NCBI RefSeq assembly: GCF_000025885.1
Contig: NC_014011.1
Coordinates: 1,178,001 to 1,242,000, forward strand
DNA: 64,000 nucleotides
Origin: Aminobacterium colombiense DSM 12261
GTDB lineage: Bacteria > Synergistota > Synergistia > Synergistales > Aminobacteriaceae
Direction of reading: 5' to 3'
A model generated the notes under the pieces. The model was not told the DNA's origin and did no database searches. It saw only the letters and a program-made list of their open reading frames with translations. Each line of letters begins with the position of its first letter. Positions within the stretch are counted from its first letter, which is position 1. This document shows positions 1 through 64,000 of the stretch, piece after piece. A program made the translations under genes and the position numbers.

Positions 1-564
1 CGAAAGGTGCGATACTCCTGAATGGACCAGACCAGAAAGGGAGTGATGCCATTTTTTAAGAGACTGGCCTGCAAGTCCGAACATGAGGTCGCCGCTTACA
101 TTAAAACCATATTTCAAAAGCTGATCAACAGCCCATAGAGCCCGTGTTGCGGTATGATGCCTTTTTAGCCATAGAAGTTCATCGTCCCATAGACTTTGTA
201 TCCCTAGACTAACCCTTGTTACACCCCAATCCTTCCACAAAGCCATATGCTCCACTGAGAGAGATTCAGGATTGGCCTCGATTGAAATTTCTGTATCCAA
301 ACAACGTTCAAGGTGGGTCACAAGGGATTCTATAAGTCTCTGCCACTGCAATACCGAAAGGCACGTGGGAGTGCCCCCCCCTACATATAAAGTATGGATA
401 AGGGGCTTTTCGCCATATTGGCGATCCCACCACCGCAACTCCTTCTCTATAGATCGAACATAAGCATCTTTTTCATCGTCTGTCCCTCTCTGGCTATAAA
501 AAGCACAATAGGGACATTTTACAGAACAAAAAGGAACATGAAGATAAACAGAAAGGGGGTCTAT
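1..564 (-). CDS. hemW: HemW-like radical SAM protein, 3' end outside the window
   Basis: HemW is a radical-SAM heme chaperone, often misnamed oxygen-independent coproporphyrinogen oxidase. Reading the minus strand, residues about 9-20 give [12 protein letters not shown], the CxxxCxxC cluster motif. It is followed by Phe two residues later (CAF) rather than the extra Cys of true HemN. GGGTP (about 62-66), EANPE (96-100) and RVSLGIQS (117-124) are the usual radical-SAM and HemW blocks. The frame stays open to base 1, so only about 188 codons are visible. It lies directly downstream of lepA, a common pairing. The start is odd: this frame has no ATG, GTG or TTG between an in-frame stop and the conserved domain. 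Either ATA at 562-564 is the start (GAGGAGG lies about 7 bases upstream), or one C of the CCCCC run at 555-559 is extra and the ATG at 568-570 is the true start. Confidence 0.88.
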
Positions 565-2372
565 TGTTCATCCTCCTCATCAACCTTGAGAAAAGCAAGG
601 AACGCTTCCTGAGGAATTGAAACCTTCCCCAACTGCTTCATTCGTTTTTTTCCTTCCTTCTGTTTTTCAAGCAGTTTTCTCTTTCGAGAAATATCTCCGC
701 CATAACATTTAGCCAAAACATCTTTACGAAGGGCTTTAACATTCTGCCGAACGATAACTCTTCGTCCTACAGACGCCTGGATCGGCACCTCAAAAAGCTG
801 TCGTGGAATAAGCTCTTTCAGTTTTCTTACCACTGCCTGTCCCCGATGAAATGCCGCATCTTTGTGACAAATAAATGAAAAGGCATCGGCTGCTTCTCCG
901 CTGATAAGCACGTCTACGCGCACCAGGTCTGCCGCACTATACCCGCGATAGTCGTAATCGAGTGATGCAAAACCCCGAGTTTGTGATTTTAGTTTATCAT
1001 GAAAATCAAGTATAAATTCGGCTAAGGGCAAATCATAGACTAAACGAACCCTCTCCGGGGAAAGATAATCCATGGATACGTAGTTTCCACGCTTATCCTG
1101 GCAAAGCTGCATAGCTTTCCCTACAAACTCTGAGGGCAAAAAGGTTGTAAGGCGAATAATGGGCTCGCGCACCTCTTCAATTTCTGATATGTCGGGAAAA
1201 TCCGAAGGTCGGTGGGCCTCTATAATATCTCCCTCTTTTGTAGTTATTTCATATAGAACGTTAGGAGCGGTAGCCACAAGATCTACGCCAAATTCTCTGT
1301 GCAGACGCTCTTTCGCCACGTCCATGTGCAATAGTCCCAGAAAGCCGCATCTGAAGCCAAATCCAAGGGCCTCGGAAGATTCTGGCTCGAAGGTAATGGA
1401 TGAGTCGTTTAGGGTCAGTTTTTCAAGGGCATCACGAAGCTGAGGATAATCATCTCTCTCCACAGGGTAAAATCCGCAGAAAACAACTGGCTTTACCTTC
1501 TTGTACCCTGGCAATTGTTTGACCGCTGGTTTCTCATAATCAGTAATAGTATCTCCCACATGGGCCTCAGCTACTGTTTTGATATTGGCTATGACATACC
1601 CCACTTCCCCGGCTGAAAGGGTTTCCACAGGTTCGAAAAGAGGTCTGAAAACTCCCACTTCCTCTATTTGATAAGACGAGCCCGTCACCATGAAACGAAC
1701 ATTCTGACCAGCCGTAATGGTGCCATTTACAACCCTGACATAACAGATAACACCACGATAATTGTTATAAACGGAGTCGAAGATCAACGCCTGAAGGGGG
1801 GCTTCCGTATCTCCTTCTGGTGCCGGAACCTGGGCTACAATCCGTTCAAGAATATCCTGTATGCCTATTCCTTCCTTGGCGCTTGCTAAAATAGCGCCAT
1901 CAGCGTCTATACCGACAACTTCCTCTATTTCTTTTTGAACCGATTCCGGGTGGGCTGATGGAAGGTCAATTTTGTTGATGACCGGTATTATTTCAAGCCC
2001 CTGGTCTACCGCCATATAGGCATTGGCCACCGTCTGGGCTTCCACGCCCTGGGATGCATCAACCACAAGCAGAGCCCCTTCACAGGACGCAATAGACCTG
2101 GACACTTCGTAGGTAAAATCCACGTGTCCTGGGGTGTCGATCAGATTCAGTATGTATTCGTTGCCGTCCTTACTCTTATAACTCATTCTCACCGGCACAA
2201 GTTTGATGGTTATTCCCCGTTCTCGCTCCAGATCAAGGGAATCAAGAAGCTGAGCCTTCATTTTTCTAATTTCCACCGTCCCTGTATATTCAATAAGACG
2301 GTCGGCCAGCGTTGACTTCCCATGGTCAATATGGGCGATAATACAAAAGTTGCGTATTCTAGAAAGACTCAT
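561..2372 (-). CDS. lepA: Elongation factor 4 (LepA), ribosomal back-translocase GTPase
   Basis: LepA is a translational GTPase that binds stalled or mis-translocated ribosomes. The 603 residues match the family length. Visible motifs are the P-loop AHIDHGKS (13-20), the switch II block DTPGHVDF (79-86) and NKID (133-136). The EF-G-like domains and the LepA-specific C-terminal domain follow, with a basic tail rich in [15 protein letters not shown]. The ATG at 2372 has a GGAGGG-like SD about 11 bases upstream. The stop overlaps the proposed start of hemW by three bases, which suggests translational coupling. It is transcribed divergently from the purine operon across an AT-rich gap. No unusual residues were noticed. 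Confidence 0.98.
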
Positions 2373-2560
2373 ATTTAAACTATTCCCTCCGCTTCTCCTC
2401 TTTCGAAGGCAGTTGTCTCTTCATTTTTAACAAAATTCCGAACCATATACACTATAATTATTACAAACCACCATTCTACAATTATAGATGAACATATATT
2501 ATACAGAAACAAATGACATTATACCCGAAAAGACATTCCAAACATATTTCTTGATAATGC

Positions 2561-2583
2561 CTCTGACTTGCCATCAGACAGAG
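2561..2583. other. Hairpin in the lepA-purC gap
   Basis: CTCTGACT and AGACAGAG can pair (8 bp with one A-A mismatch) around a 7-base loop. It lies upstream of the purC promoter, so it is not part of the purC leader. The rest of the gap 2373-2560 is AT-rich and should hold the lepA promoter, but I could not pick one convincingly. No purine riboswitch consensus is present. Confidence 0.35.
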
Positions 2584-2591
2584 ACAATAAA

Positions 2592-2611
2592 AAGGCTGGG
2601 AAGCCTTTTTT
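2592..2611. terminator. Short bidirectional terminator-like hairpin upstream of the pur promoter
   Basis: AAGGCT and AGCCTT pair around a short loop, with a T-run on the plus side and an A-run on the other side, so it could act in either direction. It sits 50 bases before the purC promoter and would insulate the operon from upstream transcription. Confidence 0.5.
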
Positions 2612-2661
2612 CCCATACATAAACGCCCTTTCGCAATCTCTCGAAACAGAAGAGGTAAAGG

Positions 2662-2690
2662 TTGACATTTTTCAGGCTAAGAATAATAAT
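2662..2690 (+). promoter_or_regulatory. Sigma-70-type promoter of the purine operon
   Basis: TTGACA (2662-2667), 17-base spacer, AATAAT (2685-2690). The expected transcript start is about 2697, leaving a leader of about 25 bases before purC. That is too short for a riboswitch, so any purine control is probably by a repressor. No PurR-like box was identified. Confidence 0.75.
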
Positions 2691-2722
2691 GTAAGCATAT
2701 ACCCTTTTTGGAGGTGCCTTAC

Positions 2723-3442
2723 ATGGTAAAAAAAGAGCTTTTATATGAAGGAAAAGCCAAAAAAATGTACAAAACAGATGATCCAAATATGATTATTGTA
2801 GAGTACAAAAATGACCTCACGGCGTTCAATGCCCTGAAAAAGGATTCTATTGAAGGGAAAGGTTCCCTCAACAACGCTATTAGTGCTTCTCTTTTCGAGT
2901 ATATGAACGAAAATGGCATACCGAACCATTTTATCCAGAAAATTGACGATACTCACCAGATTGTAAAAAAAGTAAGAATCCTTCCCGTCGAAGTCGTGGT
3001 TCGGAACATTACCACCGGAACCCTTTGCAAACGCCTTGGCATCGAAGAAAACATCCGTCTCCCCCGTCCCCTAATAGAATTCTATTACAAAAATGACCAG
3101 CTCGGCGATCCCCTTATCCTTGAAGACCATGCCGAACTCTTTGGCTGGGCTACAAAAGAACAAATTTCCTTTATGAAAGAAACATCTTTGAAAGTCAATA
3201 CACTGATGAGTGCCTATTTTGACACTCTGAATATCATTCTGGTGGATTTCAAGCTTGAGTTCGGGGTGGATGCAAATGGCACTATTCTTCTGGCCGACGA
3301 AATGTCACCAGACACCTGCCGTTTTTGGGATAAGACCACAATGAAAAAACTTGACAAAGACAGATTCCGGAAAGATCTTGGCGATGTTCTAGGCGCATAC
3401 AGAGAGATCTGGCGTCGTATTTCTGAAAAGGAGGCAAATTAA
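2723..3442 (+). CDS. purC: SAICAR synthetase (PurC)
   Basis: This enzyme joins aspartate to CAIR with ATP to form SAICAR, step 8 of de novo purine synthesis. The 239-residue length is normal. Signatures are LYEGKAKKMY near the N-terminus, the VVVRNITTG block, and LADEMSPDTCRFWD in the SAICAR_synt region. The ATG at 2723 is chosen because GGAGGTG lies 6 bases upstream; a TTG five codons earlier overlaps this SD. It is the first gene of a ten-gene operon, and its stop is immediately followed by purS. Confidence 0.98.
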   Translation: MVKKELLYEGKAKKMYKTDDPNMIIVEYKNDLTAFNALKKDSIEGKGSLNNAISASLFEYMNENGIPNHFIQKIDDTHQIVKKVRILPVEVVVRNITTGTLCKRLGIEENIRLPRPLIEFYYKNDQLGDPLILEDHAELFGWATKEQISFMKETSLKVNTLMSAYFDTLNIILVDFKLEFGVDANGTILLADEMSPDTCRFWDKTTMKKLDKDRFRKDLGDVLGAYREIWRRISEKEAN

Positions 3443-3694
3443 ATGACCTTTAACGTAAAACTTTTAGTCTATCCAAAAGAAGAGGTGCTTGATTCTCCGG
3501 GAAAAGCCGTTGCCGGCTCCCTTTTATCTTTAGGGTATTCTTCTGTAAAAAACGTGCGCATTGGACGCTATATCCAGCTATTGATCAATAGCGACACGGC
3601 AGAAGAGGCACGTCAGCAAGTGGAAAAGATGTGTGATGATCTTCTTGTAAATTCCCTTATTGAGGAATTTACCATTATTTCAGTGGAGGCATAG
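3443..3694 (+). CDS. purS: FGAM synthase subunit PurS
   Basis: PurS is the small subunit that links PurL and PurQ and passes ammonia from glutaminase to synthetase in organisms with the small PurL. The 83 residues show the family pattern: VYPKEEVLDSPGKAV at the N-terminus, VKNVRIGRYIQL in the centre and a VEKMCDDLLVN helix. It starts one base after purC stops, with an AAGGAGG SD inside the end of purC. Presence of purS, purQ and a 718-residue purL fits the three-subunit enzyme. Confidence 0.96.
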   Translation: MTFNVKLLVYPKEEVLDSPGKAVAGSLLSLGYSSVKNVRIGRYIQLLINSDTAEEARQQVEKMCDDLLVNSLIEEFTIISVEA

Positions 3695-3696
3695 CC

Positions 3697-4404
3697 GTGA
3701 AAGCATGTGTAGTGGTCTTTCCTGGAAGCAACTGCGACCAGGACGTAGTCTATGCCCTGCGCCATGTAGTTCAGGCCACAGTAGAAACTGTGTGGCATAA
3801 AGAAAAGAACCTGCCAGCAAACACGGATCTTGTTGTTCTGCCAGGAGGCTACTCCTACGGTGACTATCTTCGCACTGGCGCTATGGCTGCACGCTCTCCA
3901 ATTATGGATGCCATTCGTGAGTATTCTGAAAAGGGGGGGCTCCTTCTTGGTATTTGTAACGGTTTTCAGATACTTACAGAGGCCGGTCTTCTGCCTGGAG
4001 TGCTTCTTGCGAACAAATTTCTTCGTTTTATCTGCAGCCCCTGTTATTTGAAGGTAGAACGCAATGACACACCCTTTACCCTTCGCTACTCTAAAGGACA
4101 GATAGTTCAGTTCCCCATCGCCCATCATGAAGGGCTTTTTTATCTTCCGGAAGAAGATTTGAAAGTACTGGAAAAAAATAATCAGGTGGTGTTCAGATAT
4201 GCTTCCCGCGATGGAGAAATAGCTGAGCAGCACAACCCAAACGGAGCTTTACACCATATTGCAGGGATTACCAATGAAAAAGGAAATATCTTAGGTCTTA
4301 TGCCTCACCCGGAACGAGCCAGCGAACTGCTTTTAGGCGGAGACGACGGAGCTGTAATGTGGCAATCGATCAAAGCATGGATCAAAAAGGAAGGTGTCAG
4401 ATGA
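3697..4404 (+). CDS. purQ: FGAM synthase glutaminase subunit PurQ
   Basis: PurQ is a class I glutamine amidotransferase that feeds ammonia to PurL. The nucleophile is Cys87 in [10 protein letters not shown]; the catalytic His-Glu pair is in LMPHPERA near the C-terminus. The start is GTG at 3697, two bases after purS, with GGAGG upstream. The stop overlaps the purL start as ATGA. The length of 235 residues is typical. Confidence 0.97.
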
Positions 4405-6557
4405 TGGACTATCGCCTGGCTGGATTGAGACAGGAAGAATATGAAGAGATAAAACGCGTTCTTGGCCGTGAACCCAACGAAAACGAACTTCGTATCATGG
4501 GAGTTATGTGGTCAGAACACTGCAGCTATAAATCGACGAAACATCTTCTGCGCAATTTTCCCACCACTGGAGAAAAAGTCATCCTTGGCCCCGGTGAAAA
4601 TGCTGGCGTAGTCGACGCTGGCAATGGATGGGGAGCAGCCTTTAAAGTAGAGAGCCATAACCATCCCTCTGCCGTTGCGCCCTACCAGGGAGCAGCCACT
4701 GGCGTAGGCGGCATCATCCGTGATGTCCTTGCTCTTGGTGCCAGACCTGCCGCATCTATGGACGGTCTTTTCTTTGGCGATCCTGAAAACAGGAGAACGC
4801 AGACACTTTCACAGGGAATCGTGGAAGGAGTGGGCGGTTACGGCAACCCTGTTGGAGTTCCCACAGTAGGAGGAAAAACTGTATATGATTCCTGCTATAC
4901 CGATAATCCCCTCGTCAACGCTTTTAATCTTGGCCTTGTCCGCCTTGACCAGCTTGTAAGTTCTAAAACAGCCAGACCCGGCCTTCGAGTTCTGATCCTT
5001 GGTTCTAAAACGGGAAGGGATGGAATAGCTGGCGCAGCTTTTGCATCAGCCGAGCTTTCGGACGACACGAAGTCAAGCCGCCCTTCCATACAGATCGGAG
5101 ACCCTTTTACAGAAAAGCTGCTGATCGAAGCCTGTCTTGAACTCAGAGATAAAAAACTTATTGTCAGCATGCAGGACATGGGAGCCGCCGGCATTACGTC
5201 TTCTTCCAGCGAAATAGCTGCTAAGAGCGGCGTTGGCATGATCCTCCATTTCGATAAGGTTCCTCTTCGAGAAGAAGGAATGACCCCTTGGGAAATTGCC
5301 TTATCAGAATCCCAAGAGAGAATGCTCCTTATCGTCGAGCCAGAAGATTATGACGAGGTAGCTGCTGTTGCTTCTAAGTGGGGGCTTGACTGTACCGATA
5401 TCGGAGAAACCATCCCCGGAGATCAGTACACCATCCTGTGGAACTCCGAAGTTGTGGCTCAAATGCCAGCCTCCCTTATTGGAGACCGTTGCCCATCCAT
5501 ACACTGGCCCTCAAAACGTCCGGGAGACCTTGAAAAAAGATGGGAATTCGATCTGGAAGATCTGCCCATGCCAGAAGATTTCAATAAGGCCGTACTTGAT
5601 CTTGTAACATCTCCATCTCTTCGAAGCAGACGGTGGATATATGAACAATACGACCAGATGGTCCAGGCCAATACTGTTCAGGGACCGGGGGCGCCAGTCA
5701 GTGTTATCAGAATAAAGGAAACCGGTCGTCTCATAGCCATGACAATGGAATCCGACCCATGGAAATGCTACCTCGACCCCTACCGCGGCGGAGCCGAAAC
5801 TGTTGCCCGCTCCATCAGAGCGCTGGCCGTGGCAGGAGCTACTCCCCTTGGCCTCACAGACTGTCTGAACTTCCCTTCACCGGAAAAGCCTGAGCAATAT
5901 TGGGAGCTGGAAGAGGTTGTCCACGGAATGTCAGATTGCTGTAAAAACCTGGAGTGCCCTGTGGTTTCCGGTAATGTGAGCCTTTACAATGAAAGTTCAA
6001 CTCAGCGCATTCTTCCAACCCCTGTTGTGGGAACCGTAGGGGTTATAGATTCACCTGACCATTATCTTAGAAGCGGCACCTGGCAGGAAGGGGATCATCT
6101 TTTTCTCGTTGGTGCGATGAATGCTCCTCTGGACGGCAGCCAGTATCTCTTGCAGGCTACTGGAAAGACAATGGGGCGGCCACTGCCCTTCACCCCAGAA
6201 ATAGAGACGGATTTTTCCCTTCGCGCCCTTAAAACAGCGCGGCAGCAGCTTGCCCATAGCGGTCGACCCATCGCTGGCGGCGGGCTGGCAGCGGCACTGG
6301 TAAAAGAAGCCGTAATGACCGGTCTTGGAGCGGCGATGAGGATGCCCTTCCCAACCCGCATGGATGTTTTTCTCTTCGGAGAAGGCACTCCGCGAGCCCT
6401 CTACGCTGTCCCTTCAGACAAAGTGGTGCAGTTCAGGTTAGTATGGAATGGATTTCCCTTTGTGGAACTCGGTCAGATTGGTGGAAACTATCTAACACTC
6501 GAAAATATATTCGATCTTCCAGTCCCGGTTCTCACTGAGCGTTGGGAGGGGCGTTAA
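4401..6557 (+). CDS. purL: FGAM synthase large subunit PurL (small type)
   Basis: PurL carries the ATP-dependent synthetase activity converting FGAR to FGAM. At 718 residues it is the short form that needs PurS and PurQ. It carries [20 protein letters not shown] for nucleotide and phosphate binding and two AIRS-like halves (first from about 60, second from about 430). The ATG at 4401 overlaps the purQ stop (ATGA), with AAGGAAGG upstream; a second ATG follows directly. The frame is open 14 codons further up, but that would lie inside purQ without an SD. Confidence 0.97.
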
Positions 6558-7931
6558 ATGTGCGGTGTCTTCGGTGCGTTTACCCAAAATGGAGGGCCTG
6601 TCCTTGAAGATGTGTATCTCGGTCTTTATGCCCTTCAGCATCGGGGGCAGGAATCAGCAGGTGTTGCCTGGGTAGATGACAACAACGCAATAAGAACTCA
6701 AAAGGGAAATGGGCTGGTCCACCTCGCCCTTGATCAGGAAGCTTTGGCTAAAATAGACACTCGATGTGCAATTGGGCATGTACGGTATTCCACTGCGGGT
6801 GGTTCCGACCCAAGAAACATTCAGCCCCTTACCGCCAGCAATTCCAGAGGTTCTGTTGCTGTCGCCCATAACGGCAACATTACAAACGCCGAAGCACTGA
6901 AACAATACCTTGAAAACAGGGGGGCTATTTTCCACTCCCTTACTGATACTGAAGTGTTGCTACACCTCATGGCTCATCAGCCCCATAAACCCATGATCGA
7001 TGCTTTTGTCGACTCTCTGAGGCGGCTCAAGGGCGCCTATTCCCTGGTTATGATTCTCGACGGGAAATTGGTAGCTGCGCGGGACCCATGGGGGTTCCGC
7101 CCCCTGGTCATTGGACAGCGCGATCGTATCATATATGTTTCTTCTGAAACATGCGCACTGGACCTTGTAGGGGCGAAAGCACTTCGAGAAGTCGCGCCTG
7201 GCGAAGTGGTGGTTATTGACAAGGATGAGATAAAAAGCATTAGAATTCCTGTTCAGACCAAGTGTCATTATCAGTGCTCCTTCGAATATGTTTATTTCGC
7301 CCGCCCCGACAGCATCCTGGCAGGTCGTTCTGTTTACGCTGTCCGCAAAGCACTGGGGCACTGCCTGGCTAAAAGAGCTCCATGTCTTTCCGCAAACATG
7401 GTCACAGGGATGCCGGATAGCGGAACCATCGCTTCTATGGGATTTGCGGAAGGAAGCACTCTCCCCTATGAAAAGGCCATCGTACGAAACCGATATGTGG
7501 GACGAACCTTTATTAACCCTACACAGAGAGTCAGAGAACTTGGGGTCCGTATCAAATTGAACCCTATACATGATCTGATCAAAGATCGCAAGATCGTAGT
7601 TATCGACGATTCTATCGTACGGGGAACAACAAGTCAGCGCATCATAGCCATGATCCGAGCGGGGGGAGCAAAAGAAGTCCATGTACGGATCTCTTCTCCT
7701 CCCGTCTGTTTCCCCTGTTACTACGGGATCGATACGCCAAGCCGTGTTGAATTGGCCGCTGCCCGTATGAATATTAAGGAGTTGGAGAAAATTATAGGAG
7801 CCGATTCCCTGGAATATATTACTGTTGACGATCTTGTCCAGGCCATCGGATTACCCCGTAACGAACTCTGTACCGCATGTTTTACGGGAGAATATATGGA
7901 AGGAGAAACTCAGGATGAGCTTGAGCTATAA
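6558..7931 (+). CDS. purF: Amidophosphoribosyltransferase (PurF), Fe-S type
   Basis: PurF makes phosphoribosylamine from PRPP and glutamine, the committed step. The protein starts Met-Cys-Gly-Val-Phe, so Cys2 becomes the N-terminal nucleophile after Met removal, with no propeptide. The PRPP loop is VVIDDSIVRGTTS. Cysteines in YQCSFEY, FPCYYGID and the C-terminal LCTAC correspond to the four ligands of the 4Fe-4S cluster known from Bacillus-type PurF, which makes the enzyme oxygen-sensitive and suits an anaerobe (inference by motif). The start codon follows the purL stop directly. Confidence 0.97.
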   Translation: MCGVFGAFTQNGGPVLEDVYLGLYALQHRGQESAGVAWVDDNNAIRTQKGNGLVHLALDQEALAKIDTRCAIGHVRYSTAGGSDPRNIQPLTASNSRGSVAVAHNGNITNAEALKQYLENRGAIFHSLTDTEVLLHLMAHQPHKPMIDAFVDSLRRLKGAYSLVMILDGKLVAARDPWGFRPLVIGQRDRIIYVSSETCALDLVGAKALREVAPGEVVVIDKDEIKSIRIPVQTKCHYQCSFEYVYFARPDSILAGRSVYAVRKALGHCLAKRAPCLSANMVTGMPDSGTIASMGFAEGSTLPYEKAIVRNRYVGRTFINPTQRVRELGVRIKLNPIHDLIKDRKIVVIDDSIVRGTTSQRIIAMIRAGGAKEVHVRISSPPVCFPCYYGIDTPSRVELAAARMNIKELEKIIGADSLEYITVDDLVQAIGLPRNELCTACFTGEYMEGETQDELEL

Positions 7932-8907
7932 AGAAGCCGGTGTTGACATTGAAGGCGGCAATGAGTGGGTTCGTACCATCGGCCGCATTATGTCGACCCT
8001 ACCAAGAGATCCTAACGTGGTAGGTGGAATTGGAGGATTTAGCGGCCTTTACAAAATAAGCGATGATCTGATGCTTGCCGGCTGCTGTGACGGCGTAGGA
8101 ACAAAACTGGAAGTTGCCAAACTGGCCTCTGATTACAGCGGCCTTGGCCAGGATCTGGTGGCCATGAATGTTAATGACCTCATCACCTGCGGCGCCAAAC
8201 CTCTCTTCTTTCTGGACTATATTGCATGTGGGCGCTTAGACCAAGACGTGCTCGCACCAATTGTTAAAAGCGCGGCAGAAGCCTGTATAGAAAGCGGCTG
8301 CGCCCTTCTCGGAGGAGAAACAGCGGAAATGCCGGGAGTCTACCCTGAAACCGGCTTTGATCTCGCAGGTTTTTCTGTCGGCATCGTATCGGCTTCAAAG
8401 CTGATAGATGGGCGTTCCATAGAAAAAGGAGACGTTCTCGTCGGTCTGCCAAGCTCTGGCATCCATAGCAACGGCTATAGCCTTGTGAGGAAAGTACTTC
8501 TGGAAGGGGAAAGGGCCCTGCCCATAGACACCTTTCTTCCCCAGCTGGGGGAATCGTTGTCAAAGGCCCTTCTTCGTCCAACTCGCCTCTACCCAAGAAT
8601 TGCTTTAAAAACCATAGAAAGACACCAGATCCACGGGATGGCCCATATTACCGGCGGCGGGCTGGAAGAGAACATACAGAGGGTTTTACCTTCGGGGCTA
8701 TCGCTCCATGTGGATTTTTCAGCATGGGAACGTCCTGCAGTTTTCCAGGTGATCTCTGAGGCAGGCGTAGAAGAAAAAGAAATGCGTCATGTATTTAACC
8801 TTGGTATTGGATACAGCTTCATAGTTTCTCCTTCTGATGCGGATGGCATTGTTGGCTTTCTGACCAGAGAAGGCGAAAAACCTGTGATATTCGGAGAAGT
8901 TTACTAG
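7915..8907 (+). CDS. purM: AIR synthetase (PurM)
   Basis: PurM closes the imidazole ring of FGAM to give AIR, using ATP. The 330-residue protein begins MSLSYKEAGVDIEGG, the usual N-terminus, so the ATG at 7915 is preferred over an upstream start in the same frame. GIGGFSGLY, GCCDGVGTKL, AMNVNDLITCGAKP and LLGGETAEMPG are the PurM blocks, with HITGGG further on. It overlaps the end of purF by 17 bases, pointing to coupled translation. Confidence 0.97.
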   Translation: MSLSYKEAGVDIEGGNEWVRTIGRIMSTLPRDPNVVGGIGGFSGLYKISDDLMLAGCCDGVGTKLEVAKLASDYSGLGQDLVAMNVNDLITCGAKPLFFLDYIACGRLDQDVLAPIVKSAAEACIESGCALLGGETAEMPGVYPETGFDLAGFSVGIVSASKLIDGRSIEKGDVLVGLPSSGIHSNGYSLVRKVLLEGERALPIDTFLPQLGESLSKALLRPTRLYPRIALKTIERHQIHGMAHITGGGLEENIQRVLPSGLSLHVDFSAWERPAVFQVISEAGVEEKEMRHVFNLGIGYSFIVSPSDADGIVGFLTREGEKPVIFGEVY

Positions 8908-8909
8908 TC

Positions 8910-9515
8910 ATGCCCCGTATCGCTATCCTCATCTCTGGAACAGGAACCAATATGGCTGAAATCAATAAGAGAGTTAAGAGCCATGACCTTTCCTGTGAAA
9001 TTTCTTTTGTAGCAAGCGATAATCCTGTCGCATTAGGCTTGCAATATGCCCAGAGTGAGGGGCTCGAAACAGTGCTGCTTCCCTATGGAACAGAGGGGAG
9101 AGACAAAGCAGAAAAGGTATTGCATGATCTCTGTTGTTCCCGTGATGTTGAATGGATCGTCCTCGCAGGCTTTATGAAAATCCTTTCACCCAGGTTTGTG
9201 AGGAAATGGGAACGGAAAATCGTTAATATACATCCGGCCCTTCTTCCTTCCTTCCCAGGAACAAATGGGGCCAGGGATGCCTGGGACTATGGCGTAAGAG
9301 TAACAGGGGTGACGGTCCATTTAGTGGACAGCGGAGTGGATACTGGTATTATTCTTTCTCAAAAAGCCGTTACTATTGAAAAAGAAGACACCCTTGATTA
9401 TCTTGTAAAAAAGATCCATGAGGTAGAATATGATCTCTATTGGCAAACACTTAAAAAGCTATTCCAAGGCGCATATTCTTTTCAAGGGAGGAGAGCAATA
9501 GATGACAGCAACTAA
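8910..9515 (+). CDS. purN: GAR formyltransferase (PurN)
   Basis: PurN transfers a formyl group from 10-formyl-THF to glycinamide ribonucleotide. The 201 residues show ISGTGTNM near the N-terminus, the catalytic NIHPALLPSFPG block (Asn, His) and the DSGVDTG block carrying the catalytic Asp. It starts two bases after the purM stop and overlaps purH by 14 bases. No purT is present in the window, so formate-dependent formylation is not indicated here. Confidence 0.96.
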   Translation: MPRIAILISGTGTNMAEINKRVKSHDLSCEISFVASDNPVALGLQYAQSEGLETVLLPYGTEGRDKAEKVLHDLCCSRDVEWIVLAGFMKILSPRFVRKWERKIVNIHPALLPSFPGTNGARDAWDYGVRVTGVTVHLVDSGVDTGIILSQKAVTIEKEDTLDYLVKKIHEVEYDLYWQTLKKLFQGAYSFQGRRAIDDSN

Positions 9516-11031
9516 AAGAGCTCTTATTTCTGTTTTTGACAAACAGGGAGTAGAAGATTTTGCAAAGAAACTTATAGAAAGAGGCTGGGAGATCGTTTCC
9601 AGCTCTGGTACTGCCAAAAAGCTGCAGGAAGCAGGTATAAATGTCATAGAAGTTTCTGATCTCACAGGATTCCCCCACATTTTAGGAGGCAGGGTCAAGA
9701 CCCTCCATCCCTTTATTTCAGGCGGAATTCTTGCCCGCCGCCATGTGGACGGAGATCTGAGGGACATAGAAACTTTTAAGATACCTTTAATAGATATGGT
9801 GGTCTGCAATCTTTACCCCTTCCAGGAAGTGGCCCAAAGAGGGGCTAATATAGACGAACTCCTTGAAAACATTGATATTGGCGGGGTTACTCTTATCCGT
9901 GCCGGGGCTAAAAATTACCCTCATGTCATTATACTGACCGACCCTTTAGACTATGAACAAATACTGGAAGAGCTAGATGCGGAAGGCAACGTCACCCTTC
10001 TCACCCGTCAGAGCCTTGCTTTGAAAGCCTTCGCTCATACGGCCGCCTATGATGGCGCTATCGTGGAAGGGCTTTCTTCTGAACTCGGCGTTGAGCCTGA
10101 AATGAAAAAAGAGCTCACTATCCCCCTGAAAAAGGAACAAGATCTCCGCTATGGAGAAAACCCTCATCAGGAGGCGGCCCTCTATCTTCCTCCTATGAAG
10201 AAACTGCCATGGGTGCAGCTTGGGGGGAAACCTCTTTCATATAACAACATACTTGATCTCGATTGCGCCATGAGGGGAGCTGCCCTGCTTCAGGATGGGC
10301 CGGGGGCGCTTGTCATTAAACATACGACACCCTGCGGAATGGCCTATGGATCAACATTGAAAGAAGCCTACGAAAAGGCCTTCAGGTGTGATCCACTTTC
10401 CGCCTTTGGTGGCGTTGTGGGCTTTTCCCGCCCTCTGGATATGGAAACAGCTCTCGCTGTTTCACAGCATTTTACAGAAGTACTTCTCGTTCCAGATGGG
10501 GAAGATGAGGCCTTAGAGTTCCTAAAAAAGGATAAACCCTCACTGCGCATTCTGAAATGGAAAGGCGGCAAAGTGCTCCCCTGGCAAATTACCAGCACAT
10601 GGAGCGGCTTCCTTGTACAGCAGGACATTTTACCCCCTCTTCCCAACCCTGATAAGGGAACATGGATTGGACCACGAAGGGACGATCTCTGGAAAGACAT
10701 GCTCCTCGCATGGAAGGTTGCCTGTCTTTCAAAGAGTAATGCTGTAGCCATAATAAAAGATGGTGAAGCCGTGGGAATAGGCATGGGGTTTTGCAGTCGT
10801 GTATTCGCTGTAGATTTTGCCACAAACCAGGCTAAGGAAAAAGCAAAAGGCGCCGTGATGGGCAGCGATGCTTTTTTCCCCTTTCCAGATGGCGTAGAAG
10901 CAGCAGCCAAAGCTGGTATCAAGGCTATTATTCAACCTGGCGGATCGGTACGAGATGACGAAGTCTTTAAAAGGGCGGAAGAGCTGGGACTCAGCATGTT
11001 CATTAGCGGCTGGCGCACATTCCGTCATTAA
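9502..11031 (+). CDS. purH: Bifunctional AICAR formyltransferase / IMP cyclohydrolase (PurH)
   Basis: PurH carries out the last two steps to IMP. The N-terminal MGS-like IMP cyclohydrolase domain (about 1-190) begins KRALISVFDKQGVEDFAK. The AICAR transformylase domain follows, with RYGENPHQEAALY, the KHTTPCG catalytic block and DPLSAFGG. At 509 residues it is slightly short for the family but complete. The ATG at 9502 lies inside the end of purN, with GGGAGGAG upstream. Confidence 0.97.
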   Translation: MTATKRALISVFDKQGVEDFAKKLIERGWEIVSSSGTAKKLQEAGINVIEVSDLTGFPHILGGRVKTLHPFISGGILARRHVDGDLRDIETFKIPLIDMVVCNLYPFQEVAQRGANIDELLENIDIGGVTLIRAGAKNYPHVIILTDPLDYEQILEELDAEGNVTLLTRQSLALKAFAHTAAYDGAIVEGLSSELGVEPEMKKELTIPLKKEQDLRYGENPHQEAALYLPPMKKLPWVQLGGKPLSYNNILDLDCAMRGAALLQDGPGALVIKHTTPCGMAYGSTLKEAYEKAFRCDPLSAFGGVVGFSRPLDMETALAVSQHFTEVLLVPDGEDEALEFLKKDKPSLRILKWKGGKVLPWQITSTWSGFLVQQDILPPLPNPDKGTWIGPRRDDLWKDMLLAWKVACLSKSNAVAIIKDGEAVGIGMGFCSRVFAVDFATNQAKEKAKGAVMGSDAFFPFPDGVEAAAKAGIKAIIQPGGSVRDDEVFKRAEELGLSMFISGWRTFRH

Positions 11032-11043
11032 GGAGGGAGCCCT

Positions 11044-12315
11044 GTGAATTTTCTTGTGATTGGAAGCGGCGGTCGGGAACACGCCCTCGTCTGGGCTCTT
11101 TCTCAATCTGAAAAAGTCAATGAATTGCATGCCGCCCCGGGTAATCCAGGGATGAAAGATTTGGCTACATTGCACAGCGCCTCTGTAGAAAACAAGAAAG
11201 AGATACTGGCCCTGGCCAAAAAAATTCAGCCGGATTACATTATAGTAGGCCCTGAGGCTCCCCTCGTCGTAGGGGCCTCCGACCTTTTGCGCAAGAACGG
11301 CTTTAAAGTTTTCGGCCCTGGAAGGGAAGGTGCGTCTCTGGAAGGAAGCAAGATCTTCGCCAAAGAGTTCATGGCACGTCACTCTATTCCAACGGCCCCC
11401 TTCGATGTCTGCCTCTCCATAGAAGAAGGAGAGGCGGCTCTCAATAAGCGTCAGGCGCCTTTCGTTGTAAAGGCAGACGGTCTTGCGGCGGGGAAAGGGG
11501 CATTCGTTCTTCAGACAAGAGAAGAAGCCCTGGCTGTCATTTCCAATCTTCTTGTCAAAAAAGAGCTGGGAACCTCTGGAGAGAAAATCATTATTGAGGA
11601 TTTTATGCCCGGCCTGGAACTAACCATCCTATGCGTGAGCGATGGAAAAAACTATCGTATATTGCCGGGCAGCCAGGATCACAAAAGGGTCTTTGACCAT
11701 GATCAAGGTCCCAATACTGGCGGAATGGGGGCCTACTGCCCTGTCCCCTGGGTAGATGAAGATCTGCTGCGCCGGGTAGAGGAAACTGTAATTTCCCCTA
11801 CGTTTTCGGGGCTGCGATCTGAAAATATTTCCTACTGCGGCGTTCTCTATTTCGGATTGATGATTGATCCGGACGGAAGTCCCCGTGTCGTGGAATATAA
11901 TGTGCGTTTCGGAGATCCAGAGGCAGAAGTGGTTTTACCCACATTAAATGTTGACTTCGCCCAGCTCATAATGGCAACATGCGATGGGAACCTGCGGTCT
12001 CTGCCGAAAATTCATTCCACCCAGTGGGCTGTGGATGTGGTGATGACTTCTGAAGGTTATCCCGGTGCCTACACAAAAGGTTATCCTATCACCGGCCTTG
12101 ATGAAGCCGCTGCCACTGGCAAGGTTCTAGTGTTTCATGCCGGAACTGCCTTGAATGAAAAGGATGAGATCGTCACTGCGGGAGGAAGGGTGCTCAATGT
12201 AGTGGGCCTTGGAAAAACCCTGGAGGAAGCCCTCGAACAATCGTACAAAAGTGTTAGGAAGATACACTTTACGGGAGCTCATTATCGTAAAGATATTGCG
12301 GCCAAAGCGCGATAA
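11044..12315 (+). CDS. purD: GAR synthetase (PurD)
   Basis: PurD is an ATP-grasp ligase joining glycine to phosphoribosylamine. The N-terminal block is LVIGSGGREHALVWAL. The ATP-grasp core has KADGLAAGKG, and SQDHKRVFDHDQGPNTGGMG is the diagnostic PurD motif. VEYNVRFGDPEAE supplies metal ligands. It starts at GTG 11044 behind AAGGAGGG. The length of 423 residues is normal. Confidence 0.97.
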   Translation: MNFLVIGSGGREHALVWALSQSEKVNELHAAPGNPGMKDLATLHSASVENKKEILALAKKIQPDYIIVGPEAPLVVGASDLLRKNGFKVFGPGREGASLEGSKIFAKEFMARHSIPTAPFDVCLSIEEGEAALNKRQAPFVVKADGLAAGKGAFVLQTREEALAVISNLLVKKELGTSGEKIIIEDFMPGLELTILCVSDGKNYRILPGSQDHKRVFDHDQGPNTGGMGAYCPVPWVDEDLLRRVEETVISPTFSGLRSENISYCGVLYFGLMIDPDGSPRVVEYNVRFGDPEAEVVLPTLNVDFAQLIMATCDGNLRSLPKIHSTQWAVDVVMTSEGYPGAYTKGYPITGLDEAAATGKVLVFHAGTALNEKDEIVTAGGRVLNVVGLGKTLEEALEQSYKSVRKIHFTGAHYRKDIAAKAR

Positions 12316-12326
12316 GGAGGTATTCT

Positions 12327-12872
12327 ATGAGTGAGGAGAAAACACCACAGATAGGAATTGTGTTGGGGTCTAAATCTGATCTTCCAGCTGCCCATAAAGC
12401 TGCGGAGATTCTGAACCAATTCAATGTTCCTTTTGAAGTGACTATTGCGTCAGCCCACAGAACCCCCGAAGATGCGGCCCAGTATGCAGCTCTCGCCGAG
12501 GATAGAGGCCTTGAGGTCATTATAGCCATAGCCGGTTTGTCGGCGGCGCTGCCTGGCGTGTTAGCGGCTCATACCCTTCTGCCGGTAATAGGTGTTCCCG
12601 TCTCTGCAGGAACCCTTGGCGGTCTTGATGCCCTTCTCTCTATTGCCCAGATGCCCCCAGGGGTTCCTGTGGCTTCCACTGGCATCGACGGCTCAAAAAA
12701 CGCCTCTCTTCTAGCCCTCCGCATATTGGCCAGAAAGAATGAAGAGATAAGAAAGCAGTTAACTCTCTTTAGGGAAGAGGAAGCGCAAAAAATCCAGCAG
12801 GGCCGCGAAACCATTGTGGATTTACCTAACGCGCCTGCAGAGGCATTTTTGATGTTCCGTCCATTGTCTTAA
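12327..12872 (+). CDS. purE: PurE family AIR carboxylase / N5-CAIR mutase
   Basis: PurE makes CAIR either from N5-CAIR (class I, with PurK) or directly from AIR and CO2 (class II). The 181-residue protein has GSKSDLPAAHKAAE, the ASAHRTPE catalytic block and GLDALLSIAQMPPGVPVAS, which look class I. However, the usual AGAAHLPG-type block reads IAGLSAALPG, without the His. No purK lies in the operon or window. Which substrate it uses is therefore open. It starts 11 bases after purD with AAGGAGG upstream and ends the purine operon. No strong terminator follows; only a weak 6-bp TGACAA/TTGTCA stem was seen. Confidence 0.93.
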   Translation: MSEEKTPQIGIVLGSKSDLPAAHKAAEILNQFNVPFEVTIASAHRTPEDAAQYAALAEDRGLEVIIAIAGLSAALPGVLAAHTLLPVIGVPVSAGTLGGLDALLSIAQMPPGVPVASTGIDGSKNASLLALRILARKNEEIRKQLTLFREEEAQKIQQGRETIVDLPNAPAEAFLMFRPLS

Positions 12873-12883
12873 CTTGACAAGAT

Positions 12884-13081
12884 TCAACGCCTGTTGTCAT
12901 GGGCTGCAAAATAGCCTATGGCAAGAAGTACTATAATCCAGAAGTACCGTAGTTTTCCCTGAAAAAGAGTTCCTACTGTTTCTCTGCCGAGGAAAGCAGT
13001 TAAAAGAAAAATGACCATAACGAAAATGGTTAATGCAATAATTATTTTCCCACGGGGGGGCAACCTTTTTTCTTCTGCCAT
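12884..13081 (-). CDS. Small two-helix membrane protein, unknown function
   Basis: I do not recognise this protein. It has 65 residues: a charged N-terminus (MAEEKRLPPRGK), one hydrophobic segment at about 13-31, a short loop with GRETVGTLFQGK, a second segment at about 46-58 and a basic end (HDNRR). An AAGGAT SD lies about 10 bases upstream of the ATG. It converges on purE with an 11-base gap. Two membrane spans, a charged tail and an SD make it plausible as a real gene, but no neighbour explains it. Confidence 0.55.
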   Translation of the reverse strand: MAEEKRLPPRGKIIIALTIFVMVIFLLTAFLGRETVGTLFQGKLRYFWIIVLLAIGYFAAHDNRR

Positions 13082-13160
13082 TTATCGACCCATCCTTTCG
13101 GGAATAATGAGAAAAACATTTTCTCTATTGTACAGCTTTTAAAAATGTCCGCAAAATAAA

Positions 13161-13187
13161 AGGGTGCCAGCTATTTACTGGCACCCT
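13161..13187 (-). terminator. Intrinsic terminator of the amino-acid binding protein gene
   Basis: A 10-bp perfect stem AGGGTGCCAG / CTGGCACCCT with a 7-base loop lies just downstream of the gene ending at 13216. On the minus strand it is followed by TTTATTTTG. The outer 8 bases of each arm equal the outer ends of the palindromic repeat family seen at 33602 and 34907. Confidence 0.85.
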
Positions 13188-13215
13188 CATTCTTATGCTC
13201 ATAAAGTAGAGAAAC

Positions 13216-13986
13216 CTACTCCTTTTTAGTGTTCCATTTCTTGTGGAGTTCAGAGATAAACCCTTCCTCCTGAAGCTGAACCACAATTTTATTTACAGCC
13301 TCCAGAAAAGCAGGGTCGTTTTGGCTTACGGCCAAAGCCTGCTTGGCACCCTTCAACTCCACTGTAAAGGATTTTTTAAGCTGCCCCTTGAACTCTTCGC
13401 TGTTTATATATGTTTCAGCTACGGTTTCGTCCATGAGAGAAGCGTCGGCACGTTTAAGAGTCACCTCTCGAACAGCATCGTTCAGCTTTGGAAACTGCTT
13501 TACCGTGACTCCTTCCACTTCTGAAATATATACATCCTGCGTCGTTCCAAGCTGAACGGCAACAGTCTTTCCTTTAAGGTCTTCAAGGGTTGCCATTTCA
13601 CCGCTATCCTTATTGAGCACAAAGGCACTGAGGCTCACCATATAAGGAGTAGAGAAAGCGACCTTCTTGCTTCGTTCTTCAGTGATGCTCAGGCACGCCG
13701 CGATCATATCGATCTTCCCGGTCAGAAGTGAAGGAATAACCCCATCAAAGGCCATGTCCACCCACTCCGCCTTTTTGCCAAGGCGAGCAACCACTTCATT
13801 GGCAAGATCTATGTCAAAACCGACCAGAGCCCCCGTTTTATCATGAAACTCAAAGGGAGGGTAGGAACCGGAAGTCCCAATAATCACCGTGTCCTTCTCC
13901 ATAACGGACCCTGCTCCAAATGCCGGACCCCCGACAACCCCTAACAGAAGCGCAAAAAACATTACTAGCACTACACTCTTTTTCAT
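13216..13986 (-). CDS. Amino-acid ABC transporter substrate-binding protein (SBP family 3)
   Basis: This is a periplasmic receptor for a polar amino acid. A Sec signal peptide (basic MKKS, hydrophobic core, FGAG) is followed by the family 3 start VIIGTSGSYPPFEFHDKTG, then GFDIDLANEV and FDGVIPSLLTGKIDMIAA. A second lobe contains LKGKTVAVQLGTTQ. The ATG at 13986 is preferred (SD GGAGGAG 8 bases upstream) over one two codons earlier. No permease or ATPase gene lies next to it, so it is an orphan receptor here. It has its own terminator. Its position downstream of argG could mean an arginine-family ligand, but this is only inference. Confidence 0.9.
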   Translation of the reverse strand: MKKSVVLVMFFALLLGVVGGPAFGAGSVMEKDTVIIGTSGSYPPFEFHDKTGALVGFDIDLANEVVARLGKKAEWVDMAFDGVIPSLLTGKIDMIAACLSITEERSKKVAFSTPYMVSLSAFVLNKDSGEMATLEDLKGKTVAVQLGTTQDVYISEVEGVTVKQFPKLNDAVREVTLKRADASLMDETVAETYINSEEFKGQLKKSFTVELKGAKQALAVSQNDPAFLEAVNKIVVQLQEEGFISELHKKWNTKKE

Positions 13987-14008
13987 TACCATCTCTCCTC
14001 CCCCCGGG

Positions 14009-14038
14009 GGGTATGCAAAAATTCAAGACCTGGCACCA
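14009..14038. repeat. Solo half-copy of the palindromic repeat family
   Basis: These 30 bases are identical to the right arm of the palindrome at 34941-34970 (starts GGGTATGCAAAAATTC, ends AAGACCTGGCACCA). The matching left arm is missing and replaced by a C6/G6 stretch at about 14000-14011. The copy abuts the argG stop codon (14039-14041) and lies just upstream of the SD of the binding-protein gene. Confidence 0.85.
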
Positions 14039-15259
14039 TTAGCAAAAGATTTCAACTGGCATTTTGTCTTTGTGAACCTGTTTCCATGTTTTTACAGGAA
14101 GTCCCCATATCTTGATAAACCCGACAGCCGCTGCGTGATCGAATGCGTCGCCCTCTGAGTAGGTGGCCAGATTTTGCTGGTATATGGAGTTGGGCGATTT
14201 CATCCCCCGTACCACTGCCTGACCTTTATAGAACCTGACCTTAACAACACCGTTTACATATTCCTGAGTTGTATCTACAAAAGAATCAATTGCCTCTTTC
14301 AAAGGAGAGTACCAATATCCTTCATAGGTCAGTTCCGCATACTTCACCTCCAGCTCTTTTTTAGAAGCTAAAACTTTTTTATCAAGGGTCAGAGTTTCAA
14401 GAGCCTTATGGGCGGCAATAAGAGTCATGGCCGCAGGACACTCATAGACTTCCCGGCTCTTAAAGCCTACAAGCCGGTCTTCCACCATGTCGATCCTTCC
14501 TACTCCATGTTTACCAGCCTGCTCGTTCAGCGTCTGAATCAATGAAGGGCCATCCATTGCTTCGCCATTTAAAGCAACGGGAATTCCCTTTTCAAAAGTT
14601 ATCTCCACAAACTCCTGGTGGTCTGGGGCATTCCATGGGTCCACTGTCAGGGTATATGCGTCTGCAGGGGGTTCGTTCCACGGATCCTCCAAAATGCCGC
14701 ATTCTATAGAGCGGCCCCAGATGTTCTCATCTATACTGTATGGAGAAGCTGTAGTAGCCATCACAGGGATGTCGTGGGCCTGGGCATACTCCATCTCTGC
14801 CTCTCGGCTAAAATGCCAGTCTCGCACAGGGGCCAAAACGTCAAGTTCGGGGTTTAGCGCATTGGTGCACACTTCGATTCGCACCTGATCCTGCCCTTTT
14901 CCGGTACAACCATGGGCCACGGCTCCCGCGTTCTCTTTTTTTGCCACCATAGCCATAACTTTGGCAATTAGCGGACGGGAAAGAGCTGAATTCAAGGGGT
15001 AGGTCCCCTGATACATGGCATTCGCCTTTAAGGCAGGCCAAACAAACTCTTTAACGAACTCCTGTTTCAGATCCATAACATAGGCCTTGGAAGCGCCGCT
15101 TTTAAGTGCCTTCTGTTTGGCAGCTTCAAGATCCACCTGCTGACCCACGTCGGCGGTCATGGTAATAACCTCATACCCCTGTTCCTTGAGCCACATAGTG
15201 GCCACCGATGTGTCAAGCCCCCCACTATACGCGAGAACTACCTTTTTCTTATCTAACAT
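14039..15259 (-). CDS. argG: Argininosuccinate synthase (ArgG)
   Basis: ArgG joins citrulline and aspartate with ATP, the penultimate step of arginine synthesis. The N-terminal PP-loop is LAYSGGLDTSVA. AHGCTGKGQDQVRIE and the SPYSIDENIWGRSIE block are typical. It has 406 residues from the ATG at 15259, which has GGGGAG nine bases upstream; a TTG two codons earlier is less well spaced. It is preceded by a T-box leader with its own promoter. argH is not in the window. The stop is followed directly by a half-copy of the palindromic repeat. Confidence 0.97.
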   Translation of the reverse strand: MLDKKKVVLAYSGGLDTSVATMWLKEQGYEVITMTADVGQQVDLEAAKQKALKSGASKAYVMDLKQEFVKEFVWPALKANAMYQGTYPLNSALSRPLIAKVMAMVAKKENAGAVAHGCTGKGQDQVRIEVCTNALNPELDVLAPVRDWHFSREAEMEYAQAHDIPVMATTASPYSIDENIWGRSIECGILEDPWNEPPADAYTLTVDPWNAPDHQEFVEITFEKGIPVALNGEAMDGPSLIQTLNEQAGKHGVGRIDMVEDRLVGFKSREVYECPAAMTLIAAHKALETLTLDKKVLASKKELEVKYAELTYEGYWYSPLKEAIDSFVDTTQEYVNGVVKVRFYKGQAVVRGMKSPNSIYQQNLATYSEGDAFDHAAAVGFIKIWGLPVKTWKQVHKDKMPVEIFC

Positions 15260-15288
15260 TTTCAAGAACTCCCCTTTCCAACATCCCT

Positions 15289-15562
15289 AAAAAATAAACA
15301 GACCCGTCCCCAGTACAACCAGGGACGGGTCTGATACCCGCGGTGCCACCCTTATTGGCAAAAGATGTAATGTTCCCTTCCCTTTGCCCGCTCTCTTGCC
15401 TCTACTTGACAAAAATGTCTTTCTTCGAGGCCGGCTCAAGGGCTCTATTCTTCCCCCATATTCTGAAAAGGCTTTCAGCCGATGACCTTTTCTCTCTGTT
15501 GAATAGCGGAGGGATTACTCTTCCCTTTCATTGCCGTGTCGCAACTGCTTATTATTTATAGC
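15289..15562 (-). promoter_or_regulatory. T-box riboswitch controlling argG
   Basis: The minus strand carries the T-box hallmark TGGCACCGCGG at 15348-15338, an AGAGTA box at 15521-15516, and GGCTGAAAGCC in the stem I apical region. A strong terminator follows: AGACCCGTCCC pairs with GGGACGGGTCT (15300-15310 with 15322-15332), then TTTATTTTTT. Uncharged tRNA would pair with the T-box bulge and stabilise the antiterminator. A candidate specifier codon is AGA (Arg) at 15446-15444, shortly before the TTGAG of stem I. The specifier is inferred from position only; arginine fits the gene. Confidence 0.93.
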
Positions 15563-15567
15563 AGAAG

Positions 15568-15595
15568 ATTATACACGTCAATGAACCTTTGTCAA
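15568..15595 (-). promoter_or_regulatory. Promoter of the argG T-box transcript
   Basis: TTGACA (15595-15590), 16-base spacer and TATAAT (15573-15568) on the minus strand, both perfect consensus. Transcription should begin at about 15561, giving a 300-base leader. It lies 20 bases downstream of the surE stop, so argG has its own strong promoter gated by the T-box. Confidence 0.9.
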
Positions 15596-15614
15596 CTATT
15601 TTTTTTTAAAGTAA

Positions 15615-16397
15615 CTAAAAGTTTATTTTTTGAAGTCCGTTCTCGCTGTATCGCTCCAGTGACGGATAGTGAGTCATGTCCATATGGACTGGCGTTATAG
15701 AGACATAACCATTGGCCAGAGCCCAGACGTCGCAGCCTTCCACAAGCTGGTCTTCCGGCCGGCCTGAAACCCAATAATATGCCCGTCCGTGGGGATCTCG
15801 AAGTTTCGTAACTTTCCCTTCGTAAAGACGCACCCCTTTACGGGTAACCTTGACGCCTCTCAATAAGGTTAAGGAGAGATTAGGAACATTTACATTGAGC
15901 AATACTCCTTCTTCCAGCGGTTCTTTCTCAATGACTTTCAATATTTTTTCCACTACGACGGCGGCTGTTCTGTAATGGCAGGTATCATCACGGCTGCTGC
16001 AATTCAACGACACCGCTATTGACGGGCATCCCATAATGACCCCTTCCATAGCTGCCGAAACAGTGCCGGAATAGGTCAGGTCATCTCCCACATTAGGGCC
16101 GCTGTTGATTCCCGAAATAACCATATCTGTTTCAGGCTGCACTTCCTCTATTCCCAAAACAACGCAATCCGATGGAGTGCCGTCGCAAGCGTTCACATTC
16201 TGTCCCTCGGGATAAAGTCCCTGGCTCACACTCCACAGACGAAGGGGGCGGGTCAAGGTTATAGCGTGTCCCACACTGCTTCTTTCACGATCTGGAGCCA
16301 CTACGGCCCATGAATATCCCTTATCAGCGAGGTGAGCTGCCATGGTCATAAGTCCTGGTGCAAATACTCCATCGTCATTCGTTAAAAGTAATTTCAC
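15615..16397 (-). CDS. surE: 5'-nucleotidase SurE
   Basis: SurE is a metal-dependent nucleoside monophosphatase with stationary-phase roles. The 260-residue protein starts MKLLLTNDDG, whose Asp8-Asp9 bind metal, and continues APDRERSSVGHA. The GINSGPNVGDDLTYSGTV block is the family signature with the metal-binding Asn. It is the last gene of a run that begins with hypA. An SD-like GAGAGG lies upstream of the ATG at 16397. No clear terminator follows before the argG promoter. Confidence 0.96.
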   Translation of the reverse strand: MKLLLTNDDGVFAPGLMTMAAHLADKGYSWAVVAPDRERSSVGHAITLTRPLRLWSVSQGLYPEGQNVNACDGTPSDCVVLGIEEVQPETDMVISGINSGPNVGDDLTYSGTVSAAMEGVIMGCPSIAVSLNCSSRDDTCHYRTAAVVVEKILKVIEKEPLEEGVLLNVNVPNLSLTLLRGVKVTRKGVRLYEGKVTKLRDPHGRAYYWVSGRPEDQLVEGCDVWALANGYVSITPVHMDMTHYPSLERYSENGLQKINF

Positions 16398-16430
16398 TAT
16401 CTCTCATCCTCTCTTCTCACTCTACACTGA

Positions 16431-17036
16431 TTATAGAATCCAACGTATCAACAAAAAGACAATGGGGTTCATAAAGGCCTGAATAACTCCTAGGGCAAGA
16501 AGAACCATGAGAATAATAAACCCATACTGTTCGAGCCAAAAATATTTTTCAAGCCACTGCGGCGGTAGAAGAACATACAGAATCTTCGAACCGTCGAGGG
16601 GAGGAATTGGGATCAGATTAAACACCGCCAGCCCCACATTGATAGCCACCATGAGGAACATAAAGAGACGGAGGGCGGAATTTCCCAAAAAGAAACTCGG
16701 GAAAAGACGTATAAGCAGTCCTATTGCAAAAGCGGTCAGAATATTCCCTGTTACACCGGCAATGGAAACAAGAAAAAGATCACGCCTGGGCTTCTTAAAA
16801 TAGCGCGTATCTATGGGGACCGGTTTTGCCCATCCAAAACGAAAAACAAGAAGCATCAGCGCCCCTACGGGGTCGAGATGGGCCAGGGGGTTGAGGGATA
16901 AACGGCCTGCTCTTTCAGCCGTAGGGTCTCCTAAAAGATAGGCCATATAGCCATGGCAAAATTCATGGAATGTTATGGCCCATAATACGGCAGGGAGGCT
17001 TAATAATAATTCAGGAAGGGATGGAAAATGGAACAT
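16431..17036 (-). CDS. M50 (site-2 protease) family membrane metalloprotease
   Basis: The zinc motif HEFCH (HExxH) lies in the first membrane segment (ITFHEFCHGYMA), and the third ligand is in NLIPIPPLDGSKIL, the NxxPxxxLDG block. Five to six hydrophobic segments fill the 201 residues. This is the small rhomboid-like YwhC/Rv-type subgroup without PDZ domain; the substrate is unknown. The ATG at 17036 has AAGGAG about 10 bases upstream; a GTG three codons earlier sits on the SD itself. It lies between the nucleotidyltransferase fusion and surE. Confidence 0.9.
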   Translation of the reverse strand: MFHFPSLPELLLSLPAVLWAITFHEFCHGYMAYLLGDPTAERAGRLSLNPLAHLDPVGALMLLVFRFGWAKPVPIDTRYFKKPRRDLFLVSIAGVTGNILTAFAIGLLIRLFPSFFLGNSALRLFMFLMVAINVGLAVFNLIPIPPLDGSKILYVLLPPQWLEKYFWLEQYGFIILMVLLALGVIQAFMNPIVFLLIRWIL

Positions 17037-17058
17037 AGCTCTCACACTCCTTATATAT

Positions 17059-19692
17059 TCAATGGCGCTTTGTTTGTCGCAACTCTAAGGGGAAGTTGTT
17101 TTTTATCCAGGCTACTTCCTCTTCGAGGGTAGTCAGTTCTTCGTTTAAACAACGATCTCTCAGCTGAGATAAAATCTCTCCGATCTGAGGCCCCCCCCTG
17201 TACCCCATCTCTATCAGATCGCGACCTGTCAGGTGGCTCTTAGTTCTATAAAGGCGAGTCAAGTAAGAAAGAATCCGACGCCTCACCCGCCAGCGTTCCG
17301 TAGCAGCGCTCCAGAACAAGGCCGTTACAGGCGATATCTCACGGAGATAACCATAAATTTCAGAGTTCTTTACAAGGGTTCGACCTCCCAGATCCTGCTC
17401 TGCCGCACGAAGGCCGTCAAGGGATTGTACCATGATATCCCGTTCTCTTGGTGCCAGACTCAAACGGTCAAGAATAGCAAACTGAACTGTTTCATGAGAT
17501 TCTATGGCTAGGGCAGCGAGAAACGCCAGCCATTCATATCCTCTGAAGTCAGGAAAATCTCTTGATATACGGGCAAGAAAAGCAGAAAGACGGCGAATAG
17601 TCCGCACAGCTGTCTTTCCAATACGTAATCCGGGAAAGAGAATATCCCATACACCGAGTTCGGCCATCCGCTTTAACGCAGGGAAAGGAGCCTTTTCCTG
17701 CATGGTCAATTCAAGTTCGCTGCGAAGACGATAACCTGAAAGCCGGGCCAGAAGACCGCCTTTTAAACAACTATGCAAAAGGCGAAGAGTATTATCTTCC
17801 AAGTGAAAATTAAGACGCTGCTCAAGACGTATGCCCCGGATGACCCTTGTGGGATCTTCAACAAAACTCAGGTTATGGAGTACTTTCAGTGTTTTTTTAT
17901 TCAAGTCCCTTCGTCCGCCGAAGTAATCGATAAGAGTTCCCCAGGAATCAGGGGTTATGGAAACAGCCATAGCGTTAATGGTAAAGTCTCTACGATACAA
18001 ATCATGCTTTAGGGAATCGCTGGATACCCTGGGCTGGGCCAATGGGTACTCGTAGAACTCGCGACGGGCTGTGGCCACATCAACTTTCATGCCATCAGAA
18101 AAAATGAGGGAACCTGTCTTATAACGCTCGTGCAACGATATGTGACACCCTTCCTGATTTATGCTTTTCAAGAAATCCACTGCGTTTCCTTCTACAACCA
18201 CATCAAGGTCAAGGCTCTCTCTGCCAAGCATAATATCCCTCACAATACCTCCAACGATATAGGCTTTCATGCCGAGAGACTGAGCTTCCTTTCCCAGATA
18301 AATAAGAATTTCATACTGGCGCGGAGTAAGAGTTTCTTTTAAAAGATGTTCCAGGTTATCTGTCCACGGCATCTCTGGAGCTATCTTTCTTTCTTCAGGG
18401 GGGAGGGATTCTGGATAGAGAGCCCGGATGAGATCTGTACGGGTCACTATCCCGACCAAAACATGGCCGTCAAGCACAGGAAGACGGCCTATATTGTGAA
18501 AAACAAGAATCCGATGGGCCTCTGCTATGGAAGCTTCTTTTGATACTGAAATAACGCCCTCCGTCATAAATTCCCTCACGAGAGCCAGGCCAAAACCGTG
18601 AAGCTGGGCCTTGTCAAGGTCTTTCCTGGTAATGATGCCCTTGACCTTTTCTCCATAAACAACTGGGAGGGCGGAGTGACCATACCTTATCATGGTCCTG
18701 TAGGCATCATTCACCGAAGAATCCGGCTCCACAGCCATAACTGGGCTAGTCATTATATCTTCCACTTTGATACGGGGCTGAATGGATTCCTCCAGCTTTT
18801 TTTCAAGACTTTCCAGTATAGATAGAGGGCGCACATTATGCAAAGTCACAGAGGCGGCCTGGGGATGTCCCCCTCCACCGAGATGGGCGAGAAACTTCGA
18901 TACATCCAGAATGCTCTCGTGGCTTCGCGCCACTACATAGGTTCTCTTCTCCATGCGGACAGCCGCAATGGCTATCTCTGCGGCAAAATAATCTCTAAGT
19001 CGATGAACGAAGAGAGAAAGGCCGTCCACATATACAGGGGAAGATGTGTATGAAAGAACTACCCGAGCGCCGTTTATATAACGAACCCAGGCGTTCTCGA
19101 TAAGGAGATCAAGAATTCGCCGCTCAGGGGCAGAGAAGCTCATCTCTATATGGGAAGGGATGATTGTCAGATCGGCTCCTAACTCTTTGAGTCTGGAGAT
19201 GGCATGAAAGTCCCTCTCCGTCGTGCCGCCAAAGGTTAAGCCTCCTGTGTCTTCGTAAATTCCCATGGCAAAAAGGGTCGCTTCATGGGGTGTAATTGGT
19301 ATCTGCCGTTCAAGAAGAATCTCTACAAGTAAGGTGGTAGTGGCCCCAACGGGGTCTATGACCATAAGTTCTCCATCAATATCGTCGAAAGAGGGAGGGT
19401 GGTGATCGTACACATGAACCGAAACATCTTTGCGCCCAAGCAATGTAACATAGGGACCAATCCGGGATCGAGACCGAGTATCGACGATAATCAGCTGAGT
19501 AACTTCATCCTTACGCACTTTGCGAGGAGTCACAATTGGCCAGCGCTGCGGAAATTTCCTCAAGAAATCCCGCACCGTCCGGCTCGTGGAACCAGACAGG
19601 GAAAGGACAGCGTCGGGGTATAATTTAGACGCCGCTACCATACTTGCGATGGAATCAAAATCATTTCCCATATGACTCGTTATTACTTTCAC
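17059..19692 (-). CDS. DHH phosphoesterase - CBS pair - poly(A) polymerase/tRNA nucleotidyltransferase fusion
   Basis: This 877-residue protein joins three modules. Residues about 1-300 are a DHH/DHHA1 phosphoesterase: MGNDFDSIAS, VYDHHPP and LGGGGHPQAASV. Residues about 305-430 hold two CBS domains (VEDIMTSPVMAVEPDSS, REFMTEGVISV), which usually bind adenyl nucleotides. From about 455 comes a class II nucleotidyltransferase head, GGIVRDIMLGRESLDLDVVV, with RRDFTINAMAVS. Related fusions in deep-branching bacteria act as A-adding tRNA 3'-end enzymes. The start is GTG at 19692, overlapping the coaE stop as GTGA. The adenylate-sensing CBS part suggests control of tRNA end repair by energy state (inference). 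Confidence 0.93.
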   Translation of the reverse strand: MKVITSHMGNDFDSIASMVAASKLYPDAVLSLSGSTSRTVRDFLRKFPQRWPIVTPRKVRKDEVTQLIIVDTRSRSRIGPYVTLLGRKDVSVHVYDHHPPSFDDIDGELMVIDPVGATTTLLVEILLERQIPITPHEATLFAMGIYEDTGGLTFGGTTERDFHAISRLKELGADLTIIPSHIEMSFSAPERRILDLLIENAWVRYINGARVVLSYTSSPVYVDGLSLFVHRLRDYFAAEIAIAAVRMEKRTYVVARSHESILDVSKFLAHLGGGGHPQAASVTLHNVRPLSILESLEKKLEESIQPRIKVEDIMTSPVMAVEPDSSVNDAYRTMIRYGHSALPVVYGEKVKGIITRKDLDKAQLHGFGLALVREFMTEGVISVSKEASIAEAHRILVFHNIGRLPVLDGHVLVGIVTRTDLIRALYPESLPPEERKIAPEMPWTDNLEHLLKETLTPRQYEILIYLGKEAQSLGMKAYIVGGIVRDIMLGRESLDLDVVVEGNAVDFLKSINQEGCHISLHERYKTGSLIFSDGMKVDVATARREFYEYPLAQPRVSSDSLKHDLYRRDFTINAMAVSITPDSWGTLIDYFGGRRDLNKKTLKVLHNLSFVEDPTRVIRGIRLEQRLNFHLEDNTLRLLHSCLKGGLLARLSGYRLRSELELTMQEKAPFPALKRMAELGVWDILFPGLRIGKTAVRTIRRLSAFLARISRDFPDFRGYEWLAFLAALAIESHETVQFAILDRLSLAPRERDIMVQSLDGLRAAEQDLGGRTLVKNSEIYGYLREISPVTALFWSAATERWRVRRRILSYLTRLYRTKSHLTGRDLIEMGYRGGPQIGEILSQLRDRCLNEELTTLEEEVAWIKNNFPLELRQTKRH

Positions 19693-20570
19693 CCAATGAT
19701 CTCCTCCACTAGCTCGTTCCGAAGAGAGCGAGAAAGGCGGCGAATCGAAATAAGCTCAGTTTCTTCAAGTCCCTCTTCTGTCAATGTCCTTTCAACAAAG
19801 GCCCAATAAAACTCACATGAATAGGCCCTCATCATATATCTTTTGTTCATAGAAAGGGAACCGCCTCGAACCAGAGCGTTTGTCAAGGGCACTATTTCAA
19901 TTCTTGTGACCTGACCAGAGGCTCCTAATCGTATGGCGGCCTTCCGTATAACAAGTTCATCGGAAGAATAGCCTCTTATTTCGCAAAGAGCGGCCATTTT
20001 CTTAAATAAGGCCGCATATCGGCTCAGACTCTGTTCAAGAGTGTCAATTGAGCTATCATTGCGTATAACCAGATCGGCTTCAGCGCGCTTTTCTTCAGCG
20101 TTACGGAGAAAACGTTCGCGACGTTCTATTTCTTCTTTGTTCCATCCCCGCACTTCGTTTCTTGCTAGGCGAAGATCAAGGGGGGCTGTTACGTAAACAG
20201 AGAGATCGACCCACCAGGGAATCCTGTTTTCAAAAAGAAGGGGAATCTCCGCTATAACCCATCCTTGTAGAGAGGCAACTTTCCGTTCCATTTCGATACG
20301 GACAAATGGATGGATCATGTCACAAACCCATTCATACTCCGTCATATCGGAGAAAACAATGGAGGCCACCACCGACGGATTTATATGGCCATTTCCAAGA
20401 AGGACCTGGGTTCCCCAACGCTCACTTGCCCTACGAAGCACTGTGGTGTCTTTCCACGCCTCATGGGCTAATGCATCGGCATCGATAATAGTAGCGCCAA
20501 GGCTTTTCCAGATTTGGCTTACAGTTGACTTACCAGCCCCAACGTCTCCTGTCACTCCCAAAACCAGCAT
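19689..20570 (-). CDS. coaE: Dephospho-CoA kinase with C-terminal extension
   Basis: CoaE phosphorylates dephospho-CoA, the last step of CoA synthesis. The kinase part has the P-loop GVTGDVGAGKST, DADALAHEAW and AEIPLLFENR. The ATG at 20570 is chosen because GAGGAGGAG precedes it; the frame is open further up inside pcrA. It overlaps pcrA by 41 bases. The kinase should end near residue 200, yet the protein has 293. The last 80-90 residues (from about ELVIRKAAIRLGASG) are not part of the kinase. Their pattern, a strand near VTRIEIVPL, then RYMMRAYS, then FVERTL, loosely recalls a CutA-like ferredoxin fold. This is a weak guess. Confidence 0.9.
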   Translation of the reverse strand: MLVLGVTGDVGAGKSTVSQIWKSLGATIIDADALAHEAWKDTTVLRRASERWGTQVLLGNGHINPSVVASIVFSDMTEYEWVCDMIHPFVRIEMERKVASLQGWVIAEIPLLFENRIPWWVDLSVYVTAPLDLRLARNEVRGWNKEEIERRERFLRNAEEKRAEADLVIRNDSSIDTLEQSLSRYAALFKKMAALCEIRGYSSDELVIRKAAIRLGASGQVTRIEIVPLTNALVRGGSLSMNKRYMMRAYSCEFYWAFVERTLTEEGLEETELISIRRLSRSLRNELVEEIIG

Positions 20571-22512
20571 TGGTCCTCTCCTCCTCGCCTCGATCATCAA
20601 CATTTTTATTTCCGTCTGGAATCTCCCATAAGAACCGGGAAAGCCCATTACGGAACACTGTGCCAAAAAGGCGTCGACTCCGGGCGCCAGACATATAAAG
20701 TTTCTCTTCAGCCCGAGTCATACCAACATAGCACAGACGCCGTTCTTCTTCGAGACTTTCCTGAACCTCAAGACATTTAAAATGAGGGAAGATCGCTTCT
20801 TCGAGCCCCACAAGAAATACTACTGGGAACTCGAGTCCTTTGGCTGCGTGGAGGGTAAGGAAGTTCACAGCTTCAAGATCATCCATATCTGTAGTTTCAA
20901 GGTCTGTAAAAAGGGCTACTTCAGCCAGAACCTCCGCGAGATCACCACCACTAGTGACCAAAGAGCCTAACTCACGTATATTTTCTACCCGCTCTTCCCA
21001 TCCTTCGGGGTCGTCTTTTTTCAACTGATCCTCATATTCTATACTATCAAGAATATAAAGAAGAACATCATGAAAACTACCTGATCTTTTTATAATATTA
21101 AACATATGACGGCCTAATTCCATCGCACCAATCTTGGCTTTTCCCGTCAACCCCAGATCTTTTCCATCGGCCACAGCTCTCCATAGCTGTTCAGCTTCCA
21201 TTTCAGGAATGGCCCCAAGGCCCTCCATAAGCTTTTCCTGGCTTTTCTTACCAATCCCACGGGTCGGAACGTTTGCTATTCTTCCTAATGAGGCGCCATC
21301 GAGAGGATTCACAGCCAAACGCATAAATGAAAGCACATCTTTAATCTCTTTACGATCATAGAAAGCGGTGCCTCGCACAACTCGATATGGAACCCCTTTT
21401 TCTATGCATTTTTGTTCGTATATGCGGCTCATGGCATTTATCCGATACAATACCGCCATGTCCCCATACCTGTACCCGCAGAAATTATGAAGTCTATGCA
21501 TCTCAGATAAAATAAAATCTGCCTCCTGGTATTCGTTAGGGGCGAGGAGGACATAAATTTTTTCTCCCATATCCCTTGCTGTCCAGAGGTTCTTTTTCCT
21601 TCTGCGTTCGTTGCTGATAATAACTGCATTGGCCGCTTTTAATATATTTCCTGTAGACCGATAGTTCTGATCAAGAACTACCACCTTGGCCGCCGGGAAA
21701 TCTTTCTCAAAATTAAGAATCATGGTCATATCGGCTCCCCGCCAACCATAAATAGACTGATCAGGGTCGCCTACTACCATAATATTTCCTTTTGTCCCAA
21801 TAAGTCTGCGAAGCAAGAAATACTGGGGTTTGTTAACGTCCTGATATTCATCAACAAGAATCCAGTCCAGACGGGATTGCTCTTGCTCACGAAGTTTTTC
21901 GTCAACCATAAGAAGGTGAAGAGGCAAAATAAGAAGGTCGTCAAAATCTACAGCATTCTGCCTGCGAAGTTCGTCATGATATTTTCTATAGACCTCATGT
22001 TCTATTCCTTCAAGACCTACAGGCTCAAGGGTTTTATGGTTTCCTTCTGTTTTAGCCTTTGAAATATGGTCAAGGACGTTGGTCGGATCTATCTGTTTTG
22101 GATCAAGCTTTAGATCCTCCATAATTTTCTTTACAAGAGAACGGCTATCGTTCCGGTCAAAGATGGCAAAGCCTTTTCTGAGACCGAGAAATTCCAGCTG
22201 GTCGCTATTGCGAAAAAGAAAGTGGAGACCAAAAGAATGGAAGGTGCTTACCTGCATTGCCGAAGCCTTGGCTCCGACCAAGGCCTGCACTCTCTCCCCC
22301 ATTTCCCTGGCTGCTTTGTTTGTAAAGGTCACAGCTAAAATGCCCTTGGGTGAAGCGTACCCCTTCTCGATGAGATAAGCTATTTTATGGGCTAAGACAC
22401 GGGTTTTACCACTCCCCGCCCCTGCCAGTACAAGGAGTGGCCCATCACAATAACGCACTGCCTCTTGCTGCCTTGGGTTCAGTTTATCTAAAATAGAATC
22501 AGCTACACTCAT
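20530..22512 (-). CDS. pcrA: PcrA/UvrD-type 3'-5' DNA helicase
   Basis: This is an SF1A helicase for repair and replication-fork clearance. Motifs are Q (LNPRQQEAV), Walker A AGAGSGKTR, Ia TFTNKAAREM, II VDEYQDVN, III GDPDQSIYGWRGA, IV LDQNYRS, V LTLHAAKGLEFPVVF and VI YVGMTRAEEKL. The 660-residue length is shorter than PcrA (about 720), because the C-terminal Tudor tail is missing. The ATG at 22512 overlaps the hypB stop as ATGA; the AAGGAG SD supports it. The 3' end overlaps coaE. Confidence 0.95.
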   Translation of the reverse strand: MSVADSILDKLNPRQQEAVRYCDGPLLVLAGAGSGKTRVLAHKIAYLIEKGYASPKGILAVTFTNKAAREMGERVQALVGAKASAMQVSTFHSFGLHFLFRNSDQLEFLGLRKGFAIFDRNDSRSLVKKIMEDLKLDPKQIDPTNVLDHISKAKTEGNHKTLEPVGLEGIEHEVYRKYHDELRRQNAVDFDDLLILPLHLLMVDEKLREQEQSRLDWILVDEYQDVNKPQYFLLRRLIGTKGNIMVVGDPDQSIYGWRGADMTMILNFEKDFPAAKVVVLDQNYRSTGNILKAANAVIISNERRRKKNLWTARDMGEKIYVLLAPNEYQEADFILSEMHRLHNFCGYRYGDMAVLYRINAMSRIYEQKCIEKGVPYRVVRGTAFYDRKEIKDVLSFMRLAVNPLDGASLGRIANVPTRGIGKKSQEKLMEGLGAIPEMEAEQLWRAVADGKDLGLTGKAKIGAMELGRHMFNIIKRSGSFHDVLLYILDSIEYEDQLKKDDPEGWEERVENIRELGSLVTSGGDLAEVLAEVALFTDLETTDMDDLEAVNFLTLHAAKGLEFPVVFLVGLEEAIFPHFKCLEVQESLEEERRLCYVGMTRAEEKLYMSGARSRRLFGTVFRNGLSRFLWEIPDGNKNVDDRGEEERTNAGFGSDRRRWGW

Positions 22513-23168
22513 ACAGAACGTTTCTCCTTCAACCATGTTTCAACTAGTGACACCCATCGGTCAATCCCTTTTCCGTTCAAAGCTTCTATTTCTATACATT
22601 CCACACGCGGGTTCAGATGCTGCAAATCATTTTTGTAGAGATCCATATCGAAGGGGACGTAGGGGGCCAGATCCATTTTTGTCAGCAGCACTGCCTTTGC
22701 CTCAGAAAAAAGGTGGGGGTATTTGAGGGGTTTATCAGCACCTTCTGGAACGCTGCTCACCGCGACCTTCATATCTTCGCCGATATCAAATTCCGCGGGG
22801 CACACTAAATTCCCTACATTCTCTATAAAAATAACATCAAGATCTTCAAGAGGAAGCTCTTTAAAAGCCTTACTCACAAGATTCGCTTCGAGATGGCAGC
22901 CCCCATGGGTATTTATCTGAATAGCAGGAACTCCCAGTTTAGACAACCGCTCGGCATCTCGCGATGTGGCAATATCTCCTTCGATAACGGCAAACCTGAA
23001 GGAGGCCGCCTTTTTTGTAGCTTCGAGAAGGGTGGTCTTTCCAGCTCCGGGGGAACCAATAATATTGATCACAAGAATGCCACGGTGATGGCTTTCATCC
23101 CTCATCCGGCGGGCAAATTCTTCATCGGCGGCCATAACAGACTGCCTTATTTTATATACTTTCGCCAT
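22509..23168 (-). CDS. hypB: Hydrogenase nickel incorporation GTPase HypB
   Basis: HypB delivers nickel to the [NiFe]-hydrogenase large subunit with HypA. Motifs are the P-loop GSPGAGKTT, IEGDIATSRDAER, the metal-binding THGGCHLEA and LLTKMDLAPY. It has 219 residues and lacks the N-terminal CxxCGC and His-rich stretch found in some HypBs, so it should not store nickel. It overlaps hypA by 17 bases and pcrA by 4. No hydrogenase structural gene or hypCDEF lies in the window; a role in another nickel enzyme is possible. Confidence 0.96.
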   Translation of the reverse strand: MAKVYKIRQSVMAADEEFARRMRDESHHRGILVINIIGSPGAGKTTLLEATKKAASFRFAVIEGDIATSRDAERLSKLGVPAIQINTHGGCHLEANLVSKAFKELPLEDLDVIFIENVGNLVCPAEFDIGEDMKVAVSSVPEGADKPLKYPHLFSEAKAVLLTKMDLAPYVPFDMDLYKNDLQHLNPRVECIEIEALNGKGIDRWVSLVETWLKEKRSV

Positions 23169-23514
23169 GGTCCTCTTCCACCTCCACAGACTCTATATCC
23201 AGTTCCATACCAGATAGAACATTTACTTCGTAACTTCCACAGAAAGGGCAAATAAAATCCATTTGATCCTCTCCCCATTCTTTAAGGCAACCCTTGCATT
23301 GAAAGCCCATGGGTATTTGCTTAATTTCCATACGAGAACCTTCAAGGGGAGTCCCTTCTGTTGCCACCTCATAGGCAAACATCATAACATCAGGAATGAC
23401 CTGACGCATGGCTCCGACATGAAGGGTTACTTTCTCTATCCGTTTCCAGCCGTGCTGGCCTTTCAACTCAAGAAGAGATTCAATCACAGACTCCACAAGA
23501 GACATTTCATGCAT
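23152..23514 (-). CDS. hypA: Hydrogenase maturation nickel metallochaperone HypA
   Basis: The protein starts MHEMSLVESV; the N-terminal Met-His-Glu forms the nickel site. The zinc domain has two CxxC pairs, FQCKGC and FICPFC. The ATG at 23514 is chosen for the MHE start and a GGGGGAG SD upstream; an open frame eight codons further up is ignored. The 120-residue length is normal. It is the first gene of the run hypA-hypB-pcrA-coaE and on to surE. Confidence 0.95.
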   Translation of the reverse strand: MHEMSLVESVIESLLELKGQHGWKRIEKVTLHVGAMRQVIPDVMMFAYEVATEGTPLEGSRMEIKQIPMGFQCKGCLKEWGEDQMDFICPFCGSYEVNVLSGMELDIESVEVEEDHGESI

Positions 23515-23549
23515 TGGTACTCCCCCTAACAACAACACCTACAGAAAAA

Positions 23550-23571
23550 AAGGCCCCCAAAGGGGGGCCTT
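23550..23571 (-). terminator. Intrinsic terminator after hpf
   Basis: A GC-rich stem AAGGCCCCC / GGGGGCCTT with a loop of about four bases. On the minus strand it is followed by TTTTTT. It separates hpf from hypA. Confidence 0.9.
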
Positions 23572-23600
23572 CTGTACCTTCACAGAAAACCTTTCAGTTG

Positions 23601-24140
23601 TTACTCTAAAGGCTCGATCAGTCCAAAACCACCGTTTTTCCTTTTATACACCACATTAACTAAACCAGTCTCTACGTTTTTGAAAAGAAAGAACTCATGG
23701 CCCAGAAGCTCCATCTGCATTGTCGCCTCTTTGGCCGTCATAGGACGAAGAGGAAACCGTTTGGTCTTCACTATCTCTTCTTCCGCTGGGAGCAACGGCT
23801 CAGTTTCCACAAAGCCCTCGAGATTAAAGGATATATCACGGGTCCGCAACAGGGCCCTGTCTTTGAGATAATCGTTATGCCGTTTGATCTGACGCTCAAT
23901 ATTCTTCAAAGCCTTGTCAAAGGCTTTTCGCATATCAGGAGCACTCTCCTCGCTTCGCATAATCACACCATTCGCGTTGGAGGTAATTTCAACGTTGTGC
24001 ATCCCGCGACCGAAACTCACAAGCACTTGGTTATCAAGGATCCGGTTAAAAAACTTGCCTAATTTCGAAACCTTCTCCCTCATGTAACTTCTGAGCTCGT
24101 CGTCAATTACAGCATTTCGTGCTACAAAGCGTACGTCCAT
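23601..24140 (-). CDS. hpf: Ribosome hibernation promoting factor, long form
   Basis: Long HPF makes 100S ribosome dimers in stationary phase. The N-terminal S30AE domain (about 1-100) starts MDVRFVARNAVIDDELRSYM. The C-terminal dimerisation domain, about 120-179, includes VKTKRFPLRPMTAKEA and LLGHEFFLFKNVETG. The ATG at 24140 is preferred (GGAGG 7 bases upstream) over an ATG two codons earlier that touches the SD. It is monocistronic with its own terminator. Confidence 0.95.
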   Translation of the reverse strand: MDVRFVARNAVIDDELRSYMREKVSKLGKFFNRILDNQVLVSFGRGMHNVEITSNANGVIMRSEESAPDMRKAFDKALKNIERQIKRHNDYLKDRALLRTRDISFNLEGFVETEPLLPAEEEIVKTKRFPLRPMTAKEATMQMELLGHEFFLFKNVETGLVNVVYKRKNGGFGLIEPLE

Positions 24141-24216
24141 ATACATCCCTCCAATCTTGCTCTATTCCTGTTTATTCTAACATTGCCCCATGATATGAGC
24201 AATAAACAAGCACTGG

Positions 24217-24245
24217 CTGACTTAAGAAGCAGAGACCAGTATAAT
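24217..24245 (+). promoter_or_regulatory. Promoter of the class I aminotransferase gene
   Basis: CTGACT (24217-24222), 17-base spacer, perfect TATAAT (24240-24245). The leader before the ATG at 24290 is about 38 bases. Confidence 0.65.
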
Positions 24246-24289
24246 ATCCTATACAGTGACTTACTATAAAAATCAGGAGTTGATATTCT

Positions 24290-25480
24290 ATGCATATTTC
24301 CCAACGGGCAAAGAGAATGGAACCCTCCGCGACCCTTGTTGTCACAGCAAAGGCTAAAGCACTCAAACGGGAGGGAAAACCTATAATTTCCTTTGGTGCC
24401 GGTGAACCGGATTTTCCTTCTCCTTCTTCGGCTCTGCGATATGCAGAAGAGGCAATGGAAAGAGAGCAAACCCACTACACCCCCGCAGCAGGCATTCCTG
24501 AACTTAAGGAAGCTGTATGTTCATACTACAAGAATCACTTTGGACTTACATACGAAAGCAATCAGGTTCTTGTAGGGGCAGGCGCCAAGCCTCTTCTCTA
24601 TGAAGCCCTAGGCTGCATTGTAGATCCAGGCGATGAAGTTCTAGTTTTTACTCCGGCATGGGTGAGCTATGTGGAACAGATTCGCCTTTTTGAAGGAAAA
24701 GAAGTGCTCATAGACACATCAAGCACCGGGTATGTTCCCAACCTCGACGTAGTACGCCAAGCCATCACTCCGCGAACACGATGCATGATGCTCAATACGC
24801 CAAACAACCCTACCGGCGCTGTCTACGACGAGAAAACCCTTAAAGGACTCGCGGAACTTGCCGTGGAAAAAAACATTGTCATCATCTATGACGAAATATA
24901 TGAACGCCTTGTCTATGGCCATGCCAGACACCACCAGATCCTCAATCTTTGCCCAGAAGCCAAAGATTTGACCATCATCGTAAACGGCGTAAGCAAGGCC
25001 TTCGCCATGACTGGCTGGCGCATAGGCTATGCTCTCGGCCCCACAGAGATAATAGCCACTATGGGTTCTTTTCAGGGGCACCTTACATCCAATGCCTGTT
25101 CTGTGGCCCAATGGGCGGCGGTGGGAGCCCTTCGAGAGGCAAACAATGATGTAATCGCCATGCACAGTCAATTCAGCAAACGGAAAGACCTTGCTGTCAG
25201 TCTTCTTAAAGATATGCCGCTCATCACCTTTCAGGAACCTCAGGGCGCCTTCTATGTATGGATCAATATAGAGAAGACCTTTGGCAAAAAACACGGGAAT
25301 ACACTTATCACAGATGATAGCTCTTTCTGCTCAGCCCTTCTCGACAGCAAGTATGTAGCGGGCGTACCAGGAACAGCCTTTATGGTGCCTGGATATATGC
25401 GCATCTCCTATTCGAACTCAACAGAAGAAATTACGGAGGGAATGGGGCGCCTCAAAGAATTTCTTGAGGAAATTAAATAA
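24290..25480 (+). CDS. Class I PLP aminotransferase (aspartate aminotransferase family)
   Basis: It transfers amino groups between an L-amino acid and a 2-oxoacid. The fold type I signatures are FGAGEPDFPSPSS near the N-terminus, NTPNNPTGAVY, IYDEIYERLVY, and the PLP-lysine motif VSKAFAMTGWRIGYA. The substrate-carboxylate Arg lies in GYMRISYSNS. At 396 residues it resembles the Bacillus/Thermus AspB group; glutamate is the likely partner, the second substrate is not decided by the sequence. An AGGAG SD precedes the ATG. It is monocistronic, between its own promoter and a bidirectional terminator. Confidence 0.93.
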   Translation: MHISQRAKRMEPSATLVVTAKAKALKREGKPIISFGAGEPDFPSPSSALRYAEEAMEREQTHYTPAAGIPELKEAVCSYYKNHFGLTYESNQVLVGAGAKPLLYEALGCIVDPGDEVLVFTPAWVSYVEQIRLFEGKEVLIDTSSTGYVPNLDVVRQAITPRTRCMMLNTPNNPTGAVYDEKTLKGLAELAVEKNIVIIYDEIYERLVYGHARHHQILNLCPEAKDLTIIVNGVSKAFAMTGWRIGYALGPTEIIATMGSFQGHLTSNACSVAQWAAVGALREANNDVIAMHSQFSKRKDLAVSLLKDMPLITFQEPQGAFYVWINIEKTFGKKHGNTLITDDSSFCSALLDSKYVAGVPGTAFMVPGYMRISYSNSTEEITEGMGRLKEFLEEIK

Positions 25481-25519
25481 ACTGAAACCATAGGTTCGCA
25501 AATAGCGTGAAAAAAGATG

Positions 25520-25555
25520 GGGCAGGAGCTTTCTCAAAAAAGAGAGTCCCTGCCC
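25520..25555. terminator. Bidirectional terminator between convergent genes
   Basis: GGGCAGG (25520-25526) pairs with CCTGCCC (25549-25555), and the stem extends inward through CTTTCTC / GAGAG around an A-rich loop. A-rich and T-rich flanks lie on both sides. Confidence 0.8.
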
Positions 25556-25563
25556 TTTAATTA

Positions 25564-26529
25564 TTATGGGTTTACCACATAAAGCGGTTGCCGTCCTTCC
25601 AGGGCATCAATCAAGTTTTGCGCGGCAAGGCGGCTCATGCCCCCCCTGGAATCGTACGTGGCACTTCCCATATGGGGCATAACTGTCACGTTCGGAAGGG
25701 TAAGGAGGGGCTCGTCCAAAGGTACCGGCTCCTTTGCAAAAACATCGAGGCCTGCAGCCCATATCCATTTTTCTGACAAAGCCTTACACAAGGCCTTTTG
25801 ATCCACCACCAGGCCGCGGGAAGTATTCACCAGAATCGCTGTAGGTTTCATCATTCGCAGCTCTCGCTCTCCAATGAGACTGCGCGTTTCATCCTTCAAA
25901 GGGCAGTGAAGGGTCACATAATCAGACGTTTGAAGCAATTTATCTAGTGAAACCCTCTGGGCTCCCAACTCTTTTTCCGCCGCTGGCTTCGCTGATGGAT
26001 TATAGTAACAGATGGACATGCCAAAACCCTTTGCCCGCCTGGCCACTGCTTGCCCAATTTGTCCAAAGCCCACAATGCCAAGTTTCTTGCCAGCTGTATC
26101 CATTCCAAGCCACATATCCGGATACCAGGTAGTCCACTGGCCTCTCCTCAAATACTCGCTGCACTCCACGAGGCGGCGCGCTGCTGCCAACAACAAAGTG
26201 AAAGCCAGATCAGCAGTGGCGTCAGTTAAAACATCAGGGGTATTGCAGATCATGATCCCATGACGTTTTGCCGCTTCAATATCGATATTATCAAATCCTA
26301 CCGCGTGCTGACTCACAACTTTCAGTTTTGGAGCATGGGAAAAAAGCTCGTCGTCAATTGCGTTTGCCGGCATTGAAAGAAGCCCTTCCACGTCCTGAAC
26401 CTCCCGTAACAGAGTTGCGCGATCTGGGGCTCCCTCCCCTCTCCACATTTTATAATCCACATGTCCATTGAGAAGGTCCATTCCCTCTTTTAAAATCCTT
26501 TGGGTGACATATACTTTAGGCAAAGCCAA
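25564..26529 (-). CDS. D-2-hydroxyacid dehydrogenase (glyoxylate/hydroxypyruvate reductase-like)
   Basis: It reduces a 2-oxoacid such as glyoxylate or hydroxypyruvate with NAD(P)H. The Rossmann motif GFGQIGQAVARR, the catalytic Arg in VNTSRG, Glu in DVFAKEP and His in MPHMGSA are all present. QHAVGFDNID in the substrate domain fits the glyoxylate reductase subgroup. TTG at 26529 is the likely start, eight bases from AGGAGG; a GTG three codons up overlaps the SD. It has 321 residues and stands alone, converging on the aminotransferase. A GntR-like operator candidate lies upstream. Confidence 0.9.
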   Translation of the reverse strand: MALPKVYVTQRILKEGMDLLNGHVDYKMWRGEGAPDRATLLREVQDVEGLLSMPANAIDDELFSHAPKLKVVSQHAVGFDNIDIEAAKRHGIMICNTPDVLTDATADLAFTLLLAAARRLVECSEYLRRGQWTTWYPDMWLGMDTAGKKLGIVGFGQIGQAVARRAKGFGMSICYYNPSAKPAAEKELGAQRVSLDKLLQTSDYVTLHCPLKDETRSLIGERELRMMKPTAILVNTSRGLVVDQKALCKALSEKWIWAAGLDVFAKEPVPLDEPLLTLPNVTVMPHMGSATYDSRGGMSRLAAQNLIDALEGRQPLYVVNP

Positions 26530-26620
26530 TAAATCCACCTCCTAATTATTCGCTAAAGGTTATGATAATATTCTAGCAGGTAAAATATTTCACATTTTCA
26601 CCTTTGCCCATATCTGCTGA

Positions 26621-26632
26621 CTGGTCAGACAT
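26621..26632. promoter_or_regulatory. Possible GntR/FadR-type operator
   Basis: CTGGTCAGACAT resembles the FadR-subfamily pattern TGGTCnGACCA, with imperfect right half. It sits about 95 bases upstream of the dehydrogenase start and about 60 bases upstream of the permease promoter, so it could serve either gene. No GntR gene is in the window. Confidence 0.3.
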
Positions 26633-26693
26633 TTCTTTATCCCCTTTGGGGATGATGTTATCCTGTTTGATGACACAAATGTACTTTAGCTCA

Positions 26694-26722
26694 TTGAATT
26701 TTATATAAGTATGGATTATACT
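26694..26722 (+). promoter_or_regulatory. Promoter of the purine permease gene
   Basis: TTGAAT (26694-26699), 17-base spacer, TATACT (26717-26722). The leader before the ATG at 26773 is about 44 bases and cannot hold a purine riboswitch. Confidence 0.65.
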
Positions 26723-26772
26723 TCCCACTGTTCTTATCATATTAAAACAATGAAACAGGAGGTTGTAAAACC

Positions 26773-28074
26773 ATGGCTTCATGGCTTGAAAAACGTTTTA
26801 AAGTGCGGGAAGCAGGAAGTGACGTGCGTACTGAAATTTTGGCGGGGATAACGACCTTTATGACAATGGCGTATATTATTTTCGTCAATCCAAGTATTAT
26901 GGAAAGTGCAGGAATGCCTTTCGGTCCCGTAATGACCGCCACATGCCTCGCAAGCGCTTTTGCCACTCTTCTCATGGCATTCCTAGCCAACTACCCCATT
27001 GCTCTTTCAGTAGGCATGGGGCTTAATGCCTTCTTTGCCTTCGGAGTAGTCCTTGGAATGGGGATCAGCTGGCAAACCGCCTTGGCCGCCATATTCACTG
27101 AAGGCGTCATTTTCATACTCCTTACATTAACACGTCTTCGCGAAGAAGTGGTCAACGCCATCCCAACATCCCTAAAGATAGGCATCTCTACAGGTATCGG
27201 CTTGTTTATTACATTTATCGGCCTTCAAAGCGCTGGCATTATTGTTAACAACGATGCTGTTCTGGTGGGCATGGGCAATTTGAAAACCCCCACTGCCCTC
27301 TTAGCCATCCTCGGCTTCTTCATAATGGTCACCATGGAAGCCCGGCGAATCAGAGGAGCCATCCTCTGGGGCATACTCATCATTACTGCGGCAAGTATCC
27401 CACTAGGTGTTACAAACATGCCTAACGGCCTCATTTCAATGCCGCCATCTATTGCCCCCATATTCGCAAAACTTGACTTTTCTTCTATTCTGAACCCCAA
27501 CTTCTGGATAGTTGTCTTTACCTTTTTCTTTGTAGATTTCTTTGACACAGTTGGAACCCTTGTAGGCGTAACCCACAGAGCAGGAATGCTCGATGCCGAG
27601 GGTAACCTTCCCAGAGCAAAAGAAGCTCTTCTTGCCGACGCTATTGGAACCGCAGCCGGCGCCATTCTGGGAACATCAACAGTTACATCATATGTAGAAA
27701 GCGCCAGCGGCGTAGAACAGGGAGGCCGGACAGGTCTCACCGCTCTTGTAACGGCAGTCCTTTTTATTTTAGCTCTCTTCTTCAGCCCATTAGTTGCCAT
27801 TGTTCCCGCCTGTGCTACGGGCCCTGCCCTTGTTATGGTTGGCATCTTTATGATGATGAGCTTAAAACAATTTGATTTTACCGAGTGGACAGACCTCGTT
27901 CCAGCCTGTATCGCTATTTTTACTATGCCATTCAGCTACAGTATTGCGGCAGGAATCGAATTCGGAGTAATCAGTTTTGTCATAGTAAAGTTTTTCACCG
28001 GGCGCAAATATCAAATCAGTCCCATGATGGTCTTCCTCTTTGTGGTATTTATCCTCAAGGAGATATTCTTTTAA
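26773..28074 (+). CDS. NCS2/AzgA-like purine permease
   Basis: A nucleobase permease of the AzgA/PbuG branch, importing adenine, guanine or hypoxanthine by proton symport. It has 433 residues and about 12-14 hydrophobic segments. Family blocks are EILAGITTFMTMAYIIFVNP at the N-terminus, GMGLNAFFAF, FVDFFDTVGTLVGV and STVTSYVESASGVEQGGRTG. An AGGAGG SD precedes the ATG. It is monocistronic with a strong terminator. Salvage by this transporter would complement the de novo operon at 2662-12872. Confidence 0.95.
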   Translation: MASWLEKRFKVREAGSDVRTEILAGITTFMTMAYIIFVNPSIMESAGMPFGPVMTATCLASAFATLLMAFLANYPIALSVGMGLNAFFAFGVVLGMGISWQTALAAIFTEGVIFILLTLTRLREEVVNAIPTSLKIGISTGIGLFITFIGLQSAGIIVNNDAVLVGMGNLKTPTALLAILGFFIMVTMEARRIRGAILWGILIITAASIPLGVTNMPNGLISMPPSIAPIFAKLDFSSILNPNFWIVVFTFFFVDFFDTVGTLVGVTHRAGMLDAEGNLPRAKEALLADAIGTAAGAILGTSTVTSYVESASGVEQGGRTGLTALVTAVLFILALFFSPLVAIVPACATGPALVMVGIFMMMSLKQFDFTEWTDLVPACIAIFTMPFSYSIAAGIEFGVISFVIVKFFTGRKYQISPMMVFLFVVFILKEIFF

Positions 28075-28124
28075 CAGACTGGCTATCAACTAAGCTGTTG
28101 CGGTTTCAAAACTGAAAGGGATAA

Positions 28125-28169
28125 CAAGGGCCCCCGTCGATCGATCCAGTATCTCGACGGGGGCCCTTG
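28125..28169. terminator. Strong bidirectional terminator between permease and frr
   Basis: A 16-bp perfect stem, CAAGGGCCCCCGTCGA with its complement at 28154-28169, and a 13-base loop. A/T-rich flanks follow on both strands. It serves the convergent genes on either side. Confidence 0.9.
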
Positions 28170-28191
28170 AAATAAAAACAGTGAATCGTGG

Positions 28192-28752
28192 CTAGTCTCC
28201 CTCAATAATTTCTTTTTCTTTCACTTTAAGCACTTCGTCAATCTTTTTGATGAAGTCGTCTGTTATATCCTGAACATCTTTTGTATATTTCCTCTGTTCG
28301 TCCTCGCTGATAACAGAATCTTTCTCCATCTTTTTCAGTGTGTCGTTTACTTCCCTTCGAATGTTACGAACAGCGATCCTGGCCTCTTCAGCGTATTTTG
28401 ATACAACCTTAGAGAGCTCAATACGCCGTTCCTTTGTTAGTTCGGGAAGGGTAAGACGAATGTTCTCTCCATCGTTCTGGGGATTAATGCCAAGAGAAGA
28501 TGCCTGAATGGCCTTTTCAATCCCTTTAAGAATAGACCTATCAAAAGGAGCAATCAGAATTTGCCGCGCTTCAGGAACGGAAACTGTCGCCAACTGCTTA
28601 ATGGGAGTCTGGCTTCCATAGTAGTCAACCCTGATGTCGTTTACCAGACCTGGGTGTGCTCTACCTGTTCTGATACTGATAAATTCCTCTTTGAGATGCT
28701 CGATGACCTTCTCCATTTTCTCACTCATGGTTTTTATAGCTTCTTTAGGCAC
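28192..28752 (-). CDS. frr: Ribosome recycling factor
   Basis: RRF splits post-termination ribosomes together with EF-G. The 186 residues show [26 protein letters not shown] and the C-terminal helix block [18 protein letters not shown]. The start is GTG at 28752, behind GGGGAGGAGG, and overlaps the pyrH stop by 8 bases. It is the last gene of rpsB-tsf-pyrH-frr, the order conserved across many bacteria. Confidence 0.97.
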
Positions 28753-29476
28753 TGTATACTTCCTCCTCCCCTGTCGAAACTATTGTTCCAATCTTTTTCC
28801 CATCAACCAGAAAATTATGTAAATTGCCTTTTTTAAGGACATTAAGAACCACTATTGGAATACGGTTTTCCATACACAAGGAAAAAGCCGCCGCATCCAT
28901 TATTTCGAGCTGCTGCTTTAGAGCTTCCATGTAGGTAATTTTATGCAAAAGCACGGCATCGGGGTTTTTTTCAGGATCCGCACTATATATACCATCTACC
29001 TTCGTCGCTTTCAACAAACAATCTGCGTCAACCTCCGCCGCCCGTAGGGCAGCAGCCGTATCTGTGGAGAAATAAGGAGACCCGGTCCCCCCGGCAAAAA
29101 TAACAATCCGTCCCTTTTCAAGGTGCCGAATGGCCTTTCTTCTTATGTAAGGCTCCGCTAGCTGCCTCATCTCAATGGCTGTCTGTACCCGGGTGGGCAC
29201 CCCCAGCTTTTCAAGTACATCCTGCAATGCCAGAGCGTTTATGACCGTAGCCAGCATTCCCATAGAATCAGCCTGAGCTCTCTCTATGCCCATGGTTTGA
29301 ACATCTCTGCCACGAAGCATATTACCGCCGCCAACAACCATGGCAATCTCTACTCCCGTACGTGCTACTTCTGCAATTTCTTCACAAATCGAATGTATTG
29401 CTTCTAAATCAAGACCGAAACTTTTCGAGCCGGCCAATACTTCTCCAGAGAGTTTTAGCAACACCCTTTTTACCAT
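28745..29476 (-). CDS. pyrH: Uridylate kinase
   Basis: PyrH phosphorylates UMP to UDP and is allosterically controlled by GTP and UTP. The 243 residues show [43 protein letters not shown] and [13 protein letters not shown]. The ATG at 29476 is chosen for its GGAGGGG SD; an ATG five codons earlier overlaps that SD. A terminator between tsf and pyrH should lower its expression relative to the ribosomal genes. Confidence 0.97.
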
Positions 29477-29513
29477 GGCATACCCCTCCAACAGAATATT
29501 AAGGCAAAAAAAA

Positions 29514-29537
29514 GGCGAGGTCTCTTTTGGCCTCGCC
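29514..29537 (-). terminator. Terminator/attenuator between tsf and pyrH
   Basis: GGCGAGG and CCTCGCC pair around a 10-base loop. On the minus strand the stem is followed by eight T, so most rpsB-tsf transcripts should end here. Confidence 0.85.
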
Positions 29538-29547
29538 CCTGTAATTA

Positions 29548-30144
29548 TTACTCGCCGATCGCGAAACGGGCGATTCGTCCTACTTTAATGTTCTCACCCA
29601 GTTTAGCAATATGTTCGATTATAAGATCGTTTATTTTTTTATCGCCATCGCGAATATAGGCCTGATCAAGAAGGCATGATGTTTCAAAATACTTCTGCAC
29701 TTTTCCTTCAGCAATTCTGTCCACAATATTCGCAGGCTTGCCTTCTTCAAGAGCCTGCTGCCGATAAATTTCTTTTTCTCTTTCTACAACATCTTCAGGC
29801 ACTTCTTCTGAAGAAACAAACAACGGCGCGGAAGCCGCCACCTGCATCGCAAGCTCGTGGCCAAGCTCCTGGAACTCATCTGTTTTCGCCACAAAGTCAG
29901 TTTCACAGTTTAACTCCACCATTGAGGCAATCTTGGCATTGGTATGAATATAACAGAAGACCCTTCCATCCTTGGCGCTGCGGCTTGCCTTCTTTGCAGC
30001 CTTTGCTATCCCCTTCTCACGAAGATAGTCAATCGCCTTTTCCATATCACCCTTTGTTTCTGCCAAAGCGTGTTTACAATCCATCATACCTGCTCCGGTA
30101 CGCTCTCTTAGTTCTTTTACTGCAGATGCACTAATCGCTGCCAT
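29548..30144 (-). CDS. tsf: Elongation factor Ts, short form
   Basis: EF-Ts is the nucleotide exchange factor of EF-Tu. The N-terminal UBA-like domain ends in the [12 protein letters not shown] block, and the core follows with [15 protein letters not shown]. At about 198 residues it is the compact form with a single core subdomain, as in Thermus, not the 280-residue E. coli form. ATG at 30144 gives the usual MAAIS start; a TTG two codons earlier is closer to the GGAGG and cannot be excluded. Confidence 0.96.
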
Positions 30145-30165
30145 GCTCAATACGTCCTCCCTTAA

Positions 30166-30966
30166 TTATTCTTCTACTTCTTCAGTATCGTCATAAACTT
30201 CGTGGAGCCGCTCTCGCACGGAAATAATGTCTTCATCCGTCACTTCTTCCCCTTCTTCAACGACTTTCTTTACATCAGCATCTTCACCCTGACGGCCTTC
30301 GATCATGGCATCTGCCATAAGGCCAGAAATCAATTTAATTGCGCGAATCGCATCGTCGTTACCGGGAATGGGGTAATCTATCATTTCAGGATCACAGTTG
30401 GTATCTACAATAGCTATTACGGGGATACCCAACTTCTTCGCTTCAAGAATGGCAATTTCCTCTCTCCGGGGGTCAATGAGGAACAGCGCATCGGGAACAT
30501 TTTTCATTCCGGCAATTCCACTGAGATATTTCTCAAGTTTAGCCAGCTCTTTTTTAAGAAGGGCAACCTCTTTTTTAGGAAGATTGCTCCAATTATCTTC
30601 TGCCGCCATCTTACGAAGTTCTACCATGCGGGTTACACGTTTGCGGATAGTGGAGAAATTCGTTAAAAGGCCGCCAAGCCACCGCTGATTGATAAAGTAC
30701 TGGCCGCTGCGCTCCGCCTCTTCACGAATAGTATCCTGTGCCTGTCGTTTTGTTCCGACAAAGAGAAGAGAACCATTATTCTGAGCTATCTCACGAACGA
30801 AAGCATAGGCTTTTTCAAGGCCCCGAACAGTTTTCTGCAAATCGATAATATAAACGCCATTTCTCTCTGTGAAGATGTATGGTTTCATCTTCGGATTCCA
30901 ACGTCTCGTCTGGTGACCGAAATGGACGCCACACTCAAGAAGCTGCTTCATACTTACTACTGACAT
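30166..30966 (-). CDS. rpsB: Ribosomal protein S2
   Basis: S2 binds late to the 30S subunit near the anti-SD. The N-terminus has [52 protein letters not shown] and [23 protein letters not shown] are family blocks. It has 266 residues with an acidic C-terminal tail. A GGAGGGG SD precedes the ATG. A leader of about 118 bases with a stable stem precedes it (see the separate entry). Confidence 0.98.
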
Positions 30967-31017
30967 AATAACCCCTCCTACATAATTGGTTTCTTATTCC
31001 CTCCACAAACATCCCTT

Positions 31018-31057
31018 GGAAGTGGAACCTTCGCAGCTCAAAGGCACCCCCACTTCC
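31018..31057 (-). promoter_or_regulatory. Structured rpsB leader hairpin
   Basis: GGAAGTGG pairs with CCACTTCC (31018-31025 with 31050-31057), with an inner CCTT/AAGG pairing in the loop. It lies in the 5' leader between the rpsB promoter and start. Ribosomal proteins often repress their own leaders through such structures, so this may be an S2 autoregulatory element (inference). Confidence 0.5.
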
Positions 31058-31090
31058 ATCAGTTTATGTGTGTGATATGGGCCAACGGAA

Positions 31091-31120
31091 AGTATATCAC
31101 ATTTTATGAACGCCCTTCAA
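31091..31120 (-). promoter_or_regulatory. Promoter of rpsB-tsf
   Basis: TTGAAG (31120-31115), 18-base spacer and TATACT (31096-31091) on the minus strand. It is back to back with the promoter of the repressor gene at 31198; the two -35 boxes are 3 bases apart. Confidence 0.65.
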
Positions 31121-31123
31121 CTG

Positions 31124-31152
31124 TTGCAGAAAAAGGGTATACCCTGTATTGT
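31124..31152 (+). promoter_or_regulatory. Promoter of the CsoR/CstR-like gene with palindromic operator candidate
   Basis: TTGCAG (31124-31129), 17-base spacer and TATTGT (31147-31152). The spacer contains a perfect 12-base palindrome AGGGTATACCCT at 31134-31145. G-tract/AT-centred palindromes are known operators of CsoR/RcnR-family repressors, so this is likely the autoregulatory site. Confidence 0.6.
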
Positions 31153-31197
31153 TTGGAGAGTAAAGTTACTAAACAATAGTTTCAAGGAGGATAATCC

Positions 31198-31536
31198 ATG
31201 ACTAAAAATTCCCTTATCAACAAGCTGGACAACATGTCTCCTACCGGAAAAGCAATGCTCAACAGATTGCGCCGCATAGAAGGCCAATTACGCGGCATTC
31301 AGAGAATGATTATCGAAGAAAAACCCTGCTATGAGGTTCTTCTTCAGCTCTCTGCCGCACGCAAGGCCATGCAGAAGGCTTGCATTGAGATATTGAAGAA
31401 TTACATTAACCAATGCGTCCACGAAGCAAAGGATCCCGACATTGGCAACCTGGAAAAACTCCTCGAGGCTCTCATCGACATAGCTCCTGCCGGCATGGTA
31501 TTTACAGAAGACCAGGAGCAGGAAAAAGAAGAATAA
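31198..31536 (+). CDS. CsoR/FrmR-family repressor, CstR-like ligand set
   Basis: This all-helical DUF156 repressor has 112 residues with the family core NRLRRIEGQLRGIQRMI. In copper-sensing CsoR the ligands are Cys-His-Cys. Here they are Cys44, Tyr69 and Cys73, so the His is replaced by Tyr. Two Cys without the His is the arrangement of CstR, which senses persulfides, so sulfur species rather than Cu(I) is the likelier signal. An extra Cys62 is present. It has no adjacent exporter or rhodanese gene; it probably controls itself and distant targets. SD AAGGAGG precedes the ATG. Confidence 0.88.
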   Translation: MTKNSLINKLDNMSPTGKAMLNRLRRIEGQLRGIQRMIIEEKPCYEVLLQLSAARKAMQKACIEILKNYINQCVHEAKDPDIGNLEKLLEALIDIAPAGMVFTEDQEQEKEE

Positions 31537-31550
31537 GCTGCGTATAAAAG

Positions 31551-31676
31551 CGGTCTTCTCCGGGAGATCCAGCTTCCTGTGGCACCCAAAACGCTCCGCT
31601 TACTGCTGCTCCCTCCCGGGCCTGACAGGGTTCACGGTGTTTCGCCGCACAGGGCTGAATCTCCCGGAGAAGACCG
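31551..31676 (-). ncRNA. ffs: Signal recognition particle RNA (small bacterial type)
   Basis: On the minus strand the sequence GTCAGGCCCGGGAGGGAGCA matches the conserved SRP helix 8 region (GTCAGG...GGAAGGAGCAGC pattern). An 18-bp perfect closing stem joins 31551-31568 with 31659-31676. The total of about 126 bases fits the small 4.5S-like RNA, and CTTTTATA follows the 3' end. A consensus promoter precedes it. It would scaffold Ffh for co-translational targeting. The helix-8 tetraloop sits within CCCGGGAGGG. Confidence 0.9.
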
Positions 31677-31685
31677 CCGAAAGGT

Positions 31686-31714
31686 ATTGTAACAGCCTTT
31701 TGAAATGCTGGCAA
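31686..31714 (-). promoter_or_regulatory. Promoter of the SRP RNA gene
   Basis: TTGCCA (31714-31709), 17-base spacer and TACAAT (31691-31686) on the minus strand. Transcription would begin about 7 bases later, close to the closing stem of the RNA. Confidence 0.75.
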
Positions 31715-31736
31715 CCTGCAGCCCCTAAAGGTCTGC

Positions 31737-32189
31737 CTACTTACTAAAACGCCCCATCAGCTCAGTTTTGGCAAGCACATGCCCTTCCATAGTCTCTTCA
31801 AGAACATGCAATGGGGCTCCACCCTTTAGATCAAGCTCCTCATCGAGGGCGTAGAGTGTAAAATAATAACGATGCACACCTGATGGCGGTTGGGGTCCAT
31901 CATACCCTGACTCACCCCAGCTATTCAGCCCCTGTCGTATGCCATCTGATGTTTCGATAGCGCGTCCCAGATCCGACGGAAGGCAGCATCGTTCAGCAGG
32001 AATATTATAAACAACCCAGTGTGTCCATGTACCGGCAAGGGCATCGGGGTCTCTGCACACAAGAGCGAAAGTGCGAGTTTCAACTGGTACATCCTCCCAG
32101 CACAGGGAGGGAGCGCTGTTATCAAATCCTCGCCCGTGATGTCGGGGAATCATCTCTCCATGATTAAAACTGGAACTTGTAAGTTTCAC
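31737..32189 (-). CDS. PEBP / YbhB-YbcL family protein
   Basis: A phosphatidylethanolamine-binding-protein fold; the bacterial role is not settled. Anion-pocket motifs are CRDPDALAGTWTHW, then GYDGPQPPSGVHRYYF. GTG at 32189 (MKLTSSSF...) matches the usual N-terminus and lies behind a GGGGGAAGGAAG stretch; ATGs 8 and 20 codons earlier in the same frame are less likely. It has 150 residues and no signal peptide. It stands alone between the SRP RNA and the abgA-like gene. Confidence 0.9.
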   Translation of the reverse strand: MKLTSSSFNHGEMIPRHHGRGFDNSAPSLCWEDVPVETRTFALVCRDPDALAGTWTHWVVYNIPAERCCLPSDLGRAIETSDGIRQGLNSWGESGYDGPQPPSGVHRYYFTLYALDEELDLKGGAPLHVLEETMEGHVLAKTELMGRFSK

Positions 32190-32322
32190 CTCTTCCTTCC
32201 CCCTTTCTATCATAAATATAATTATAGACGAGAGATATGAAAACACCATAATTTAAATTTAAAAGGTATGATTAACTGTATCGCCGTGATAGGACAATTT
32301 CTTTACTTACGGAGGTGTAATA

Positions 32323-33617
32323 GTGATCTCTCAGGAACTAGAAAAAAAAGTGCTTTTTTATCGCCGTGATTTTCACAAATATCCCGAAACAGCTTGGTCT
32401 GAGTTCAGGACAGCATCACTTATCGCTGAATATCTTTACAAAATGGGCTATAAAGATCTACTTTTTGGTTCTTCCATCTTCGATTTCACCTCAGTTATGG
32501 GAAGACCTGATGAAAACATCATCGACCACCACATAGGGAGAGCCATCCGGCAAGGGGCGATAAAAGAATGGATAGATAAAATGGAACGTCATCCCGGAGT
32601 GATGGCGGTTCTGGATACGAAACGATCTGGCCCCACTGTAGCGCTCCGTTTCGATTTAGACGCCGTGGATATTACAGAAACAAAGGATCCGGCCACCGCC
32701 CGGTAAAAGAAGGTTTTGCTTCGGTACATGACGGAGCCATGCATGCATGCGGCCATGATGGTCACGCTGCCATGGGACTAGGCATCGCCGAGCTTATTAT
32801 AGAACATAGCAACTCTCTAACAGGAACATACAAGCTTATCTTTCAGCCTGCGGAAGAAGGGGTGAGAGGGGCTAAGGCCATGGCAGACAAAGGCATTCTA
32901 GATGATTGTGACTACTTTATCGCAATACACCTTGGCATGTCCCACCCAACAGGCGAAGTTACTGCTGGAGCGCAAGGTTTTCTCTGCACTACTAAGTTTG
33001 ACGTTCGCTATACAGGTGTTTCCGCCCATGCCGGCGCCGCTCCTGAAAATGGAAGAAACGCCCTTCTTGCCGCCTGTGCTGCCGCTTTAAACATGCATGC
33101 CATAGCACCCCATGGTAAAGGGATAAGCCGTATAAACGTGGGAGTGCTGCAAGCTGGAGAGGGTCGTAACGTCGTTCCTCCCAATGCATTTATGAAAGTG
33201 GAAACAAGGGGAGCAACTGAAGAAATAGAAACCTATATGTACAGCAGAGCAAGGGAGATTATCGATGGAGCAGCTAAAATGTACGGTGTTGAAAGTGTCG
33301 TCTATGAAACAGGAGCAGCTACGACTGCACGCAGCAGCAATAAAATAGTAGACATCATCGCCAATGAAGCCGTTAAAGTAGATGGAATAACAGAAATAGA
33401 AAAAACTGCCGCAGCAGAAGGCAGCGATGACGCTACGTGGATGATGAAACGGGTTCAAAACCTTGGCGGCCAGGCAACCTATATAATAGTGGGATCTAAT
33501 CTCACCGCCGGACATCATAACGAGTATTTCGACTTCGACGAAAGGTCTCTTTTCATTGGAGTTGACCTTATATTCAAAACCCTTCAGGCCATAGCGAAAA
33601 ATGGTGCCAGGTCTTGA
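32323..33617 (+). pseudogene. AbgA-like M20 amidohydrolase with a frameshift
   Basis: The family cleaves N-acyl amino acids such as p-aminobenzoyl-glutamate. The first part (32323-32706) starts at GTG behind GGAGGTG and has YRRDFHKYPETAW and ALRFDLDAVDITE. It stops early. The second frame carries on with PVKEGFASVHDGAMHACGHDGH, the M20 metal motif, then QPAEEG, and ends in GHHNEYFDFDE. Continuity with E. coli AbgA is restored if one C is added in the CC run at about 32690 (GCC CAC instead of GCCAC). The whole would be about 431 residues, normal length. It could be a decayed gene or an assembly error. The last codons and stop lie inside the palindromic repeat. Confidence 0.88.
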
Positions 33618-33665
33618 ATTTGTGCATACCCATGTACGTATGCACAAATTCAAGACCTGGCACCA
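33602..33665. repeat. Perfect palindromic repeat, copy A
   Basis: Two 28-base arms (33602-33629 and 33638-33665) are perfect reverse complements around an 8-base spacer. The outer part is TGGTGCCAGGTCTTGAATTT. Both converging genes stop inside it at mirrored positions: TGA 33615-33617 (plus) and TGA 33652-33650 (minus). It can also act as a bidirectional terminator-like hairpin. The sequence is similar in style to REP elements mobilised by Y1/RAYT transposases (inference from memory of such repeats). Confidence 0.95.
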
Positions 33666-34885
33666 CAGATGTTTGCTATAATATTTACTATCACTTCTAC
33701 TCCTTTTTCAAGGGCAAATACCGGTACGTATTCAAAGCGCCCATGGTAATTATGGCCGCCTGTAAAAAGGTTGGGAGTTAAAAGGCCCCGCTGCGAAAGG
33801 CTTGAGCCGTCAGTTCCCCCGCGAACAGGAACCACCGTGGGATTCACGCCCGCTTTTTTCATGGCCTTTTCAGCAATTTCAACAATATACATGGCCCCCC
33901 TGATCTTTCCCGCCATATTGTAATATTGGTCGCGCAGAGAACAACCTATAACACGAAAACCATATTTCTGCTGTAGACTAAGAATTGTCTCTTTTACAAA
34001 GGCCTTACGCTCTTCAAACCTTTCCACATCATGATCACGAATAATATATTCAAGCTCAGCTTTCTCCACATCCCCCCTGAAAGAGAGGAGATGGTAAAAG
34101 CCCTCGTAATTCTCTGTTTCCGCAGGAGTCTCCTTTTGGGGGAACATCGAAACGCATTCAGCCCCTATTAGAGCGGCATTTATCATTTTTCCCTTCGCCG
34201 TTCCCGGATGAACGTTTCTGCCATGGATGGTAATGACAGCCTTCGCCCCGTTAAAGGTTTCATAGTTCAACTCCCCCACAGGCCCGCCGTCAACAGTGTA
34301 TGCGAAATCAGCGCCAAAGGCTTCTATGTCAAGGTACGCGGCCTGGTGCCCAATTTCTTCATCTGGAGTGAAACATATTTTAACAGCCCCGTGTTCTATC
34401 TCTGGATGGGCAATAAGATACTCCACTGCCGTCATTATTTGAGCCATTCCCCCCTTATCATCCACACCCAGAAGAGTTGTTCCATCTGTAACGATAAGGT
34501 CTTCTCCCTTGTAGCTTTCCAGCTCGGGGAAATCCTTTGGGGACAGCACCACGTTCTGTTCTTCGTTCAACAAGATGTCGCCCCCGTCATAATTGGAGAC
34601 CACTCTCGCCTTTACATTGGCGCCGGATATTTCAGTTGATGTATCAAGATGGGCTATAAATCCAACAGTCGGTACTTTTTTTTTGGCAGTATTGGCCGGA
34701 AGTGTTCCCATGACATAGGCATGGCCATCTACAGAAACATCCATCATCCCCATTGTTTTCATCTCTTCAGCCACGTCATGAGCGAGAAGAAACTGCCCTC
34801 CAGAGCTGGGAACAAGGCCAGTCCCTTCCACAGACTGGGTATCAAATGCAGTGTAATGTAAAAAACGTTTAACCACAGAAGACAT
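33650..34885 (-). CDS. pepT: Peptidase T (tripeptide aminopeptidase)
   Basis: PepT removes N-terminal residues from tripeptides and depends on two zinc ions. M20B motifs are VGFIAHLDTS, TTLLGVDDKGG, CFTPDEEIG and DGGPVGELNYE, then PVRGGTDGSSLS. It has 411 residues; the ATG at 34885 follows GGAAGGAG. It lies downstream of mgtE with a repeat copy between. Its last four residues (Gly-Ala-Arg-Ser) and stop are encoded by the palindromic repeat. It fits a peptide-fermenting lifestyle. Confidence 0.97.
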   Translation of the reverse strand: MSSVVKRFLHYTAFDTQSVEGTGLVPSSGGQFLLAHDVAEEMKTMGMMDVSVDGHAYVMGTLPANTAKKKVPTVGFIAHLDTSTEISGANVKARVVSNYDGGDILLNEEQNVVLSPKDFPELESYKGEDLIVTDGTTLLGVDDKGGMAQIMTAVEYLIAHPEIEHGAVKICFTPDEEIGHQAAYLDIEAFGADFAYTVDGGPVGELNYETFNGAKAVITIHGRNVHPGTAKGKMINAALIGAECVSMFPQKETPAETENYEGFYHLLSFRGDVEKAELEYIIRDHDVERFEERKAFVKETILSLQQKYGFRVIGCSLRDQYYNMAGKIRGAMYIVEIAEKAMKKAGVNPTVVPVRGGTDGSSLSQRGLLTPNLFTGGHNYHGRFEYVPVFALEKGVEVIVNIIANICGARS

Positions 34886-34906
34886 ATGCTCCTTCCCCCT
34901 TTTGAA

Positions 34907-34970
34907 TGGTGCCAGGTCCTGAATTTTTGCGTACCCCTATGGGTATGCAAAAATTCAAGACCTGGCACCA
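34907..34970. repeat. Palindromic repeat, copy B
   Basis: Two 30-base arms (34907-34936 and 34941-34970) around a 4-base loop, with two differences that both leave G-T pairs. The right arm is identical to the solo copy at 14009-14038. It starts 3 bases after the mgtE stop on the minus strand and lies upstream of the pepT SD. Confidence 0.95.
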
Positions 34971-34972
34971 CA

Positions 34973-36349
34973 TCAGAGTCCTAAGACAAAACGAGCTACA
35001 TTAAAATAAATTAGTAGTCCGGTAATATCAACTATCGTTGTCAGGGCCGGACTCGCAACAATGGCCGGGTCACACCCCAGGGCTGCCGCTCCCATGGGAA
35101 GAGCCGCCCCTATAAGGGTGGATGTTATCACCTGTATGGCCAGAGCAAGGGCTATAGCCAGAGCTATCATTGATAAGGTCATATCTCCCGGAATAGCCAG
35201 GCTTCTTGATAAAAACAGAACCTTCCCATAAGAAAGCGCCCCAAGAACGGCCCCCAGCATCAATGATACTTTCAATTCCTTGAATAGTACTTTAAAAATA
35301 TCCTCCAGGTGGAGGTCACGCAATGCCAAGGCCCGTATGATCACCGTGGCAGCCTGGCTTCCTGTATTACCCCCACTATCTGTAAGCATGGGAAGGTAGA
35401 GAGCCAAAATCATAAAATGAGCCAATGTGGCTTCAAACCGATGAATTACCATTCCCGATATAAGGCCGATGGCCGCCAAGCCAACAACCCATAGAACCCT
35501 GTTTTTAAAGTGGTCCAATGCCGGAGTTTTCAAATAGGATGCCACTTCGTGGCGGCCGCCAATAGCCATGAGTTTTTCAATGTCTTCCGTATGCTCCTGG
35601 TTAATAATGTCAATGGCATCGTCATGGGTAATAATTCCGACCAGTGAGCCCGCATCATTTACAACTGGCAGGGCAATAAGATCGTACTTTGCTATTTTTC
35701 GAGCCCCTTCTTCCTGGTCTTCCGTTACATGGGCAAAAATAAGATCCCGATGCATAATATCTGAGACCTTGAGAGCAGGATTAGAAACTATGAGATCTTT
35801 TAGAGAGACGAAGCCCAGAAGTTTGCGATCCTCCCCTAAAATATAGACGTAATAAATGGTTTCTCTATCAGGAGCCTCCTTGCGCAGTTCCTCAATGGCC
35901 TGTGCCACTGTTATTCCCTCTGTCAGGGCCGCATAGTCGGATGTCATAACAGATCCGCACGTTCCCTCTTCGTATGAAACAAGTCGCCTGATATCATCCC
36001 TTTCTGCCTGGGCAAGGGCTGGAAGCAGCATTTCCTGGGTGGCATGGGGCAACAGTCTGAATAGATCAGCTCTATCATCTGGAGACATGTCGGTTACAAG
36101 AGCCGCCAGGTCAAGACGGGACAGGCGGTTGGCCAAAGCAACCTGGCTGTCTTCATCGATCTGACAAAAAACCTCTGCTCTTTTATGAGGATCGAGAGCA
36201 GAGAGCACCGACCATATTTCCTGAGGCTCAAGGGAAGATAAAAAATCAGCAACGATCGCTGGGTGAGCAGAAAGACAAAATTCTTTGATCAAAGAAAAAT
36301 CTTTGCTCAGCAGAAAACTCTGCAGAGCTTGTGTCAACGAAATATTCAT
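34973..36349 (-). CDS. mgtE: MgtE-type magnesium transporter
   Basis: MgtE is a Mg2+-gated channel for magnesium uptake. It has a soluble N-domain (about 1-125), two CBS domains (about 130-250, with VSDIMHRDLIFAHV), a plug helix and five membrane helices. The pore block is LPMLTDSGGNTGSQAATVIIRALAL in the family; here LTDSGGNTGSQAA is seen. The ATG at 36349 lies 8 bases from AGGAG. Its leader of about 190 bases contains a short ORF and a long-range hairpin. No M-box was found. Confidence 0.96.
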   Translation of the reverse strand: MNISLTQALQSFLLSKDFSLIKEFCLSAHPAIVADFLSSLEPQEIWSVLSALDPHKRAEVFCQIDEDSQVALANRLSRLDLAALVTDMSPDDRADLFRLLPHATQEMLLPALAQAERDDIRRLVSYEEGTCGSVMTSDYAALTEGITVAQAIEELRKEAPDRETIYYVYILGEDRKLLGFVSLKDLIVSNPALKVSDIMHRDLIFAHVTEDQEEGARKIAKYDLIALPVVNDAGSLVGIITHDDAIDIINQEHTEDIEKLMAIGGRHEVASYLKTPALDHFKNRVLWVVGLAAIGLISGMVIHRFEATLAHFMILALYLPMLTDSGGNTGSQAATVIIRALALRDLHLEDIFKVLFKELKVSLMLGAVLGALSYGKVLFLSRSLAIPGDMTLSMIALAIALALAIQVITSTLIGAALPMGAAALGCDPAIVASPALTTIVDITGLLIYFNVARFVLGL

Positions 36350-36378
36350 TGGTATCACTCCTATTCAGAGCCCATCAT

Positions 36379-36446
36379 CAGGCCTCCGAAAAAGAGTGTG
36401 GCTGTTCACGAGTGAAAAATCAGCGATACTGAAAGGAGGAGGCCTG
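36379..36446 (-). promoter_or_regulatory. Long-range hairpin in the mgtE leader
   Basis: CAGGCCTCC (minus, 36446-36438) pairs perfectly with GGAGGCCTG (36387-36379). The 50-base loop holds the stop codon of the leader ORF and a small TTCAC/GTGAA hairpin. A ribosome translating the leader ORF to its end would cover the upstream strand and open this stem, so it could couple leader translation to mgtE expression. Confidence 0.6.
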
Positions 36447-36500
36447 CCTGAAAGACGTAATAAATTTTAAACATTCCCTGCTACTAGGGACGTCATCCAT
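36420..36500 (-). CDS. Candidate 26-residue leader peptide of mgtE
   Basis: A short ORF starts at ATG 36500 behind AAGGAGG with an 8-base spacing, a better SD than that of mgtE itself. The peptide begins MDDVPSSRE, with two acidic residues and a Pro at the start, and ends in FQYR at a TGA 71 bases before mgtE. Salmonella MgtL also starts with acidic and proline residues and senses low Mg2+ through ribosome destabilisation. A similar mechanism here is inference only; no sequence homology is claimed. Confidence 0.5.
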   Translation of the reverse strand: MDDVPSSRECLKFITSFRQASSFQYR

Positions 36501-36547
36501 GGAACGAACCTCCTTGTAATGTGATAAGTCAACCTGTAACCCTACCC

Positions 36548-36575
36548 ATTGTAACCAAATCCATTAATATTGCAA
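36548..36575 (-). promoter_or_regulatory. Promoter of the mgtE leader
   Basis: TTGCAA (36575-36570), 16-base spacer and TACAAT (36553-36548) on the minus strand. It starts just after the terminator of the upstream gene. Confidence 0.65.
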
Positions 36576-36588
36576 CTTTCATATAAAA

Positions 36589-36617
36589 CTAGGGGCTGCC
36601 ACGCTGGCAGCCCCTAG
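36589..36617 (-). terminator. Intrinsic terminator of the gene at 36631
   Basis: A 13-bp perfect stem CTAGGGGCTGCCA with its complement and a 3-base loop. On the minus strand TTTTAT follows. Confidence 0.92.
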
Positions 36618-36630
36618 AATGCTTCCTTAA

Positions 36631-37497
36631 CTACGAATCGTAACTGGAATCCTCATATCCACCGTAGCCTTCCCATGGGTCGATATCCACATCAACCTCT
36701 TCATCACTCATTTCGTCAATATCCACGCCCATATCGTTCCATGACCGCTCCTCTGGACTGAGAATCTCGTTTTCATCACTTTGAGATGCTCTTTCTGCTG
36801 TGCGATTCTTTTCTGCAAGAACTTTAAGAGTGGGTTTTTCCCGCCCTGGCACGTCCAGATACACTTCGAGGCGACACCCTCGTTTTCTAGGCGTCCCCTC
36901 TCTGGGGATGCTCGTAATTATGGCCTCCACAGGCAAATCTTTTTCCAGAGCCGGGAATATGAACTCTGCCACTTCCCTTGGCAATGTCCCTATCTGCTCT
37001 TGCTGCCCTGTCACAACGAAAATATGGTCTTCTTCGACAACAAAGTAAACCGTATCCCCTGCCCGACACTCCCTTAAAATTTCCTGGCGGGATTTGCCGT
37101 TGCCATTGGAGAGTGCCGTGTCAAGCACTCTGGAATGAACAGACCGCTCTTCGAGAGGTGACTTTTTTTCTCCCCTTTCACATGGCCGATCGGGGCAAAT
37201 CTTCGAATAAAGCTCTGGGGAAATATGAAGACGGGAAAAGAAGGCTTCTACAACATTTTTCACTGGAAACTTTTTAACGAGAGGAGCGGTGCTCGAAGGA
37301 TCCTTAAATTCGATATGAAGGTACGAAACTCCCTTTTCAGAAACTTCCGCTTGCACAATCTCTCCTTCTCCGTAGATGTTATGGACAATGGTCGCTCCCT
37401 CAATAAGTGTAATGTTTTCGAAGTTTGTCTCTTCCATATACTTCCGCACAAGGTCCAGAGAAAGCTCTTTCAGTGTTTCTCTCGTTCCGGTCGTCAT
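36631..37497 (-). CDS. Unrecognised protein with Tudor-like and HIRAN-like segments and an acidic tail
   Basis: I do not recognise a named family. Residues about 35-70 read TIVHNIYGEGEIVQAEV, the V-H-x-x-x-G-x-G pattern of Tudor/CarD-like folds also found in the PcrA C-terminus. Residues about 145-215 (GDTVYFVVEEDHIFVVT, IGTLPREVAEFIFPALE) resemble a HIRAN domain, which binds DNA ends. The last 50 residues are strongly acidic (MSDEEVDVDIDPWEGYGG). This suggests a DNA- or polymerase-associated accessory protein; PcrA in this window lacks its Tudor tail. The start is uncertain: ATG at 37497 or 37509. It has its own promoter and terminator. Confidence 0.75.
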   Translation of the reverse strand: MTTGTRETLKELSLDLVRKYMEETNFENITLIEGATIVHNIYGEGEIVQAEVSEKGVSYLHIEFKDPSSTAPLVKKFPVKNVVEAFFSRLHISPELYSKICPDRPCERGEKKSPLEERSVHSRVLDTALSNGNGKSRQEILRECRAGDTVYFVVEEDHIFVVTGQQEQIGTLPREVAEFIFPALEKDLPVEAIITSIPREGTPRKRGCRLEVYLDVPGREKPTLKVLAEKNRTAERASQSDENEILSPEERSWNDMGVDIDEMSDEEVDVDIDPWEGYGGYEDSSYDS

Positions 37498-37535
37498 GAG
37501 ACTCACCATCCTCTGGTATAACGTTATGTGCGCAC

Positions 37536-37563
37536 ATTATAAACTACTTTTCTTATTTGAAAA
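37536..37563 (-). promoter_or_regulatory. Promoter of the Tudor/HIRAN-like gene
   Basis: TATAAT (37541-37536) is perfect; the -35 TTTTCA (37563-37558) is four of six, with a 16-base spacer. It separates this gene from the Tad locus, after which I saw no GC-rich terminator. Confidence 0.5.
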
Positions 37564-37637
37564 GGGGGCAACAAAGAGAATGTGAAGAAATATTATTTGG
37601 TGTTAAAAAGGAGGCCAAAAATCAATAAAAACAGCCG

Positions 37638-38006
37638 TTAATGAAAAGTAAGCCGCGACCCAATAGACACCTTTTCATGAGGAATATGGCCCGTTGGACA
37701 CTCAACAACCATGCGGGCGCCGCGGCACACAGCCATTCTCCAGGGGGCGAGGTTCCAGCGAATATCTAGAACCCGTCCCATCTCGTCAAGAAAGAACACA
37801 TCAAGGGAAAACCGCATAAAAAAAGTGTGGATGGAATTACAGGGAACCAAAATTAAGCCATAGCCCTTTTTGGGGGGGCAGAACATAAGCCCCCGAAAAC
37901 GGCGCCAAAAAGAACCGGCATAAAAAAGAGGGAAGAAAAGAAGATTTTCCTCCTCATCAGTAAGATTCAATAATTGAGCCCTATTCCTTGGGCTTATCAT
38001 AGCCAT
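37638..38006 (-). CDS. DUF192 family protein at the end of the Tad locus
   Basis: The family motifs are all seen: RFRGLMF, then SIHTFFMRFSLDVFFLDE, then APWRMAVCRGARMVVECPTG. The function of DUF192 is unknown; it is often found next to Tad loci. The ATG at 38006 follows the tadC stop by one base; the SD is poor, so expression may depend on tadC. Length is 122 residues. Confidence 0.88.
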   Translation of the reverse strand: MAMISPRNRAQLLNLTDEEENLLFFPLFYAGSFWRRFRGLMFCPPKKGYGLILVPCNSIHTFFMRFSLDVFFLDEMGRVLDIRWNLAPWRMAVCRGARMVVECPTGHIPHEKVSIGSRLTFH

Positions 38007-38007
38007 C

Positions 38008-38898
38008 TTATTTTTTAGCAAGGGTCTCCATAATAGACAAAAAGGCCGGCCCTAAAATAACCACAAAAAGAGACGGAAAAATAAAAAGGATCATGGGGAA
38101 CAATATTTTAATGGGAGCCTTGCGGGCATGCTCCTCCGCCTTGAGCCTTCGCAGCCGTTTAAGGGTTCCGGCCTGGCTTCGAAGCACTTCACTTACGGCC
38201 ACTCCCAGCTCTTCTGCCTGAATGAGACTTGCTATGAAGTGGCGCACCTCCTCAATTGGCAGCCGCTCCATAATGCCGCGAAAGGCAGCCTGACGGCTCT
38301 CTCCCAAACTTATTTCGTGAAGGGCCCGGGCGAAGTTTTCACCCATGGGACCGCGAAGACGGTCTGCCACGCGAGACATGGCCGCGTCAAGGCCAAGACC
38401 GGCCTCAACGCTCACCACCATAAGATCCATAACGTCGGGAAGCTGATTACGCGCCTCAACCTGGCGCTGTTTTCCCTTGTTGGTAATCCAGAGGCCCGGA
38501 ATCATATATCCCAGAGCTCCTAAAATAATAGCCCCTGAGATGCGAAAGGGATCAGGAATAAGAAAAAAAGAAACCATTGCCAAAATAAGGGCAAAAGAAA
38601 CCTTCAGCCCGGCCAAAACTTCTCCCCGCAACCCTCTGGGGCGGCCGGCCAAAAGGCAGTATCGGTCCATACGGGCAATGGCCTCCTGGGGAAAGAAAAA
38701 GCGGCCAATGCGGCTGATCTTTGCCCGCAGAGGGTCTACCACCCGCTCTCTAAAGGAGGCTGTTTCATCGTCCCACTCTTCTGCAAAACGAAGGGCCCTG
38801 TCAAAGGAGTCTTCCTTTTCGGGAGAAATAACATTCAATATAAGAAAAACTCCCAGCACTATAACCATCACTATAAAAACAATAACCAAAAGATCCAT
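38008..38898 (-). CDS. tadC: Tad secretion inner-membrane platform protein TadC
   Basis: TadC and TadB form the inner-membrane platform on which the TadA ATPase acts. The T2SSF domain contains LPDVMDLMVVSVEAGLGLDAAMSRVA and GESRQAAFRGIMERL. One N-terminal helix, a pair at about 90-135 and one C-terminal helix are hydrophobic. It has 296 residues and lies 12 bases after tadB. Confidence 0.94.
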   Translation of the reverse strand: MDLLVIVFIVMVIVLGVFLILNVISPEKEDSFDRALRFAEEWDDETASFRERVVDPLRAKISRIGRFFFPQEAIARMDRYCLLAGRPRGLRGEVLAGLKVSFALILAMVSFFLIPDPFRISGAIILGALGYMIPGLWITNKGKQRQVEARNQLPDVMDLMVVSVEAGLGLDAAMSRVADRLRGPMGENFARALHEISLGESRQAAFRGIMERLPIEEVRHFIASLIQAEELGVAVSEVLRSQAGTLKRLRRLKAEEHARKAPIKILFPMILFIFPSLFVVILGPAFLSIMETLAKK

Positions 38899-38910
38899 TC
38901 CGCCACCTCC

Positions 38911-39840
38911 CTAGTATCGAGGTCTCACTATGCGCTGAATGACCAGAATGCCTATAAAGGCAAAAAATATTGCTGTCCCCAGCATTACTTGCCCTTTTTG
39001 TGTAGAAAACAAAGGACTTAAGTATCCCGGGCTTAACAAGTTTATAATCACTGCCATGGCCACAGGCAGAAGAGAAACAATAAGGCCTTCTAAACGTCCC
39101 TGAGACGTCAAAGCTTTCATTTGAGCTGCCACATCCTGGCGATCCCGCATAACCCTGGCAATGTTTTCCAAAATTTTGGCCAGGTTTCCCCCAATTTCTC
39201 TTTGAATCAATATAGAGGTCACGGCCAGCTCGAGGTCTAGGCTTCCTACCCGTTCTACCCACCTATTGAGTACATCTTCGAGGTCAAGCCCCAGAGAAAT
39301 TTCTGCCACTACCTGCTGCAATGTATCTCCCAGCGGCGCTTCTATCTGAGCCCCGGCATTCTGCAAGGATTGCAAAAAACTAAAACCTGCCCTCAAGCCC
39401 GAAGAAACCATATCGAGCATGGGGGGAATCTGGCGCTCAAAGCGCTGCAGACGGCGCTGTTTTCGCACCCTGGTTATAATTACGGGAACAATTATCGCAA
39501 CCACTATGCCTACAGCCAGGCCGAAGGCGCCGCGAAGAAGAAAAAGCAAAAAAGGCACAACTATAATAAGGCCAAGCCAAGTCAGCAAAGCTTCATGAAA
39601 CTTTAAAGGGAGGTCGGCTTTGCTCAGCTCTGCCTCAAACTTTTTTTGAAAGTTATCAGGGGCAAAGGGCCTGCCCCCAGTTTTTTTCTCACTCGTCTGC
39701 TTCCCCGCTCGGTCTGAAAAAAACCAGGCTTCAGTTCGTGTCATCTGGTCTTTTTCTTCTCCCACCATGACAAAGAAAAGAATCCAGACCATTAAAAATA
39801 GAAGCAGCCCTATGATGAGAGCAAACAACATCCCTCCCAT
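38911..39840 (-). CDS. tadB: Tad secretion inner-membrane platform protein TadB
   Basis: The protein has an N-terminal membrane helix, a charged cytoplasmic stretch, a helix pair near 90-130, and the T2SSF domain with PPMLDMVSSGLRAGFSFLQSLQ and EIGGNLAKILENIARVMRDR. Two C-terminal helices follow. It has 309 residues, starting 2 bases after the tadA stop. Confidence 0.94.
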   Translation of the reverse strand: MGGMLFALIIGLLLFLMVWILFFVMVGEEKDQMTRTEAWFFSDRAGKQTSEKKTGGRPFAPDNFQKKFEAELSKADLPLKFHEALLTWLGLIIVVPFLLFLLRGAFGLAVGIVVAIIVPVIITRVRKQRRLQRFERQIPPMLDMVSSGLRAGFSFLQSLQNAGAQIEAPLGDTLQQVVAEISLGLDLEDVLNRWVERVGSLDLELAVTSILIQREIGGNLAKILENIARVMRDRQDVAAQMKALTSQGRLEGLIVSLLPVAMAVIINLLSPGYLSPLFSTQKGQVMLGTAIFFAFIGILVIQRIVRPRY

Positions 39841-39842
39841 GG

Positions 39843-41186
39843 TCAGATCCCCCTTCTAGACCTCAACATGTCGCTGGGCAAAGCCACGCCAGCCATATCA
39901 AACTTATAGCTGCGATGAGGCTGAATACCCGTGGGATCGAGGTTACCCCGTATTCTTCCCGCGTCATCGAACCCCTGATGATTGAACAAAAACAGATCCT
40001 GCATCTGGATGGTGTCTCCTTCCATACCTGTAATTTCAGATATGGAAGTAACGCGGCGGGTTCCGTCCTTTAATCGCTCCTGATGAACAATGAGGTCGAT
40101 ACCGGAGGATATTTGTTCTCGTATGGCGCGGACGGGAAGCTCCATCCCAGCCATGAGAACCATGCTCTCAAGACGAGAGAGTACGTCCCGGGGGGAATTG
40201 GCGTGGAGCGTGGTCAGAGAACCGTCGTGGCCCGTGTTCATGGCCTGAAGCATATCAAAGGCCTCTTCACCGCGGCACTCACCCACTATAATACGATCGG
40301 GCCTCATGCGCAGAGAGTTGCGAACAAGCATGCGAATGGTTATGGCCCCCGTACCCTCTATATTAACGGGACGGGATTCCATACGCACTACGTGATCCTG
40401 CTGCATACTCAGCTCTGCCGCGTCTTCAATGGTAACAATACGCTCTCTGTTTGGTATAAAGCTTGAAAGCACATTAAGGGTGGTGGTTTTACCTGAACCT
40501 GTTCCCCCTGTAACAATAATGTTATATCGAGCCTCTGTGGCAACCCGCAAAAAGCTCACAGACTCATCAGAAAGAGTGCCTAGGGCAATGAGGTCCTGGG
40601 CTGTAAATGGCTCTCGTCTGAACTTTCGCACCGTCAACGTGGGCCCATCAATAGAAACAGGAGGAATCACCGCGTTGACACGGGAACCGTCGGGCAGGCG
40701 GGCATCCACCATGGGGGAGGCCTCATCAATGCGCCGCCCCAGAGGTGCCACTATTTTGTCGATAATACGCCGTATGTGATTATCGTTATTAAAAAACACA
40801 TCGGTAGGCTCGATTTTGCCCCACCGCTCTACAAAAACCTGCTCGCAGCCATTCACCATTATTTCTGTCACTGTGTCGTCATCGAGCAAGGGCTGAATGG
40901 GGCCGTACCCGAAGACCTCGTTCAAAAGATCATCGTGAAGGCGGTTGATCTCTAAGGCATTGAGGCCCTTTACCTCTTCGAGCATAGCTTGTATTTCAAG
41001 GGTGATCTGCTCTTTAACGAGAGGGGATTTTCCCCAATCGGGCTTCGAGGCAACCTCTTCCATATCTATCTCATCGGCCAGACGGGAGAGAATTCGGCGA
41101 TGGGTTTCGCGGTAGAGCTCTGACACGCTTCCCCGTCCCCGCCTGTCTCCCCCCGTATTTCCAGCAATCCGTCGTAAGAGGCTCAT
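39843..41186 (-). CDS. tadA: Tad pilus assembly/secretion ATPase TadA (CpaF)
   Basis: This hexameric ATPase powers Flp pilus extension, and probably retraction. Walker A is [12 protein letters not shown], followed by the Asp box IEDAAEL and Walker B-type [23 protein letters not shown] with His boxes. The N-terminal domain includes [21 protein letters not shown]. It has 447 residues. The start overlaps the tadZ stop by one base (TAATG). Confidence 0.96.
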
Positions 41187-42301
41187 TAAAGGCTCACCTT
41201 CTCCTTACCAACAAGCTCTGAGGCTATCTCTCGTATGACTTTAGAGTAGGGAGACCGGGGCTGGCTTAAAATAAGGGGCTCTCCCTTCAGCCAACCCTTT
41301 TCAAGCTTTTCGTCAAAGGGAAGCAAACCCTTTACACCATATTCCCTTTGTATCTTTTCTACAATAGACCGGTCTTCCCGCTCCGCCTTATTAACAATAA
41401 CCCCCCGCTCTATCCACGATATTCTCAGCTGATCGAGCAAACCTGTCACTAAGTGGAGATTTTTAACGCCGGTGCAGCTGCAATCTGTAACGAGCCAGAT
41501 CCGCTGGCATCCTTCTGCCAATTCAATGGTTATATCTCCAAAGTTTCGGTGGAGGTCAACAACAATATAATCGAACCGGTCAGAAAGAGACTCTATAAGG
41601 CGGTCCCCCATGCCGGATTTTACCAGTTCCGCCTGTACAGGGTTCTTGGCTGTCGGCATAATCATAAGATCCTTTGGGCCAAGGGCCAAATATCTTTCGC
41701 CATCAACAGTTCCGCTCAGACATTCGTTAGCCCAGCTGGTCCAGTTCAACTCATAGGGGGTATTGAGCAGAAAAGCCACATCTCCCATATAGAGATCGCC
41801 GTCTATCAATGCTGTTCTCTTGCCCATAGAAGCAAGCTGCAAGGCAAGGGATATAGAAAAAGACGACCCTCCCGCCCCGCCGCGGCAGCTTAATACAGCA
41901 ATACGCTCTGCCTGGCGGGTTCCCCCTTTAGAAAGGGTTTCTGTATTTACGCGCCTAATAGAATCCACCAGTTCGCCGCTGGCGAAGGGCTTTAACAGAT
42001 AATCTCTGGCACCTGCCTGCATGGCCTTTCGCAAAAAGGCCACGTCTTTTTGTACAGACATCATAATAACCCCTGGCGCGCCGGGCATATGGGCCAGTTT
42101 TTCTGCCAAATCCGTACCGTCGCCGTCGGGCAGCTGAAGATCGAGAAGCAAAACAGAAGGCCTGAGGCGAGTGACCGTTTCTATAACACCTTCAAGACAG
42201 TCGCTCTCGCCGATGATTTCCATATCCGGCTCTATCTGGATCATGCCCCGAATCACATCTCTTGTAACAGCATCGTCATCTACAACGTAAACCCGAATCA
42301 T
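41186..42301 (-). CDS. tadZ: TadZ/CpaE localisation protein: receiver domain plus degenerate ParA-like ATPase
   Basis: TadZ places the pilus machine at the pole. Residues 1-120 form a receiver with the phospho-acceptor Asp in LLLDLQLPDG and Lys in LLKPF. From about 130 comes a ParA/MinD-like domain. Its deviant Walker A reads SCRGGAGGSSFS: both lysines of KGGxGKT are replaced. Loss of the Walker Lys is common in TadZ proteins, so ATP hydrolysis is doubtful. It overlaps the secretin gene by 4 bases. Confidence 0.92.
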   Translation of the reverse strand: MIRVYVVDDDAVTRDVIRGMIQIEPDMEIIGESDCLEGVIETVTRLRPSVLLLDLQLPDGDGTDLAEKLAHMPGAPGVIMMSVQKDVAFLRKAMQAGARDYLLKPFASGELVDSIRRVNTETLSKGGTRQAERIAVLSCRGGAGGSSFSISLALQLASMGKRTALIDGDLYMGDVAFLLNTPYELNWTSWANECLSGTVDGERYLALGPKDLMIMPTAKNPVQAELVKSGMGDRLIESLSDRFDYIVVDLHRNFGDITIELAEGCQRIWLVTDCSCTGVKNLHLVTGLLDQLRISWIERGVIVNKAEREDRSIVEKIQREYGVKGLLPFDEKLEKGWLKGEPLILSQPRSPYSKVIREIASELVGKEKVSL

Positions 42302-43452
42302 AGGGCCACCACCTCCGGCGTTACCGTGATTACGAGTTCAGTTTCATCGTTGGTGAACTCCCGGCTCTTGAAGAGTTCGCCAATAATGGGAATATCCCCT
42401 AATAAGGGTATCTTTTTAACGAGCTTTGACTGCTTATTGTCGAGAAGGCCTCCAACCACAAGGGATTCGTTGTGGCCAAGGCGCACTTTGTTGGCAATTT
42501 TTCTTGTTCGTATGGCGGGAATCTTAATGCCCTGGGTTTCAATGGCATTCTCCCAATCTATTTCGCTCACTTCGGCTTCAAAAGTCAGCCAGATCTCGCC
42601 GATTCCGTCAAGTTCGGGGGTAAATTTCATAATGACACCATAGGGCTTCCATTCAATCTTGATTTCGTTGTTATCTACACCTACCGGCACGGGAATTTCC
42701 CCGCCAACATTAAGGGAAGCCTCTTCGCCACTCAATGTAGTAAGATAGGGCCTGCTTAAGATCTTCGCCTCTTTGTTCTCAACAAGGGCATTGATCCAGG
42801 CATTGATTTTGGCAGAATAGTGAGCGCCTTTAGTGTAATCGAGCATATGGCCTGTGTCGGGCGTTAAATCAAAAATCCCCCAGAAAGTACCCTCCTGACC
42901 TTCAAGACGTTTCATGCCAAGGGCATCGCCATCCTTCTTCTTCACTTCCATCACCACGGCCCTCAGCTTTATCTGGGGAGCGCTATCCACTTCGAGAAGA
43001 TTTATAACCTTTTCGCCAAAAGCACCGGCAATGGCCACTGCGCGAAGCCTGTCCCGAGGGGTTTTTACCTTTCCCTCGAGGACTACGGCGCCTCCCCGAA
43101 CTGTAACATCTATGTTTTCGGCTTGAAGCAGCTCCTTAAGTTCCCAGGAAGGGGCCTCTATGGAAGGGTGGACAAGAATTTTCTCCATATGCATGCCCGC
43201 GGCATCCCAGACAATAAGGGCCGCACCCCCTTCTACCTTGCCTGTGAGCAGTACCTGGTTGTTATCAAGGGGAATGGCATCAAGCACGTCTGGATTTCCC
43301 ACCGACATTCGCTTGACATTCTGGTATTTCAGCACCGCGCTGTCGCCCACATCAAGATGATAGGTAGCCGCCAATACAGGAAGGGCGCCCACCACAACTG
43401 TTAAAAACACAACGGCAAAAAACACCCATAGTTTTCTTTTAAGGCAAGCCAT
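42298..43452 (-). CDS. cpaC: Tad pilus outer-membrane secretin (RcpA/CpaC)
   Basis: The secretin forms the outer-membrane channel. It has a signal peptide (1-28), an N-terminal pilus domain (YHLDVGDSAVLKYQNVKRM), a BON-like part and the secretin domain with LNVGGEIPVP and VRLGHNESLVVGGLL, ending PLLGDIPIIGELFKSRE. At 384 residues it is compact. It starts in an ATGA overlap with cpaB. Confidence 0.94.
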   Translation of the reverse strand: MACLKRKLWVFFAVVFLTVVVGALPVLAATYHLDVGDSAVLKYQNVKRMSVGNPDVLDAIPLDNNQVLLTGKVEGGAALIVWDAAGMHMEKILVHPSIEAPSWELKELLQAENIDVTVRGGAVVLEGKVKTPRDRLRAVAIAGAFGEKVINLLEVDSAPQIKLRAVVMEVKKKDGDALGMKRLEGQEGTFWGIFDLTPDTGHMLDYTKGAHYSAKINAWINALVENKEAKILSRPYLTTLSGEEASLNVGGEIPVPVGVDNNEIKIEWKPYGVIMKFTPELDGIGEIWLTFEAEVSEIDWENAIETQGIKIPAIRTRKIANKVRLGHNESLVVGGLLDNKQSKLVKKIPLLGDIPIIGELFKSREFTNDETELVITVTPEVVAL

Positions 43453-44318
43453 CAGCGAGACCTCCCATCAGGAGATACAGTTACTGTGGATACATTTCCA
43501 GGTTGTATCATTTCTATTTTCCAACCTTGAGGAACAGCCCTGACGCTTCTTTTCGCAGCCGGTTTTGGAGGGGCAGATTGGGCTGCTGCCTTCTGAGGCT
43601 CAGGAGAAACTTCAGGCCCCTTATAGACCACTGCGGGAGTCAAAGTCTCTTCATTGGCAGGACGCAGGGCCAGCCATACGCTTCCCAGGCTCTGGGCCCA
43701 TGCGGCTACTGCTGCCTCTTCAGGAGAAACTTCTACCACAGCTGACCTGGCGAGCATTTCTTTTTCTTTCGTTCCCTCTTTTTCCTCTTTTCGGGTGAGA
43801 ACGCCGCCAAGGGCAAGAACTTTCACCCGTGAGAGAAGAAGGCGGGAAGTGGGGCTCACCGCATCTTTTTCACGATAGACATGGAATACATCAACGTAAT
43901 CCCCCGGACGAAGGAGCCCTCCCGCCGCTATCACTTCATCAATGGGCAAGGCAATGGCCACGCGCCCATCAGGAAGCTGGAAGGCCACTCCCAATTTTTC
44001 AGGATCTAAAGAAAGTTTGCCTTTAAGAACAGGGTCTCCTTCAGAAAGGGCCAGCATAGATGCCTTTCCAACCACTTCATCAAGAGACAGAACCTCACCT
44101 GTCGGAATGCTGCTTCGTGGCATGCGAACAACTTTCACGTCTTCTGCCGTGATAATAGAAAAAGCATCCTTGGGACGTGCGGCCACTACCACAGAAACAA
44201 GCTCTCTTTCAGCCCGGGCTATCTTTAATTTATAGCTGCGTATCTGCTGATATACCAAAAGCCCCGCCATAATTCCCAACAACAGAGAAACGATTAAAAA
44301 AATGCCGCGTTTTTTCAC
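43452..44318 (-). CDS. cpaB: Tad pilus assembly protein CpaB/RcpC
   Basis: CpaB links the secretin to the inner membrane. It has an N-terminal membrane helix, a SAF domain starting VVVAARPKDAFSIITAEDVK, and the RcpC part with DGRVAIALPIDE and LLRPGDYVDVFHVY. A C-terminal Pro/Ala-rich stretch (about 235-260) may span peptidoglycan. It has 288 residues and begins 16 bases after the TadG-like gene. Confidence 0.93.
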   Translation of the reverse strand: MKKRGIFLIVSLLLGIMAGLLVYQQIRSYKLKIARAERELVSVVVAARPKDAFSIITAEDVKVVRMPRSSIPTGEVLSLDEVVGKASMLALSEGDPVLKGKLSLDPEKLGVAFQLPDGRVAIALPIDEVIAAGGLLRPGDYVDVFHVYREKDAVSPTSRLLLSRVKVLALGGVLTRKEEKEGTKEKEMLARSAVVEVSPEEAAVAAWAQSLGSVWLALRPANEETLTPAVVYKGPEVSPEPQKAAAQSAPPKPAAKRSVRAVPQGWKIEMIQPGNVSTVTVSPDGRSR

Positions 44319-44333
44319 GTCCTCACCTCACTC

Positions 44334-45323
44334 TCATTGTATTAAACTGACAGAATAGCCGCCAAACTCGGTGCTTCCTCCTCCAGAGCTGCCCGGTATA
44401 ACCCTTTCAACAAACCGCCCCACAACTCTAGAATTTTTTCCCGAGCCTTCTACTCCCTCAAGAAAGAAGCTGGCAAACCCAACCACCTCAACGGTATCCC
44501 GCCCGTGGACTTCCCAATTATCAACAATGGGAACAAGGATTAGACGAGGGCTCGCATAAAGGTCGTCTAGGTGGGAGGCATACCAATCCCACGAAATGTG
44601 ACCCGACTGGTCAAGGATATACTCTATGCCTTCTTTAATGATCTCAAGGGCAACAACATAATCGATGCCATCTTCTGTAGGGCCGGACATATTACCCGGT
44701 TCTGTCGTAATCGTATCTCCAATGGATATAACGCCATCATATCCATATTTAATTTTTTCACGGTAATTGTTCGCCCCCTTCCCCCCAAGGGCCAATGCGT
44801 GGAAATTGCCGTTGGAGGTTTCATCGTGGGGGCCTATCTTTAAAAGATATTGGTCTCCAAACACAAAATCCTGGCTCTGAATACCAAAGGGTCGAAGCCC
44901 TTTTGCTGACCCCGCGCCAGAAAGCCGTGCCGCCGCCTCTGCCAAAACGGTACTCTCGTTAACCCCTAAGATGCGGGCAAAGGTCATGGCTATAGTTTCT
45001 TGCCCTTCAACATGGCATGTATCTGCATCGGGAAAATCCACGGCGTAGGCGCCCTCGCTTTTATTGTCGCTGGCAACAGAGCCGGCAACTTGTGCGGCGC
45101 TGGCTTCCCGAAGAGCCTGGCTTGCTGATTTGTTTCCAAGCTCCCAGGCCCCCGCAAGGCTTCCCGCATCCACTGCTGTCTGAAGGCGCCAGCGAGCCAC
45201 AACAAGACGGCCATAATCAAGAGAAAGGGCACCCGCCCCAAGCAAAACCACCATGGAGGCCGCAACCCAGACCAGAACGGCTCCCCTGCTTCGCTTTAAT
45301 TCTTTTCTATTCTCTCTTCTCAT
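44334..45323 (-). CDS. TadG-like pseudopilin / Flp-associated protein
   Basis: The N-terminal Tad-associated helix reads GAVLVWVAASMVVLLGAGALSL, followed by DYGRLVVARWRLQTAVDAGSLAGA, the TadG pattern. The remaining 250 residues are periplasmic, with no VWA domain recognised. The ATG at 45323 lies 8 bases from GGAG; a GTG three codons earlier overlaps the tadE stop. Length is 329 residues. Confidence 0.85.
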   Translation of the reverse strand: MRRENRKELKRSRGAVLVWVAASMVVLLGAGALSLDYGRLVVARWRLQTAVDAGSLAGAWELGNKSASQALREASAAQVAGSVASDNKSEGAYAVDFPDADTCHVEGQETIAMTFARILGVNESTVLAEAAARLSGAGSAKGLRPFGIQSQDFVFGDQYLLKIGPHDETSNGNFHALALGGKGANNYREKIKYGYDGVISIGDTITTEPGNMSGPTEDGIDYVVALEIIKEGIEYILDQSGHISWDWYASHLDDLYASPRLILVPIVDNWEVHGRDTVEVVGFASFFLEGVEGSGKNSRVVGRFVERVIPGSSGGGSTEFGGYSVSLIQ

Positions 45324-45328
45324 AGCTA

Positions 45329-45733
45329 TCACTCCACCCTGAAAGACGCCGAAGCGTGGGCCTGCCAGTTAGAAGTCAACCCTTCTACAAAGGCCCCCAA
45401 GGGCGTCAAAAAAGCTACAGGAGCCTGCACCGTTACCACAGACTCTTTATAAGACCCTTTATCGGTCTCTGTAACATTCACAGAAACCTCTGCACTGGTC
45501 CACCGTACGGCCAGAATCTCTTCTACTCTGGATGTTACATCTGCTGCTGAACCGCCCACAGAGGCCATGCGGGCCCCTTCTCGGGCTCCTTGGTTCAGCG
45601 TAAGATACTGCTGCATTATCAACCCAAAATCTATTATCCCCATTACAAGAACAAGCAAAAGAGGCAGCACCAGCGCAAACTCAACAATAGCCTGCCCTCG
45701 GCTTCTTTTTTTCAAAACCTCTAACATCCTCAT
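45329..45733 (-). CDS. tadE: TadE-like minor pseudopilin
   Basis: TadE-type processing and helix region: RSRGQAIVEFALVLPLLLVL, where cleavage after Gly and Glu at +5 would fit prepilin processing by TadV. A 90-residue extracytoplasmic part follows. The ATG at 45733 is preceded by GGGGGT; a GTG six codons earlier overlaps the TadV stop as GTGA. About 134 residues. Confidence 0.88.
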   Translation of the reverse strand: MRMLEVLKKRSRGQAIVEFALVLPLLLVLVMGIIDFGLIMQQYLTLNQGAREGARMASVGGSAADVTSRVEEILAVRWTSAEVSVNVTETDKGSYKESVVTVQAPVAFLTPLGAFVEGLTSNWQAHASASFRVE

Positions 45734-45747
45734 CCCATCACCCCCGC

Positions 45748-46224
45748 TCACAGCAGGAGATATATTGCGTACCCAATTGCTATTGCCAGAGCATAGGGCA
45801 CTTTTTCTTTACGTCGTTCACGCCCTGACATCCAAATGCTTTTAAAAAACCTGCGTGGCCCCCCGGCGAGGGCCACCCAAAAATCTTGGAAATCCACGCG
45901 TTTTAAGGTTAGGGCAATTACCACTATCCCGCCTGCTACCGAAGAGTACAAAACCACATAGAGCGCTCCCGGCCATGCAGCCATCGCACCCGCGGCGGCC
46001 AGAAGCTTTACGTCGCCTGCGCCCATGCCTCCCAGCAGGTATGGAATTAAAAACCATCCCAGACCTATCCCGGCCCCGAATAGAGACATAGAGACAGCGC
46101 CATAAAAACTATGAAAGAGAATCGCCGCCAGCAGCAAACCATAAGTGAGCCAGTTCGGTACCTTCTTATATTTCAGATCGTAAAAGCCTGCCCAGCAAAG
46201 AACTGCCAGCGTCACCCATTCCAT
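45748..46224 (-). CDS. cpaA: Prepilin peptidase TadV/CpaA (A24 family)
   Basis: This short aspartic prepilin peptidase processes Flp pilins. Catalytic Asp residues are in CWAGFYDLKYKKVPNW and in the GGMGAGDVKLLAA (GxGD) motif. It has about six hydrophobic segments in 158 residues and no N-terminal methyltransferase domain, as usual in Tad systems. A GGAG SD lies upstream. The strong hairpin at 46244-46275 separates it from the pilin genes. Confidence 0.95.
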   Translation of the reverse strand: MEWVTLAVLCWAGFYDLKYKKVPNWLTYGLLLAAILFHSFYGAVSMSLFGAGIGLGWFLIPYLLGGMGAGDVKLLAAAGAMAAWPGALYVVLYSSVAGGIVVIALTLKRVDFQDFWVALAGGPRRFFKSIWMSGRERRKEKVPYALAIAIGYAIYLLL

Positions 46225-46243
46225 AGAATCACTCCAGTTTTAG

Positions 46244-46275
46244 AAAGAAAGGGCAGGATTCCCTGCCCTTTCTTT
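46244..46275 (-). terminator. Terminator/attenuator between the pilin genes and the assembly genes
   Basis: A perfect 14-bp stem, AAAGAAAGGGCAGG with its complement, around a 4-base loop; on the minus strand it ends in TTTCTTTC. It would let pilin mRNA accumulate above that of the machinery genes. Confidence 0.85.
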
Positions 46276-46309
46276 AAAGCACGTCGCTAAAATATTCTCC
46301 TTACGGTCA

Positions 46310-46462
46310 CTAGGGCAAAACACTGTTAGCGTTAGTGAAAAGCTGGAGAACTTTTGGGCCAATGAGAGAAAGCACTACTACAGCTGCAACAGATATTAAA
46401 GCTAGAATAACACCATACTCCGCCAATCCTTGGCCACCCTCATCCGTAAAAAAAAACAACAC
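46310..46462 (-). CDS. Second Flp-type pilin, start within or before a T9 tract
   Basis: Residues after the start read TDEGGQGLAEYGVILALI, the Flp prepilin pattern with Gly-Gln-Gly and Glu-Tyr. GPKVLQLF follows, as in the first pilin. It has 50 residues if GTG at 46462 is used, or 49 with TTG at 46459 (AGGCGG five bases upstream). No ATG is available. The codons after the start are three TTT in a run of nine T, where the first pilin has KRLRNLV, so the usual basic N-terminus is missing. Either a variant pilin or a site of slippage. Confidence 0.75.
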   Translation of the reverse strand: MLFFFTDEGGQGLAEYGVILALISVAAVVVLSLIGPKVLQLFTNANSVLP

Positions 46463-46471
46463 TACCGCCTA

Positions 46472-46633
46472 TCAGAGTTTCCCTTCGACTTCAGTGAAAA
46501 TCCCTGCGACCTTTGGACCTAAGGTTAGAAGCGCCGCAATTACAACAACCGCAATTAATGCTAAAAGGAGCCCATACTCCACCATTCCCTGGCCTTCCTC
46601 ATCTGTTACAAGGTTACGAAGTCTTTTCAACAT
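46472..46633 (-). CDS. flp: Flp-type major pilin
   Basis: The 53-residue prepilin begins MLKRLRNLVTDEEGQGMVEY, with the basic leader, Gly-Gln-Gly processing zone and Glu-Tyr of Flp pilins. A single hydrophobic helix follows (GLLLALIAVVVIAALLTLGP). TadV would cleave near Gly16. GGGAGG lies 8 bases upstream of the ATG. It is the first gene of the Tad operon, behind a TATAAT box. Confidence 0.92.
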   Translation of the reverse strand: MLKRLRNLVTDEEGQGMVEYGLLLALIAVVVIAALLTLGPKVAGIFTEVEGKL

Positions 46634-46684
46634 TTATATTACCTCCCTTATTTATTTCTGCTATATTTTTTCTACTGTACTGGG

Positions 46685-46796
46685 ATTATAATACACGTTT
46701 CATTTTAGATTTAACGGTAACTTAAGAATCATAGAGAAAAAGTGAAACTCATTAAAAAAGGGGGATTTTCCATACACTACATTGGGAAATTTTCCC
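46685..46796 (-). promoter_or_regulatory. Flp promoter region with tandem palindromic sites
   Basis: A perfect TATAAT lies at 46690-46685, but no good -35 is seen, which suggests activator dependence. Upstream are GGGAAATTTTCCC (46784-46796, perfect palindrome) and GGGGGATTTTCCA (46760-46772), 24 bases apart. They are candidate sites for the DegU-like regulator encoded next door. Confidence 0.5.
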
Positions 46797-46850
46797 GATT
46801 TTAACATAATTAAGCCTCTATTGAAATAAAACATGCCTGTCTGTTTCAAT

Positions 46851-47528
46851 TCAATTGCTTACTGCCTCTTCATCTTCTGTTGGGGGGTGTTCTGTCAATC
46901 CCCACTTCCAGGCCAGTGCGATGGCCTGGCTCTTTTCCTGCACATCCAGTTTCTTCAATATCTGGCACATATGGTTCTGTACTGTCTTGTTTGAAAGAAT
47001 CATACGCCGCCCTACCTCTCGTGAAGAAAGGCCATGGGATACCCAATAGAGAACTTCTTTTTCCTTAATTGTAAGTGTTTCAATCTTTGATTTAAATTCA
47101 GCATGGGGAGAAAAGGATTTAAGGAGCTTTGAGGCTATCAGGGGATCAACGTACCGCTCTCCGCTAGCTACCGTACGCAAGGCGTAAAGAAGCTCTGCCA
47201 AACCTGAAGATTTTAATACATACCCTTCTATCCCAGCCCTCGATACACGAGTTATCTGATTTTCAGCATCAAGGGCCGTTATAACAACAAAGGCACTTTT
47301 ACATCCTTCTTTTCGAAGAGTGGTTACCACCTCGATGCCATCGGCTCTGGGCATGCGTATATCAAGCATTACCACGTGGGGAGCGGTTTTTTTCACCACA
47401 TCTATGGCCTCAAGACCATCCCGCGCCTCACCAACAACCTCTATGTCGTCTTCCATGTCAAGAATTTTCCGGATGCTCTCCCGAAAAAGACTGTGGTCAT
47501 CGGCTAAGACAACTGTAATTTTTTTCAT
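46851..47528 (-). CDS. NarL/DegU-like response regulator
   Basis: An N-terminal receiver has Asp in VVMLDIRMPRADG and acidic LADDHS, with Lys in GYVLKSS. The C-terminal LuxR-type HTH has LTIKEKEVLYWVSHGLSSREVGRRM and NKTVQNHMCQILKKL. It has 225 residues. Its ATG overlaps the kinase stop (TAATG). Directly downstream is the Flp operon, so pilus control is the likely job. Confidence 0.93.
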   Translation of the reverse strand: MKKITVVLADDHSLFRESIRKILDMEDDIEVVGEARDGLEAIDVVKKTAPHVVMLDIRMPRADGIEVVTTLRKEGCKSAFVVITALDAENQITRVSRAGIEGYVLKSSGLAELLYALRTVASGERYVDPLIASKLLKSFSPHAEFKSKIETLTIKEKEVLYWVSHGLSSREVGRRMILSNKTVQNHMCQILKKLDVQEKSQAIALAWKWGLTEHPPTEDEEAVSN

Positions 47529-48673
47529 TACCTATCATCCTCCGGAATAGGAACACTCATTAAAATGACAGTGCCGTTGCCAGGAGAGCTATCGATAGTA
47601 AGCTTTCCTCCAAAAAGACGGAGTCGTTCTTCCATATTTGTCAGGCCGTAAGAGCCTCGTTCCTGGGCAATCGTTTTCGCCTTAGCCACATCAAAGCCCT
47701 TACCGTTATCAGCGATACGGGCGCTAAACCCATCAGACTTGGCACTGAGGCTTATATCTACTTTTTTGGCGGCGCCTCTTTGTATGGCGTTATCCAGGGC
47801 CTGATGAATAACTCTGAAAAGATTGCTTCGCAATATCATGGAGAGGCCTGTAATGTTGCCATCTGTTTGAAAAGATATATCCACGCCATATCGGTCACAA
47901 GCCTGCTTTGCATATCGTTCAAGAGCTACATCCAACCCTTCTTCAAGACCCTGTGGGTGTATCTGAAAAAGAAGGGTTCTAATATCAAAAATTGCCTCTT
48001 GCATTTGTGTTTTAACCTTACCAAGCTCTATCTGGGCTTCTTTTATTTTTCTAGCTTCTAAATATCGCTCTGCAAGCTCACAAAGCATTATGGCCCCAGA
48101 AAGCTTTTGGGCAGACCCATCGTGAAGATTGCGGGCTAAAAATCGGCTGTCAAGCTCTGCCAGGCTAAAAGCGGCAGAGAGGAGTTTTATGTTTTTTTCA
48201 GTGTCGCTGTCTGACATGGCTTTAATTCCCTGATCCTGTAAAAACTCAAGGATAAGACGAAACTTGTTTGCCATATCTTCACTTCTGCTGAGGAACTCTT
48301 TTACACCATTTTCTTCTTTTAGAAGAAAGCTTCGCTGAAGTTTCAGGTTCTGCTCGCGCTCTTGGTGAGTTGAAAGTTTTTTTCGCAACGTGTCTGCTTT
48401 TTCGTAAGCCGCGAGTTCTGCTGCGGAATCCTCTTCTTCCATGGCTTCAACAAGCTCTTGCTGGGCAGCTTTGAAGGCTGAATCAATTTTTGTTGAAGAT
48501 AGTTGAAGATAATCAATGTCTTTTTGATTGGAGTCAAGTTTTTCACGCACTTCTTTAAGTTTCAGCAACTCCTGTTGACGAATCACTGAAACATTCGACA
48601 GGTTTAACGCCACATATTTACAGACTTTATCGTAGATGCTTTTTAACTTTGCATGGAATGAATCTTCACTCAT
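47528..48673 (-). CDS. DegS-like cytoplasmic sensor histidine kinase
   Basis: There is no membrane segment. Residues about 30-150 form a long coiled coil with AAYEKADTLRKKLSTHQERE, close in pattern to the DegS sensor region. The HisKA_3 box is LARNLHDGSAQ with His184. The HATPase part has HQALDNAIQRG, IADNGKGFD and GSYGLTNMEERL. The ATG at 48673 is preferred, with GGTGGAGGAG upstream; an open frame starts six codons earlier. It has 381 residues and is co-transcribed with the response regulator. Confidence 0.93.
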   Translation of the reverse strand: MSEDSFHAKLKSIYDKVCKYVALNLSNVSVIRQQELLKLKEVREKLDSNQKDIDYLQLSSTKIDSAFKAAQQELVEAMEEEDSAAELAAYEKADTLRKKLSTHQEREQNLKLQRSFLLKEENGVKEFLSRSEDMANKFRLILEFLQDQGIKAMSDSDTEKNIKLLSAAFSLAELDSRFLARNLHDGSAQKLSGAIMLCELAERYLEARKIKEAQIELGKVKTQMQEAIFDIRTLLFQIHPQGLEEGLDVALERYAKQACDRYGVDISFQTDGNITGLSMILRSNLFRVIHQALDNAIQRGAAKKVDISLSAKSDGFSARIADNGKGFDVAKAKTIAQERGSYGLTNMEERLRLFGGKLTIDSSPGNGTVILMSVPIPEDDR

Positions 48674-48711
48674 AAAGGCTCCTCCACCCATGTAACGGGA
48701 AAATTTATCTT

Positions 48712-48740
48712 ATTTTAATAAAAATGCATTCTATATGCAA
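48712..48740 (-). promoter_or_regulatory. Promoter of the kinase/regulator pair
   Basis: TTGCAT (48740-48735), 17-base spacer and TAAAAT (48717-48712) on the minus strand. A GGGAAAATTTATC motif at 48698-48710, just downstream, resembles the Flp palindromes and may be an autoregulatory site. Confidence 0.6.
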
Positions 48741-48856
48741 GGGAAATCATACATTTTCTAGTTCTTTTTACCCAGCATACAAGGGGGTTTAATCTTTAAT
48801 AATCGGGATAATTAATCATATAAAATTTATTATATCAAGAATTTTTAGCTATGACA

Positions 48857-48889
48857 AAGGCTCCCATCATAGCAGATAATGGGAGCCTT
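48857..48889 (-). terminator. Terminator after the thiolase gene
   Basis: An 11-bp stem, AAGGCTCCCAT / ATGGGAGCCTT, with an 11-base loop. The T-run after it is poor (TTGTCAT), so termination may be partial. Between it and the kinase promoter the sequence is AT-rich with no gene seen. Confidence 0.6.
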
Positions 48890-48937
48890 GCGCGAGAAAT
48901 CACCTATTTATTAAATAGATGGGTTTAATTTTATTTT

Positions 48938-50122
48938 TTAATTTAAACGTTGCACCACTATAGCGGCAGCCTGCCCTCCTCCAATACACGCGCTTGCGAT
49001 TCCGAACTCTTTGTCGGTATTTTTAAGGGCATAGAGAAGGGTTGTCAAAATTCGGGCCCCCGATGCCCCTATAGGATGGCCGAGCGCAATAGCTCCGCCG
49101 TGTATGTTCAGTTTTTGCATGTCGAGGGGCATGACCCGATGACAGGCGATGATCTGGGCCGCAAAGGCTTCATTAATTTCGATAAGGTCCATATCGTTTA
49201 TGGTCATTTTTGCCATTTCCAGAGCTAAAGGCATGGCAAGGGTGGGAGCGATGCCGAAACGGTCCGCGTCAAGGGCAGCGCTGGCATACCCTAAGATTCG
49301 CGCCATAGGCGCGTGACCTTCGTTTTTCGCCCACTCTTCGTTTGCCACAACTACTGCGCTTCCCGCATCGCATAAAGCGGAACTGCTTCCGGCCGTGATC
49401 GTTCCCCCTTGTTTAAAAATGGCAGGGAGACGCCCAAGGGCTTCTATGGTGGTATCTTTTCTGGGTATTTCTTCGCTATCGATGGCAATTTCGCCTTTTT
49501 TTCGATCTCGAATGATAAGGGGGACGGTTTCTTCGGCAAAGAGTTTTTTTTCCATTGCTTCCACTGCTTTCATATGACTTGATAGAGCATATTCATCTTG
49601 TTCCTGCCTTGTAATGTTATATTCCTCAACAAGGCGCTCTGTCAGCGTTCCCATTAAATCTCCCGCCACAGGGCAAATAAATCCGTCCTGATGGAGTACA
49701 TCCAGCACCTTTTTTTCTCCCATTCGATGGCCCCATCGGGCTTCGGGGAGGAGGTAAGGCGTATTAGAGGCACTTTCCATGCCTCCAGCCACTCCGGCCT
49801 TAATGTCGCCAAGCCTTGCCCGGTCGGACATAAGCATAATGGTTCGCAAACTTGATCCGCAACGTTTATTCACTGTGAAGGCCGGTATGTTTTGAGGCAG
49901 GTTTGCCTTAACCATGGCAATACGGGCGGGGTTTGCTCCCACTCCGGCTTGCCAGCCATTCCCCATAATGACCTCTCCAATATCATCTGTAGCTATACCA
50001 GAACGCTTAACAGCTTCTGCAATGGCTTTTCCGCCCAGATCCGTTGCTTCAAAAGGTTTAAGGGAGCCGCCATATTTTCCGCCTGGAGTGCGGCAAGCGC
50101 TCAGAATAACAGCTTTTGTCAT
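48938..50122 (-). CDS. Acetyl-CoA acetyltransferase family thiolase
   Basis: Thiolases cleave 3-oxoacyl-CoA with CoA. The acyl-binding Cys is in VNKRCGSSLR, and the catalytic His and second Cys are in ALGHPIGASG and SACIGGGQ. NEAFAAQ is also typical. It has 394 residues from the ATG at 50122, which overlaps the CoA-transferase stop as ATGA; the frame is open far upstream but that region is inside the neighbouring gene. As the last gene of the TRAP/CoA-transferase unit it would give acetyl-CoA plus acyl-CoA in the degradative direction. Confidence 0.94.
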   Translation of the reverse strand: MTKAVILSACRTPGGKYGGSLKPFEATDLGGKAIAEAVKRSGIATDDIGEVIMGNGWQAGVGANPARIAMVKANLPQNIPAFTVNKRCGSSLRTIMLMSDRARLGDIKAGVAGGMESASNTPYLLPEARWGHRMGEKKVLDVLHQDGFICPVAGDLMGTLTERLVEEYNITRQEQDEYALSSHMKAVEAMEKKLFAEETVPLIIRDRKKGEIAIDSEEIPRKDTTIEALGRLPAIFKQGGTITAGSSSALCDAGSAVVVANEEWAKNEGHAPMARILGYASAALDADRFGIAPTLAMPLALEMAKMTINDMDLIEINEAFAAQIIACHRVMPLDMQKLNIHGGAIALGHPIGASGARILTTLLYALKNTDKEFGIASACIGGGQAAAIVVQRLN

Positions 50123-50820
50123 TTGGATGCCTCCTCGCACACTTCTTCTTCGGTTCCTTTCATCAAGCAAAGATCGCTGCTTACCTCTAACTCCATTCCC
50201 GTGTTGGCCAGCAATTCCTCGAGGTTTACACCAGGGGCTATTTCTGTTAAAACCATCCGTCCACTTTGTTTTCGAACAACACAGTATTCTGTAACTATGG
50301 TAGAAACAACCCCGGCGCCAGTAAGGGGAAGAGAGCATTTCTTGACGAGCTTGGGCCGGCCTTTTTTATCAGTGTGGGTTGTAGCAACGTAGACAGCTCT
50401 GGCACCAGTGACAAGGTCCATGGCGCCTCCCATTCCGGGAACCAGCTTGCCAGGAATCCACCAGTTTGCCAGATTCCCCTCCTGATCCACCTCCAGAGCG
50501 CCGAGTACCGTAGCATCCAGATGGCCTCCGCGAATGAGGCCAAAGCTGACTTCACTCGCCACAATAGAAGAACCGTCGATAAGGCTGAGGCCCCGTCCGC
50601 CTGCGCCAATGAAGCGCAGATCAGGCTCTTCTGGAGAGGGGCCTGCTCCAACTACACCGTTTTCAGTCTGCATGATGACCCGTACATTGTCAGGAATATA
50701 ATCTGAAACGAGTGTTGGAATACCTATGCCCAGATTGACAACCGCGCCGTTATCGAAATCAAGGGCTATCCGCTTGGCAATTCGTTCCCGTACAATCTTT
50801 TCATCAAGTTCTGGAAGCAT
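50119..50820 (-). CDS. 3-oxoacid CoA-transferase subunit B
   Basis: The catalytic Glu lies in VIMQTENGVVGAGP. NLGIGIPTLVSDYI at the N-terminus and GALEVDQEGNLANWWIPGK are family blocks. It moves CoA from acetyl-CoA or succinyl-CoA to a 3-oxoacid such as acetoacetate. ATG at 50820 has AAGGAG nine bases upstream; an ATG three codons earlier touches the SD. It overlaps subunit A. About 233 residues. Confidence 0.92.
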   Translation of the reverse strand: MLPELDEKIVRERIAKRIALDFDNGAVVNLGIGIPTLVSDYIPDNVRVIMQTENGVVGAGPSPEEPDLRFIGAGGRGLSLIDGSSIVASEVSFGLIRGGHLDATVLGALEVDQEGNLANWWIPGKLVPGMGGAMDLVTGARAVYVATTHTDKKGRPKLVKKCSLPLTGAGVVSTIVTEYCVVRKQSGRMVLTEIAPGVNLEELLANTGMELEVSSDLCLMKGTEEEVCEEASK

Positions 50821-51511
50821 AGTATCCATCTCCTTTCAGCACAAGGATATCTATGAGGATTCCAGGAGTAACTACGTCATTGGGATCTATTTCACCCTCA
50901 CGCACAATGGAATCAACTTCTGCTATAACAATGTCCGCGGCCGTAGCCATAGCCGGGTTGAAGTTCCTGTTCGTTCCAAAATAGGTCAAATTCCCCCATC
51001 TGTCTGCCTTGTAAGCACGAATAAAAGCTATGTCGGCACGCAGCGGAAGCTCAAGAATATATTTTTTCCCCTCCACTTCTATTGTTTGCTTGCCTTCTTC
51101 ATAACATGTGCCGACACCCGTCGGCGTCAGAATGCCTCCCAGGCCAAACCCACCAGCACGAATGCGCTCTACAAAACTTCCCTGAGGGACAAGCTCAAGT
51201 TCCATTTTGTCTTCGTTGAAAAGGCGCTGGGTTTCCCTGTTGAGCCCAATGTGAGAAGCGGTTACTTTACGCACCTGGCCATTAACTACAAGTTTGCCGT
51301 GTCCCACTCCTTGGGGAAATTTATCGTTGGCATATAAGGTATCGTTGGCTATGAGATGCAAGTCCCGCACATCAGCAGCAACCAGGGCATCAACCAGAGT
51401 GTAAGGCACACCACCATAGTTGAATCCGCCGACCATCAAAGAGGCGCCTGGCTTGACAAAACGAACTGCTTCTTCTGCCGACATAACAGGTTTAATGGTT
51501 TTTTTGGGCAT
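50804..51511 (-). CDS. 3-oxoacid CoA-transferase subunit A
   Basis: Family blocks are LMVGGFNYGGVPYTLVDAL (CoA-binding glycine loop), FVERIRAGGFGLGGILTPTGVGT and ADIAFIRAYKADRWGNLTY. It pairs with subunit B. The ATG at 51511 has GGGAGG upstream; the frame is open another 29 codons into the permease gene but without an SD. The start lies 20 bases after the permease stop. 235 residues. Confidence 0.93.
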   Translation of the reverse strand: MPKKTIKPVMSAEEAVRFVKPGASLMVGGFNYGGVPYTLVDALVAADVRDLHLIANDTLYANDKFPQGVGHGKLVVNGQVRKVTASHIGLNRETQRLFNEDKMELELVPQGSFVERIRAGGFGLGGILTPTGVGTCYEEGKQTIEVEGKKYILELPLRADIAFIRAYKADRWGNLTYFGTNRNFNPAMATAADIVIAEVDSIVREGEIDPNDVVTPGILIDILVLKGDGYYASRT

Positions 51512-51530
51512 TTGCCGAACCTCCCTTTCA

Positions 51531-53477
51531 TTATTGTTCCGGATTTTCTTCGAGCACGGGAGAGACAACTTGTGCTGCTCTTCGTTTCTGTATAACAAAC
51601 ATAAGCGCTATAATTCCCACGGCTAAACAATTCGATATAAGAGAAGGATGGATCAGCAGCAATGGAACCGAAAGAAGAGCCGCCCGCCCCCAGAGGGCAA
51701 GATGGGTAACAAAAAACCCCTGAACGCCTGCCGCCAATCCAATGATTCCCAAAAAGGCCGTAGCGCAGCCCAAAACAATTTTGATTAAACTGCCCTGAAA
51801 GAGAAGATAGCTGTTATACACAAACATATAGGGAACTATAAAACCTGCGACAGCAACGACAAGGGCCGTAAATCCAGTTTTAATGGCATTGGAACGGGCA
51901 ATACCCGCCGCGGCATAAGTGGCAAGGGCGACAGGGGGTGTCACGTCTGCCAGTACTCCAAAGTATAGGCAGAATAGGTGGGCAGACATCATGGGAACGC
52001 CCATTTGAGCCAATGCCGGCGCTGCCAGAGTCGATGTAATAATGTACTGGGCAGTGGTAGGCACACCCATGCCAAGGATAATTGAGCCGATCATGGTTAA
52101 GACAAGGGCCAGAGGAAGTATCCCATGGGATAGGCTCATGACAAATGATGAAAATGCTAGACCTACACCGGTGATCCCGATAACGCCAATGACTATTCCT
52201 GAACAGGCACAGGCTGCCGCAACATCAACAGCTCCGATGGCCCCATCAATAAGTGAGTTGAGAACTCGTTTGGGAGTCATACGGTATTTTTCATCTCCTA
52301 ACCATGATGCTCCGACAAGACAGACGATAGACCAGAAAACTGCTTTTACCGCGGAATACCCAGTGGCAAGAAAAAGGACAAGGGTAATGATAGGAATTAG
52401 CAGATGCCAGCCTTCCCGCAATACAGGCCCTATTTTGGGAACTTCTTCATCGGTCATGGCCCTGATTCCTCTTTTGCCGGCTCTGAAGTGAACCATAGCC
52501 CATATGGAAAAAAAGTATAGTGCCGCAGGAATAGCCGCGGCTATAACAATATCCCAATAGGAAATGCCTAAGAACTGGGCCATAATAAAGGCCGCCGCTC
52601 CCATAACGGGAGGCATAACTTGTCCTCCAGTAGAGGCTGCCGCAACTATGGCGCCTGCAAACTCAGACCGATATCCGGCCGTCTTCATGAGAGGTATGGT
52701 AAAAGCACCAGTCGTAACGGTGTTAGCTACAGAACTGCCGGAAACGGTTCCCATAAGAGCACTGGCAACAACTGCCGCCTTGGCAGGGCCGCCACGGCTT
52801 TTTCCTGTTAGGGCGATGGAGAGGTCAATAAAAAATTGCCCCGCCCCGGAAACGCTAAGAACCGCTCCAAACAAAACAAAAAGGAATATAAAGGAGGCAG
52901 ATACCCCCAGGGGAACACCAAATATTCCGTCAGTGCGCAAATACTGAAAAGGAGCTATTTCATCAAGGGCAAATCCGCCATGGGACAGGATGCCTGGAAA
53001 ATAGGGACCAAGAAAAGCATATGCCAGCGCAATCGTAGCCATGATAGGCAAGGGCAGCCCCATAGCTCTTCTTGTTCCTTCAAGAACAAGCAAGATCATA
53101 ATAGTGCCCCAATATATATCTGAGGTTATTGGTGCTCCCTCCCTCATGGTAATGACTTCCCAGTTAAGAATAATATTGAGACATCCTGCTATAAGCAGCC
53201 CGGCGAAAACCCAGTCCCACCAATCAATGCGATTCTTAGGCCTGTTTTTACTCACTGGATATAGAAGGAACATAAGCCCTCCCATAAAGAGCCAGTGGAT
53301 GCTTCGCTGGTACATTGCTGAACGCAACCCAAAAACAGCCGTATAGAGGTGAAAAACAGATGCCGACAAGGCCAGAGCAGCTACAATCCAATACTGCCAG
53401 CCATGGAGTTCTCTTTTCTTCGCATCCACATCTACTGGCTGAACATCCTGCGACGTTGATGTTGAAGAATTCGTCAT
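51531..53477 (-). CDS. TRAP transporter fused permease (4TM-12TM, TAXI type)
   Basis: This sodium-driven secondary importer works with an extracytoplasmic TAXI receptor. It has 648 residues and about 16-18 hydrophobic segments. The large-subunit signature is seen in GTVSGSSVANTVTTGAFTIP, GGQVMPPVMGAAAF and GMGVPTTAQYIITS, then DVTPPVALATYAAAGIA. The receptor gene lies directly upstream, and CoA-transferase genes directly downstream on the same strand. Confidence 0.95.
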   Translation of the reverse strand: MTNSSTSTSQDVQPVDVDAKKRELHGWQYWIVAALALSASVFHLYTAVFGLRSAMYQRSIHWLFMGGLMFLLYPVSKNRPKNRIDWWDWVFAGLLIAGCLNIILNWEVITMREGAPITSDIYWGTIMILLVLEGTRRAMGLPLPIMATIALAYAFLGPYFPGILSHGGFALDEIAPFQYLRTDGIFGVPLGVSASFIFLFVLFGAVLSVSGAGQFFIDLSIALTGKSRGGPAKAAVVASALMGTVSGSSVANTVTTGAFTIPLMKTAGYRSEFAGAIVAAASTGGQVMPPVMGAAAFIMAQFLGISYWDIVIAAAIPAALYFFSIWAMVHFRAGKRGIRAMTDEEVPKIGPVLREGWHLLIPIITLVLFLATGYSAVKAVFWSIVCLVGASWLGDEKYRMTPKRVLNSLIDGAIGAVDVAAACACSGIVIGVIGITGVGLAFSSFVMSLSHGILPLALVLTMIGSIILGMGVPTTAQYIITSTLAAPALAQMGVPMMSAHLFCLYFGVLADVTPPVALATYAAAGIARSNAIKTGFTALVVAVAGFIVPYMFVYNSYLLFQGSLIKIVLGCATAFLGIIGLAAGVQGFFVTHLALWGRAALLSVPLLLIHPSLISNCLAVGIIALMFVIQKRRAAQVVSPVLEENPEQ

Positions 53478-53516
53478 TGAGTTTCCCTCCCCAATTTCGT
53501 CTCATTGATGCGGGAG

Positions 53517-53627
53517 AGGTTAACCTCTCCCGCTCAAAAGAGACTTATTTCACCGTTACTGGCCCTGTAGATGTTAACGCCCGGCCAGGAGGTTAACCTC
53601 TCCCGCTCAAAAGAGACTTATTTCACC
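53517..53627. repeat. 73-bp-offset direct repeat at the receptor-permease junction
   Basis: A 38-base sequence at 53517-53554 is repeated exactly at 53590-53627. It starts AGGTTAACCTCTCCCGC and includes the receptor stop codon in the second copy. The first copy lies in a perfect 24-base palindrome (53510-53533) centred on GGTTAACC. The hairpin may protect the 3' end of the receptor mRNA; the duplication looks recent. Confidence 0.9.
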
Positions 53628-54573
53628 TCTATGCCTTTTTCCTTGAAGAATTTCACCGATCCTGTTGTAAAGGGTATTATTCCCACACTGGCCTCTTCGG
53701 GTACAAAGTGAGCAGCCTGCTGTGTAATATCCATAAATGCCTTATTATTCTCTATAATTGTTTTTACAAGGTTGTACCCAAGCTCTTCTGGCATATCCTC
53801 GTGAACCACAAGGAAGTTGCCATCAGCAACTGTGAGAATATCTTCTTTAATATCAGGATAGGTGCCTTTAGTTATGATATAGGGGAAGAGGAAAGGATTC
53901 TTTTCCACAACTTTATCTACCACTTCCTTAGGAAGGGGAATCATTACAATATCACGAACTGCTGCTACTTCAAGAACGGCCGCCGAACCGGGAGCCGCAA
54001 AGTTCCAGAAGACTGCGTCAACGTTTCCGTCCTTCAGCGCCATAACTCCTTCCGGCTGGGTCAGCTGCTGTTTATGAATGTCTTTATCTGGGTCTATGCC
54101 TGCCGCGTTCAAAATAATATGGCTCAATATCTGATCACCGCCGCCTGGAGCTCCCAGAGAAACTTTTTTCCCCTTTATGTCTTCAAAGGACTTAATACCG
54201 GTTTTAGTCGTGGTCACAAGATGCTGGGGGGCAGGATACATATGCATAAGAATGCGAAGAGGAAGTTTGCCATCCTGCTCAAAAGCTTCTACGCCCGTAT
54301 GGCCTGATACAAAGTGGAGCCCATAGACATGCCTATTTGGGCCTTTCCTGAAGCTACAAGGCGGCAGTTCTCTTTAGAAGCTGCCGTTGAACGAGAGGTC
54401 GCCTTGACACCAATATCGGCCTTTGACAAAATTTCTGCCATGGCCCCGCCCAGAGGGTAGTATGTTCCTCCCACTCCGCCTGACCCAATAGTGACAAAGG
54501 TGACAGCCGCAGCTGCCGAGCCAAATGCCACGAGAGCCAGAACCGCTACCAAGACCAACCATTTTTTCTTCAT
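53618..54573 (-). pseudogene. TAXI-family TRAP receptor with a frameshift
   Basis: A signal peptide (MKKKWLVLVAVLALVAFGSA) is followed by TFVTIGSGGVGGTYYPLGGAMAE, the TAXI start. The first frame stops at about 54289 after GSTLYQAIRA. The other frame continues with VEAFEQDGKLPLRIL and LVTTTKTGIKSFEDIKGKKVSLGAPGGGDQ to the end. One missing C in GCCA at about 54302 (GCC CAT expected) would join them to about 318 residues, normal for TAXI. Either real decay or an assembly error; the permease and enzymes around it are intact. SD AAGGAGGG. Confidence 0.9.
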
Positions 54574-54608
54574 ATAAGGACCCTCCTTTTACTTGGTTCA
54601 CTCCACTC

Positions 54609-55958
54609 TTATTTCCCAGACAGCAATTTATCGCTTGCTGACCTCAGCCCTCTTTCTAGACGCATAAAGATTTCGTCGATCTCACTCTCTGTAACAGTAA
54701 GAGGAGGAGCCACCAGGAACTGGTCTCCCTCTATTCCATCGATTTGTCCCCGGCCGGGGTAAATCACAAGCCCTTCCTTGAAACATTCGCCTGTAACTAC
54801 GCCAGCCGCATTTACAGAAGTGGAAAAAGCTTCTTTGGTACTCTGGTTCGCCACGATTTCAATTCCTCTCATAAGACCCATTCCGCGAACTTCACCAACG
54901 ATGGGTATTTGATACAGTGTCTCTAGTTTTTTGTAGAACCGCTCTCCCTGTAAAGCTGCATTTTCAACAAGTTTTTCCCGTTTGATCAAACGGAGGGTTG
55001 CAGTTACAGCTGCGGCAGTTACCGGGTTCGCGTTGTAGGTATGACCATGCTGAAAAGCTCCGCTGCCTTTTTTTAGAGATTCAACAATTTCATCTTTTGC
55101 TATAAGGGCGCCTACCGGGGAGTACCCTCCAGATAAGGCCTTTGCGGAACAAATCATGTCTGGCGTCACATTCCAATGGTTCAGGCAGAAATTTTTACCA
55201 GTGCGGCCTATACCCGTCATAATTTCATCGGCAATAAGCAGCACATCGTATCTGGAACAAATATCCCTAACGATGGGCCAATATTCTTTTGGCGGGTGCA
55301 AGGCGCCAACGGTGGAGCCAACAATGGGTTCAGCCACAAAAGCTGCCACATATTGTTGCCCTATTCTTCTTATTTCATGTTCCAGGGCATGGGCACACCT
55401 AAGATCACAGGAAGGGTAAGAAAGACCATAGGGGCATCGGTAGCAATAATGGGATGCTATTTTGGGATGATCCTGATAGAGCGGAAAGAACGTTCTTCGC
55501 CGAGCCATGCTGCCTGCTAATCCCATAGTTCCAATAGTACTCCCATGATAGGAGTTCCAACGGGCTATCATGACATACTTAGAAGAGCCCTCTCCATCCC
55601 GCTCCACAAAATATTGTCTGGCCAGCTTCAAAGCAGATTCAATGGCTTCGCTTCCGCCGCTGACGAGCCAGACATAGTTGAGCCCGTCAGGGGTAATAGA
55701 CGCTACTTCTTTTGACGCTTCCATGGTCGCATCGTTATACCATCGGGAAGGGTGGGCAAACTCAAGAGTTGTAAGCTGTTTGTATATAGCGTCAGCTATC
55801 TCTTTATTGCCATGCCCCACGCTCGAAAGCAACGCCCCGCAGCAGCCATCGATATAGGCTTTACCTTCTTCATCGAAGAGGTACATCCCTTCACCTCGAA
55901 CTGCCTTTCTGAGGGCCGTTTTGTAGCTACGAGGAATCATAGGCCCATATTCCGGCAC
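54609..55958 (-). CDS. Class III PLP aminotransferase, probably omega- or beta-amino acid:2-oxoacid
   Basis: Fold type I class III motifs are DEEGKAYIDGCCGALLSSVGHG, VSGGSEAIESALKLARQ, the PLP-Asp block LLIADEIMTGIGRTG and the PLP-Lys in CSAKALSGGYSPVGA. A Cys-rich insert YCYRCPYGLSYPSCDLRCA (four Cys) lies in the middle. GTG at 55958 is eight bases from GAGGGG; an ATG three codons earlier overlaps the SD. About 449 residues. Being first in a unit with importer, CoA-transferase and thiolase, it likely makes the 3-oxoacid the next enzymes use (inference). Confidence 0.9.
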   Translation of the reverse strand: MPEYGPMIPRSYKTALRKAVRGEGMYLFDEEGKAYIDGCCGALLSSVGHGNKEIADAIYKQLTTLEFAHPSRWYNDATMEASKEVASITPDGLNYVWLVSGGSEAIESALKLARQYFVERDGEGSSKYVMIARWNSYHGSTIGTMGLAGSMARRRTFFPLYQDHPKIASHYCYRCPYGLSYPSCDLRCAHALEHEIRRIGQQYVAAFVAEPIVGSTVGALHPPKEYWPIVRDICSRYDVLLIADEIMTGIGRTGKNFCLNHWNVTPDMICSAKALSGGYSPVGALIAKDEIVESLKKGSGAFQHGHTYNANPVTAAAVTATLRLIKREKLVENAALQGERFYKKLETLYQIPIVGEVRGMGLMRGIEIVANQSTKEAFSTSVNAAGVVTGECFKEGLVIYPGRGQIDGIEGDQFLVAPPLTVTESEIDEIFMRLERGLRSASDKLLSGK

Positions 55959-56161
55959 ACAAACCATCCCCTCTCTGTTTTTTAAATTACTCTCGCAGGA
56001 TCTCTGTTGTAGTCCGGCCGGAACCCACAGAGAAAAAGCCTTATGGTTACAATTGACATTCGATGAGGCAGAAGGAAGGGAGCATAATGGATAACGGATA
56101 ATGGATAAAAAAGAAGTGCGAACTACTTTCATGTTATTGTTATGAAGTTTTGCCTTCGTCA

Positions 56162-56190
56162 ATAATAGAGTCTTCTTTATAGTTTGTCAA
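56162..56190 (-). promoter_or_regulatory. Promoter of the aminotransferase-TRAP-CoA-transferase unit
   Basis: TTGACA (56190-56185), 17-base spacer, TATTAT (56167-56162) on the minus strand. The leader of about 195 bases before the aminotransferase contains ATGGATAA-type short direct repeats near 56088-56110 but no riboswitch I recognise. Confidence 0.75.
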
Positions 56191-56214
56191 TTTGCAATAG
56201 ATTAAAAATACAAA

Positions 56215-56240
56215 AAGGACCGCCTATTGGGGCGGTCCTT
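56215..56240 (-). terminator. Intrinsic terminator of the helical-repeat protein gene
   Basis: A 10-bp stem, AAGGACCGCC / GGCGGTCCTT, with a 6-base loop; TTTTTGT follows on the minus strand. Confidence 0.9.
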
Positions 56241-56264
56241 TAATTATTCCATCTAATTGTGGAG

Positions 56265-57959
56265 CTATTTATTGTCTTTACTCTCAGCAAGAATTCCTTT
56301 CGCCGTAAAGATATACCGTTCATCCATAAAAGCAACTTCTTTTAGCCGGTAATTTCCCAAAACCTCTGAATAAAAGGGAACCGCTGCTTCTATTAAAGTC
56401 TTAGCCGCCCTCCCTATATCTTTCTTTTCCAGTTCGTATATGAGGGTCATATCAATAAGGGGGTGTTTTATATTCACCGTTATTCCCTTTTCCGGTTTCC
56501 TCGCTATGGTATGGCCTGTTTCGGGAAACTTAATAGCGACTCTTTTCTTTTTAGTGCTGATAACAAGGGCGGGGTCGTCGATGGACTCGAAGTGGTAGGA
56601 TCGGTCTATGTTCTCATTGAAAAGTCTCACATCAAAAGGAGCATCCTCTACCAGCCATTTGTTCGGTATAGTGAGAAGGTAGGTAGGGCTTACCAACTCT
56701 GTGGCTGCTGCCTCATTCACTGCTGAAAGCCGTATTTCCGATATTTCCTCCTTGAACCTGTTGAGATAGGTTACATTTCGGCATCGTCCGATGAGATATA
56801 ATTTATCGCTGTTTGATACGCGGGTATCAGAGAGCATTTTTTTCATGGTCTCCTCAAATTGCAGCTGATCGCCTGTATCCAGCAAAATTTCGGCAAGCAA
56901 CCGGCTGTTAAGTGATACCTCGTACCCGTTATCAATGTTGCGCTGCAAGTTTCTGCGGGCTTCATCGACCATTCCCAGTTTCGTGTAGGCTAAACCGACA
57001 AAAAGAAAATTCTGCCAGTCCGAGTTATTCGATTGACGAATAATCTCTTCAAGGTCCGCTCTTATACTTTGACTGTCTGTTTCTTTTTGTAAACGAACGC
57101 GCTCCATGAGAACGCTGGCCCATAAGATATCTCTTCTGAATATGGGACGCTGGGTCTGTAAAAACCTGTTAAGACAGTCAAGGACAAATACTTCATCTTC
57201 CTCTCTCGTTAGAGAATAGTAATACCAGAAGGGAGGAAAGTATTCAAAGGCAGGGTTATCCTGCAAAAGCCGCTCAAGTTTTCGATGCTGCATCTCTGCC
57301 GGATTCGACTTTACATTTTCAACAAATTCATTGATCTGTTTTTCAGTTAAGCGATATTGGTCATCGATATTGTACTTTTTAATAATAGACCACGAAGCTG
57401 TGAGCATGTCTTTGCGTATGGAGTTAATGACATTGAGTTTTTCATCGTCAAGGGCCTCGATTATTTCTTCGCTTTCATCCATATACTCCTCTATCCGCCT
57501 CTGATAGTTTACATACATGGACCCCATGGAAGAAACAGCGCTTACAGCGGCTGAAACCACACTCTGAGGAGATACATTCACTCCTGATAGAAAATTATAA
57601 AGGGTTCGCTCAAGCCTTTTTTGGTAGCTTTTTTCGATACGTTCCCGTTTTCGCTCAGATATAATCTCATCTTTTAGGGTATCCATAAGCTTTGCCATAA
57701 GCTTTACAATCTCTTCGTCAGTAATGGCGTTGAGGTTCAGGTTGTTGATGATGTTGTCGTACTCAAAAGATAGAACGACACGATCGTTGAAAGAAACAAT
57801 TTTACTCAGCGAGTAGGTGCAATAGTTCAAGGCCTGTAAAACTTCCAGGGGGTCGTAGGATTTTTCATCTTTAAGTGTTACAGCCCCTTCCGCACAAGGC
57901 CCGATGAAAAAAGAAGCAGCACAGATAAACATGACGAGAAGAGATATGAACCGTTTCAT
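56265..57959 (-). CDS. Secreted helical-repeat (TPR-like) protein, unknown function
   Basis: I do not recognise a family. The 564 residues start with a signal peptide (basic MKRF, hydrophobic core, ending near AEGA). An alpha-helical, charged region follows, with a short Gly/Ser/Ala hydrophobic stretch at about 130-150 (SPQSVVSAAVSAVSSMGSM). Residues about 310-400 look like TPR units (FLFVGLAYTKLGMVDEARRN, SRLLAEILLDTGDQL). The C-terminal third looks beta-rich. It may be a periplasmic protein with a membrane-associated patch. The SD GGAGG is 13 bases from the ATG, unusually far. It has its own terminator and lies downstream of the efflux operon. Confidence 0.8.
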   Translation of the reverse strand: MKRFISLLVMFICAASFFIGPCAEGAVTLKDEKSYDPLEVLQALNYCTYSLSKIVSFNDRVVLSFEYDNIINNLNLNAITDEEIVKLMAKLMDTLKDEIISERKRERIEKSYQKRLERTLYNFLSGVNVSPQSVVSAAVSAVSSMGSMYVNYQRRIEEYMDESEEIIEALDDEKLNVINSIRKDMLTASWSIIKKYNIDDQYRLTEKQINEFVENVKSNPAEMQHRKLERLLQDNPAFEYFPPFWYYYSLTREEDEVFVLDCLNRFLQTQRPIFRRDILWASVLMERVRLQKETDSQSIRADLEEIIRQSNNSDWQNFLFVGLAYTKLGMVDEARRNLQRNIDNGYEVSLNSRLLAEILLDTGDQLQFEETMKKMLSDTRVSNSDKLYLIGRCRNVTYLNRFKEEISEIRLSAVNEAAATELVSPTYLLTIPNKWLVEDAPFDVRLFNENIDRSYHFESIDDPALVISTKKKRVAIKFPETGHTIARKPEKGITVNIKHPLIDMTLIYELEKKDIGRAAKTLIEAAVPFYSEVLGNYRLKEVAFMDERYIFTAKGILAESKDNK

Positions 57960-58008
57960 TGTTCTGTTTTAAACCTCCGATACTTTTGATGGTACTCCAT
58001 ATTACAGC

Positions 58009-58051
58009 AAAGCTCCCCGAAAAGGCTAGTAAAATCTTCCCGGGGAGCTTT
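58009..58051 (-). terminator. Hairpin after the efflux operon
   Basis: AAAGCTCCCCG and CGGGGAGCTTT (11 bp) enclose a 21-base loop. The T-run after it on the minus strand is weak, so it may be a leaky terminator or a 3'-end stabiliser between the adaptor gene and the gene at 56265. Confidence 0.55.
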
Positions 58052-58090
58052 ACGCTGTTATCCCTATCTCTGTTAGAGAATAGCCGCAGT

Positions 58091-59251
58091 TTATTCCTGC
58101 TGTGACACCTCAACTGCATCTCCATCCTTGAGAAGACGGCCTCCAGAAATAACAACTATATCTCCTTCCGCAACCCCTTCAGTTATCTGAAGAACGGAAT
58201 CTGTTTCTATCCCTATTTTTACCGGCGTTTCTTTAATCTTCCCGTCTTTAACGAGGAGTACTTTTGCTTCACTTTCCTTTATCACCGCATCCACTGGAAC
58301 CACCAAAGCGTTTTCTGCTTCCTGGCGAACGATAAAGACTCGAGCGAACATACCAGGCACAAGGCGGGAACCGTTTTGGCCATTGACAACATAGACTTCA
58401 ACCTGAACTGTCCGTGTGTCTTCTTTTACGAAAGGGCTTATCCGCTCAATAGCCCCTTCAAAAACTTTATCGCCAAGGCCATCGCTTCTGATCCAGCCCT
58501 TCATACCCTTTTCCAGACCAATGGCCCTTGCTTCTGGAACTTTGACAACTGCCTTCAACGTTTCTACGTTGGCAATCTCCACTACAGCGAGGGATGGCCC
58601 CATCATTGCGCCGGTGGTATGAGCATAGTCGTTGAGCACCGTTCCTGTTATGGGAGACTTAATATAATACTCAGAGAGTGTTACTTCGAGATTCTTGAGT
58701 TCAGAGCGAGTCTGAAGAACAGTGGCTTCAGAAAGCTTGTACCGCGCTTCTGCCTGGAGATAGGCTGTTACTTTATTATCAAGCTGCTGTTGGGTTGAAA
58801 AACCTTCCTTTAACAGACGCTCATAACGTTCACGTTCTGTTTTCGCGTTATTCAATGCGGCTCTTGCCTCTGCTACCTGAGCTTCTGCCACAGCTATTCT
58901 TGCTTTTAGCGAGGCAATTTGAGCGTCGATATCTCTATGGTCAAGAACGGCGACAACCTGACCTTTTTCTATAGGGTCACCCTGGCGGACATGAAAAAAC
59001 TCAAGGCGCCCGGTAACCTTGGGATACACAACAACTCGCTCTATGGCTTCTATAGTGCTGTTTTCTTCAAAACCTTTGCGCAATAAGGGCGTTTTTTCTA
59101 CCGTGATAACAGAAACCTTAGCCGCGGCTGGAAGGGCAGAAGACCCGTCTTGAGATGCTTCCGGTTTCTTTTTTAATGGACCGAAGAGAGACAGTCCGCC
59201 CAAAGCAACTATGATGGTAACAAGTATAAGCAGTTTCTTTGTAAACTTCAT
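58091..59251 (-). CDS. RND efflux periplasmic adaptor (membrane fusion protein)
   Basis: The adaptor joins the RND pump to TolC. It has an N-terminal membrane anchor (KKLLILVTIIVALGGLSLFG), the barrel-sandwich hybrid VVVYPKVTGRLEFFHVRQGD, an alpha-hairpin rich in Ala/Glu (about 100-165), then LNDYAHTTGAMMGPSLAVVEI and a C-terminal proximal domain GDIVVISGGRLLKDGDAVEV. It has 386 residues and lies 19 bases after the TolC-like gene. Confidence 0.95.
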   Translation of the reverse strand: MKFTKKLLILVTIIVALGGLSLFGPLKKKPEASQDGSSALPAAAKVSVITVEKTPLLRKGFEENSTIEAIERVVVYPKVTGRLEFFHVRQGDPIEKGQVVAVLDHRDIDAQIASLKARIAVAEAQVAEARAALNNAKTERERYERLLKEGFSTQQQLDNKVTAYLQAEARYKLSEATVLQTRSELKNLEVTLSEYYIKSPITGTVLNDYAHTTGAMMGPSLAVVEIANVETLKAVVKVPEARAIGLEKGMKGWIRSDGLGDKVFEGAIERISPFVKEDTRTVQVEVYVVNGQNGSRLVPGMFARVFIVRQEAENALVVPVDAVIKESEAKVLLVKDGKIKETPVKIGIETDSVLQITEGVAEGDIVVISGGRLLKDGDAVEVSQQE

Positions 59252-59270
59252 AGAATGATCACTCCCATAT

Positions 59271-60572
59271 CTAAGGAAGAACTGGTTCTTCGGTTAGTAC
59301 CCCTTCTGCCTTGCGCAAACGCACAATAGCAAAAGCGTAATCCTTAACAGCCGCCGAGTACTCACGCCGCGCCTGGGTCAATGACGCCCTGGCATCCAAA
59401 ACATCCAACTGGATACCCACCCCTTCTCTGTAACCAACCTCTGCAAGACGCAGTGTTTCTTCAGCAAGCTTCAGATTTAACTTGGCTTCCTCTAAAACTT
59501 GTGCAGCTGTTTTAAGGTCAAGATAGACGCTGCTCACTTCAGATCGAATACTTTCTTCTTTCTTTTCTACGTTCCTCATGGTTTGCTCTCTCAGAGCTTT
59601 CTGCTGTACGATCCGTCCATGGGTAAGGCCGCTATCCATAACAGGAATATCTACAGTGAGGCGAACCTGCCATGTGTCGCCGCTCTCATAGTAGGCCTGT
59701 TCCGGGTCATCATACCGATAAGATCCCGAAACAGACGCGGAGGGCTTTAATCCGCTCTGGGCAATTCTTATCTGCTGATCCTGAACATCTACCTGCAATT
59801 TTGCCCGCTGGTAGTCTGGGCGGTAGGCGAGGGCCTTTTTCAACGACTCTTCAGGCTGCCCAGCAACAGGCGCGTAAGAAAGATTTCCTTCAATTGTATA
59901 GGATGTATCGAGTTTAACATTTAGCAATTCAAGAAGGTTGATCTTCGCTACTTCAAGGTTGTTACGGGCCCGGATCAGGGCCGTTCTACTTTCTGCCTGT
60001 TGCTTTTCCGCCCTCGTTATTTCTAAGCCTGTCGCTAGTCCCAAAACATGTTTTTTCTTGACTTCATCCAGATATTTTTCGGCAAAAGCAAAGGCATCTT
60101 CAGCTGTTTTTACATTCTCTTTCTCAAGAAGAACTGCATAGAAGCGGTTATATACGTTAAGGGCAACCTGTTCAGCTATTTCAACATAATAGTACTCTGC
60201 CTGCTGTATTTCTATTGATGCCTGCTGCTTTCCTGCCCTAATCTTTCCGCCCTGATAGAGGGGCTGAGTCAAAGTTAAAGCAGCGCCAAAAATATTTTCT
60301 TCATCATTGCCTGCCAGGTCAGGTTTTTCACGGCGGGTATAACCTGCTCCCAGATTAAGGGATGGAAGACCTCCAGCCCTGGCTTCTGTCAGTTTGCCTT
60401 TCGCACGGACAAGTTCCTGCTGGGCAGAGAGGATGTCAAGGTTCTGCTCTTTGGCCACAGAAAGGGCTTTCTCTAATGTCAATACTGTGTCTTCGCTTGC
60501 AGCCGCCCATAAGGAGCCGCCTATAAACAGCAACACCATACTTATTATAATTATTTTCTGTATGCGTCTCAT
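59271..60572 (-). CDS. TolC-family outer-membrane efflux protein
   Basis: A signal peptide (1-24) is followed by two OEP repeats with long coiled-coil helices. AKEQNLDILSAQQELVRAKG, QPLYQGGKIRAGKQQA and DIPVMDSGLTHGRIVQQ are typical of TolC proteins. It has 433 residues. The ATG overlaps the pump stop as ATGA. It shows that the cell has an outer membrane. Confidence 0.95.
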   Translation of the reverse strand: MRRIQKIIIISMVLLFIGGSLWAAASEDTVLTLEKALSVAKEQNLDILSAQQELVRAKGKLTEARAGGLPSLNLGAGYTRREKPDLAGNDEENIFGAALTLTQPLYQGGKIRAGKQQASIEIQQAEYYYVEIAEQVALNVYNRFYAVLLEKENVKTAEDAFAFAEKYLDEVKKKHVLGLATGLEITRAEKQQAESRTALIRARNNLEVAKINLLELLNVKLDTSYTIEGNLSYAPVAGQPEESLKKALAYRPDYQRAKLQVDVQDQQIRIAQSGLKPSASVSGSYRYDDPEQAYYESGDTWQVRLTVDIPVMDSGLTHGRIVQQKALREQTMRNVEKKEESIRSEVSSVYLDLKTAAQVLEEAKLNLKLAEETLRLAEVGYREGVGIQLDVLDARASLTQARREYSAAVKDYAFAIVRLRKAEGVLTEEPVLP

Positions 60573-63500
60573 TTTTCCCCTCCACTCAAATTCGCGCCAG
60601 GTTCTTTTATCTGTACGGCAGATGTTTTTTCTTTAAAAACACTCATGGCTACCTGAGCCGCTTTTTCTTTAACGTCTCCCAGAATGACATAGACCGCAGG
60701 AATAACGAACAACGTTAAAAATGTCGATGTGAGCATTCCCCCAATAACCGCAGTAGACATTGGCTGGCGTATTTCTCCTCCTTCACTCAGTCCGAGAGCT
60801 ATAGGCACAGCCGCAATGGAGGTAGAAAGAGCTGTCATAAGGATGGGACGGAGACGAAGGGGGGCCGCTTCCTGCATAGCTGTTCTGCGGTCACACCCTG
60901 AGGCTTTCCGCTGGTTGGCGAAGTCGACAAGAATGATAGCGTTATTCACAACAATGCCAACAAGAAGAATGATCCCCATCATACTCATCATGTCTAGTTC
61001 TATGCCGGCAAGAAGCAAAATGCCAAAGACCCCTGTGGTGGCAAGAGGCAATGAAAACATAACCATAAAAGGGTACATAAAGGATTCAAATTGTACCGCC
61101 ATAACCATGTAGACCAGTATAATGGCAATGGCGAGAGCCATAAAGAGTTCTTTAAAATTACTCTTCATGTGCTTGGACATTCCTGTGGGAACAATTCTTA
61201 TGCTACCATCGGTGGGCGCATATTTCCTAAAGGTTCCCATAACGAGAGTCATTCCTTCTCCAGATGATATTCCCGCGGTATTGGCGCTGATAGTAAGAGA
61301 ACGCTGTCTATCATAACGTTTAACAAGGGTTGGACCTCGCCCCTCCTCAACCTTAATGAGCCCTGGGGCTTTAATGAGGTTTTTGTTGCCATCTTTAAAG
61401 GCGATGTTTTGAATATCCTGTATGTTCCGTCGGTACCCCTCTTCCGCTTTTAAACGGATATCGTAACGATAGCCGCCATCTTTAAATATTCCGGCCTTCA
61501 CACCACCAAAATAGGCCTGTATTTCCTGGGAAAGATCCCGTATGTTCACATTCAATTCATCAGCAAGTCCCCTGTTTATCCCGACGTTTATACGGGGACT
61601 GTCAAGCCTTACGTCTGTGGATATGTCAGTAAGCCTTCCATCCTGCTCAAGATCTTTTTTAACTTTCTGTGCCACTCTGTCAAGCTGTTCTGTATCTTGC
61701 CCTACAAGAGTAAGGGTAATATCTGAACTCCACGTTCCGTAGGTAAGTTCTACGTCCTTATAGTTGGAGAATTGTTTTCTCATTTTACCCATAATTTCTG
61801 TAGATGTAGCGCGCTGGTTTCGGGGAATTAACGTAACGGCCAGTTTCCCCTTATTCACTTCCTGACCAATACCAGAGCCAATGGTTCCGTAAGTATAAGC
61901 CACCTCAGCGTGGTCTCGGACAGCGACGCCCAGTTCAGACATGAATTTTCTGCTTTCCGCAAGAGAGGCTCCCGCAGGAAGTTCAAAGTTGATAGAAAAG
62001 CTTCCCCTATCTTCGCTGGGGAAAAAGCCTGTTCCCAAGAATCCAGCAATAAAAATTCCCAGGGCAAATATCCCTGCAGCAGCCCCTAACACAATGAATC
62101 GGTGCTTTAAAGAAAAAGCCAGCCCTTTTTTATAGGCTTCTTCAAGGCGCACTAAAAATGCTTCTATTCTGAGGGCTATTTTGCCAGGATGATCTTTCCG
62201 CAGAATACGAGAGCAAAGGAAAGGTGTAAGAGTCAAGGAAAGAACAAGAGAAATCACGATGGTCATAACCACTGTAATTCCAAAAGCATAGAAGAATCGT
62301 CCGATAATGCCTCCCATAGACGCTATCGGTGCGAAAACACAAATTGTTGTAGCCGCACCAGCTAAAACAGAAAATCCAACTTCGCTGGTTCCTTCAGAAG
62401 CTGCCTGCATGGGCAATTTCCCGTTTTCAAGATGACGGTGAATATTTTCCAGAACAACTGTAGTGGCGTCTACAACCATACCCACAGCCAAAGACAGCCC
62501 CATCATGCTCAAGTTATTGATAGTAATCCCGAGTGCTCTAAGGACAATGAGGCTTCCAAGCAAACACACAGGGATGGTTACTACAGTTACAAAAGTAGCG
62601 CGTATGGTACGCAAAAAGAAAAGCATAATCAGCGAGCAGAGCCCTATGCCTATGAGGGTGTCACTTAAAACACCAGCCATGGATTTGCGAATAAATCCTG
62701 ACGTATCATCCAACATTTCTATTTTTACTCCCTCTGGAACCAACTTGTTAAGGGAGTCTAGCTCTCTATACACACCATCCGCTAAAAAAACCTCATTTGC
62801 TCCTCGTTGTTTTCGAATTTCAAGCAAAATAACCGGTTCCCCATTATAAGTGGCAATTGAGCGAAGATCTTCGTAGCCGTCTTCTACTCTCGCCACGTCT
62901 CGAAGGCGGATAACAGCTCCATTCCTAGAAACAATGGGAAGTTCCTCCAATTCTTGAACAGAAGCATATTCCCCTTCAAGACGAATGCTGAGTTCTCTGC
63001 GTTCTGACTCAAGACGCCCCGCGGGAAGTTCAACGTGTTTATCTTTAATGGCATCTTTTATATCTTTAACCGTAAGATTGCGGGATTCTAAAAGAGCTGG
63101 GTCAAGCCATATTCTGACCTCACGCTCTCGAAGGCCTATGGTTTCAACGCTGCCCACCCCATCTACAGTCTGAAGGTGTTCCTTCATCACTTTATCAGCA
63201 AAATGAGACTGTATCTTGTAGGGCGCCGTTCCCATTACACCTAAAGTTATGACTGGACTATCACCAGCGTTGAACTTCTGAACTATGGGCGTTTCGGCCT
63301 CTGTCGGCAAATCTGATATGGCGAGATTCACCTTATCGCGAACGTCAGCGGCCGCAGCGTCAATGTTCCGGCCCAGCTCAAATTCGACTATAACGAGAGA
63401 GCGGCCTTCGTAGCTGTTTGATCGGATATTTTCAATGCCGGAGATGGTGTTCAGTTTTTCCTCGAGGACGTCAGTTATGTCGTTATCTATAACTGTAGGG

Positions 63501-63664
63501 CTCGCCCCCACCATTGTTGTTGAAACAGCAACAACTGGGAAGTCCACGTCTGGAATTCGTTCCATTCCCATATTTCTCATAGCCAGGATTCCGAAGAAAA
63601 TAAGAGCAAAGGTTCCTATTAAAACTGTAACTGGCCTGCGTAAAGAGATATCTGTAACCTTCAT
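60569..63664 (-). CDS. RND-type multidrug efflux pump (HAE1-like)
   Basis: This AcrB-like trimer pump has 1031 residues, 12 membrane helices and two large periplasmic loops. The N-terminus SLRRPVTVLIGTFALIFFGI and PRNQRATSTEIMGKM fit the family. In helix 4 the proton-relay pair Asp-Asp of AcrB reads VVDATTVVLEN, so the second Asp is Ala. In helix 10 the Lys position reads GIVVNNAIILVDF (Asn), as in many HAE1 pumps. Coupling may therefore use one Asp or another ion. It starts in an ATGA overlap with the tetR-like gene. Confidence 0.95.
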   Translation of the reverse strand: MKVTDISLRRPVTVLIGTFALIFFGILAMRNMGMERIPDVDFPVVAVSTTMVGASPTVIDNDITDVLEEKLNTISGIENIRSNSYEGRSLVIVEFELGRNIDAAAADVRDKVNLAISDLPTEAETPIVQKFNAGDSPVITLGVMGTAPYKIQSHFADKVMKEHLQTVDGVGSVETIGLREREVRIWLDPALLESRNLTVKDIKDAIKDKHVELPAGRLESERRELSIRLEGEYASVQELEELPIVSRNGAVIRLRDVARVEDGYEDLRSIATYNGEPVILLEIRKQRGANEVFLADGVYRELDSLNKLVPEGVKIEMLDDTSGFIRKSMAGVLSDTLIGIGLCSLIMLFFLRTIRATFVTVVTIPVCLLGSLIVLRALGITINNLSMMGLSLAVGMVVDATTVVLENIHRHLENGKLPMQAASEGTSEVGFSVLAGAATTICVFAPIASMGGIIGRFFYAFGITVVMTIVISLVLSLTLTPFLCSRILRKDHPGKIALRIEAFLVRLEEAYKKGLAFSLKHRFIVLGAAAGIFALGIFIAGFLGTGFFPSEDRGSFSINFELPAGASLAESRKFMSELGVAVRDHAEVAYTYGTIGSGIGQEVNKGKLAVTLIPRNQRATSTEIMGKMRKQFSNYKDVELTYGTWSSDITLTLVGQDTEQLDRVAQKVKKDLEQDGRLTDISTDVRLDSPRINVGINRGLADELNVNIRDLSQEIQAYFGGVKAGIFKDGGYRYDIRLKAEEGYRRNIQDIQNIAFKDGNKNLIKAPGLIKVEEGRGPTLVKRYDRQRSLTISANTAGISSGEGMTLVMGTFRKYAPTDGSIRIVPTGMSKHMKSNFKELFMALAIAIILVYMVMAVQFESFMYPFMVMFSLPLATTGVFGILLLAGIELDMMSMMGIILLVGIVVNNAIILVDFANQRKASGCDRRTAMQEAAPLRLRPILMTALSTSIAAVPIALGLSEGGEIRQPMSTAVIGGMLTSTFLTLFVIPAVYVILGDVKEKAAQVAMSVFKEKTSAVQIKEPGANLSGGEK

Positions 63665-64000
63665 AGTGTTCCTCCTTCAACCGGAGCGAGTAGACCGCGC
63701 AAAACAAAAGATGCAACATCCCTGGCCACTTCTTCCTTTGATATATCAATATCGCCCAGAGCTATCTGGCGGGAAATTCCTGAGAAAAGAGAATTGACCA
63801 TGGCTTCTGCCAAATTCGGATCTATGGGCCTGAATTCTCCATTATTAACGCCCTGAGAGATTACTTTATGTATAACTTCCCTCACATTTTGGTAGGGGTG
63901 GGACCGTGGATCAAATTTTCGCCGAAGTTCACCATCCTCATGAAAGGCCAGTATCATAGCCGATATTATTTTCTTATTTCTAATCAGCTCTACAATGACA
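63661..64000 (-). CDS. TetR/AcrR-family regulator, C-terminal part (5' end outside the window)
   Basis: Only about 113 residues of the ligand-binding domain are visible; the frame is open to the window edge and no start is needed inside. HPYQNVREVIHKVISQGVNNGEFRP and PNLAEAMVNSLFSGISRQ are typical of TetR C-domains (AcrR/FadR-like). The HTH would lie beyond 64000. It is the first gene of the efflux operon and overlaps the pump start, so it likely represses it. Confidence 0.82.
   Translation of the reverse strand, partial: VIVELIRNKKIISAMILAFHEDGELRRKFDPRSHPYQNVREVIHKVISQGVNNGEFRPIDPNLAEAMVNSLFSGISRQIALGDIDISKEEVARDVASFVLRGLLAPVEGGTL

Follow-up and report, generated by a model that had tools for sequence, protein, structure and literature searches.

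The window, a stretch of 64,000 nt covering positions 1,178,001-1,242,000 of the 1,980,592-bp chromosome of Aminobacterium colombiense DSM 12261, carries six gene regions on the minus strand in the order class III aminotransferase (AT), TAXI-family TRAP solute receptor (TAXI), fused TRAP permease, 3-oxoacid CoA-transferase subunits A (CTA) and B (CTB) and thiolase (THL). The host is an amino acid specialist of the Synergistota; A. colombiense ALA-1 is a strict anaerobe which ferments amino acids, several of which are oxidised only in the presence of a hydrogen-consuming methanogen (PMC3035294). A sigma-70-like promoter (TTGACA-17-TATTAT; 56162..56190, minus strand), which agrees at 11/12 positions and both hexamers of which are kept in two congeners, precedes the genes, so that coordinates and hexamers bear out the description in an earlier note on this DNA of a promoter followed by six genes on one strand in this order. 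The gene family names given there are equally matched by Pfam and NCBIfam, the assignments of which agree for all six genes. With gaps of 35 nt between AT and TAXI, 140 nt between TAXI and the TRAP permease and 19 nt between the permease and CTA, and with CTA/CTB and CTB/THL overlapping, the spacing makes co-transcription of the six genes likely, and all six are under purifying selection within the genus (pN/pS 0.08-0.14).

The leader harbours an inverted repeat, CTCTGTGGGTTCCGGCCGGACTACAACAGAG, approximately 35 nt upstream of the AT start (56002..56032, minus strand), with a core kept in the genus and a single exact match within the window, which is a possible operator or leader hairpin. A role as a phylum-wide operator was discarded as the palindrome was not found upstream of AT outside the genus, as was a riboswitch, Rfam having given no match in the leader. 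A terminator-like hairpin with a weak T run is located 3' of the thiolase gene (48857..48890, minus strand). Further downstream, the same strand carries genes for a histidine kinase and a response regulator (window 46851-48691), which are kept in the genus; the histidine kinase gene evolves faster than the operon genes (pN/pS 0.30-0.33). Elsewhere in the window, a bacterial small SRP RNA is encoded at 31563-31661.

The AT gene (54609..55967, minus strand; ATG start after GAGAGGGG) encodes a protein of 452 aa, 88% and 86% identical to its congener counterparts, which is assigned to PF00202 with 295 bits against a cut-off of 30.5 and in which K276, the PLP lysine, is invariant in the alignment of the AT set. 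Within class III, the protein stays under the cut-off of every NCBIfam equivalog, including the YodT-type PRK06917 (NF005375; 464 bits against a curated cut-off of 535, which is exceeded by one control genome) and PRK07483 (NF005685; 466.5 against 485). A close relative of solved structure is the Deinococcus protein 3I4J, while omega-transaminases are numerous among the class III relatives of known structure. In the tree, the Synergistota ATs separate from the Pseudomonadota ATs (support 100/100). Nearly all Synergistota members possess C-x2-C and C-x3-C cysteines (CYRCPYGLSYPSCDLRC) at AT residues ~174-190, a possible metal site as judged from the sequence motif, which are absent from the Pseudomonadota relatives.

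At the distal end, CTA (TIGR02429; 50804..51511, minus strand), assigned by NCBIfam and Pfam, and CTB (TIGR02428; 50119..50829, minus strand) both score over their cut-offs (TIGR02428/TIGR02429: 272.4 against 243.55 and 214.3 against 128.5). The CTB motif TENGVVGAGP aligns with SENGCIGVGP of 8k9h with the glutamate present, and the glutamate of ENGVVG is the catalytic residue of the CoA-transferase. The nearest solved chain of CTB is the subunit B of a butyrate-acetoacetate CoA-transferase. THL (TIGR01930, 415.8 against 240.55; 48938..50122, minus strand) displays the Cys, His and Cys motifs usual for the active site and has acetyl-CoA acetyltransferases as nearest solved chains, a likeness that does not prove specificity for acetoacetyl-CoA. 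The genome codes for a single PF01144 pair and a single full thiolase, both inside the operon, which speaks for the proposed path. As among solved chains the CoA-transferase and the thiolase are most like enzymes of acetoacetate metabolism, a route through a 3-oxoacid is favoured.

The TRAP permease of 648 aa (51531..53477, minus strand), assigned by NCBIfam and Pfam, matches TIGR02123 with 702.6 against a cut-off of 320.65. The intergenic stretch that separates its gene from TAXI (53478..53617, minus strand) folds into a strong hairpin, with shorter hairpins at the equivalent place in both congeners, and a 39-nt direct repeat (window 53499-53627) duplicates the TAXI 3' end; with these two features in the gap, equal expression of the six genes is not a given. 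The TAXI gene itself (53618..54573, minus strand) is frameshifted. It is split into an open reading frame of 94 aa (54573-54289) and, in a different frame, one of 209 aa (54247-53618), as one base is missing between 54300 and 54301, a site outside any homopolymer that was located by alignment with the intact genes of the two congeners (L087 and L088). The receptor gene, which the earlier note had taken to be intact, thus carries a single-base deletion in DSM 12261 compared to both congeners, and neither can the import step proposed there be regarded as intact in this strain. The TAXI codons on either side of the break show a pN/pS of 0.08-0.11 like the other operon genes and hence no relaxed selection, which means that the frame was selected until recently or that the missing base is a sequencing error. 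Unless the latter is the case, it is doubtful whether this TRAP transporter takes up its substrate in DSM 12261. Seven further TAXI receptors over the cut-off are encoded in the genome, any of which might stand in for the broken receptor.

The ligand site of the receptor can be compared with the TAXI glutamate receptors VcGluP and TtGluBP, members of the same family; in VcGluP, the amino group of glutamate is bound by Tyr45, Gln93 and Glu125 (PMC11574862). In an alignment of 35 Synergistota TAXI proteins, the positions of Tyr45, Ser75 and Gly156 are kept, while Gln93 is replaced by Met in 34/35 and Glu125 by Ala in 35/35 proteins and Asn and Tyr occupy the positions of Met201 and His123. With the tyrosine retained but the glutamine and glutamate replaced, this set is not of the VcGluP glutamate type. 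The site is uniform across the Synergistota, and its polarity is lower than that of the glutamate site, so that these residues predict neither glutamate nor a similar dicarboxylate as a likely ligand; with the amino-group-binding side chains of VcGluP missing, the transporter may even import something other than an amino acid.

The search for the same gene set in other genomes, which the earlier note had proposed as a check, recovered it widely. AT is present in 66/188 Synergistota genomes (E < 1e-100), and six genes in identical order were found in 29/47 Synergistota loci read, from many families, with several of the loci without the full set being cut by contig ends. The recurrence of this order across the phylum is beyond chance. 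An RpiR-family regulator accompanies 39/47 loci, but is absent at the Aminobacterium locus. Among the variants, one locus (L107) has all six genes in a different order, L119 and L120 possess AT-CTA-CTB-THL without TRAP genes and L108 and L109 have AT-CTA-CTB only, while a paralogous THL2-CTA2-CTB2 set is found with an SSF symporter at L099 and L105/L106 and with two ATs and a DctQMP TRAP system at L110. Thus, the enzyme set is the constant and the importer the variable part of the locus. At L099, L105/L106, L110, L112 and L124, a second AT of ~42-49% identity accompanies the paralogous thiolase/CoA-transferase genes, and the importer is either an SSF symporter or a DctPQM TRAP system. Relatives of AT also occur without a CoA-transferase beside IlvD-type or hydroxyisobutyrate-dehydrogenase-like genes or peptidases (L117, L123, L115), and consequently the specificity of AT may vary. 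At L117 and L123, the related ATs have a dehydratase of the IlvD/Edd type and 3-hydroxyisobutyrate-dehydrogenase-like genes as neighbours, a setting that suggests another pathway.

Outside the phylum, Pseudomonadota ATs ~40-42% identical to the operon AT have a PF05853 gene (DUF849, the beta-keto acid cleavage family) as neighbour in 18/39 loci. The AT gene overlaps or adjoins the PF05853 gene in Rhodobacterales, a Rhizobiales MAG and a Thiotrichaceae MAG, accompanied by RpiR and often TAXI-TRAP, and the pair resides also on Alloyangia and Paracoccus plasmids, in one case with an amino acid ABC transporter. AT together with a DUF849/BKACE-family gene was seen at L036, L038-L041, L046, L048, L051-L060 and L067 as well as L157, L160 and L161, again with RpiR and often with a glutamate-type TAXI-TRAP. 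The adjacency of DUF849 genes makes a 3-oxoacid the better reading of the AT product. The residues His46, His48 and Glu230, the zinc ligands of Kce, and Tyr145, the roles of which are transferred by equivalence (PMC12871164), are present in 20/20 DUF849 partners. Asp231, on the other hand, is replaced by Asn and Glu143 by Ile in 20/20. As these two residues, which are catalytic in Kce, are replaced, the reaction of the partners is uncertain and true cleavage activity may be lacking. Indeed, the DUF849 family includes non-cleavage members, some with decarboxylation activity (PMC4922564). With these Kce residues missing, the DUF849 partners support a keto-acid product but were not taken to prove it firmly. 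At the Rhodobacterales loci, Tyr, Ser, Gln, His and Glu are all retained in the TAXI site, and an arginine is found at the Kce Glu14 position in 19/20 partners; these features would fit an acidic substrate such as beta-glutamate, of which the DUF849-linked loci could be the catabolic genes.

In the genome of DSM 12261, the sole aldehyde-dehydrogenase homologue is ProA, encoded beside ProB and named by sequence and gene order, which leaves a semialdehyde product without obvious follow-up oxidase and argues against a semialdehyde route. KamA-family genes over the cut-off are found in 43/188 Synergistota genomes, and AT is present in 31/43 KamA genomes compared to 35/145 without KamA (Fisher p 3e-8, with no correction for kinship). 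A link with lysine 2,3-aminomutase was nevertheless dismissed, as the operon loci showed no adjacent KamA gene. The KamA gene of the genome (L137:7376-11342, genome 182000-198000) has as neighbours one GNAT gene and two ATP-grasp genes that are D-Ala-D-Ala-ligase-like, so that an internal supply of beta-lysine is not supported; a similar arrangement of KamA, ATP-grasp and GNAT genes occurs in other Synergistota.

On balance, the operon probably serves the breakdown of a beta-amino acid, a reading favoured by the conserved unit, the enzymes that stay together with differing importers, the occurrence of ProA only and the DUF849-linked relatives; we infer the direction of the path, the beta position of the amino group and the substrate. 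The substrate would be imported by the TAXI-TRAP transporter, upon which AT would transaminate it at the 3-position, with a 2-oxoacid as acceptor, and release a free 3-oxoacid. CTA/CTB would activate the 3-oxoacid to the 3-oxoacyl-CoA with the CoA derived from an acyl-CoA such as acetyl-CoA, and THL with free CoA would split the product into acetyl-CoA and an acyl-CoA two carbons shorter. Of the course proposed in the earlier note, transamination to a 3-oxoacid, CoA transfer and thiolysis are supported, as deduced from conservation and context, but not the importer as an intact component of this strain. Nor does any evidence single out 3-aminobutyrate, the example given there, which would yield two acetyl-CoA; it is one candidate beside beta-leucine or another monocarboxylic beta-amino acid. 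As its product would be acetoacetate, 3-aminobutyrate would make beta-keto acid cleavage pointless in the DUF849-linked relatives.

The same genes can be read differently. That acetoacetate or another carboxylic acid without amino group is imported, with AT as a nitrogen side branch, is rather unlikely; the Met and Ala at the VcGluP Gln93 and Glu125 positions of the Synergistota TAXI set fit such a ligand and CoA-transferase and thiolase by themselves constitute an ato-like path, yet AT is the first gene and most constant partner, which stays with the CoA-transferase even where TRAP is missing (L108, L109, L119, L120). The gene set is equally compatible with a reversed order of steps, in which the CoA-transferase makes a beta-aminoacyl-CoA and AT acts on the ester, converting for instance 3-aminobutyryl-CoA to acetoacetyl-CoA prior to thiolysis, as there is precedent in Kat, a class III enzyme of lysine fermenters that uses only CoA esters (PMC3149608). 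We regard this order as unlikely, since Kat is described as HemL-like and thus of a different class III branch, the operon CoA-transferase resembles 3-oxoacid enzymes and the AT relatives beside PF05853 imply a free keto acid, provided PF05853 proteins act on keto acids.

The abundance of omega-transaminases among the solved class III relatives would suit an AT for a gamma- or omega-amino acid of the GABA, 5-aminovalerate or putrescine type, with CoA-transferase and thiolase as a separate short-chain acid path in one transcription unit. With ProA as the only aldehyde-dehydrogenase homologue of the genome and AT kept with the CoA-transferase even after loss of transporter or thiolase, this assignment is unlikely. 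Transaminases, CoA-transferases and thiolases are reversible enzymes, and a beta-amino acid could in principle be made from acetyl-CoA, but TRAP systems import and thiolase condensation is unfavourable. As the host moreover ferments amino acids (PMC3035294), the biosynthetic direction is highly improbable.

Beyond the single operon, the beta-amino acid path might represent a phylum-wide Synergistota fermentation module with fixed enzymes and swappable importers (TAXI-TRAP, DctPQM TRAP, SSF or none), an undescribed class of TAXI ligand and substrates released in anaerobic communities, a generalization that we put forward tentatively. Beta-amino acids occur as osmolytes and aminomutase products, and to our knowledge their use by anaerobes is poorly known. 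With the lead enzyme in about one-third of the Synergistota genomes searched, the operon puts forward a specific route that can be put to the test and could supply transaminases for beta-amino acids; it would also provide a ligand class for a TAXI group distinct from the glutamate receptors. Should the substrate be ordinary, the outcome is a routine gain in annotation. Each component of the operon is of an ordinary kind, but their combination has apparently not been described; the earlier note knew of no operon in which TRAP import is coupled to this path, and this is uncontradicted in the open literature, where no paper on such an operon was found, with most subscription papers outside the search.

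Among the closest known systems is the Bacillus subtilis yodT-yodS-yodR operon, with yodQ, yodP and kamA, which is believed to degrade beta-lysine and which combines a class III aminotransferase with a two-subunit CoA-transferase as in the A. colombiense operon. For YodT and the operon AT alike, Deinococcus 3I4J is a close solved relative, but yodTSR is not known to include TRAP genes and the operon AT remains below the PRK06917 cut-off; YodT is itself uncharacterised (PMC6522883). The class III 3-aminobutyryl-CoA aminotransferase Kat leads, as the operon path would, to acetoacetyl-CoA and a thiolase, but in contrast to the operon AT its gene is linked to lysine fermentation genes (PMC3149608). 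The Escherichia coli ato operon, in which the CoA-transferase AtoDA and the thiolase AtoB convert acetoacetate to acetyl-CoA, covers the last two steps without an aminotransferase and without a TRAP transporter. In the DUF849-linked loci of Rhodobacterales (Shimia, Paracoccus), finally, a related AT of ~42% identity with an RpiR regulator and often a TAXI-TRAP transporter is retained, whereas the DUF849 gene replaces CoA-transferase and thiolase and the TAXI site is of the glutamate type.
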